A stretch of 30,778 nucleotides of DNA. It comes from a virus. The position numbers were made by a program, and so were the translations under genes. The notes beneath the pieces are model-generated. The model did no database searches. It saw only the letters and a list, made by a program, of their open reading frames with translations, and had not been told where the DNA came from. Positions within the stretch are counted from its first letter, which is position 1, and each line of letters opens with the position of its first letter. Positions 1 through 30,778 of this stretch are shown in pieces. The DNA is taken from positions 1 through 30,778 of the IMG/VR virus record IMGVR_UViG_3300004460_000348; one strand, written 5' to 3'.

Positions 1-317
1 CCTGAAAAGAATTCAATCGACGAACCGAAGCCAGTGATTCGCAAATCGGATTTGTTGAATTCAAACAATCCTGACTTTGCCACGGCGCGTTCAAGTTCAG
101 CGAACACCTTCTTTCCTTGTTTGTAAACTGGTGTCACCCAAGCAATCGTACAACCTCGGTCATTGATTGCCCACCAAAGAAGTTGATTGATTCCGAGCAT
201 TGTCTTTCCGAACTGACGTCCGATGTTCAAAGCGAAATACTTTTCTTTCCCTTGGTTGATTGCTTGATGAATTTCAAGCTGGTGTTTGTGCGGTCGGTAA
301 CCTTTAATCGTTGACAT
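1..317 (-). CDS. terL: Terminase large subunit, N-terminal part (continues at right end of window)
   Basis: This is the ATPase half of the packaging motor that pumps DNA into the prohead. From the ATG at 317 the frame reads 105 residues to the window edge and includes the Walker A motif GRQFGKT at residues 33-39. The last two bases (GG) join the final base of the window (T on the minus strand) to complete a Gly codon. The frame then continues as ERPDNIRGN into the Walker B region at 30717-30738. The start overlaps the end of the upstream TerS-like gene by 14 bases, a normal TerS-TerL coupling. The whole protein would be 400 residues, at the short end for the family. Walker A and the perfect in-frame junction are seen directly. 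The function follows from the family. Confidence 0.93.
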   Translation of the reverse strand, partial: MSTIKGYRPHKHQLEIHQAINQGKEKYFALNIGRQFGKTMLGINQLLWWAINDRGCTIAWVTPVYKQGKKVFAELERAVAKSGLFEFNKSDLRITGFGSSIEFFS

Positions 318-711
318 CGAAATCGAACTTGTCCACGGTGCGCGTTTCGACTTGCTGTCGGTCGTGCATTCCTAATTTGTTCTTCGCATAGAAAATCCCT
401 TTACCTTCATTCGCCACGATGTCACGCGCTAACGCATTGAAGTCGTTGTCAATTGTTTTTATAGTGTACGACAATGGATGTGATTCGTCCTTCATTGCGT
501 CGTACCAGTTCGTTCGTGAATAGAAATCAAAGTGTTCCCGGCGAAGCCAGTGAAGAAGGAAATACGACACGGTCGGAATGTGTCTTTCCTTGACTTGTTT
601 AACGCCTGAATTCGTCGCGATTTCTTTTGTCGAAGAAATACAAAAGTCGCAATAACGATAAGCCATTTCAAGCAATTCATCTTTGTCGATGTTGCGGTGT
701 TTGTTTGCCAT
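304..711 (-). CDS. terS: Putative terminase small subunit
   Basis: A 135-residue protein directly upstream of terL and overlapping it by 14 bases. TerS proteins recognise phage DNA and present it to TerL for packaging. Support is the position plus a C-terminal stretch (IVANEGKGIFYAKNKLGM) that resembles the end of Bacteroidota-type small terminases, where a helix is followed by an xGIFxAKxxLG pattern. The central part is helical and basic-acidic mixed, compatible with an oligomerising DNA-binding protein. I chose the ATG at 711 (MANKHRN) over an in-frame ATG at 780, because the longer version would overlap the HAD gene by 50 bases and adds a non-conserved-looking stretch. Function is inferred from context more than from a strong motif. 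Confidence 0.72.
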   Translation of the reverse strand: MANKHRNIDKDELLEMAYRYCDFCISSTKEIATNSGVKQVKERHIPTVSYFLLHWLRREHFDFYSRTNWYDAMKDESHPLSYTIKTIDNDFNALARDIVANEGKGIFYAKNKLGMHDRQQVETRTVDKFDFDVND

Positions 712-730
712 AGATATAGTTTCCCTTTTA

Positions 731-1156
731 TTATGTAATCTTGTTCGAAAACAACCGACCGATTGAACCAAGTAAATCAATCACGTCTTTGTTGTTATCA
801 TAATGAATTGAAATGTTCAGTTCCTTAATCTTTTCAACCTTCGCTTTGTTTGAACCAGTCGCAATGATTCGGCTGCGTTCGATTCCTTTGAATTTGATTC
901 CTGAAGCGCTTGAACGCGCCGTAATGATATAAACGTCCGCGCCCTTGTCGATGAATGATTGAATCAATTCTTTTCCTTTCTTTGTTGATCCAGTTCCGTC
1001 CCAATCGAATGACACGCGTTCAGGTGCGAATTGTGTCACACACACAGCGTATCTTTGCGTTTCGTCAGTATATTCGATTTTCATTTTTTCGTCGGACATA
1101 CAACGTTCAATGAAGTTATTTTCAGGTTCGTTCGGTGTTGGTGTTGGTATAGGCAT
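731..1156 (-). CDS. HAD-superfamily phosphatase-like protein
   Basis: A 141-residue protein with the four small-HAD signatures in order. Motif I is DWDGT at 51-55 (nucleophile and acid-base Asp). Motif II is the Thr in IITARS at about 79. A Lys-rich helix NKAKVEKIKEL follows at about 103-113, and the acidic motif IV is HYDNNKD at about 118-124. Enzymes of this size often act as 3'-phosphatases on nucleic acid ends or on small phosphorylated metabolites; the substrate cannot be told from sequence. The first ~25 residues are Pro/Thr/Asn-rich, and an internal Met at residue 20 (MSDEK) is an alternative start. It sits 2 bases after the glycosyltransferase and 19 before TerS, so it may belong to either a DNA-end-processing or a sugar-phosphate context. 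Confidence 0.75.
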   Translation of the reverse strand: MPIPTPTPNEPENNFIERCMSDEKMKIEYTDETQRYAVCVTQFAPERVSFDWDGTGSTKKGKELIQSFIDKGADVYIITARSSASGIKFKGIERSRIIATGSNKAKVEKIKELNISIHYDNNKDVIDLLGSIGRLFSNKIT

Positions 1157-1158
1157 TT

Positions 1159-1779
1159 TTATAGTTTTTCAAGTGATTTGAATTTATTGAAAGGTGTCAT
1201 TCCTTCGCCGTCTTTGATGTCAACCAACAAAAGACCGTTTTCCTTCAGCGAAGTGACATGAACTTTTCCTTTCGCTTGTTGAACGCGTTGCCACGAAATC
1301 TTGTCAAGTCCCCGGTCACGCGCCACGTCGAAAAGATTCCATTTGATACATTCAAGGAATTTTCGTGAATACACTTTGCCAGCACCACACGGTTCACCTT
1401 TGCGATTGTTCGTGTAACCTGACCAGTAATGAAGCGCGCCTTCGTGCTGAAAATAAATGTCTTTGAATCCAATCATGTCGAATTCAGGAATGGTGCGTTC
1501 AACGTAACGAAGGAACGCTTCGTCAATGTAGTCGTCGGAACCTAACAAGATGACCGCGTCGAATTCGATTTGTTCCAGTGTTCGAATTGCCATGTTCCAT
1601 TTGTACGACAGCGGTGAATTTTGATATTTCGCCATTGCGAAAATGTCTTGACCTTCAAGGAACGCGCCGTCTTCGTCGGTGCTGTAAATGAAGACCTTGT
1701 CGATGAATGGCATTCTTTGAATACATTCCTGAACGGTGTTGTGTCGTCCGTGCATTGCGGTGACGGTGATTATTTTCAT
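1159..1779 (-). CDS. Glycosyltransferase family 2/GT-A-like protein
   Basis: A 206-residue protein likely to transfer a sugar from a nucleotide-sugar. The N-terminus (MKIITVTAMHGRH) resembles the first beta strand of GT-A enzymes. The stretch AVILLGSDDYI at about 75-85 looks like the metal-binding DxD region of family 2 enzymes. There is no membrane helix, so it is probably cytoplasmic. Its ATG overlaps the stop of the upstream 52-residue gene (ATGA). With the hexapeptide acyltransferase just upstream it suggests a small glycan-modifying cassette. The target could be virion protein, phage DNA or a host surface glycan; nothing in the sequence decides between them. Confidence 0.75.
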   Translation of the reverse strand: MKIITVTAMHGRHNTVQECIQRMPFIDKVFIYSTDEDGAFLEGQDIFAMAKYQNSPLSYKWNMAIRTLEQIEFDAVILLGSDDYIDEAFLRYVERTIPEFDMIGFKDIYFQHEGALHYWSGYTNNRKGEPCGAGKVYSRKFLECIKWNLFDVARDRGLDKISWQRVQQAKGKVHVTSLKENGLLLVDIKDGEGMTPFNKFKSLEKL

Positions 1780-1934
1780 TTTTGTTGTGTTACGTTGTAA
1801 GCGTGAATAAGCATTGACAATTGTCGTGAATCGAACATGACTGAATTCAAGTCAATTTTCACCTTGCGATTCTTTTTTTCTAAAATGAACCTTTCGACCG
1901 CTAAACACATTTCGTGGATTTCCCTACCGTTCAT
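1776..1934 (-). CDS. Small 52-residue hypothetical protein between acyltransferase and glycosyltransferase
   Basis: This short frame (starts MNGREIHEMCLAVERF, ends AYNVTQQK) exactly fills the gap between the acyltransferase and the glycosyltransferase. Both its ends are ATGA overlaps: its ATG at 1934 overlaps the acyltransferase stop and its TGA overlaps the glycosyltransferase start. That double coupling is strong evidence that it is translated. It is charged, with an amphipathic helix and no recognised motif. I do not recognise a family. Confidence 0.7.
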   Translation of the reverse strand: MNGREIHEMCLAVERFILEKKNRKVKIDLNSVMFDSRQLSMLIHAYNVTQQK

Positions 1935-2413
1935 TTGTTGTTGCTTCTTATTATTCGTGCTGGATTGCCAACCAAGACGGTGTTTGGTTCAAGCGGTGTT
2001 TTCTTTGTTATGACAGCGGACATTCCGACCATACATTTCGAAGGTATCGTGACGCGCTGGTGAATCGTTACGTTCATTCCGATGTTCGTGTCTTGGTGTA
2101 TTTCAACGAAGCCACCGATGACAGCGTGCGGTGAAATCGTGACATCCTTGTGAATGATTGAATCGTGTCCGATGTGAACGGTCTTCATTATGTAAGCGCC
2201 GTCGTCAATGATTGTCGGTCGTTGTGATCCAGCGTCGATTGTTGCATGACCATGAATCGTCACGTTGTTTCCGATGACCACACCGAATCCCTTTTGACCT
2301 TCGTGTCGTTTGGATTCCGCTGGTGCGCCGATTATGCAAAACGCACCGATTGTGACGTTGTGACCAATCGTGACACCCGGATAAATTATTGCTGTTTCGT
2401 GGATTTCAACCAT
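1931..2413 (-). CDS. Left-handed beta-helix (hexapeptide repeat) acyltransferase
   Basis: A 160-residue protein built almost wholly of imperfect [LIV]-G-x-x-x-x repeats (for example IYPGVTIGHNVTIG near the start and IHKDVTISPHAVIGG in the middle), which fold into a left-handed parallel beta helix. It ends in VLVGNPARII, the typical closing motif of acetyl-CoA-dependent O- or N-acetyltransferases of the NeuD/LpxA-like superfamily. Such trimeric enzymes acetylate sugars or sugar nucleotides in the cytoplasm. It lies two genes upstream of the glycosyltransferase and overlaps the upstream gene by 28 bases. An unusual loop (AESKRHEGQKGFG, residues about 32-44) interrupts the repeats. The family is clear; the acceptor is unknown. 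Confidence 0.85.
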   Translation of the reverse strand: MVEIHETAIIYPGVTIGHNVTIGAFCIIGAPAESKRHEGQKGFGVVIGNNVTIHGHATIDAGSQRPTIIDDGAYIMKTVHIGHDSIIHKDVTISPHAVIGGFVEIHQDTNIGMNVTIHQRVTIPSKCMVGMSAVITKKTPLEPNTVLVGNPARIIRSNNK

Positions 2414-2769
2414 TCTTCAATGTCTTGTCGTGTTGTTGTTCTTGTTGCTTTGAATCCAAGTTGATTCGCTTCGCGTCGAAGTTCGCCGAACGTCTTTTGT
2501 TTCGTTCCGACAAAGTGAAGTTTCGGCGGTTGTTCCTTCATGTGCGGTTCATTGTTTTGTTCACGCACCGCTGGACGAATCTTGTCTTTGTTTTGGTTCA
2601 GCTTGTCCATTGCGATTCGAACACACGTTGCGCACGCTTTGTTCAGTTTGCCGAATCCAAGCGCTTTGTAATGAACGCAAAGTTCTTCTTTCAAGGTGTC
2701 GTCAAGATTCGCATATCGGTGACGCCCAAAGTTTTCAAGCTGGTGTCGAAGTCCGTTACTTATATTCAT
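2386..2769 (-). CDS. Conserved-type phage protein with C-terminal HeH/SAP-like helices
   Basis: A 127-residue soluble protein. The first half has a helical, Cys-containing motif (ALGFGKLNKACATCVRIAM) seen in small Bacteroidota phage proteins of unknown role. The last ~38 residues (starting KTFGELRREANQLGFKA and ending IEEWLKS) look like a short helix-extended loop-helix of the SAP/HeH type that often binds nucleic acid. The middle is Pro/Glu/Asn-rich and probably a linker. It overlaps genes on both sides, by 28 bases with the acyltransferase and 14 with the membrane protein. The function is not known; DNA binding is an inference from the C-terminal pattern only. Confidence 0.65.
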   Translation of the reverse strand: MNISNGLRHQLENFGRHRYANLDDTLKEELCVHYKALGFGKLNKACATCVRIAMDKLNQNKDKIRPAVREQNNEPHMKEQPPKLHFVGTKQKTFGELRREANQLGFKATRTTTRQDIEEWLKSTKQQ

Positions 2770-2959
2770 AAATCAAAATTAAATCGGAAATAAGATAGGC
2801 AACGAACGCAAATGGAATCATTGACCAATCGGTGAAAAGATAAATCGCCAGCGCCGACCAGAAGGACAAGCATGACTGACAATTGAATGGTTTGGTGTTC
2901 GGTAAATTAAAGGACATCAACGCCCTTGCAAGTGCTACCGCAATAATCGTGTAAATCAT
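2756..2959 (-). CDS. Small two-helix membrane protein with CxxC
   Basis: A 67-residue protein with a hydrophobic N-terminal helix (MIYTIIAVALARAL), a short polar stretch with a CxxC pair (NCQSCLSFW, about 26-34), and a second and perhaps third hydrophobic segment (ALAIYLF, IPFAFVAYLISDLILIY). It would sit in the inner membrane. It overlaps the end of the sigma-like gene by 53 bases if the ATG at 2959 is used; an internal ATG at 2917 shortens the overlap to 11 bases but loses the first helix. I recognise no family. Roles in superinfection exclusion or lysis timing would be guesses. Confidence 0.6.
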   Translation of the reverse strand: MIYTIIAVALARALMSFNLPNTKPFNCQSCLSFWSALAIYLFTDWSMIPFAFVAYLISDLILIYEYK

Positions 2960-3380
2960 TTTTGAATTGTTTTATTGTTTTGTGAATCGTGTCAAGTGAA
3001 ATCCCGGTCAATTCTTTGATGTCCCTGAAGGTCATTCCGCAAAGGTGCATTTTTGTGATTTCCTTGATGAATGGATCACCGTCGTTCGAATGAAGATAAG
3101 CGTCAAGCATTTCGCTGAATTCATTGTTCGAAGGTGAATCATGTGAATCAATTACGTCGTTGATTGCTTCGCCGTCGCTTCGATAAAGTCGCCAGAATTC
3201 CGAACGTTGCCAGTTCCATTGATTGTAAGCGAAGCGAGCGAAAACAGCTGGAATGTCGGAAACATGAAAGTCAAAGCGGTTCATGAGAATAAACACATGA
3301 CCAACCAAATCACCCTGAAGTTCGTGGTTCGAAGTAATTTTCCGAGCGATTTGATAAGCTTCATGTTTCCAGAATTCCAT
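2907..3380 (-). CDS. Sigma-70-like (ECF-type) RNA polymerase sigma factor
   Basis: A 157-residue protein laid out like a minimal two-domain sigma factor. The helical N-terminal part, about 5-66, resembles region 2 and is rich in Trp and aromatics (AYNQWNWQRSEFWRLY), as in the promoter-melting surface. An acidic linker follows. A C-terminal helix-turn-helix at about 103-146 (MTFRDIKELTGISLDTIHKTI) resembles region 4, which binds the -35/-33 element. It may redirect host RNA polymerase to phage promoters, most plausibly late ones, because very few host-type promoters are visible before the structural genes. It is transcribed together with recombination genes. Region 2 similarity is moderate, so a non-sigma DNA-binding regulator remains possible. 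Confidence 0.68.
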   Translation of the reverse strand: MEFWKHEAYQIARKITSNHELQGDLVGHVFILMNRFDFHVSDIPAVFARFAYNQWNWQRSEFWRLYRSDGEAINDVIDSHDSPSNNEFSEMLDAYLHSNDGDPFIKEITKMHLCGMTFRDIKELTGISLDTIHKTIKQFKNDLHDYCGSTCKGVDVL

Positions 3381-3384
3381 TTGA

Positions 3385-3594
3385 CTAAAGTATAAAATAA
3401 TTAAACCAAGCGATAAAAAATTCTTGACCGACTGGTTTTCCTTGCATGAATCGATAAAGCATTGAGTAATTTACCTTCATGTCTTCGGACAAGTGTTTCA
3501 TGTTGTAACGCTTATTCAATTTCGAAGTTGTCATCGTTCGCATATAGTCAACCACATTGTTATCATTAGAAAGGTAAATCGTCATCGTCTTCAT
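3385..3594 (-). CDS. Small helix-turn-helix-like protein (start uncertain)
   Basis: The frame ends at 3385 and overlaps the SSB-like gene at its 5' end. The C-terminal 30 residues (MKHLSEDMKVNYSMLYRFM) have the spacing of an XRE/Cro-type helix-turn-helix, suggesting a small DNA-binding regulator. Three starts are possible: 3594 (69 residues, 29-base overlap with the SSB-like gene), 3585, or 3543 (52 residues, no overlap, MRTMTTSKLNKRY). Longer versions of the frame upstream are shadows of the SSB-like gene. The function is inferred from a short motif only, and no operator can be tied to it, though the inverted repeats at 12239-12326 are candidates. Confidence 0.5.
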   Translation of the reverse strand: MKTMTIYLSNDNNVVDYMRTMTTSKLNKRYNMKHLSEDMKVNYSMLYRFMQGKPVGQEFFIAWFNYFIL

Positions 3595-3904
3595 TTGCTG
3601 GTGTTGGTGTTGTTTGTACTTGTTGACTTGACAGCGAGATTGACCACGCTTCGACGGTGTTGAAATACTTCGTGACACCTTCAGGTGAATTCCATTCACG
3701 ACCACGAAGGTTGTAACTGACTTCGACAAGGTCACCTTTGTTCAAGTTCGCGACAAGGTCACATTTGTCATTGACGACTTGAAAGGTCAAGAATTGTGGA
3801 AATTTTTCATCCAACGTTTTGATTGTGAAATCTTGTTTTCGGAATTTGTCCGAAATGATTTGTAAAGTTGTCACGTTGACAACCGTTCCTTTTTCTTTGC
3901 TCAT
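3566..3904 (-). CDS. SSB-like protein, DUF3127-type OB-fold
   Basis: A 112-residue protein whose beta-rich body (LTFQVVNDKCDLVANL and GDLVEVSYNLRGREW) matches the DUF3127-like OB-fold proteins that Bacteroidota phages carry in the place of a single-strand binding protein. The C-terminus is PANEDDDDLPF, the acidic tail ending in a hydrophobic residue that SSB proteins use to recruit replication and repair partners. It would coat single-stranded DNA during replication and ERF-driven annealing. It sits in the recombination operon, 2 bases after the upstream membrane protein gene. Confidence 0.85.
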   Translation of the reverse strand: MSKEKGTVVNVTTLQIISDKFRKQDFTIKTLDEKFPQFLTFQVVNDKCDLVANLNKGDLVEVSYNLRGREWNSPEGVTKYFNTVEAWSISLSSQQVQTTPTPANEDDDDLPF

Positions 3905-3906
3905 GT

Positions 3907-4155
3907 TTATTGTATTAAATTTATTACTATTAAAGCGCCGACGACGTAACCGAACGCCAGCGAAAAAGCCATTTTGATTCGTTCATTCCATTGTTTGCTT
4001 TCAACCATGTAGCCAGCAAAAGCCAACGACAAGAATGGCGCGATGAAAGCGAAAAACAACATTCCGATTGTGTTCTTGTCCGTGACGAAACGAATGTAAA
4101 ACGTCGAACATATTTCCAAGACAACCGCGGACGCGAAAATGATTGCGTATTTCAT
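3907..4155 (-). CDS. Small three-helix membrane protein
   Basis: An 82-residue protein with three hydrophobic segments: IIFASAVVLEICSTFYI near residues 4-20, IGMLFFAFIAPFLSLAFAGYM near 30-50, and FSLAFGYVVGALIVINLI near the end. A charged loop (ESKQWNERIK) separates the last two. It is probably an inner-membrane protein. Its start overlaps the upstream gene stop by ATGA, so it is translationally coupled. I do not recognise a family, and it is far from the lysis cassette, so a holin role is unlikely. Confidence 0.65.
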   Translation of the reverse strand: MKYAIIFASAVVLEICSTFYIRFVTDKNTIGMLFFAFIAPFLSLAFAGYMVESKQWNERIKMAFSLAFGYVVGALIVINLIQ

Positions 4156-4373
4156 TTGTTAAGGTTGATGTAATTTTCCCGAAGGATGTCGAAGAATTGT
4201 TCCCGGATTCGTTCAACGATTTTCCATTCCGCGTCGGTCAATTCCTCGTATTTCCAAAGCGTTCGAAGTTCGGTGTTGATTTCCCATAGGGCATTGTACA
4301 TCGCACTTGCATTGACCACCAAATCGAATTCGTGCTGGTCTTCAGGTAAGTTGAATTCAATGTTTGCTTTCAT
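4152..4373 (-). CDS. Conserved phage hypothetical protein, 73 residues
   Basis: The sequence (begins MKANIEFNLPEDQHEFDL, then NASAMYNALWEINTELRTLWKY) is of a type found in many phages as a short acidic protein of unknown function: a beta strand, a LPEDxxEF motif, an ALWxx helix and a C-terminal helix. It is likely soluble. It has an ATGA overlap with the downstream membrane protein gene and lies 30 bases after the stop of the upstream gene. The family pattern is recognised but no function is known. Confidence 0.75.
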   Translation of the reverse strand: MKANIEFNLPEDQHEFDLVVNASAMYNALWEINTELRTLWKYEELTDAEWKIVERIREQFFDILRENYINLNK

Positions 4374-4403
4374 ATCATTTTTATTTGATTAATGTGGCAA
4401 TTT

Positions 4404-4616
4404 TTACCCCTTATTATTGATTGATTTGTTAAAGGTTTCGGTATAGTATTGTTGACCGTCGTCAAGGTTAAAGTCAAGGTTTTCATACGCATTAACTATT
4501 TGTTCTTTTTCCATTTCACATGCCGTGTCAAGAATTTCAGCTACCCACGGCATATGTTCAGCCATTACCTTCAATTGAAGCTGTTCAATCAAGTAATTCG
4601 TTGCGGTTTGTTTCAT
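4404..4616 (-). CDS. Conserved-type small phage protein, 70 residues
   Basis: A small helical acidic protein. It has the pattern TAxxYLIEQLxLK, then CEMEKEQIVNAYE, then QQYYTETFNK, which is a common short protein of Bacteroidota phages placed next to recombination genes. No catalytic residues or membrane segments are visible. Its start overlaps the end of the exonuclease gene by 4 bases (ATGA). The role is unknown; the fixed neighbourhood suggests an accessory of DNA metabolism. Confidence 0.7.
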   Translation of the reverse strand: MKQTATNYLIEQLQLKVMAEHMPWVAEILDTACEMEKEQIVNAYENLDFNLDDGQQYYTETFNKSINNKG

Positions 4617-5233
4617 TTGTTATTCAATTTATTTATTCTTTCAATATAGTATTCCGTTGCCAGCTGACAACGTTCAATCATTTGTTGTTCCAGTTCCATG
4701 TCACGTTCAAAAAATATCGACGTGATTCGCTTCGCTGGATCAATGTGGTCAACCTTGTGAAGTGTTTTGTCATCGTATTGTGTAAGGAATTCGTCCCACG
4801 TTGACACCATGCAATAAACAAGTTCAAATTCAGGTTTGTCGTAAAGATACATATACGCACGACCTTGCCATTCATATTCTTTCGCGTCGATGTCCTCAGG
4901 CAATTCCGGGAATGTGTCAAGCGACCAGCTTGTTTTGATGTCAATTATTGATGACACCGTGACAATGTCACATTCACCAGTCATGAAGTCGTTTGTTTTG
5001 CGAACATCGTTTTTCTTGAAATCTTCGAATCGAACCGCGTTTAATAGTTGCATCGATTCCAGTTCTTGATTCGTTCCTTTTTCAAGATAACGATTCACCA
5101 GCGGTGACGTATAACCGAAGAAATCTTCTTTAGCGATTTGATTAATATAACTTTTCGCCGTTTGTGACAAGACATCCGTTTTCGAACGGGACGTTGTCAT
5201 GAGTTTACCCATTTGTGAAGCACGCCATTTCAT
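4613..5233 (-). CDS. YqaJ/lambda-exonuclease-like recombinase nuclease, PD-(D/E)XK
   Basis: A 206-residue nuclease. The core is GECDIVTVSSIIDIKTSW at about 86-103: Asp89, then Asp98-Ile-Lys100, the D...(D/E)xK active site of the lambda-exonuclease/YqaJ family. Upstream Glu residues near 51-58 (EKGTNQELE) fit the conserved acid of the first helix. Such enzymes chew 5' ends at double-strand breaks and leave 3' single strands that the ERF annealing protein pairs. The erf-like gene is one gene upstream in the same operon, which supports a two-part Red-like recombination system. The family usually has about 200-230 residues, so this looks full length. Confidence 0.85.
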   Translation of the reverse strand: MKWRASQMGKLMTTSRSKTDVLSQTAKSYINQIAKEDFFGYTSPLVNRYLEKGTNQELESMQLLNAVRFEDFKKNDVRKTNDFMTGECDIVTVSSIIDIKTSWSLDTFPELPEDIDAKEYEWQGRAYMYLYDKPEFELVYCMVSTWDEFLTQYDDKTLHKVDHIDPAKRITSIFFERDMELEQQMIERCQLATEYYIERINKLNNK

Positions 5234-5433
5234 AATTCTAATAAGTTTAATTTAACATGAGACCAAAAAATGAAGTCACGCGATTTGATGTCAACGTCCT
5301 TCATTAATTCCTGAACAAGAATCAACGCGCACGATTTCCTTGCCATGAATGTTTTCACCTTCGAATCGTATTCGATGAATTCAAACAAGTCAAACAAATA
5401 ACTTGCGCGTTCTTCAGCTGTCATTTCTTTCAT
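5230..5433 (-). CDS. Small hypothetical protein, 67 residues
   Basis: An acidic helical protein (MKEMTAEERASYLFDLFEFI at the start, then KSCALILVQELMKDV) lying between the ERF-like and exonuclease genes with 4-base overlaps on both sides. Proteins of this pattern (ERASYLFD, then a hydrophobic helix, then a Trp near the end) recur in Bacteroidota phages without a known function. The coupling suggests co-expression with the recombination pair. There is no membrane segment or metal motif. Confidence 0.7.
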   Translation of the reverse strand: MKEMTAEERASYLFDLFEFIEYDSKVKTFMARKSCALILVQELMKDVDIKSRDFIFWSHVKLNLLEL

Positions 5434-5978
5434 TTGTTTAACAATGGATGTTTCGCTTGTTCTTCAGTCAACGAATAAGTTGCTTTCAATTTTTCAATTG
5501 TAAACTTACCTTGTTGAATTGCGTCAAGCGCGTTGATGAATCGATTGTTGTCAAGTGTCGGTTTCGTCGTTGGCTTCGAAGCTTCGTTTCCGTCGTCGTC
5601 AATTGACTGAAGCGACAAAAGTGACTGAAGCGTTCCACGACGAAAATAGGTTATGCACGCCAGCGTTTTTTGTGGATCAACGATGTTGACTGGAATTTCC
5701 ATGCAAGATTCAATTGATTCTCCTGAATCGATGTCAATGATTTGTGTGAAGACAAGATTCGCTTTGACTGGTTGCAAAAGAATCAATCCATTCGCCAACA
5801 ATATCGGTTCAACCGTTTCCAGCAATGAATTGATGTCAGCGTATGTTTTTTTGAAATGTGGATTCGTCGCGTTCTTCGCTACCTTTCCGATGTGTTGCTT
5901 CGCTTGATGAAGCTTGTGAAACAATCCTTTCGGTGTTTCAGGTGTGACCTCGTCGGTCGTTTTTCTTGTTGTCGCCAT
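5430..5978 (-). CDS. erf: ERF-family single-strand annealing recombinase
   Basis: A 182-residue protein. Residues about 36-56 (ATNPHFKKTYADINSLLET) match the conserved NPxFKxxYAxLxxLLexV block of ERF proteins. Residues 111-130 (YFRRGTLQSLLSLQSIDDDG) match the second ERF signature ending in DDDGN. It promotes annealing of complementary single strands, feeding on 3' tails made by the nearby YqaJ-like exonuclease. The C-terminal ~40 residues are a separate small helical segment (EKLKATYSLTEEQAKHPL). It is the first gene after a promoter-like sequence at 6001-6034, so it may lead a transcript. Confidence 0.9.
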   Translation of the reverse strand: MATTRKTTDEVTPETPKGLFHKLHQAKQHIGKVAKNATNPHFKKTYADINSLLETVEPILLANGLILLQPVKANLVFTQIIDIDSGESIESCMEIPVNIVDPQKTLACITYFRRGTLQSLLSLQSIDDDGNEASKPTTKPTLDNNRFINALDAIQQGKFTIEKLKATYSLTEEQAKHPLLNK

Positions 5979-6000
5979 AATTAATTGTTTTAAGTTTCAC

Positions 6001-6034
6001 CAAAGATAAACAAAGTTTTCATTCGTAAAACAAA
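6001..6034 (-). promoter_or_regulatory. Bacteroidota-type promoter-like sequence upstream of erf
   Basis: On the minus strand the 58-base gap between the nuclease and erf genes reads TTTG (6034-6031), 22 bases, then TATCTTTG (6008-6001). This fits the TTG-N17-23-TAnnTTTG pattern described for flavobacterial and Bacteroides housekeeping promoters. A start point near 5996 would leave a leader of about 18 bases before the erf ATG at 5978. The spacing is at the long end of the known range. The match is by eye. Confidence 0.55.
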
Positions 6035-6036
6035 AT

Positions 6037-6492
6037 TCAATTATTTTTAACAAATTCATCAAACCATTCCACGAAGGTGTCGAAGTCACGCGAAATCATG
6101 TACACACCACCAGCGCGTTCGATTGATTCTTGGTATCGCTTTTGTGCGTCGCTTTGACGGTCTTTACCGACCTTAACTTCAATCTTTACTGAACGTCCAC
6201 GAATAGTCGCTGAAATGTCAGCTGAACCAGCCGTGGTTGTTCCCTTCGTCCACGTCACACCGATAAGTTTTCCGTCCGTTCGTTTGTTTTCCCTTGCGAC
6301 ACCCATTGTGTTGATTCTTTCCGCTTGGTAGCCGTTGAACTGGATGAACGATGTGATTGCCTTGGTCAATCCATTTGCGGTCTTGTCGTCCCATTTTTTC
6401 TTGACGAAGTAATCTTCAGGAAATGAAGGATGTCTTTCGATGTCATTCGCCAGCTTCAGCGCGTCAAGTCGTTGTTTGTTTTCTTTTTTCAT
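6037..6492 (-). CDS. VRR-NUC/PD-(D/E)XK nuclease-like protein
   Basis: A 151-residue protein. The C-terminal half has GSADISATIRG followed by KIEVKVGKDRQSDAQKRYQE, the D...ExK plus Q-rich helix pattern of VRR-NUC and Holliday-junction-resolvase-like nucleases (Asp in GSAD, Glu-Val-Lys in IEVKVG, Gln in SDAQ). It then closes with AGGVYMISRDFDTFVEWF. Phage versions resolve branched DNA before packaging. The first ~40 residues are basic and helical. It overlaps the methyltransferase stop by one base (TAATG) and ends just before the promoter-like sequence in front of erf. Confidence 0.8.
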   Translation of the reverse strand: MKKENKQRLDALKLANDIERHPSFPEDYFVKKKWDDKTANGLTKAITSFIQFNGYQAERINTMGVARENKRTDGKLIGVTWTKGTTTAGSADISATIRGRSVKIEVKVGKDRQSDAQKRYQESIERAGGVYMISRDFDTFVEWFDEFVKNN

Positions 6493-7121
6493 TAGAAAAG
6501 TTTTGTTTGTGATTTGTGATTGTTTATTCGTTGAATTGCTTTGTCGAAGTATTCCTTGTCAAGTTCGCACGCTGTTAAGTCGAAGCCATAATCGTGACAC
6601 GCAATCGCAATTGATCCTGAACCAAGGTGTGTGTCAAGAATCTTGTCGCCTTGCTTTGCGTACTTATCAAGAATCCATTTGTAAAGTTGTGGAGGTTTTT
6701 GTGTTGGGTGAAATTTTTCACTTTTATTTAGATAAGCGGAATACCTAAAAATTTTATTTGCACCACTAAATGAAGTCCAAGCAAATTCACAATCCGAAAA
6801 TGATAAACCTTCTGGAATTTCTTTGTCCCAAATTATGTATTTTTTACATATACCTAAATTGAAATAATTACCCCCCCAGATTATTTGATTTTTTGAAACA
6901 CGAAACAATTCATTGAAGTATTCTGGTAAAGGAATTTCATTGTCCCAGTCTTTTGAAGTCCATTTTCTGTTTTTTGATTTTGAAGCTTTTGGTGTATTTC
7001 CTAATCCCATATTCATATTAGCCAAATCAATCCCATACGGCGGATCAACAATAGCCAAGTCAAAGAACTTGTCAGGATACCTTGACATCAATTTCATGTT
7101 GTCTTCGTTCGTTATCTTCAT
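6492..7121 (-). CDS. DNA methyltransferase, N6-adenine/N4-cytosine type
   Basis: A 209-residue enzyme with the motifs in beta-class order. The catalytic motif IV is DPPYG at 26-30, HPTQKP at 138-143 precedes the SAM-binding fold, and motif I is DTHLGSGS at 163-170. The DPPYG motif makes adenine methylation the likelier reaction. It probably protects phage DNA from host restriction or marks it. By eye the middle of the gene (6680-7060) is more AT-rich and has longer A/T runs than its neighbours, suggesting separate acquisition. There is also a G7 tract (minus strand, near 6876). It has no restriction enzyme partner nearby, so it is an orphan methylase. Its start is coupled by ATGA to a small membrane protein. 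Confidence 0.88.
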   Translation of the reverse strand: MKITNEDNMKLMSRYPDKFFDLAIVDPPYGIDLANMNMGLGNTPKASKSKNRKWTSKDWDNEIPLPEYFNELFRVSKNQIIWGGNYFNLGICKKYIIWDKEIPEGLSFSDCEFAWTSFSGANKIFRYSAYLNKSEKFHPTQKPPQLYKWILDKYAKQGDKILDTHLGSGSIAIACHDYGFDLTACELDKEYFDKAIQRINNHKSQTKLF

Positions 7122-7273
7122 TGCAATCCTTTTATTTCAATCCACAATGTTCCAGTGATTCCGATGACCAAGCAAGCGAGCGCACCCCACCAACCAAAGA
7201 AGTAAATTGCACCCCACCAAACAAGGACAAGGACGACAATGATAAAAATAATTAAGTAAATAAACGTTTTCAT
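7118..7273 (-). CDS. Small two-helix membrane protein, 51 residues
   Basis: The short frame from the ATG at 7273 (starts MKTFIYLIIFIIVVLVLVWW) encodes two hydrophobic helices split by a short turn, with three pairs of adjacent Trp or aromatic residues. Its TGA overlaps the ATG of the methyltransferase (ATGA). It starts 9 bases after the primase-helicase stop. The placement and coupling make it real. I do not recognise a family. A longer frame in another phase over the same bases is a shadow. Confidence 0.68.
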   Translation of the reverse strand: MKTFIYLIIFIIVVLVLVWWGAIYFFGWWGALACLVIGITGTLWIEIKGLQ

Positions 7274-7282
7274 ATATTGATA

Positions 7283-9670
7283 TTAAAATGGACAATCGTT
7301 TTTGGATGTGGATTCGTTCGCTGGTGAACCTTCGGATAAGATAAAATAACGACCTGAATGGTTGTGACCTTCGGTGTATTTGTACGCTTTGAAATTCGCG
7401 TATTCCTTCACCCATTTTTTGAACTTTTGAGTTGACAAGTCCCGGAATGAATTTGTTTCCTTTTGAAATTCCTGAAGCTTCGCTTGATTGTAATGGTAAA
7501 TTTCAAGTTCAAGATTTCCTTCACGAACGAATTCATAAAAGTCCTTACAAGTTGTTTGAATGAAACGCTTCGTGTCAGCGTTGATTGATGTGGTTGCGGT
7601 CAATCCTTCGTTTAGGTATTTTTGAACGTTCGAAATCATGTAGTTGTCGAATTTTGACCAGTCATCTTGTGACCAAGAATCAAACAACAAACGACCGTAT
7701 TCTTTCAACGGCGAATGTTGCGCGTTGAAATACTGAAAAAATTCAAGTTCGTGACGTCGTCGGTCGTGACTTGATCCAGCGCCAGCAATGACATAATTCG
7801 TTGTTATGACAATCTTCGGTGAACGTTCAAATGGAATGTAAATTTCATCTTTGTTTTTTCGGTTGACCGTTATTCCTTGTGACACCACGCTGAACAATTG
7901 CTCAAAGTCGAAGTTCTTTTTCACGTCATCGAATGCAAGAATTTGCGTATCAAGGTTCACGCGTTGATAAACGAAGTCATTCTTTAATGAATTGAATTGC
8001 TTTCCGTCCACGGTCACAATGTTCCTGAAATAACCGATTGCCGTCAACATCAATGATTTCCCCGAACCACCATTCGCGTTGTCGTTTATTTCTTGGTCAT
8101 TGAAAATGATTGCCTTTTGTTCGGTCTTGTCTTTGTATGTGTGCATTAAATAACCAAGCGTTGTTTCAAGCGCTTCGCTTCGTGTCTTGTCTTGATTCGA
8201 AACCTTGGAAATGAAATCTTGGAAATCATTCTTGTGATTGTCCAGCTGAATGAAGTCGCGGTTCAAGATTTGGTTTTCCCAAATGTAACCGTTGACATCA
8301 ATGTAACTTTTTAAGCTGACATCCTTCTTCGTGATTGTGACCACGCCGTTCTTGAATGGAATAAAGGATTCCGTCTTGTTGTCCTGAAGCATTTTGACAT
8401 CAATCGAATCAATCATGTTCAGGAAATTTTCGCTGAACAAATACGTCGAACGTGAGCAATAATTCCAAACGGATATTTCACCTCGCTTTTCAAGGTATTT
8501 CAAAACGAAATCTTTGATTTGTTCCACCGATGACAAACGAACTTTGTTTTCATTAACCACAACGAATGTCGGTGACAAAGCGCGTTCCGGATAGTATTTT
8601 CCGAATCCATGTTTTGAAAGAAAAGCTGAATAATTGTTCGGTTCAATTGAAATCTTTTCCCCGGTCTTCAATTGTGTGATTGTCCAAAAAACGTCTTGAT
8701 TGTTTTCAACGTCCGATTTGATTTCTTCGATTTGTTCTTGGTCAAGTCCAAGCGCTTCGGTTATGTCCTTGGTCGCAATTCCTTGTCTAATTTTTATCTT
8801 TGCTTTTGTCAGCTTTTCATTGTCTTCGAAATACTTTGATTTGAAGTCAGCTGTTCGAAAAGCGCTTTTGATTGTGTTCACCAGTTCCGCTTTCGTGAAG
8901 TCAGTCGACACGAATTGTTCAAGGTGATATTCGGCGACGTCGCGTGTGATTCCGTATTCACAAAGACAAGCGGAAAGCTTGAAAATGTAATTGTTGCGAT
9001 TTCCTGAACTGAATTCACCACCGAAGTCGAACTTCATGATTCGTTCAATTATTTTTGATTCATCCACTAATCGACACACTGGTGGACGTTCAAGGAAAAC
9101 GTGTCCACGTTCTTGGTCAATGGTTGTGAATTCATCGCAAAATTCGTTCATGTAAGCGTCTGGATCATACGATTCGAAACACACCCTTGAAACGTTTTGA
9201 CTGGATGTATCGAAGTAATCGGAATTCAATTCAATTTCCAGTGCTTTGAATCGTCGCTTGTGTTCTTCTTTCGTTGACTTCGGAATCTTTACAACCACCT
9301 TCAATCCTTTATTCGAAGGTGAAGTGAAAACCATGTAAACAAATGGCAATGATTTGAACCTTTGCTTGTCTTGGTTCATTGTTTCTTCGTCAGGATAGTC
9401 GTCGAAATCAAGAATACAAAGACCAGAATGTTCAATCAATCCGTTGTCGGTTCGCTGGTTGAATGTTCCGTTGAACATAATTGCAAGCAATGAATTTTTC
9501 AATGACCGATAAGCTTCGGTTGATTCGTCCATTTCACGAAGTCGTTTGATTTTCGAAATAAGTTCTGGATAACCATTCTTAATTCGATTGTAAACTTCGA
9601 CCACGTTCATCGTGAACGGTGTTTCTTTTGCGTTAAATAAAGACCTGAAGACCGATATATTTGGAATCAT
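7283..9670 (-). CDS. Primase-helicase: VirE-N/BT4734-like (AEP-type) domain plus SF3 (D5-like) helicase
   Basis: A 795-residue replication protein. The N-terminal ~170 residues resemble the BT4734/VirE-N domain linked to archaeo-eukaryotic-type primases: ILDFDDY at 86-92, TSPSNKGLKVVVKI at 116-129 and SSQNVSRVCFESYDP at 156-170. The C-terminal half is a superfamily 3 helicase with Walker A GGSGKS at 534-539, Walker B ILAFDD at 577-582, motif C KIVITTNY at 619-626, and an arginine-rich patch SSHDRRRHELEFF after it. It would open the replication fork and lay primers, so the phage need not rely on host DnaB or DnaG. It is the first gene after the 358-base non-coding region. The ATG at 9670 is the only reasonable start. 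Confidence 0.88.
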   Translation of the reverse strand: MIPNISVFRSLFNAKETPFTMNVVEVYNRIKNGYPELISKIKRLREMDESTEAYRSLKNSLLAIMFNGTFNQRTDNGLIEHSGLCILDFDDYPDEETMNQDKQRFKSLPFVYMVFTSPSNKGLKVVVKIPKSTKEEHKRRFKALEIELNSDYFDTSSQNVSRVCFESYDPDAYMNEFCDEFTTIDQERGHVFLERPPVCRLVDESKIIERIMKFDFGGEFSSGNRNNYIFKLSACLCEYGITRDVAEYHLEQFVSTDFTKAELVNTIKSAFRTADFKSKYFEDNEKLTKAKIKIRQGIATKDITEALGLDQEQIEEIKSDVENNQDVFWTITQLKTGEKISIEPNNYSAFLSKHGFGKYYPERALSPTFVVVNENKVRLSSVEQIKDFVLKYLEKRGEISVWNYCSRSTYLFSENFLNMIDSIDVKMLQDNKTESFIPFKNGVVTITKKDVSLKSYIDVNGYIWENQILNRDFIQLDNHKNDFQDFISKVSNQDKTRSEALETTLGYLMHTYKDKTEQKAIIFNDQEINDNANGGSGKSLMLTAIGYFRNIVTVDGKQFNSLKNDFVYQRVNLDTQILAFDDVKKNFDFEQLFSVVSQGITVNRKNKDEIYIPFERSPKIVITTNYVIAGAGSSHDRRRHELEFFQYFNAQHSPLKEYGRLLFDSWSQDDWSKFDNYMISNVQKYLNEGLTATTSINADTKRFIQTTCKDFYEFVREGNLELEIYHYNQAKLQEFQKETNSFRDLSTQKFKKWVKEYANFKAYKYTEGHNHSGRYFILSEGSPANESTSKNDCPF

Positions 9671-9874
9671 TTGAATATCACGAAAAAAATGGGACGACCT
9701 TTCAACGATGGCGCGCGTTTACTCGGTCAATCCCATTAATAAAATTCTTTGTTGTTTGCGCCATGTCACAAAACTAACTAAAAATTTCACACATAATCAC
9801 AACGCGACGAAATTATTTTTTTGTAACGCGTTTTGTAACGGCTATAAATCAATACCACATTACGTTTGACACAA

Positions 9875-9971
9875 AGCGCGACAAAATTACAAAAGTTTTT
9901 ACCCCCCCCCCTAAAAAATACAGCATTTTTTTCAGGGACGGTATATAAGAGAATCGTAACTTTGTCGCGCT
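9875..9971. repeat. Inverted repeat, 15 of 16 bases, flanking a C10 tract
   Basis: The left arm at 9875-9890 is AGCGCGACAAAATTAC. The right arm at 9956-9971 is its reverse complement with one mismatch. The 65 bases between include ten consecutive C and an AT-rich block. The repeat is too widely spaced for a simple terminator. It could bind a dimeric or looping protein, or form a cruciform at an origin. Confidence 0.6.
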
Positions 9972-9978
9972 GTAACGC

Positions 9979-10004
9979 AAAAAAGCGCCAGTTTCCCAGC
10001 GCTT
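9979..10004 (-). terminator. Probable intrinsic terminator after the DnaA-C-like gene
   Basis: On the minus strand the sequence reads AAGCGC, a 10-base loop, GCGCTT, with the final TT opening a run of six T. This lies 25 bases after the stop codon at 10029, the expected place for a Rho-independent terminator closing the operon that starts near 12305. The stem is only 6 pairs, so strength is uncertain. Confidence 0.6.
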
Positions 10005-10028
10005 CTCAACCAATTAAACAAAACTATG

Positions 10029-10439
10029 TTATGAATGAGCAAAGATAAGTGAAATGTCGGTCTTTGTCAATGGTTTGTTAAATTCTTTCAACATTCCTTT
10101 CGTAAACTTTCCACGGATCGTGATTGAATCTTCAGTCGTTTCACAATCGAAATATCTTTTTTTTGGAATCCTCGATTCGTCAGTCACCAGTAATGGTAAA
10201 GGATGTATTGAACGAAGGTATTCACCGTCCATTTGCGACCACCAGCGGTCGTGTTGATTCAAAGCATGAATGACACTGGAATGATTCATGTTAAAAAGTT
10301 CACCGATTTCACGCAAACATAATCGTGAACGGCAATGAAGGATGTTAATAAGATAGTATCGTTTGTAAACGACTTCGCGTTTTCGACATGGTTTGTCAAG
10401 GTTGAATTCAGCGATTAGTTCTTTGATGTCTTCGTTCAT
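10029..10439 (-). CDS. DnaA C-terminal-domain-like DNA-binding protein
   Basis: A 136-residue protein. Residues about 28-66 contain YLINILHCRS, then LREIGELFNMNHSSVIHALN. This closely follows the DnaA domain IV pattern (RxxxxxLxREIGxxFxxxHSTVIHA), the helix-turn-helix that reads DnaA boxes. No AAA+ domain is present, so it is a free-standing DnaA-box-type reader rather than an initiator ATPase. It could mark the phage origin or compete with host DnaA. Two TTATGCACA words at 12190-12219 are possible sites. It is coupled by ATGA to the methyltransferase upstream and is the last gene before a terminator and the 358-base gap. Confidence 0.75.
   Translation of the reverse strand: MNEDIKELIAEFNLDKPCRKREVVYKRYYLINILHCRSRLCLREIGELFNMNHSSVIHALNQHDRWWSQMDGEYLRSIHPLPLLVTDESRIPKKRYFDCETTEDSITIRGKFTKGMLKEFNKPLTKTDISLIFAHS
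10040..10070 (-). promoter_or_regulatory. Promoter-like sequence inside the end of the DnaA-C-like gene
   Basis: The minus strand reads TTG (10070-10068), 20 bases, TATCTTTG (10047-10040), a textbook match to TTG-N17-23-TAnnTTTG. The predicted start, near 10035, lies about 30 bases before the terminator-like hairpin at 9979-10004. Transcripts towards the primase-helicase would therefore meet the hairpin at once, as in an attenuator. It may also be chance within coding sequence. Confidence 0.35.
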
Positions 10440-11068
10440 TGTAATCTATTTTTAATTATTTCAATATATTGTTTGTCAATTTCAAATCCAAGATATTCAA
10501 ATCCTAAATTTTTAGCCACCTTCAATGTTGTTCCGCTACCAGAAAACGGATCAATGATTAATTCATTTTCTTTTGCTGTCGTCAAAATTATTCTTCGAAT
10601 AACTTCTTCAGGTATTTGACAAGGATGAATTGTTTTTTCTTTACTGACATTTTTCACTTGATTAATTTCCCACCAGTCATAAATTTTTGAACCAGTTTTT
10701 CCGCGTTCAATCAATTTTTTAATACGTTTGTCATTCGGATTTTTGTAAGGTTGTGTGACCTTTCTAAAATCTGGTTTGCACCCCCACCATGAAATCAATC
10801 TTGATTGTTTTCCGGTATTTGAATTGTAAACCCATGTCACAATTTCTTCACATTTTGATTTCATTGCTAATGGAAGCAAATTGATTGTTTCTTCAGGATA
10901 GTGAATAATGACACAAGGTTTCGGAATCATTGAAAGCAAATCAATATATTCATCAATTTTCAATTTATCTTTGTAATTGTGATAATGATAATTTTGATTA
11001 TACGGCGGATCAGTAATTATCAATCCTGAAGGAATTTCACATTCTCTAAAATCTTTGTTAATTATCAT
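10436..11068 (-). CDS. Second DNA methyltransferase, DPPY type
   Basis: A 210-residue enzyme with DPPY at 20-23 (motif IV), the SAM-domain lead-in HPCQIP at 148-153, and motif I DPFSGSGTT at 173-181. This is the beta-class order also seen in the other methyltransferase of this genome, but the two proteins differ throughout, so they are not a recent duplication. It likely methylates adenine N6 or cytosine N4. There is no restriction partner. By eye the gene is distinctly AT-rich (long A/T runs through 10440-11060) compared with the virion genes. Both ends are ATGA overlaps with small neighbours, so it is well integrated in the operon. Confidence 0.87.
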   Translation of the reverse strand: MIINKDFRECEIPSGLIITDPPYNQNYHYHNYKDKLKIDEYIDLLSMIPKPCVIIHYPEETINLLPLAMKSKCEEIVTWVYNSNTGKQSRLISWWGCKPDFRKVTQPYKNPNDKRIKKLIERGKTGSKIYDWWEINQVKNVSKEKTIHPCQIPEEVIRRIILTTAKENELIIDPFSGSGTTLKVAKNLGFEYLGFEIDKQYIEIIKNRLQ

Positions 11069-11208
11069 ATTTTTTCAATTACAAAGTGACCATAAATGTG
11101 TGTTCCAGCTTTGCGGAATTGATTCAATTTCCAGCGACAAAGCGCTTTCGTTGGGAATTCGTAACATTCCGACAGCCGTGATTCATAGAAGTAAAGTAGT
11201 TTATACAT
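11065..11208 (-). CDS. Small hypothetical protein, 47 residues
   Basis: The short frame starts MYKLLYFYESRLSECYEF and ends GHFVIEKI. Its TGA overlaps the ATG of the methyltransferase and its start overlaps the end of the upstream frame by 8 bases. It is aromatic and basic with no membrane helix. No family is recognised. Coupling at both ends argues that it is translated. Confidence 0.6.
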   Translation of the reverse strand: MYKLLYFYESRLSECYEFPTKALCRWKLNQFRKAGTHIYGHFVIEKI

Positions 11209-11323
11209 TGCTTAATAGTTTAATTTCACATATTTTCAAGTAAAGCTGGACGTTGAACGAACCGCCTTTGTCATGCGTAAAGCTTTGACGCGACCACCAC
11301 CGAATCATTGTCGGCAATGTCAT
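11201..11323 (-). CDS. Small basic hypothetical protein, 40 residues
   Basis: The frame reads MTLPTMIRWWSRQSFTHDKG and continues to the TAA at 11201. It is basic and aromatic. The ATG at 11323 leaves 10 bases after the upstream stop. An in-frame ATG at 11350 would add nine Lys/Asn-rich residues and overlap the upstream gene by 17 bases. No family is recognised. It fits the tight spacing of the cassette, but the evidence is only position and an open frame. Confidence 0.5.
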   Translation of the reverse strand: MTLPTMIRWWSRQSFTHDKGGSFNVQLYLKICEIKLLSNV

Positions 11324-11333
11324 TTTTTGTTTT

Positions 11334-11684
11334 TTAGAATTTGTCTTCATTTGCTTGTTGAATTTGTTGTTGTTCGTGAATATACCAGTTCCATTTGTCT
11401 TCGTCCGAAATGAATTCATGCGCACCGAATGTGAAGGTGTCTTCAAGAATTTGTCGTTTGACTTCGTGTTCAAGTTCTTTCCATTCATCTTCGTTCAGGA
11501 TGTAATCGATTTCTATTTCACCGATTTGTTGTGTCGTCCAAACGTCTTCAAGTTCGATGTCAACATCGGTGATTTCAAGGTCGTCACAATGTACGTTCGT
11601 GAAGCTAAATGAACCTTCACCGAATTTGTCGAAATCGAATTCAAAGGTGAATGAATAATGATTGTTGTCGAATGTTACTTTCAT
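11334..11684 (-). CDS. Acidic hypothetical protein, 116 residues
   Basis: The N-terminal half is rich in beta-forming and Phe-Asp residues (YSFTFEFDFDKFGEGSFSF). The second half is helical with many Glu, Trp and Gln (EDEWKELEHEVKRQILED). It is strongly acidic, which in phage early regions sometimes marks a DNA mimic or an inhibitor of a host enzyme; that is only a suggestion. Its ATG is ATGA-coupled to a small membrane protein upstream. No family is recognised. Confidence 0.65.
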   Translation of the reverse strand: MKVTFDNNHYSFTFEFDFDKFGEGSFSFTNVHCDDLEITDVDIELEDVWTTQQIGEIEIDYILNEDEWKELEHEVKRQILEDTFTFGAHEFISDEDKWNWYIHEQQQIQQANEDKF

Positions 11685-11800
11685 AGTGCATAAATTAAAT
11701 AAAGTGATAAAATTGTAAAAATGGTCATTAAGGCGGTAAACTTTAATAGTTGACCGAATTGTTTCAAAATTTCCTTTCCTTCAGGATCAAGATTTCTCAT
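11681..11800 (-). CDS. Small single-pass membrane protein, 39 residues
   Basis: The frame starts MRNLDPEGKEILKQFGQLLK and ends in a single hydrophobic helix (FTALMTIFTILSLYLIYAL). An amphipathic cytoplasmic part followed by one C-terminal anchor is the layout of a tail-anchored peptide. ATGA overlaps with the genes on both sides make translation likely. The function is unknown. Confidence 0.62.
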   Translation of the reverse strand: MRNLDPEGKEILKQFGQLLKFTALMTIFTILSLYLIYAL

Positions 11801-11970
11801 GGTTTTTCAATTTTAAGTTTGTCAATAAGTTCATCAATAATGCACCACCTTGTAACGGCGCGTTTTGTTCCTTGGTCATTCAATCCGAAAGCTTCGAACA
11901 TTTCGTTTCGTTCCGTCCAAAGTTCTTGTTCGAACTGAAGGATTGTTTCAATCATTTGTTCTTGATTCAT
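11797..11970 (-). CDS. Small helical hypothetical protein, 57 residues
   Basis: The frame starts MNQEQMIETILQFEQELWTE and ends IIDELIDKLKIEKP. It is almost all amphipathic helix, soluble and charged, and includes a short TKRAVTRWC segment. It has ATGA overlaps on both sides. No family is recognised. Confidence 0.65.
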   Translation of the reverse strand: MNQEQMIETILQFEQELWTERNEMFEAFGLNDQGTKRAVTRWCIIDELIDKLKIEKP

Positions 11971-12128
11971 AATTCAGTTATTTGATAAGTTGATAAATCG
12001 TTGATGTTGCTGTTCGCAATGTAAAGTTGCGCGTAATCTTCAGCGCTTTCGATGTTGAAGAATTCATCCACTTTTGTGAACAATTCGTTCTGGTCGTTGT
12101 CTTGAAATTCAATTCTAAATTTTTTCAT
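11967..12128 (-). CDS. Small hypothetical protein, 53 residues, first gene of the cassette
   Basis: The frame starts MKKFRIEFQDNDQNELFTKV and ends STYQITEL. It is acidic with a probable beta-alpha fold. It is the first gene after the 195-base control region and is joined by ATGA to the next gene. No family is recognised. Early-region placement is typical of phage host-takeover proteins, which is an inference only. Confidence 0.65.
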   Translation of the reverse strand: MKKFRIEFQDNDQNELFTKVDEFFNIESAEDYAQLYIANSNINDLSTYQITEL

Positions 12129-12323
12129 TTTGTTTTGTTTTAATTGGTTAACGACGTAAAATTAATAAATGTTTCATTAATAGAAAATTTTATGCACAAA
12201 ATTTTTTCAATTATGCACAAATTTAGAATGATTCCAAATAAGGAATATCGCTTAATGTCGGAGAATTTTACTTAATTTTAAGGGAATAACCTGAATAAAG
12301 TCCGCAAAAATAAGGGAATAACC
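12129..12323. promoter_or_regulatory. 195-base control region with promoter-like, palindromic and DnaA-box-like repeats
   Basis: This AT-rich non-coding stretch lies between the metallophosphatase stop and the first small early gene. It carries two TTATGCACA words 21 bases apart (12190-12198, 12211-12219). It also carries two exact 14-base copies of TAAGGGAATAACCT (12279-12292, 12311-12324) and a weaker palindrome (TAAG-N8-CTTA, 12239-12254). A minus-strand promoter-like sequence overlaps one of the copies. It is the best candidate for the main early promoter and operator, and perhaps the replication origin. Confidence 0.65.
12190..12219 (+). repeat. Two DnaA-box-like TTATGCACA direct repeats
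   Basis: TTATGCACA occurs at 12190-12198 and 12211-12219, spaced 21 bases (about two helical turns) in an AT-rich setting, each followed by AAA(A)TTT. It fits the loose DnaA box TTATNCACA. The phage encodes a DnaA domain IV-like protein at 10029-10439 that could read such sites. Confidence 0.5.
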
Positions 12324-12326
12324 TTA
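12279..12326. repeat. Direct repeats of an imperfect palindrome, operator-like
   Basis: TAAGGGAATAACCT is present at 12279-12292 and 12311-12324, start to start 32 bases. The second copy extends to TAAGG-GAATAA-CCTTA (12311-12326), a dyad. A weaker dyad lies at 12239-12254. Repeated dyads at a promoter suggest binding of a dimeric regulator. The second copy overlaps the stop codon of the metallophosphatase gene and, on the minus strand, is followed by T5, so a weak terminator is the alternative reading. Confidence 0.55.
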
Positions 12327-12332
12327 AAACAA
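12305..12332 (-). promoter_or_regulatory. Promoter-like sequence overlapping the operator-like dyad
   Basis: The minus strand reads TTG (12332-12330), 17 bases, TATTTTTG (12312-12305), within the TTG-N17-23-TAnnTTTG range. The dyad 12311-12326 fills the spacer and the second repeat copy (12279-12292) lies just past the expected start point near 12300. This is where a repressor or activator would control the small early genes. Confidence 0.5.
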
Positions 12333-13358
12333 GTGTGTCAATCGAGCGATTTGACCGTGTTCCTTGTGATGAATGAATCCTTCAATCGCTTTCGGCGCGT
12401 GTTGGTAGCCGTTTCGGTGGTGCCATGAATCCGTTCCTGAAGGTGAACGCAAAGATTCAACCGTCACACCAATGAAATCTTTTGACATTTTGTGGTGAAC
12501 GTGGTGTGTGTACACATAACGATGTTTCGTTTGTGACCATTCAGCCGGGAATTCTTGTGCCATTAACAACGGTAAGTCATGAAGCTTCGCGCCGTCGCCG
12601 TGTGTCGTTCCGATTAAACTTGTTCCGTATTGAAACGCTTTGCGATGTGCGATTGAACAATCAAATGTGATATTTGGACAATTCCTGAACCATGATTGAA
12701 TCACGTCCGCAAGGAAAAAGCCATTTGTGTAATCGTGGTTCGAAGGATTGAACGTGAAATGGACGTCCGCAATGGTCACAAGCTTTTCAAGAATTTCAAC
12801 GTACAATCGTTTCGCGTTCAAAAAATTTTCGTACCACATTCCGTCGGTGTCTTGTGGTGTTCCAGCGGTCGTTTGACGTTTCGGCGTGTCGATGTGAAGA
12901 ATGTCATTGCCACCGATGAACAATATCTTTTCAATTTGGAATCCACTTGACTTGTCAAGAATTCCTTGAACACCTTCGTGAACGCGTTTGACAGCAATTT
13001 GTTGGTTGTAATCCTCGCCACATTCAAAAGACGTCGCAAGCTTTCCGATGTGAACGTCCGCTGGATCAATGACAAGTAAATGACCTTCGGTTGATTGTGT
13101 TCTTGTTATTTGTGGATAAACTGGTGAATGTTCTTCAATTGCTTTGAGAATGTCCAGCTTCAGTTCTTCAAGCTTTTTCGATTCTTTGTTTTCGAAGTCA
13201 GGATTCTTAAAAAACAAGCTTGTGTTCTTTGATTTCAACCAGCCGTGTTTGACGGTCTTCAGGTCGATGTCTTGTTCATCGCAATTGTTTTTGATTGCAC
13301 GATATTGAACGACGACATCCATTTCGTCAGGTGTCAATCTTGGTCGGAATTTACCCAT
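12324..13358 (-). CDS. Calcineurin-like metallophosphatase
   Basis: A 344-residue protein with the five metallophosphatase blocks in order: DxH as DVH at 101-103, a GGND at 149-152 (in place of GD), NHD at 207-209 (in place of GNH[DE]), the His of THGDG at 252-256, and THHVHH at 284-289 (in place of GHxH). All predicted metal ligands seem present, so it should be active on phosphodiesters or phosphomonoesters, possibly nucleic acid. The ~90-residue N-terminus is a separate helical domain. The start at 13358 gives a 1-base TAATG overlap with the spanin gene; the in-frame ATG at 13436 would lie deep in that gene. Being last in the virion-lysis operon is curious for an enzyme. Confidence 0.83.
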   Translation of the reverse strand: MGKFRPRLTPDEMDVVVQYRAIKNNCDEQDIDLKTVKHGWLKSKNTSLFFKNPDFENKESKKLEELKLDILKAIEEHSPVYPQITRTQSTEGHLLVIDPADVHIGKLATSFECGEDYNQQIAVKRVHEGVQGILDKSSGFQIEKILFIGGNDILHIDTPKRQTTAGTPQDTDGMWYENFLNAKRLYVEILEKLVTIADVHFTFNPSNHDYTNGFFLADVIQSWFRNCPNITFDCSIAHRKAFQYGTSLIGTTHGDGAKLHDLPLLMAQEFPAEWSQTKHRYVYTHHVHHKMSKDFIGVTVESLRSPSGTDSWHHRNGYQHAPKAIEGFIHHKEHGQIARLTHLF

Positions 13359-13786
13359 TAAAATTGTTTTGTCAAGACAAGCTTTATTAATTTCGGCGAA
13401 AAGATACCAAGAAAAAATGACAACAACAACAACCACCAGTTAATTCGATATTTTACGACTTCATGATTCTTCGTGATTGTCTTTCCTTTTATGCGTTCAA
13501 TCTTCACGCGTTCTTTATATTCGATTCGCGTCTGGAATCTTGTTTTTGGAACATACACATTTCGAAAATTTATGACCGTGTCTTTTGTCGTGATAAACTT
13601 TTCCCAAACAATCGAATCAAATCGAATCACCGGAAATGAATCAAGCGTTGTTATTCGAATCGTGTCGGTGTCTTGAATGAACTTTGCGCCATGTTTAAGC
13701 GCTTTTTTAACGTGATATTGCGCTTTCCTTTCGGACGAACACGAAATGAGCGCAAACGTGATTAAAATGGCGTAAATTGTTTTCAT
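13358..13786 (-). CDS. Candidate unimolecular spanin (lipoprotein with C-terminal membrane helix)
   Basis: A 142-residue protein. The N-terminus (MKTIYAILITFALISCSSER) is a lipoprotein signal with Cys16 as the lipidation site and Ser at +2, which favours the outer membrane. The middle ~95 residues are periplasmic and beta-rich. Residues about 117-137 (WWLLLLSFFLGIFSPKLIKL) form one inner-membrane helix. A lipoprotein end plus a transmembrane end is the layout of the u-spanin of phage T1, which fuses inner and outer membranes in the last step of lysis. It lies right after the amidase with a 4-base overlap, the usual spanin position. The topology is seen and the function is inferred. Confidence 0.7.
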   Translation of the reverse strand: MKTIYAILITFALISCSSERKAQYHVKKALKHGAKFIQDTDTIRITTLDSFPVIRFDSIVWEKFITTKDTVINFRNVYVPKTRFQTRIEYKERVKIERIKGKTITKNHEVVKYRINWWLLLLSFFLGIFSPKLIKLVLTKQF

Positions 13787-14439
13787 AGGTTTTTGAGCAT
13801 TTCAATTAATCTTGGACATGGATAAACGTCGGATTTGTCTTTTCGAACTGAATTGTGTGTGAAGATTCCTTTTTCATTATTCAGCGCGTTCAAGTCGATG
13901 TTCCAAATGGATTCATTGTAGTCCATAGGAATGTCGTAAGTTTCGCAAAGATAGATGACAAGTTTTCGTGTCGATTCGATTTGTTCGTCGGTATATTTGA
14001 ACCAGAACTTGTGACCTTTGAAAGGTTGTTCAAGTTCAGTCACCATTGACGAAAGAACAACCCGGTTGACATAGTTGTAAAATTTTCCGTTCACTTGTTT
14101 CAACGGTCCCCAGTTCGTCAATTCAATTCCGATTGATGTTTTGTTCAGGTCACGAAATGGAATCTTGTTCGTCCTGAAGATTTCCGAACCGACGCCCAAA
14201 TGCCACGCCCAATGTTTTGAACTGAAGCATTGAACGATTTCGCCACGTTCACCAATAACGAATGCAGTTGCAATCTTTGAAGAATTGCCATTCCAAAAAC
14301 GCGCAACGGATTTCGCGTCACCACCACCAGCGGTGTGGTGAAGATAAACTTGTGTTTTCGGATGTTCTTCAGCAATGAATTGTCCGTTTGACAATCGTTC
14401 CTGAATGATTTTGTCGATTTGCAATTTATTTGAATTCAT
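13783..14439 (-). CDS. N-acetylmuramoyl-L-alanine amidase endolysin (Amidase_2)
   Basis: A 218-residue protein that cuts the bond between N-acetylmuramic acid and L-alanine in peptidoglycan. It has YLHHTAGG at 32-39 (first Zn ligand His), WAWHLG at 77-82, the SIGIEL strand near 122-127, and a C-terminal THNSVRKDKSDVYPCP where His195 and Cys208 supply the other ligands, as in T7 lysozyme. There is no signal peptide, so it needs the holin to reach the cell wall. It overlaps the holin gene by 14 bases and the spanin candidate by 4. The length is normal for a single-domain phage amidase. Confidence 0.92.
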   Translation of the reverse strand: MNSNKLQIDKIIQERLSNGQFIAEEHPKTQVYLHHTAGGGDAKSVARFWNGNSSKIATAFVIGERGEIVQCFSSKHWAWHLGVGSEIFRTNKIPFRDLNKTSIGIELTNWGPLKQVNGKFYNYVNRVVLSSMVTELEQPFKGHKFWFKYTDEQIESTRKLVIYLCETYDIPMDYNESIWNIDLNALNNEKGIFTHNSVRKDKSDVYPCPRLIEMLKNL

Positions 14440-14851
14440 CCATTTTTTGTTTTGAGCGTGTTAAAAATTTCTTGAAGGATTTCATGATGTCATTTCCAGT
14501 AATATCGAAATAACTTTCGTTTATTGATTTGATTTCAACCATGGCGCAAAAGAAAGTGAACGCCTTTGTCAACACCAAATCAACCGAAACGAACATTCCA
14601 ATAATGTCAGCAATTACGAACTTTTCAAGAATGAACACCGCAACGATTCCACCTGAATAAAGCAATGATTTTGAAATCGTACTTGACAACCTTCGCGACC
14701 GAATTGATTTCCACCCACCCAAATGAACGCAACGCCAAATCCCGAAGACCATGTCAAGCCAAATGAAAAGAATCGCAATGCAAACCAATGGTTTGACTGG
14801 TGACAAAATGGATAACAGCGAAAGCGCGAAAAGTAAAAGTTTATTCTTCAT
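14426..14851 (-). CDS. Holin (phage_holin_4-like)
   Basis: A 141-residue membrane protein with four hydrophobic segments at about 4-17, 21-40, 62-80 and 84-106. Between the second and third is a basic loop GGWKSIRSRRLSSTISK, typical of phage holins of this type (a KSxxxRRLxxTIxK-like motif), and the end is a charged tail (SFKKFLTRSKQKMDEFK). It would form the inner-membrane hole that releases the amidase. The start at 14851 (MKNKLLL) overlaps the previous gene by 11 bases; the ATG at 14923 would add a non-holin extension lying in that gene. It is followed at once by the amidase. Confidence 0.85.
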   Translation of the reverse strand: MKNKLLLFALSLLSILSPVKPLVCIAILFIWLDMVFGIWRCVHLGGWKSIRSRRLSSTISKSLLYSGGIVAVFILEKFVIADIIGMFVSVDLVLTKAFTFFCAMVEIKSINESYFDITGNDIMKSFKKFLTRSKQKMDEFK

Positions 14852-15029
14852 TGTTGTCTTGTTGTTGGAAATACATTTCCGTGAAAATTTGATAAAGGTT
14901 GTAAAAAAATAAAGCGAATCCAAGCGCTTTCAAATAATAGGATTCTTCGAACCACATCAAGAAAGCGGTGATGAATGAAGCGATGAAATACATCAATCCA
15001 AGTTGGCGAAGGTGTTCGTGTTTAATCAT
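14841..15029 (-). CDS. Small two-helix membrane protein upstream of the holin
   Basis: A 62-residue protein (starts MIKHEHLRQLGLMYFIASF) with two hydrophobic helices (LGLMYFIASFITAFLMWF and LKALGFALFFYNLYQIF) and an acidic, Gln-rich tail. The start at 15029 gives an 8-base overlap with the previous gene; an ATG at 15086 would lie further inside it. Its place directly before the holin makes it a candidate second holin or antiholin. It could equally be a membrane protein of unknown role. Confidence 0.7.
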   Translation of the reverse strand: MIKHEHLRQLGLMYFIASFITAFLMWFEESYYLKALGFALFFYNLYQIFTEMYFQQQDNNEE

Positions 15030-15486
15030 TGCCGAATGAATAATTGTCCATAGGAATTTGACACCAATCTTCGTTGTCGTAAACATTCATCGCGATGTTC
15101 ATTGTCCAGCCAGCAGTCACGTCGTGTGAACGGTTGATAAATGGTTGCGTCGCCATTGTTCCAGTGACGTCAAGGAAATCTTCAAAGCGCCATTGCTTCA
15201 AAATGACATGAATGTCTTTGCAAATGGACAAACAATCGGAATGAATTTCGTTTATTTGTCGATATTCCTGAATGTTGTATTTGTCCGCGATTGAAATAAC
15301 AGCGTTGACCTGAACACCGAAGTCGTTGATTTGTCCCGGTTGTAAGGTGACAACCATTAAAGGAAAGTCAACCGCGTCGCGTGACACCGCGTCAAGAAAG
15401 TCGCCTTGAAAGAAGCTGTTTATTTGACGGTGTTCCGTTGCAATTATTTCGAATTCCTTCATTAACTGGTTTAACGTTCTTTCCAT
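15022..15486 (-). CDS. Putative tail completion/terminator protein
   Basis: A 154-residue protein in the head-to-tail joining region, just after the DUF6712-type connector. The mixed alpha-beta pattern fits the small ring-forming tail terminator and completion proteins. It includes a helix MKEFEIIATEHRQINSFF, a strand FPLMVVTLQPGQI, a DKYNI loop, and a central helix with NEIHSDCLSICKDIHVIL. A final strand TAGWTMNIAMNVYDN closes it. There is no motif strong enough to fix the role; the gene order carries most of the weight. An alternative start at 15462 (MKEFEII) would shorten the overlap with the small frame at 15392-15547. Confidence 0.6.
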   Translation of the reverse strand: MERTLNQLMKEFEIIATEHRQINSFFQGDFLDAVSRDAVDFPLMVVTLQPGQINDFGVQVNAVISIADKYNIQEYRQINEIHSDCLSICKDIHVILKQWRFEDFLDVTGTMATQPFINRSHDVTAGWTMNIAMNVYDNEDWCQIPMDNYSFGND

Positions 15487-15547
15487 TCTTCAGGTATTTG
15501 TTCAGTTTTTCAATGTCTTTTTTGCTTGGTGTGAACCTTTTGGTCAT
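15392..15547 (-). CDS. Possible small basic protein overlapping the tail completion gene
   Basis: This 51-residue frame begins MTKRFTPSKKDIEKLNKYLK. Its ATG at 15547 overlaps the TGA of the connector gene (ATGA), the same coupling used across this genome, and it fills the 58-base gap before the tail completion gene. It then runs 95 bases into that gene in another frame. The N-terminal half is a convincing basic helix; the last part (NKQLLSRRLS) looks like shadow sequence. Real but poorly conserved, or chance, are both open. Confidence 0.4.
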   Translation of the reverse strand: MTKRFTPSKKDIEKLNKYLKNGKNVKPVNEGIRNNCNGTPSNKQLLSRRLS

Positions 15548-16062
15548 ACGATCCAGTTTAGCGGTGAATAACCAGTGTTGTCCTTCGTTACTTTTTCATG
15601 ACACATCGACGGTGATCCACAACAATCAATGTATTCAGGATAATTGTCACCGTTGTCGTCCATTAAGAAACCGATAAGACGTTCTTTGTAAAATTGTGCG
15701 TCCTTCAAAAGTTGGTCACGCAAGACGTAAGTATCTGGTGTGTTATTCGCTTGAATGTTTTCGTCGTTCACACGTCCTACCGATTTGTTTGTCAGCTTTT
15801 CATTCAATAGTAACGCGCACCGATAGTCAACGTAAGCGACCAAACACGGCACAACGTAATCGTTCATCAATGTCAGGTAAGTCGGTGTCCATGTGTTGTT
15901 TTGAACGCGCAACAATAACGCTTTGTAAAGCGGTGTCCCCAAAGCTGGTTGAACGTGGATGTCTTGACTTCGACGAATCGCCACGGCAAGAATTTTCGTG
16001 TCGGTGTTTTGGTGAATCAATCCAAGTTTTTTAAGATTCTCGACGGAAAGTAGGTAGTTCAT
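15544..16062 (-). CDS. Head-tail connector protein, DUF6712-type
   Basis: A 172-residue protein with the signatures of this Bacteroidota phage family: NYLLSVENLKKLGLIHQN at the N-terminus, RSQDIHVQPALGTPLYKAL in the middle, then YVVPCLVAYVDYRCALLLN helices and a C-terminal Cys-rich end (EYIDCCGSPSMCHE). It likely forms the ring below the portal. The ATG at 16062 starts one base after the portal stop; an in-frame ATG at 16074 overlaps the portal by 11 bases and adds four residues. The two Cys pairs near the end could bind a metal. Confidence 0.78.
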   Translation of the reverse strand: MNYLLSVENLKKLGLIHQNTDTKILAVAIRRSQDIHVQPALGTPLYKALLLRVQNNTWTPTYLTLMNDYVVPCLVAYVDYRCALLLNEKLTNKSVGRVNDENIQANNTPDTYVLRDQLLKDAQFYKERLIGFLMDDNGDNYPEYIDCCGSPSMCHEKVTKDNTGYSPLNWIV

Positions 16063-16063
16063 A

Positions 16064-18031
16064 TTATTGTGCAATTACAAGTTGTTGAATCCATTCGTGA
16101 CGGCAAAACGGTGTTGTGACTTGTGTGTCTGGATTTGTGTACCAACCACCACGATAACGCCACACATCCCTTTCCACACGATTCGAAATGTTGTCAATGT
16201 CTTGACGTGAATAACTTCGGTTAAGTTCGATAAGCTTCACACAAAACGCGCGTGATTGCGTAATCGGATTCGGAACATTTGGACGTGTTCGGTAAGTGTA
16301 TCGAACTTCGAACCTTGAAATCGGAATGTCAATGTTTTGAATTACTGACTTTCCCAGCGTGTTCACTTCACCCCCCTTCGTGATAATTTCAAGTTCACGA
16401 AGCGTCGCGATTCTTTTGGCAATTTCTTCAAGCGATGTGTTTAACGCCTTCGCAATTGCTTCACTTGATTCACCGTCGGAAAGTAATTTCAAAACGTCCT
16501 TGTCAGCACCAGTCAACGTTGCTGAAATTTCACCAACCTTGTCGAATAATTGTTTGCTTCGTGAAAATACTTGTTCGCTTGGTGTGTCCCATTCAATCGG
16601 TTCGGAATGAAGCACGATGAACTTATCATTCGATTCACCGAATTGTTCGAATACTTTTATTTCGTCGTCGCTGAATTGATTATTGTGACATGACTGAACA
16701 ATCGGTGTCGGTGTCGCTTGAACACCAACGATTTCACGCGCTGTTTTTTCGTCAATTGTAGGGAAGGAAGCAAGCAAAATTGACAACGCTGAATTCGGCG
16801 TCAAGATTCCTTCTTTTATTTTCGCAACCACATCAATCAATGAAGCGATTTGTGCGCCATTCAACGCGCTTTTCGCAACGTCAACAGCTTGGACAGCTGG
16901 TTGTCCGTCGGTTGTTGGTGCTTGTTCAATTGTTGCGTCTTGTGGTAACGGATCAACGTCACGAAGCTTGATTTGACCAATAAAACCACCAAGTTCAAGC
17001 ATTAAATTCAACATCCATTCGATTCGTCTTTGCTTTGTGTTCACATAGGTCGACTTAAAAATGTTGAATAAGTCACCGCTTTCAGCTGAATTGAATGAAC
17101 CTTCAAGACGAACACCGAACAATTGCGGTGAAGTGATTGCATGAGCAACAAGTATGTTTTGTTGAACACTTTTTTCAGTCGCCAAATATCTTTGGTCAAG
17201 ATTATTTCCATTCAAAGACATGACCGTCGGCGCTTCGTCTTGTCCGTTGCTGAATGTCAAAATGATTTCGCCAGCGTCTTCGACCGATTGTGAACGACCT
17301 TTGACATTGTCCTTTAATCGATTCAATTCTTCGGTTGTTTCCGGATAACCTGAAGGAAAGTTGACAAGCGTTCCGCTTTTGAATCCGTTTTGCAATTCAT
17401 ACATATGGAATTTCGAAATGTCAACGTCCGTTTGAATCGCGGTGATTCCGCCATAATACGACGGCTTCGGATAAACACCAAGTTCTTTTCGACCGCGAAG
17501 GTGCGGTTCTTTGTAGTAAAGAATAAATGAACCAGTTCGATTGTCCTTGTCGTAAGCTGGTAAAATTCGAAGATTCGTTTTTTCAGGTGATTGATTCAAC
17601 GCCAGCCAGTCGTCCGAAATAAAATAGGTTCTTTCATCAACCGACGCACGAATCATGTCAATGGGAATGTGTTCCCAAAGTACAACCTTCGTTTGTTCCT
17701 TGTTCCAAGTTCCTTTGACCGCCATTCCGCCGAACAATTCTTGGTCGAACGCCAGTCGTTCAGCGATTTCATTCATGTCGAAGTCCGACCATTTGTTGTC
17801 GATGAAAGGTTGAATCATTCCAGAAACGATTTGAACACCACCACCAGCAATGTAGAAAGTTTTATTTTTTAGGATTCCTTGGTGATAAGCTGAACCGTTG
17901 TAAAGGTCAACTAAAAAAAACGGATAATCGTTCTTTTTACCCCATTTCACGAAACCAAGTGAACGGTCTTTTTCTTCTTCAGGTTTGATAAAGTCCTTGC
18001 GAAATGACAAAGAAGTAATTTTGTTATTCAT
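16064..18031 (-). CDS. Portal protein with C-terminal helix-turn-helix and zinc-like module
   Basis: A 655-residue protein. The first ~400 residues have a portal layout: the N-terminal arm GFVKWGKKNDYPFFLVDLYN, the clip/stem region with VDISKFHMYELQNGFKSGTL, and the crown-side NLMLELGGF. The portal is the dodecameric ring through which DNA enters. Residues about 511-555 (ending RELEIITKG) look like a winged helix. The last ~85 residues (FEVRYTYRTR, then DVWRYRGGWY and PFCRHEW) recall domains that Bacteroidota phage portals share with head-morphogenesis proteins, with Cys/His that might bind metal. The start at 18031 gives an 8-base overlap; the ATG at 18085 would lie deep in the gene before. 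It is longer than the 400-500 residues usual for portals. Confidence 0.82.
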   Translation of the reverse strand: MNNKITSLSFRKDFIKPEEEKDRSLGFVKWGKKNDYPFFLVDLYNGSAYHQGILKNKTFYIAGGGVQIVSGMIQPFIDNKWSDFDMNEIAERLAFDQELFGGMAVKGTWNKEQTKVVLWEHIPIDMIRASVDERTYFISDDWLALNQSPEKTNLRILPAYDKDNRTGSFILYYKEPHLRGRKELGVYPKPSYYGGITAIQTDVDISKFHMYELQNGFKSGTLVNFPSGYPETTEELNRLKDNVKGRSQSVEDAGEIILTFSNGQDEAPTVMSLNGNNLDQRYLATEKSVQQNILVAHAITSPQLFGVRLEGSFNSAESGDLFNIFKSTYVNTKQRRIEWMLNLMLELGGFIGQIKLRDVDPLPQDATIEQAPTTDGQPAVQAVDVAKSALNGAQIASLIDVVAKIKEGILTPNSALSILLASFPTIDEKTAREIVGVQATPTPIVQSCHNNQFSDDEIKVFEQFGESNDKFIVLHSEPIEWDTPSEQVFSRSKQLFDKVGEISATLTGADKDVLKLLSDGESSEAIAKALNTSLEEIAKRIATLRELEIITKGGEVNTLGKSVIQNIDIPISRFEVRYTYRTRPNVPNPITQSRAFCVKLIELNRSYSRQDIDNISNRVERDVWRYRGGWYTNPDTQVTTPFCRHEWIQQLVIAQ

Positions 18032-18392
18032 AGATGTTAAAGTAAATCGGTGAATCGTATTCGTAAGACGGTGAATCCGCTTCAATCACATGAGCGCGTC
18101 CAGTTTCAACAAGTCCTTGTGATTGCGCTGGATCAAGATTCGCTGGTGAAGATTGTTGATAAATGTTGTAAATGTAGTAACCGTCGTAAATGAAATTCAC
18201 ATCCACGCCGTCAATTAATACGAATTCATCGTATCTTGGAATCCCTTGTGAAATGTTGTTCAATACACACGTTTGAGTGTTGAACGATTGTTCATGAATG
18301 AATTCAAACAAGTAATTCGGATTCGGAATTGTTGTCATTTCCGTCACCGTTACCACCAGTGGTGTTGTTCCGTTTCTTTGTATTTTTAACAT
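18024..18392 (-). CDS. Small beta-rich structural-type protein, 122 residues
   Basis: It begins MLKIQRNGTTPLVVTVTEM and continues with strand-forming blocks (NYLFEFIHEQSF, GYYIYNIYQQSS) up to a GLVETGRAHVIE segment. This is a pattern met between capsid and portal genes in Bacteroidota phages, and suggests an immunoglobulin-like or beta-sandwich virion protein, possibly a head decoration or tail accessory. The start overlaps the preceding gene by 89 bases in another frame, which is long, but the first strand looks conserved in style, so I keep this start. Confidence 0.65.
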   Translation of the reverse strand: MLKIQRNGTTPLVVTVTEMTTIPNPNYLFEFIHEQSFNTQTCVLNNISQGIPRYDEFVLIDGVDVNFIYDGYYIYNIYQQSSPANLDPAQSQGLVETGRAHVIEADSPSYEYDSPIYFNIYE

Positions 18393-18546
18393 TTTCTTTT
18401 TTTACAAGGTTCGGTTTTTCAAATTCGTAAATGTCCAAAATTCCTAATGACAAATAAAGTTCACCTTTGTCAGCTTCAATTTTGACGTATCGTTCAAGCG
18501 TTGGTGACCAACATTTGCAACCAATAAATTCTTTTTTAATTTCCAT
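18304..18546 (-). CDS. Small conserved-type structural-region protein, 80 residues
   Basis: The first ~45 residues are orderly (FIGCKCWSPTLERYVKIEAD, then LYLSLGILDIYE), a pattern of small head-completion or neck-region proteins of unknown role in related phages. The last ~30 residues are low complexity (Lys/Asn/Gly/Asp/Ser-rich) and are encoded in bases that also encode the start of the next gene in another frame. The gene begins 15 bases after the terminator-like hairpin at 18562-18591, so its expression is probably lower than that of the upstream gene. Confidence 0.62.
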   Translation of the reverse strand: MEIKKEFIGCKCWSPTLERYVKIEADKGELYLSLGILDIYEFEKPNLVKKENVKNTKKRNNTTGGNGDGNDNNSESELLV

Positions 18547-18561
18547 ACGACTAAATTAAAC

Positions 18562-18591
18562 AAAAAAAAGGGACGGGACAACGCCCATCCC
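18562..18591 (-). terminator. Strong intrinsic terminator after the 18614-19147 gene
   Basis: On the minus strand the sequence reads GGGATGGG, loop CGTTGT, CCCGTCCC, then eight T. That is eight pairs with one G-U, then a U8 run, the classic Rho-independent form. It lies 22 bases after the stop at 18614. It would sharply lower transcription into the portal genes and leave capsid-level transcripts upstream. Only partial termination is expected, because no obvious promoter follows it. Confidence 0.8.
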
Positions 18592-18613
18592 CTTAAATTT
18601 GTGAAGGTTACAA

Positions 18614-19147
18614 TTAAATAACTGGTGATTGTTGCGCTAACAAGGTTGTGTATAGCGTTGCGTTTACGTCTGGAACCTCGTCGTTTTCCATTCCACGCAT
18701 TACAATAACATGACCTTTTCGGTCGGATTTCATAACCCCTGAAGTGTATTCGTTTGCGTCAGCAACCTGAAGACCTTCGCCAAGACCAAGTGCAACGATT
18801 GTTCCGTCCGCATTTTCCACCAAACACACACATTCGTTTTGTGCAAGTAAGTGAATTTCAGCGCGAAGTTCTTTTGAATCGCTCGCAAGAATCATTGACA
18901 ATTCGTGTTCGTACCACAATGTTCCGTTATTTTTGTCAACGCGAACTGGTGCGGTGAAGCTTGATAAGTTTGACTTTAATTTGTAAAGGAATGTTTCACC
19001 AGTTACGGTTAATGAAGTCAATTCGTTTGCGCCAGAAACAACCGCATTTGAAGTTGCGCCCAAAGGAAACAACAACACACTTTTGATTCCGCCTTTTCCG
19101 TTGGTACACGTTCTATCGTTGTAACCGGTTGTCATTAAACAAGACAT
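18614..19147 (-). CDS. Structural protein downstream of the capsid gene, possible tail tube or decoration protein
   Basis: A 177-residue beta-rich protein between the major capsid protein and a strong terminator, so probably highly expressed and abundant in the virion. It begins MSCLMTTGYNDRTCTNGKGG and has strands SVLLFPLGA, SLTVTGETFLYKL, VCLVENADGTIVALGLGEG and GHVIVMRGMEN. The architecture (long beta strands with a Gly-rich loop) would suit a tail tube subunit or a capsid cementing protein. No tail tube gene is evident elsewhere in the genome, which favours the tube reading, although its place between capsid and portal favours decoration. I cannot decide. Confidence 0.62.
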   Translation of the reverse strand: MSCLMTTGYNDRTCTNGKGGIKSVLLFPLGATSNAVVSGANELTSLTVTGETFLYKLKSNLSSFTAPVRVDKNNGTLWYEHELSMILASDSKELRAEIHLLAQNECVCLVENADGTIVALGLGEGLQVADANEYTSGVMKSDRKGHVIVMRGMENDEVPDVNATLYTTLLAQQSPVI

Positions 19148-19175
19148 AATTTTTTATTTTTTAAGTTTAACAAAT

Positions 19176-19193
19176 GGCGCACCGAAATGCGCC
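19176..19193 (-). terminator. Hairpin after the major capsid gene, weak or partial terminator
   Basis: A perfect 6-pair stem GGCGCA/TGCGCC with a 6-base loop lies 15 bases after the capsid stop. On the minus strand it is followed by ATTTGTT, not a long T run. It may be an RNA-stabilising 3' hairpin or a weak terminator. With the stronger one at 18562-18591 it would set a step-down of expression after the capsid gene. Confidence 0.45.
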
Positions 19194-19207
19194 GTTAATT
19201 TTGTTGA

Positions 19208-20173
19208 TTAAATTAAACCTTCGAAAGTTCCAACTTGATTCAAGAAAGGTACCTGAACACCAGCGCGGAATTTAGAACGTAAATAAATCACATCGTCGTC
19301 GAATGAATACCACAAATCGTATGATTCGAAATCACTTGACAAGTCAGTTCCGAAGAAGAAGTGTGAAGCGCGACCAGTGTAAATCTTTGTTGTTCCGTTC
19401 AATCCGTTTACTTTAACAACACGCATATTTGTTCCCGGTAAAAGAATTTCATCCAAGTTTCCGATTTCATTCACATTAAAATGGTAAAGGTTTAAGTCCA
19501 CCAAGTTTTTGATTAAAAAATTGAAATTTGAACGACCAGTGAAACAAATGAAGTCAGCACCTTCAGCGATGTTCGACGGTGTGTTGGTAAACGCTTCGTA
19601 AAAGATGTTGAACGCGTTGGTTGCATCGATTGTAGTTGGACCGAATGTTGTGTTCAAGTCAACACATCCATTCGCAACGGTCAAGAATTGATTGAATCCA
19701 TTCATGAACGCAAGGTTACCTGAACCAGTCGATTTGTTACCTTGCCAGATAAGTTTTTCTAATTCGAACGCGTGAAGTTCCAAAAGATAGTTAATCAAGA
19801 TTTGCTCGAATGGCAACGTCTTGTCTTCAGCCATTGCACCCGGACGAAGCGCAAGTTGCGTCCAGAATCCAGCCAAATCCTTTTGACAGAATCTTTTCAA
19901 GTAACCGATTGTTTCAACGGAAATTGCACGATCCGTGAAGATTGTATCACCTGAAGGTGACATTGAACAATCACCAGTTTGATAAACGATTGAATCGTTA
20001 AGCAATTTTAATTCTTCACTTCCTTTGATTCCTTGTTGAATCGCAATGTATGAAAGCGTTTGCGCTTCAGTTACGGAACGATGAATAAGGTCTTCACGTT
20101 GTTCGTCAACGTATGGTTGTAAACCAGCGACATTGTAGTCGAAGTTTGTTTTAACGTACTTTTTAATAGACAT
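19208..20173 (-). CDS. Major capsid protein
   Basis: A 321-residue protein placed one base after the scaffold gene and downstream of the protease, the standard order for HK97-fold capsids. It has an N-terminal helical arm (DEQREDLIHRSVTEAQTLSY). Central E-loop-like and P-domain segments follow, including FWTQLALRPGAMAED and ELHAFELEKLIWQGNK. The C-terminal A-domain-like strands include TKIYTGRASHFFFGTDL and the closing FRAGVQVPFLNQVGTF. It is the main building block of the icosahedral head. The assignment rests on position, length and general pattern, not on a diagnostic motif. Confidence 0.82.
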   Translation of the reverse strand: MSIKKYVKTNFDYNVAGLQPYVDEQREDLIHRSVTEAQTLSYIAIQQGIKGSEELKLLNDSIVYQTGDCSMSPSGDTIFTDRAISVETIGYLKRFCQKDLAGFWTQLALRPGAMAEDKTLPFEQILINYLLELHAFELEKLIWQGNKSTGSGNLAFMNGFNQFLTVANGCVDLNTTFGPTTIDATNAFNIFYEAFTNTPSNIAEGADFICFTGRSNFNFLIKNLVDLNLYHFNVNEIGNLDEILLPGTNMRVVKVNGLNGTTKIYTGRASHFFFGTDLSSDFESYDLWYSFDDDVIYLRSKFRAGVQVPFLNQVGTFEGLI

Positions 20174-20174
20174 T

Positions 20175-20768
20175 TTATAGGTTTTTATATTGTTTCAAAA
20201 ATAATTGTTTAGCAGTCAAGTTGCCAGCTCTGGAAAATTTCTCGCTTTCTTTGGTTTCGTTCGAAGGCATTGCCTTGAAGCTTTCGAAGTCAGCTTTCAA
20301 TGTGGCAATTTCATTTCGAAGTGACGCGCTGTCATCGGAAATACTTTTCAAGCTTTCAACAACCGCTTCGAAAGTAGTTGTCAAGGTTGAAAGTTTTCCA
20401 TTGATTATTGTTTCAATTTCTTCAGCGGACATTGATTGTGTTACTGGTGCTTGTTCCGTTGGCGCTTGGTCAGCTGGTGAACCACGTTCGTCCATTACTT
20501 CGGAAATGAATCCGTCAGCGTCAACGGTGATTGTTACACCAGTGTAATCACCACCAAGTGCGTGTGTTCCTTCGGGTGCTGGAATTCGACCTTCAGGTGT
20601 TACGATGAAAACTTGTTGACCAGCTTCAAGTGTTTCGAATTCAATGGTCGTTTCACCGTCTAACAAGGTCGCCGTTTCAAATGTTGTTTCAACCGTTTCT
20701 TCGGTTGCCGTTTCAAACATGGATTTGATTTTTCCAAGTTCGTTCATTACTTTTTCGTATGCGTTCAT
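20175..20768 (-). CDS. Head scaffolding-type protein
   Basis: A 197-residue, very acidic protein between protease and capsid genes. Residues about 31-95 form a small beta domain (AGQQVFIVTPEGRIPAPEGTH, DYTGVTITVDADGF) also seen next to phage head proteases. Residues about 112-170 are a coiled-coil-like helix (ESLKSISDDSASLRNEIATL), the expected scaffold core. The C-terminus is basic (AKQLFLKQYKNL), as in scaffolds that dock on the capsid shell. A Pro/Gln linker separates the two parts. It should be absent from mature heads after cleavage by the protease. Confidence 0.75.
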   Translation of the reverse strand: MNAYEKVMNELGKIKSMFETATEETVETTFETATLLDGETTIEFETLEAGQQVFIVTPEGRIPAPEGTHALGGDYTGVTITVDADGFISEVMDERGSPADQAPTEQAPVTQSMSAEEIETIINGKLSTLTTTFEAVVESLKSISDDSASLRNEIATLKADFESFKAMPSNETKESEKFSRAGNLTAKQLFLKQYKNL

Positions 20769-20805
20769 GTAGTGTTTTTTATATTATGTAAAGTTGTTCG
20801 AAAAT

Positions 20806-21711
20806 TTATATTTCACCAAGTTCCTTCAGTTTAGATTCCGACCAGCGAAGTCCAGCTTTGCCACCCCACAACAAAAATGAAATCGTTCCACAAGCTGACG
20901 TGTCGCTTTCATTGTAGTAAGCTTCAGCGCGTGACAAGTACGAATACATTCTTTTGATGACTTGCAATGAAATCGTGTCACGATTCGCCAACGTCGTCGC
21001 GCGTAAACGACCGACACGCGTTGCACATTTGTTCCCATTCTTTTGATTCAATTCAATTCCACGTTTCGCATTATTCGAAACCGCTTCAGGATAGTCGTTG
21101 AACATTCGGATTCTTTCAATGTTGCGTCGCCACAATTCAATTTCTTTCAAGATTGCTTCGAATTCGGATTCCTTGGTCTTGTCCGTTTCAAGCAACGTGA
21201 AAACACCTTCAATCGAGAATCCATTGAATTCACCGTTCTTTGCTTTTTCAAACAACGCCTTGTCGGTCACTTTGTAACTGACCAACCATGAACCGTCGTT
21301 CGCGTCCTTGAATCGTTCGGGCGCTGTAAATCCACGTTCGTTGTCAATCTGGTACGACATAATCATGAAGACACCGTCAACGACCTTGTGTGGATTGTGG
21401 TCAAGATTCACGTTATTGAAATTGTTCCGACGTGCGTAATCAAGCACGATGTCGCGAATGGCGTCCTTCTTAAACACGACATAGTATTCTTCTTTCGATT
21501 CTTCGTCATAACGATAAATCGGTGTTTCAGCTGAAATCGCAATCCCGGTGATGACTTGTTGTTCTTCGTTGAATTCGTACTTGACTTTCTTTCCGAACAT
21601 TTCGAAGTTCTTTTCATGCGCTGGAAATTCAACCAACGAATTGAATGACACGGTTGTTTCTGGATCGTTTAAGTCAATAACGATTTCGTAAACTGGTAAA
21701 TCTTGTTTCAT
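20806..21711 (-). CDS. Prohead protease, XkdF-like, with C-terminal phage module
   Basis: A 301-residue protein. Its first ~185 residues resemble XkdF: EIVIDLNDPETTVSFNSLV, then VNLDHNPHKVVDGVFMIMS (likely catalytic His region) and NGEFNGFSIEGVF (likely Ser region). These are the marks of phage head maturation proteases. Residues about 214-300 are a separate domain (AKRGIELNQKNGNKCATRVG, then a long helix, then FLLWGGKAGLRWSES) that is common in phages but of unknown function. The enzyme would cleave the scaffold and capsid arm. It starts only 26 bases from the divergent plus-strand gene, with no clear minus-strand promoter found between them. Confidence 0.78.
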   Translation of the reverse strand: MKQDLPVYEIVIDLNDPETTVSFNSLVEFPAHEKNFEMFGKKVKYEFNEEQQVITGIAISAETPIYRYDEESKEEYYVVFKKDAIRDIVLDYARRNNFNNVNLDHNPHKVVDGVFMIMSYQIDNERGFTAPERFKDANDGSWLVSYKVTDKALFEKAKNGEFNGFSIEGVFTLLETDKTKESEFEAILKEIELWRRNIERIRMFNDYPEAVSNNAKRGIELNQKNGNKCATRVGRLRATTLANRDTISLQVIKRMYSYLSRAEAYYNESDTSACGTISFLLWGGKAGLRWSESKLKELGEI

Positions 21712-21733
21712 GTTACTATATTATGTATTTTTG
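21703..21733 (+). promoter_or_regulatory. Promoter-like sequence for the single plus-strand gene
   Basis: The plus strand reads TTG (21703-21705), 20 bases, TATTTTTG (21726-21733), a full match to TTG-N17-23-TAnnTTTG with near-ideal spacing. It overlaps the start of the divergent protease gene. The expected start point, near 21738, coincides with the ATG chosen for the gene, which would make the message leaderless or nearly so. Confidence 0.55.
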
Positions 21734-21737
21734 TTCG

Positions 21738-22400
21738 ATGACATTTGTATTTCCCTACCGAAAAAGTCGCGATGACTTCGACATTCAACAATCAATCCGA
21801 TTCATTCGGATGTCTTTTCCTGAAGCGAACATCGTAACCGTTGGCGATAAGGTCTCAACCATTGACAACATTCCATGTCCACAATTAAACAACATTCGTG
21901 GTTCGGATGTGACGAATAAAATGTTGACGTATGCGCGTGAACGTGGTGGTGAATTCATCTACATGAACGACGACTTTTATATCACGCCAAAACTTCGCGC
22001 CGACATTCCGATTCATGTTGGTGAATTCGAATTGAATCCACGACATCCTTCACACTATCGTGAAGCAATGTTCAACACGATTGAATTCTTGAAATACTAC
22101 GAACGACCATTGTGGAATTTCGAAACACATTCACCAGTGTTGATGAATTCGGACAAGTTGCTTGAAATCTTTGAACTTATCGAATGGCAACGATACAACC
22201 ATTTCATCAAATCAATTTACCTGAACATGAACTTGCCTGAATTAATTCGCAAAGGTCACAACGTCAAGCTTGCAAAAGACAACATTCCCAAAGCTGAAGA
22301 ATTGCTTCGAACGTATGGTTGCTTTTCCACGTCCGATTCATTCCTAACAACGCGCGGTCGCTCATGGATCAAAAACTTGTTTTGGATTCCTGAAGCTTAA
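21738..22400 (+). CDS. Stealth-like/GT-A-like sugar transferase, sole plus-strand gene
   Basis: A 220-residue protein. It begins MTFVFPYRKSRDDFDIQQSI, as in GT-A-like enzymes. Residues about 73-82 (EFIYMNDDFYI) match the FxYxNDDxF motif of Stealth proteins and related capsule sugar-phosphate transferases. Residues about 131-143 (NFETHSPVLMNSD) resemble the later Stealth block with a conserved His. It probably transfers a sugar or sugar phosphate to a cell-surface or virion glycan. I start it at 21738 rather than the in-frame ATG at 21723, which lies before the promoter's -7 element. It overlaps the 3' end of the tape measure gene tail to tail by 32 bases. It looks like an added moron gene. 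Confidence 0.72.
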   Translation: MTFVFPYRKSRDDFDIQQSIRFIRMSFPEANIVTVGDKVSTIDNIPCPQLNNIRGSDVTNKMLTYARERGGEFIYMNDDFYITPKLRADIPIHVGEFELNPRHPSHYREAMFNTIEFLKYYERPLWNFETHSPVLMNSDKLLEIFELIEWQRYNHFIKSIYLNMNLPELIRKGHNVKLAKDNIPKAEELLRTYGCFSTSDSFLTTRGRSWIKNLFWIPEA

Positions 22401-25071
22401 CTTTGTTTTGTGTTTGACTGATGTCGCTTTCAAGGACAAAAACTTGTGACGAAGGAATGTTGTTTGTCATTGTGCCTTGTTCACCAAGCAATCCAGCCGT
22501 TGACGTTTGGTTGTTTGAAGAAGTAAACGACGAAGCACCAGCACCAGCCATTGAAGCACCACCACCACCACCATTTGAAAAGTTTGGCGCGCTTGGTGCT
22601 GAACCAGCTTTGTATTGTTGGTTTGCGATTGCGAGCGCTTGCGTCACACCGATGACACCAGCCGACGCGATACCAGCGATACCCATGGGTGACGGTGGTG
22701 GTCCGAATTGTGCGATTGCCTTCACGATTGCGGACGCCGTATCGATTGCAACCTGACCAAGCTTGATTGCTTTGTCACGCATGAATTGTTGCTTCTTAAT
22801 TTTTTCTTCGGCTTCGTAAGCTTGAACCTGAACAGCGTATTTTTGTTTCGCGAACTTTTCTTCAATGGCTGTCTTTTGTTCAGCGGTCAATCCTTCAGCG
22901 CTTAATTCAGCTTGCATTTTTGCGTCAAGATTTTCAAGGTCAGATTCGCGTCGTCCTTGAATCTTGTTCAATCGTGCTTGGTCGATTTCGTCCATTAAAG
23001 CGTCAACGGTCTTCAAATGATTCATGACCATTTGCGCATTCTCAAGGAATGTCGAAACATCCTTCAAAGATTCTTCACGATTTTTGATTCCTTCTTCTTT
23101 ACGCTTTTCCGAAGCTGTTTTGTTGATTTCAAGAATCTTGTCCGCTTTCTTTTGTTCCAGTGCAATCAAAGCGTTGTCATGTTGTTCTTTTGTGATTCGT
23201 TCGTTTTCGTCCGTTGAATTCAATCGACGAAGCAATTCTTTTTTTGCGTCTTCGGTTGTCTGGTTCAATTCTTCAAGCGCCTTTTGTTCGTCGTCCAAAA
23301 CAATATCGTTCAGGAATTTTTGTCGGTCACGTCGTTTTGTTTCATTGTCAGCGTCAATTTTCAATTGAGCGTCGGAATATCTTTTTCGAACTTCAGCTTT
23401 TTTAGTTGCTTCTTCAGCTTCAAGTTGTGCAACCAATTGCGCGCCTTCTTCACCAAGTTGTTTTGCTTGTGTTATTTTTTGAAAGTATTCGTCCTGAATG
23501 TCATCAAGTTCGTTTTGCATGGCGGATTGTTTCGAACGTCGGATTGCTTCGTCACGCGCTTCTTCTTCAGCAATCATTTCATTGTTGTGCTTTCTTAAAT
23601 CTTCTTTCGATTTTTCGTCCGCTTGTGTTTGTGCTTGTTTAATTTTTTCATTTGACTTTTGTCGCGATTCAAATGCTTTCTTTGCATTGTCTTGCGCTTG
23701 TTTTTCGACTTCATGGTTGTGTTCGGCAACCATTACTTCAATCGCGTTCTTCGTTGCGACATTGTCTTTGTATGAATCAGCAATGATTTTCTTTGAAGCT
23801 TCAAGTCGTTTTTTCAAAGCTTTGTAACGGTCGGAATCCACGTCTTCATTTTCAAGCAACAATTCCATTTCCGCACGAATCGCTTGCATTTTGGATTTTT
23901 GAACCTCAAGGAAAACGCGACCGCTTGCTAAATGCGCTTTCGCCTTCAGTAATTCCATTTCATATGTGTCCTTTCCTGAAGCTTTCGCCATGTTGATTTC
24001 GTGCGTATATTTAGCGTCGGTGGCGTCTTGTTCTTTCTTGATTGCTTTTGCTCGTTTGTCAGCATTTTTGATGACAGCTTCGGTGTGGTCTTGTGCGTTC
24101 TTTTTCATCTTCGCCGTTTGAACATCGTCCACAGCACCGAAGTATTCAAGCGCTTTGACCACGCCGTAAATAACAAGAAGCAATGGCGCGAACGCAAGGA
24201 CAACAAGTCCAATCGCAATCTTTGCACCCGGACCAAGCTTTTCAAATTCTTCACGCGCTATCAAAACATATTTGGAAATGGTATCGAAGTTAGCAATTAA
24301 CAATCCAAGCGCAACAACGATTGCACCGATACCAGTTGAAATCAAAGCAAGTCGAAACAATTTCAACGCACCAGTCGAAGCGGATGTTGCGACGGTGCTT
24401 GCGACGGTTGCACCAGTTTGCGCACCAATTGCGGTTGTTTGTGCGCTGGTTGCAACGGTTCCTTGAACGAACGATGAATTCTTTAATTTTTCCCATGCCG
24501 TCCGAAGCTGGATTCCGAGAATTGAATCCGAATTTAATTTGTTTGCAATCGTCGTCACGGAATTGACAAGACCTTGAACCGCTTGAAGCTTGACCATTGT
24601 TTGTGTCAATTTCTCATTTTCAACACCAGTCAAAGCCATTGCCGATTGAACACCCATGAACGCCGACGCACCGACTTCGATTCCAGACATTGCCGTGTCA
24701 AGACCAACGAAGTCCGATGACAACGCGGTCGTTTGCGCTTTCAAGTCACCGATTTCATCCTTCAATCCTGAAGCGTTTTGCAAAGCTTGCGCACCAATCG
24801 GTGAACTTGCACCAGCTTGAATTGCGATGTTCTGGTATTCCTTCATTGTCTTGGTCATATCACGCATTGACAATCCACCAGCTTCAAGACGTGCGTCAAG
24901 TTCCGCAAGCCGTTGCGCCAGTGCGTCGGTTCCGCTTGTATCTTGTGCGATGTCTTGTGTGTGCTGTAAATCTTTGCCAAGTTGATTGACCGCCTTGTCC
25001 GCGTTTTGAAGGTCTTGAACCGAATTCCCGGTGTTGACCTTGACGGTGAAGACCGCTTCTTTATTTGCCAT
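22369..25071 (-). CDS. Tail tape measure protein
   Basis: A 900-residue protein. Residues about 10-110 are a helical coiled-coil. Two transmembrane-like stretches lie at about 239-262 (ALISTGIGAIVVALGLLIA) and 282-308 (AKIAIGLVVLAFAPLLLVIY). A very long charged, Lys/Glu/Gln-rich coiled-coil (about 330-770) follows, and another Gly/Ala-rich hydrophobic stretch (about 800-830) precedes a Ser/Gly-rich tail. This is the standard layout of the protein that fixes tail length and joins in DNA injection. At about 1.5 angstrom per residue the tail would be roughly 130 nm. It follows the two big tail proteins, and its 3' end overlaps the plus-strand gene. Confidence 0.93.
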   Translation of the reverse strand: MANKEAVFTVKVNTGNSVQDLQNADKAVNQLGKDLQHTQDIAQDTSGTDALAQRLAELDARLEAGGLSMRDMTKTMKEYQNIAIQAGASSPIGAQALQNASGLKDEIGDLKAQTTALSSDFVGLDTAMSGIEVGASAFMGVQSAMALTGVENEKLTQTMVKLQAVQGLVNSVTTIANKLNSDSILGIQLRTAWEKLKNSSFVQGTVATSAQTTAIGAQTGATVASTVATSASTGALKLFRLALISTGIGAIVVALGLLIANFDTISKYVLIAREEFEKLGPGAKIAIGLVVLAFAPLLLVIYGVVKALEYFGAVDDVQTAKMKKNAQDHTEAVIKNADKRAKAIKKEQDATDAKYTHEINMAKASGKDTYEMELLKAKAHLASGRVFLEVQKSKMQAIRAEMELLLENEDVDSDRYKALKKRLEASKKIIADSYKDNVATKNAIEVMVAEHNHEVEKQAQDNAKKAFESRQKSNEKIKQAQTQADEKSKEDLRKHNNEMIAEEEARDEAIRRSKQSAMQNELDDIQDEYFQKITQAKQLGEEGAQLVAQLEAEEATKKAEVRKRYSDAQLKIDADNETKRRDRQKFLNDIVLDDEQKALEELNQTTEDAKKELLRRLNSTDENERITKEQHDNALIALEQKKADKILEINKTASEKRKEEGIKNREESLKDVSTFLENAQMVMNHLKTVDALMDEIDQARLNKIQGRRESDLENLDAKMQAELSAEGLTAEQKTAIEEKFAKQKYAVQVQAYEAEEKIKKQQFMRDKAIKLGQVAIDTASAIVKAIAQFGPPPSPMGIAGIASAGVIGVTQALAIANQQYKAGSAPSAPNFSNGGGGGASMAGAGASSFTSSNNQTSTAGLLGEQGTMTNNIPSSQVFVLESDISQTQNKVKLQESKTSF

Positions 25072-25092
25072 AAAGCTTTATTAAAAAGTCGT

Positions 25093-27396
25093 TTATATTA
25101 TTGAATCATTGTTTACTTGTGTTATCACCGTCAACGGCGTTGAACGTTCAGTTTCGAATTCTCTTTCTTGTGGTGTTCCTTCACCTTGTATCAATCGCAA
25201 CAATTCGACTTGTGTCGTTCGGTCTTTGGTTGAATCGTAATCGCTTATTTTTTGCAAACGATACACAACGCCATTGATGTTGATTAAGTTGCGGAAATCA
25301 AGCGTGTTGATTATTGCCGTGTCAATTTTGGCGTAGCAAGTCAAAAGCTTTCCGTAACGTGATACAAGTTCCTGAATAAAGGTGTTGTGATATTGCAACA
25401 AGTTGTTGTTCGTGTAGACGGTCGCTGAATAGTACACCGTTTGCGGAACACCGAAGTTCAAGTCCGATGTCGGCGCGTCAATGTCATCAAGGTGTCCGAC
25501 GTAAGGATAAGTCGTCAAGTTGTTTTGGTGGTTGAATTCGTCGTGATATTTCCATGTAGCTGGACGCATTCGACCAACGTACACGATGAACGCCGTTCCT
25601 TTTTTCGGCACGACTTGACCATTTCCAGCGGAATCAAAATTCACTTGATAACAAGCTGGAATAATCAACGACGGATGTCCTTCGACCAAAGGTTTTTGAC
25701 TGAAAGGCAAAGCCATGTTTGTGACTTGCGTCGCATATTGACTTTGTGACAAGATTTGAAATTCACCATAATTGTCAAGGAATTCATTTTGATATTTTCC
25801 ATTCCAGTAGTCACCGTCTTGTTTGAAATTAAAATTGTATTCCTTCGACGCGTAGTTGATTGTCGGTTGAACATTCAGTTCTTTTGAGTAGTCAACCAAT
25901 TGCGTCCAGTCAAGCGCGTCTTGTGACGATGTGTAAAATTCCGAAAGCGGTTCGATTTCAATAACACTTGGATTGTCCGTCGCTGGTTTTATCATTAAGT
26001 TGAACATCGTTATCAATCCTTTGAAAAAGACGTCACCAGTCATGTCAGGTAAAAATGAACCAATTGCCACCGTGCCACCGGGAACAAGTTCTTGAATCGT
26101 CTTCAGGAAATTCACTTTTGTTCCAGTCGAAGTCAGTTCAATTGTTCGTGTTAATAAATCAACGCCAACCGAAAGACCAGCTTCGACAACCAATGTAACG
26201 CCGAATCGAATTTGGTCATTGATTGTGCAATTTATTTGACGTGTGTAATTGAATGTAAATGTATTCGAATAATCACCTAACAATGAAACAATACTATCTT
26301 GATAAATTACGTCGCTTGCGATAACCGTTCCGTTCTTGATTACGAACAAATTCAATCGAACGTTGAACCAGTTCAATGTCGTATTGTCGAACTTGATGTC
26401 AAGCTGGTGATTTCCTTTGTATTCAACTGTGTACATTCCAGTCGTTCCAGCATTGATAAGGAACGGCGAATTTGTAACCGTTTGCGAAATCGGATCACTT
26501 GTCACCGTAACATCAACGACGTCCGAAAGATTCGCGTCTGGAAAACTAACCATTCCACTTAAACCTTGTTGATTCGTTGAACCATTCACAATGAATCCTG
26601 AAGCGTTGTTTATTTCATTTGAAAAAACGGAATCATTCGCTTGTTGCGCTGATGTGATTGTCGGAAAGTTTCCACCATAATACGCCATTAATAACTTCTT
26701 GAATCTTTGACTTTCAAAAAATTTCGATGACCATGTGATTCCGGCGTATTCGAATAACTTCTTCAGGATTGTGTAAACAAATACTTGTGGCGCGATTTCG
26801 TCACAATCGAACTTATCTGGTGCGGTGTGGTGTCGGTAGCCATAATCAATCAATCCATAATAGTAACCGACGCCATTCCAGTTTGTTCCAGTTTTTATTG
26901 ATGTTGACACACCGTTGATTTGATTCAATCCTGACCAAGTTTCGAATTGATTCGCCTTGGTCAACGCGTGATTGAATTCGCTGAAATCAAGTTCGTTTAT
27001 CTTGACCTTGTTCATTCTTGAAATATAGTCAATCGTGTCGGACACCAAGGTCAAATCGAATGACCACGTTCCGTCAATTAACTTGCATTCCTGAAGTTGT
27101 GCGATTCCATTGAATTCAAGAATACCATTGTTGTAATATCGTGCCGTTGCTTTAATACTTGGATCAAAGTCAAGAATCGCTGAATTCGTGTCGGTCGTGT
27201 CGTCGGTATATGTCAACAAAAATATCGAACGGAAAATTGCCGAATTCGAATTCGTTCCGGGAATCGTAATTGTCTTCGACTTGTTTCCTTTACGCGCCGA
27301 CACATCGCGGATGTCAGCAATGTTGAACGTCAACGGAAACGGAAGCGTCTGGTCGATGTCAATTAATCGGTCGTTTATGTAAAGTTCGCCAGCCAT
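25093..27396 (-). CDS. Large tail protein, hub/baseplate type
   Basis: A 767-residue beta-rich virion protein. The N-terminus (MAGELYINDRLIDIDQ, then RDVSARKGNKSKTITIPGT) has the pattern of Bacteroidota phage tail proteins that start with a small hub-like domain. The middle contains several beta-strand blocks (SGMVSFPDANLSDVVDVTVT) consistent with repeated sandwich domains. It overlaps the previous gene by one base (TAATG) and is followed 21 bases later by the tape measure start. Whether it is the hub, the distal tail protein or the receptor-binding protein cannot be told. Confidence 0.7.
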   Translation of the reverse strand: MAGELYINDRLIDIDQTLPFPLTFNIADIRDVSARKGNKSKTITIPGTNSNSAIFRSIFLLTYTDDTTDTNSAILDFDPSIKATARYYNNGILEFNGIAQLQECKLIDGTWSFDLTLVSDTIDYISRMNKVKINELDFSEFNHALTKANQFETWSGLNQINGVSTSIKTGTNWNGVGYYYGLIDYGYRHHTAPDKFDCDEIAPQVFVYTILKKLFEYAGITWSSKFFESQRFKKLLMAYYGGNFPTITSAQQANDSVFSNEINNASGFIVNGSTNQQGLSGMVSFPDANLSDVVDVTVTSDPISQTVTNSPFLINAGTTGMYTVEYKGNHQLDIKFDNTTLNWFNVRLNLFVIKNGTVIASDVIYQDSIVSLLGDYSNTFTFNYTRQINCTINDQIRFGVTLVVEAGLSVGVDLLTRTIELTSTGTKVNFLKTIQELVPGGTVAIGSFLPDMTGDVFFKGLITMFNLMIKPATDNPSVIEIEPLSEFYTSSQDALDWTQLVDYSKELNVQPTINYASKEYNFNFKQDGDYWNGKYQNEFLDNYGEFQILSQSQYATQVTNMALPFSQKPLVEGHPSLIIPACYQVNFDSAGNGQVVPKKGTAFIVYVGRMRPATWKYHDEFNHQNNLTTYPYVGHLDDIDAPTSDLNFGVPQTVYYSATVYTNNNLLQYHNTFIQELVSRYGKLLTCYAKIDTAIINTLDFRNLININGVVYRLQKISDYDSTKDRTTQVELLRLIQGEGTPQEREFETERSTPLTVITQVNNDSII

Positions 27397-28607
27397 TAAG
27401 TAAGTTGTGAATTGTATGTGTATGTTCTCTGAAGGTTCACCGTTTCACGAATCAATCCGTCAACGCGTCGTTGCTTCAAGTTGAAATCTTCATTCGTAAC
27501 CTTCACTGGTTCGAACGCACCGGGTGTCACTTCAAGATAAACTTTCGGTGATTCGTAAAGTTCACGCACCAACCATTGTTGAACGCTTTCATGAATCCAG
27601 TCGGAATTCAAAACGGTCGTGTCGGTTGCGTATTTGTTGAACGCCATTTGTTCGCCGTGGTATCGTGTATATTCCCAAGCTGTTCCAGTGTTTGTCCATT
27701 GACCGCGTTCCCTTTGATATTCCGATGTTTTCACCTTGGTCGAATTCGTTGACACAAGCGTGAAGGTAAATGAATCCCAACCACCAAGCTTGTTCAACCA
27801 GTGAAGTCGTTGTGTGTCGTATCGATGACATTCGGTGTCAATCCAAAACATAAACGTTTCGCTGAATCCTGAATTCGTTCCAGAATCAAGACCTTGAACG
27901 CTAACGGTGAAATAAGCGCACGATTGAAAGTTAAGCAATGTGACCGATGTATTCGCAATCAAGTTTTGTGGTGAACAATCAATCACGTTCAAGTCACCAA
28001 CACCAATCGTGCTTGTGTAGCTGGTGATTAATGTTCCAGTAATGTCGAAAAGATTCAGGTAAAAGTCAACGTTCGGTTTGCTTCGATTGATGAACGTGAC
28101 GAAGGCGCTTTCGTAAAGTCCGACGAAATACTTTCGTTTTCTTGGAAAGTCAGTCAAAAATTTTATATTCCATGAATTCGGATTGATTCTTGAAACCATG
28201 TAGTCAAGGTAGTCATAATCAATAAAGTCAGGGTGACGAAGCGAAGCGTTCCATGCGCGATTGATTGATCCAGTCACAAACGTTCCTGACAACACTGGTG
28301 GCGTTCCGTACTTTTCGTAAACACGAATGTTTACCACATCGACCGCTTTATCGTAGAAAGTAAGCAACGCGCCAGTTGTCACCATTTCGCTTGTCAACAA
28401 ACATCGAAGGTCACCGCTTGCGTCGAACCTTGCGTAATTAGCTGATTCGTTGAACACTTGATGTGTCGATACAAGTGAACCACCGACGTAAAGTTCAACA
28501 ATGAAACTGAAGTTCGGTTGTGCCGTTTGGTCGCTTTCAAAAACCCACACATACGGATTGCAAGCTGGTTGAAATCGTTGTGGTTGTTGTGTAATTGTTA
28601 TTGCCAT
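27396..28607 (-). CDS. Minor tail/distal tail-type protein
   Basis: A 403-residue beta-rich protein. It begins MAITITQQPQRFQPACNPYV, and its first ~100 residues have an immunoglobulin-like strand pattern. The middle block HRYDTQRLHWLNKLGGWDSF is a strong signature of tail proteins in Bacteroidota phages and prophages, where it sits in front of the hub and tape measure genes. It ends with the strand-rich GLIRETVNLQRTYTYNS. It overlaps the gp10-like gene by 10 bases. It probably lies at the tail tip; the exact role is not known. Confidence 0.7.
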   Translation of the reverse strand: MAITITQQPQRFQPACNPYVWVFESDQTAQPNFSFIVELYVGGSLVSTHQVFNESANYARFDASGDLRCLLTSEMVTTGALLTFYDKAVDVVNIRVYEKYGTPPVLSGTFVTGSINRAWNASLRHPDFIDYDYLDYMVSRINPNSWNIKFLTDFPRKRKYFVGLYESAFVTFINRSKPNVDFYLNLFDITGTLITSYTSTIGVGDLNVIDCSPQNLIANTSVTLLNFQSCAYFTVSVQGLDSGTNSGFSETFMFWIDTECHRYDTQRLHWLNKLGGWDSFTFTLVSTNSTKVKTSEYQRERGQWTNTGTAWEYTRYHGEQMAFNKYATDTTVLNSDWIHESVQQWLVRELYESPKVYLEVTPGAFEPVKVTNEDFNLKQRRVDGLIRETVNLQRTYTYNSQLT

Positions 28608-29119
28608 TTTTGAGTTGTCTTTTCGAATTTAATTTCAAACGTCAATCCAGTGATTTCGGTTAAGTCCTTTGCAATCATTTCAAGCACCTTGTCATTGATG
28701 ACATTGTCGGTGATAAGCTTTGGTTTCAAACCACGTTGCTTGATGTTCGAAGCAATCGCAAAAGCGTGTGACATTTCAAGTCCTTTCCATTCTTGGATTG
28801 CCTTCGCCATGTTGTAAGACACACCCGGATAACGAAACGAAAAAGCGCTTGCGTGATTGACAGCGATTCCGTTCACACCTTGGTCAACGAACTTGTAGTA
28901 ATCGTCCGCCTGAATTTCAAATGACAAGGCACCAGTCGGAAAGTACACCACCGATTGCGCAAGCGCACCAGTGTTCATTGCATTCTTTTGAATGTATTCA
29001 CGAAGGTCAGCGGTTACTTTGTTACCAACGTTTAGAATGAATTTTTCATAGACGTTTTTCGGTTGTTCAGCTTCGGCAACCGACACCCCGAATTCTTCAA
29101 GGAAATCAAAGTCAGCCAT
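28598..29119 (-). CDS. HK97 gp10-like tail component/neck protein
   Basis: A 173-residue protein. The central section has NTGALAQSVVYFPTGALSFE followed by YYKFVDQGVNGI, the strand-turn-strand with FVxxGVxG that marks HK97 gp10-type tail-completion proteins. A helical C-terminus with basic residues (IKQRGLKPKLITDNVI) follows. It starts one base after the stop of the frameshifted chaperone product, so translation is tightly linked. It would act in the head-tail junction or tail completion. The fold call is by pattern. Confidence 0.72.
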   Translation of the reverse strand: MADFDFLEEFGVSVAEAEQPKNVYEKFILNVGNKVTADLREYIQKNAMNTGALAQSVVYFPTGALSFEIQADDYYKFVDQGVNGIAVNHASAFSFRYPGVSYNMAKAIQEWKGLEMSHAFAIASNIKQRGLKPKLITDNVINDKVLEMIAKDLTEITGLTFEIKFEKTTQKWQ

Positions 29120-29120
29120 G

Positions 29121-29896
29121 TCAACGTTGTTTGTTTAATATGTATTCTTGTTCGTCTTTCAGCTTCAAGTAATTCATCCAGAACAATGTCTTCACATACG
29201 GTTGTTTAGTGATTGCGTCAATGCTTGTTCCAAGTTCTTGTCCAAGTCGCTGAAGTATTCTTGTCCATGTGAACCATTCGTTGTCTTCAAGTTCGCCATT
29301 GCGTTCCGTTGATTCATCATTGTCCGAATCGTCTGGATTGCTAACATAGCGTCGTTCCGCTTCAATGATTCGCGCAAAAAAAAACCGAAGAAGTTCATGA
29401 ATTCTTCGCCGTCGAATTGTTCCTTGAAAGCTTTGTATCGTTTCTCGTTCGGATTCAACACACGACCACGGTCATCTTCTTGACAGTATTCCATTCCTTC
29501 TTCGACATAGCAAATAGCAAGCGCTTGAACTGGATCACTTGCGACGTCTTCGATTAGTTTCAAGTCAATGATTTGCCCGGTTGAAATCAAACGGAAATCT
29601 TTTTCAAAGATGTAACGCTGACCGTTGACCGTCACTTCACCAAGCGGTTCGGCGTAATTGTAATTCGCAATCATTCGCGTCAAGTGACCAGACAACCGCT
29701 GAACGTCTTCGATTGCAAGTTGCTTGACCTTGTTGACCTTCATTCCTGAAAAGATTGCGATAAGCTGACATTGAAAGTCAAGCATTTGAAACAATTCATC
29801 GTTTTGCTTTTCCTTGATGACTTCAGCCAACATCAACCATTTGACAAGCTGGTCAGGTTTGCATTCGTGAATCGAAGCTGGTAGTTTTATTTTCAT
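29121..29896 (-). CDS. Tail assembly chaperone, long form made by -1 frameshift
   Basis: Reading 29896 to the T tract in frame 0, then slipping back one base at T_TTT_TTT (29384-29378), opens 85 more codons to the TGA at 29121. That stop is one base before the gp10-like start. Total length is 258 residues. The extension has good protein character: an acidic linker, then the helical block EWFTWTRILQRLGQELG and LFWMNYLKLKDEQEY. It resembles the second tail-chaperone domain of Bacteroidota phages. Lambda gpG/gpGT work the same way: the long form recruits tail tube subunits to the tape measure. The alternative is a homopolymer length error that makes this the only real gene. Confidence 0.72.
29192..29896 (-). 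CDS. Tail assembly chaperone, short form (frame 0)
   Basis: A 234-residue helical protein, coupled by ATGA to the end of terL. Its shared N-terminal ~173 residues (starts MKIKLPASIHECKPDQLVKW, with LDFQCQLIAIFSGMKVNKVK) fit a lambda gpG-like chaperone that coats the tape measure during tail assembly. After the T9 tract at 29376-29384 the frame-0 end is 61 residues, Met/Asn/Gln-rich and less protein-like than the -1 frame. I take the ATG at 29896, not the in-frame one at 29950, which lies within terL. Confidence 0.75.
   Translation of the reverse strand: MKIKLPASIHECKPDQLVKWLMLAEVIKEKQNDELFQMLDFQCQLIAIFSGMKVNKVKQLAIEDVQRLSGHLTRMIANYNYAEPLGEVTVNGQRYIFEKDFRLISTGQIIDLKLIEDVASDPVQALAICYVEEGMEYCQEDDRGRVLNPNEKRYKAFKEQFDGEEFMNFFGFFLRESLKRNDAMLAIQTIRTMMNQRNAMANLKTTNGSHGQEYFSDLDKNLEQALTQSLNNRM
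29378..29384 (-). promoter_or_regulatory. Slippery heptamer T_TTT_TTT for -1 frameshifting
   Basis: The minus strand has nine T (29384-29376) placed so that frame 0 reads GGT TTT TTT TTG. The heptamer T_TTT_TTT is in the exact phase needed for a -1 slip of both ribosome-bound tRNAs. The -1 frame stays open until 29121. I see only a weak hairpin downstream (AGCG-GAACGA-CGCT), so stimulation by RNA structure is not evident. Confidence 0.7.
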
Positions 29897-30778
29897 ATTC
29901 TCAAAGTGTTGTATTTCCCTTTCGACTTGTTGTTCTTCATGGAATTCCACGCAAGCGCCAACGACATCACGCCGTCGTCGTGTAGTCCAGTCGGTGCGCT
30001 ATATTGAACGTTCCTTGTTTTCGGATTGTAAATATAAGTAAATGATTCCAATTCGTCAAGCAACCATTTCACATCGTTGACACGAATCGATTGTTGTTCG
30101 AACGAAAGCGCAAGGTCTTCAATCAATATCGGTTTCGACTTCGATGTGGTCACGAATGGAACGACCTTGTTCCGCAATGTATTTTGAAGCATTTCGAAGA
30201 ACACGTCACCTTGGTTGTTAACTTCGACCGTAGTGATTGCGTTGAACTGACGAATCAAGTTCGCCACCTTGTCAATGATTCGCGACCAGTCATCATGACG
30301 CCAGCGTTCAACATGAACCATGTGACCGTGTTCGTTCAGGATTGTCAGCACCGTGTAATCGTCAGCGCGTCCGATGTCAAGACCGCCATACATTCGCGAT
30401 GTGCGTTCACCTTGACCGATACACGACGACACACCCTTGAATAAGCCACCAGCGTTGTCCATGAATTCGGCAAGGTATTCTTGACGGAACACATGGTCAG
30501 GCAATGACCGCTTGCGTTCTTCAAGTTCCTTCGGATCAATCATCGGATTGTCGAACGAAGTGAAATGGAAATAACGATAACGGTCGTCGTAGTTTTGCTG
30601 AAGACACACCCGGTGAAAATGATTCTTTCCTTTCGGCGTTGAAATGAAGATGACCTTCTTTCCTTTGACCAAGACCGTAGCCGACAATACTTCGTCCCAA
30701 AGTTCAGGACGTGTGAACGCGAATTCATCGACCACCATGTAGTCGAATGTGTTTCCACGAATGTTGTCTGGTCGTTCA
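29893..30778 (-). CDS. terL: Terminase large subunit, C-terminal part (begins at left end of window)
   Basis: This is the second part of TerL, entering at the window edge as ERPDNIRGN. The Walker B motif VVDEFAF lies at whole-protein residues about 121-127, followed by the coupling motif FISTPKGKNHF. The nuclease domain starts with MYGGLDIGRADDYTVL (Asp240 the first metal ligand), continues with ITTVEVNNQG, and ends with LHDDGVMSLALAW carrying the last acidic cluster. This RNase H-like domain cuts the concatemer. The stop at 29893 overlaps the chaperone start (ATGA). All catalytic residues expected are present. With positions 1-317 it forms a 400-residue enzyme. Confidence 0.95.
   Translation of the reverse strand, partial: ERPDNIRGNTFDYMVVDEFAFTRPELWDEVLSATVLVKGKKVIFISTPKGKNHFHRVCLQQNYDDRYRYFHFTSFDNPMIDPKELEERKRSLPDHVFRQEYLAEFMDNAGGLFKGVSSCIGQGERTSRMYGGLDIGRADDYTVLTILNEHGHMVHVERWRHDDWSRIIDKVANLIRQFNAITTVEVNNQGDVFFEMLQNTLRNKVVPFVTTSKSKPILIEDLALSFEQQSIRVNDVKWLLDELESFTYIYNPKTRNVQYSAPTGLHDDGVMSLALAWNSMKNNKSKGKYNTLRI

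Follow-up and report, generated by a model that had tools for sequence, protein, structure and literature searches.

Does a run of nine T in the gene that directly follows the terminase give a phage access to a second protein-coding frame, and if so, what slips on the run and what are the products for? The locus lies in the virus record IMGVR_UViG_3300004460_000348, and the window referred to below is the whole stretch of 30,778 nucleotides that was analysed. The original prediction, made from the letters alone, held that the gene encodes a tail assembly chaperone and that a programmed -1 ribosomal frameshift at the run, with a weak hairpin downstream, yields a second, longer product.

Layout of the locus

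The run is located on the minus strand at 29384-29376, in the claimed phase (GGT TTT TTT TTG CGC), and is the sole A/T run of nine or more in the entire window. The -1 frame was also correctly described: it is open for 85 codons past the run, ends with TGA at 29123-29121 and leaves one base before the ATG of the next ORF at 29119. A point missing from that description is that the 0 frame stays open for another 61 codons past the slip. The unshifted product would have 234 aa and the shifted product 258 aa (173 + 85), with a common start and residues 1-173 in common. The relevant features are as follows.

29893-30738, minus strand: terminase large subunit, directly upstream (phrog_2, E 1.8e-25; Terminase_6N); alternatively open at its 5' end to the window edge
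29192-29896, minus strand: 0-frame ORF, candidate short (gpG-like) product, 234 aa, with helical N-terminal domain (ORF list and translation)
29376-29384, minus strand: T9 slip run (sequence; T9 in 167/167 relatives' sites in reach)
29121-29378, minus strand: -1 extension, 85 codons and TGA, putative C-terminal part of the long (gpGT-like) product of 258 aa (open frame, protein conservation)
29318-29377, minus strand: first 20 0-frame codons past the slip, read as constrained in both frames (phase analysis and conserved 0-frame columns)
28598-29119, minus strand: next gene, 173 aa, starting 1 base past the -1 stop (phrog_29822, listed as of unknown function, E 2.1e-4)
22369-25071, minus strand: tape-measure-like protein, 900 aa, fourth gene downstream (phrog_1686, tail length tape measure, E 2.6e-4)

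The end of the terminase ORF overlaps the start of the recoded gene by four bases, and in 20 of 25 relatives an ATG able to start the next gene is found within 18 bases around the -1 stop. The first seven T (29384-29378) form a T_TTT_TTT heptamer in 0-frame phase, and the P2-type T_TTT_TTG is likewise in phase (29381-29375). Since every run of nine T contains an in-phase T_TTT_TTT, its presence does not discriminate for ribosomal frameshifting.

Conservation of the run in close relatives

We scanned IMG/VR with the upstream 173 residues, and T9 followed by G was found in 80 of the best 80 loci. Seven scans, each limited to its best 80 loci, gave 169 distinct neighborhoods once overlapping contigs had been collapsed by their 120-nt neighborhood, and the run is exactly T9 in 167 of the 167 sites in reach. 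This number comprises 166 sites seen directly and L137/L270, which was looked up separately and may duplicate another site; in L172 and L245 the site is out of contig reach, and these two are outside the 167. A second collapsing method, applied to T9-bearing sites only, gave 160 sites. The T-rich site and the open -1 frame are therefore kept in homologous loci, and the concern raised with the original prediction, that the run might be a sequencing error for 8 or 10 T, is contradicted by the presence of T9 in relatives from many assemblies.

If the 0-frame residues are kept fixed (G, A or S before FFL), T9 has a chance of 0.007-0.029 per sequence under the codon usage of the window, relatives not being independent draws. 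Codon identity among same-residue pairs is 1.00 at the three slip codons in 76 non-redundant sequences, compared with a mean of 0.498 at the 130 other upstream codons and a maximum among them of 0.998, at the fifth codon before the shift (296 sequences were reduced to 76 at 97% identity, with L221, whose extension has 78 aa, left out). The 25 representative loci, 151 kb in total, contain 25 T9 runs, two T8, one A8 and neither A9 nor T10. Judged by codon choice, the slippery run is conserved beyond amino-acid need.

Probable protein-level constraint in two frames

The -1 extension has 16 invariant columns in 26 sequences, including W35, F36, W38, P60, Y61 and W67, and in this alignment it is a conserved protein whose frame is under protein-level constraint. 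For phase analysis we used 26 representatives sharing less than 85% nucleotide identity. Upstream of the slip, variation is greatest at 0-frame third positions, and in extension residues 1-7 and from residue 29 onwards it is greatest at -1-frame position 3. In residues 8-15 the pattern flips, with variation of 0.39/0.12/0.15 at -1-frame positions 1/2/3, position 1 being the 0-frame third position. The 0-frame columns L174, R180, A183 and Q188 past the slip are conserved in the 26 sequences, within the motif FFLRES..R..AI..IQ. Because the phase of variation flips and this motif is conserved, part of the first 20 codons past the slip appears to be under 0-frame constraint too. The rest of the extension looks shaped by the -1 frame, and the 0-frame tail beyond approximately 20 codons looks unconstrained; simulations that kept the -1 protein gave no selection for an open 0 frame beyond chance (P 0.03-0.64, 19 sequences tested singly).

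AlphaFold2 modelled the 0-frame product (pLDDT 78, pTM 0.68) with one helix at residues 163-204 running across the slip point. Its model of the -1 extension, of low to moderate confidence (pLDDT 68), is helical. At one locus (L062, from position 1806) T9 is intact and the -1 extension has 32 codons, against 96 in near relatives, with an apparent internal deletion.

Since T9 is kept, the slip codons are synonymously fixed and the -1 extension is conserved, it is very likely that the short (234 aa) and long (258 aa) products are both made from one start. We infer the existence of both products from these comparisons, which lend strong support to programmed access to the -1 frame.

A second subfamily with the same run

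In order to identify more distant homologs, we compared the model of the 0-frame product with BFVD using Foldseek. It obtained 33 matches at E <= 0.001 (best E 1.3e-21), mostly uncharacterised proteins of uncultured phages, and including Nonlabens phage P12024S (E 2.7e-7) and Flavobacterium phage 6H (E 1.8e-4). P12024S gene 38 (JQ823122, L462) lies directly after the terminase, as in the window, and carries a T9 run (23578-23586, read as CTT TTT TTT TAT) with an open -1 frame. A scan with the P12024S protein recovered 63 loci at 25-99% identity; the run is T9 in 62 of them and T10 in one, where it arises by substitution and the reading frame is kept. The -1 extension has 80-92 aa among the loci listed whose contig is long enough, and its first seven residues are almost fixed at the nucleotide level (0.20/0.09/0.10; phase analysis of 60 of 64 loci).

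The nine T are distributed differently over the codons of the two groups: 1+6+2 in the window group (GGT/AGT/GCT/AAT, then TTT TTT TTR; 160 sites) and 2+6+1 in the P12024S group (GTT/CTT/ATT/TTT, then TTT TTT TAY; 39 sites). Their profiles align with an hhalign probability of 97 (E 7e-11), and by this measure the window group and the P12024S subfamily are homologous over the N-domain. The C-terminal parts compare worse than the N-terminal parts, with a probability of 3 and an E of 0.015 for the window extension against P12024S; in shuffle tests (500 shuffles) the window extension gave P 0.002 with L489, 0.028 with P12024S and 0.098 with L474.

The arrangement would change the reading of an annotated genome. 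P12024S gene 39 (23663-23830, phrog_38404) is in all likelihood no gene of its own but the 3' end of the -1 frame that extends gene 38, and the two annotated genes are probably two ends of one recoded gene. Genes 40/41 of P12024L (L470) have a layout identical to P12024S genes 38/39.

Two further explanations would remove the need for programmed slippage, namely that T9 is a sequencing error or marks a broken gene, or that it is a replication-slippage (phase-variation) switch. Homopolymers are error-prone, and the record of phage 6H does have an indel in the homologous gene. These explanations are nevertheless very improbable, given an exact T9 at all 167 sites across many assemblies and again throughout the second subfamily (with its one frame-keeping T10), including the GenBank genomes of two isolates; a switch would moreover be expected to leave frame-changing T8 or T10 variants.

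Relatives encoding a single open reading frame

Six distant phage proteins match phrog_25418, and each is encoded by one continuous ORF of 259-301 aa with T runs of at most 6. They come from Flavobacterium phages FPSV-F7 and laban6-1, Cellulophaga phage Ingeline_1, Polaribacter phage Leef_1, Bacteroides phage BT-TP2 and Microcystis phage Mea-Yong924-1. At the equivalent junction FF is found in four of the six; FPSV-F7 has YF there, and Leef_1 does not have FF. The original prediction had named homologs encoding only one frame as evidence against it. Such homologs do exist among these distant relatives, and all of them are outside the two T9 subfamilies.

The N-terminal part of the P12024S subfamily aligns with the phrog_25418 proteins at an hhalign probability of 96.7 (E 3e-10). 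Compared end to end, the fused product of the window group aligns with them more weakly (E 3.3e-4, probability 38), and its extension alone found no support against the single-ORF set (probability 0.4, E 0.17). Shuffled controls put the window extension at P 0.054 with laban6-1, 0.226 with FPSV-F7 and 0.954 with BT-TP2, and the P12024S extension against BT-TP2 at P 0.006. Thus a single ORF seems to hold both domains in distant phages, which suggests that the N- and C-terminal parts belong together. Natural counterparts of the long form with a single ORF probably exist, the step through the C-terminal part being the weaker one, and what looks like one protein would then occur naturally in single-ORF and frameshift versions. 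These comparisons identify a recoded gene in families that PHROGs lists as of unknown function (phrog_32199, phrog_38404, phrog_25418).

In Flavobacterium phage 6H (KC959568, L463; 10352-10927) the homologous ORF has 191 aa, compared with 293 aa in the near-identical FPSV-F7. The 6H record looks erroneous here, since a 2-base indel and local mismatches sit just before the stop.

Ribosomal or transcriptional slippage

The mechanism we consider most likely is a -1 slip of the ribosome on U_UUU_UUU, to which we give roughly twice the weight of slippage by RNA polymerase; a ribosomal slip on the P2-like U_UUU_UUG would also agree with precedent. The gene after the terminase would then give two proteins from a single start: the majority of ribosomes would stay in the 0 frame and produce the 234-aa protein, and some would slip back one base on U_UUU_UUU (GGU UUU UUU UUG) and read 85 codons of the -1 frame, producing a 258-aa form whose conserved C-domain is helical and rich in tryptophan. 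If lambda gpG/gpGT and P2 gpE/E+E' are a guide, the tape measure protein would be coated by the short form, and the long form, the rarer of the two, would bring in the tail-tube protein through its C-domain. This explanation as a whole, a ribosomal slip in the post-terminase gene that gives a short and a long chaperone, has in our judgement somewhat better than an even chance of being correct. Access to the -1 frame, as originally claimed, is borne out by the comparative evidence; its ribosomal nature is likely, and transcriptional slippage also fits the data.

The latter would consist of RNA polymerase adding one U (or losing two) on T9, after which ordinary translation makes the long protein; one U added to the mRNA would give the identical 258 residues. 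We regard this as a less probable but serious explanation. The run is never shorter than nine in two subfamilies of different phase and flanks, though a ribosomal heptamer needs seven, and bacterial RNA polymerase is reported to slip efficiently on nine A/T, also in vivo (PMC5009743), with Tn, n>8, among the runs listed for transcriptional frameshifting (PMC3711429). Thermus dnaX and Shigella mxiE are described as reaching a second frame by transcriptional slippage on a long A/T run (PMC5009743, PMC3711429); they are not phage tail genes, and the shifts in phage tail genes are described as ribosomal (PMC5009743). A shorter T6G is enough in P2, and amino-acid constraint in both frames can by itself yield the two extra T, so that the length of the run does not decide the mechanism. 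The more specific proposal that a widespread phage group, probably of Bacteroidota, sets a short/long chaperone-like pair by polymerase slippage on a strictly kept run of nine T or more, the first 20 codons past the slip coding in both frames, is slightly less probable again. In cultured P12024S the two mechanisms could be distinguished.

Ribosomal frameshift sites often have a conserved stimulatory RNA structure but do not require one; that no stimulator covaries here also fits slippage by the polymerase. The weak hairpin of the original prediction is recovered as a prediction, and among 18 sequences there are 0 pairs with compensatory change downstream of T9, with shuffles scoring as high. 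Fold predictions downstream of the run in the window gave z -0.18 and -0.91; six of seven single-sequence folds are ordinary, the seventh (L160) having z -2.19. As a candidate for a conserved stimulator RNAalifold gave just a 4-bp hairpin, AGCG/CGCT, 14 nt past the run and free of compensatory change. We rejected it, as its conservation is explicable by the two reading frames that overlap there. An outer helix present in some sequences pairs in 60% of cells and no more.

The preferred ribosomal reading has a close parallel in P2 gpE/E+E', which likewise comprises two products from one start, a -1 shift and a C-terminal part in the -1 frame, and whose site, GGT TTT TTG, is that of the window (GGT TTT TTT TTG) less one TTT codon. 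The account of E/E+E' in PMC3091744 reports it without a downstream structure, and the window group has none that covaries in the 18 sequences. The two systems differ in that P2 E has 6 codons from the slip to the 0-frame stop, compared with 61 in the window. No homology was detected when the window group was compared by hhalign with P2 gpE and the P2 extension, and when the window extension was tested by shuffling against the -1 extensions of P2 and Mu, P was 0.49 and 0.57. For lambda gpG/gpGT, the proposed logic pairs an abundant short form with a rare long one that carries a -1-encoded C-domain (PMC5009743). The window gene would resemble lambda in this short/long logic; searches at the level of families gave no significant match. 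Both slip sequence and gene position in lambda differ from those of the window. A literature search covering few subscription journals brought up nothing about frameshifting for these genes; PMC8008677 describes frameshifts, but for a reverse transcriptase gene.

Possible function of the two putative products

Two forms with a small helical C-domain are the architecture of tail chaperones, and a tail-chaperone role is plausible by that analogy. Searches against tail-chaperone families returned no match above cut-off. The first Pfam match of the window protein is Phage_TAC_7, the family in which P2 E is named, at E 0.047 and 14.2 bits against a cut-off of 25; it is matched by 4 of 26 relatives at E <= 0.1 (best E 0.011) and is the family most often matched among them. 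HexPS-like gives a better sub-threshold E (0.0021) in 2 of 26 relatives. Approximately 15 of the 24,736 Pfam models are tail-chaperone families, and a family of this kind as the top match is therefore suggestive, not evidence of membership. No such family was matched at E <= 1 by any of 13 proteins taken from the second subfamily and the single-ORF relatives.

Other searches were negative within their scope. The gene product gave nothing significant in PHROGs (all E >= 0.02) and no match at E <= 1 among 50,697 phage records. Against the PDB, Foldseek found no match at E <= 0.001 for either the 0-frame model or the extension model (pLDDT 68), and VIA-align gave nothing usable for the 0-frame model (best Z 3.1). 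Among the best 50 of 239 BFVD matches, the label 'tail assembly chaperone' occurs only at rank 37 (E 0.018) and rank 45 (E 0.45). A profile search of solved structures returned one match for the -1 extension (E 0.43). It also returned 12 repeat-protein matches (best E 3.6e-5), which we took as chance hits to a short repeat-like motif, because none has a stretch that passes on its own.

A G/GT-type pair lies just before the tape measure gene, and P2 E directly before gene T; the window gene follows TerL directly and does not adjoin the tape-measure-like gene. The recoding could be the same and the protein one of head-tail joining, or another minor structural component, made in two forms, a reading compatible with either slip mechanism. 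The place right after the terminase, here and in P12024S, is in keeping with it, as are the scores of all TAC families, which stay below cut-off. Ingeline_1 can be read both ways, since its gene comes after the portal, the adaptor and one small gene, and is also the third upstream of the tape measure gene. With Phage_TAC_7 as first Pfam match of the window protein, though sub-threshold, and an architecture of two forms with a small helical C-domain that is typical of tail chaperones, we consider a non-chaperone protein rather unlikely.

The original assignment to the tail assembly chaperones keeps its two-form architecture, a weak Phage_TAC_7 match and a P2-like site in its favour, with the cut-offs unreached and the tape measure gene not adjoining. 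We would describe the gene as one that works like a G/GT pair. We do not assign it to Phage_TAC_7, because the match is sub-threshold and the position argues against a textbook G/GT locus.

Hosts and other features of the window

The hosts are probably Bacteroidota, since relatives infect Nonlabens, Flavobacterium, Cellulophaga, Polaribacter and Bacteroides and the window has a BT4734-like domain. The host of Nonlabens phage P12024S is recorded as Persicivirga, and one of the six single-ORF phages, recorded on Microcystis, is an exception. A prophage search with query A7 through 387 genomes of the starting MAG's phylum gave one match, that MAG itself; queries A12 and phrog_25418 matched nowhere at all, and their blank result is therefore uninformative.

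The tail module of the window contains two further minus-strand genes, at 27396-28607 and 25093-27396, whose proteins (403 and 767 aa) have no PHROGs match at E <= 0.1 and no significant Pfam match. A 225-aa ORF on the opposite strand (21723-22400, plus), not known to be a gene, is located between the S78-like protease and tape-measure-like genes and has no Pfam match at E <= 0.001. A run of ten C (9902-9911, plus), with T7 runs nearby, lies between the minus-strand ORFs at 7283-9670 and 10029-10439. Small DNA methyltransferase genes of 209 and 210 aa, each with phrog_67 as its best match, are encoded on the minus strand at 6492-7121 and 10436-11068.
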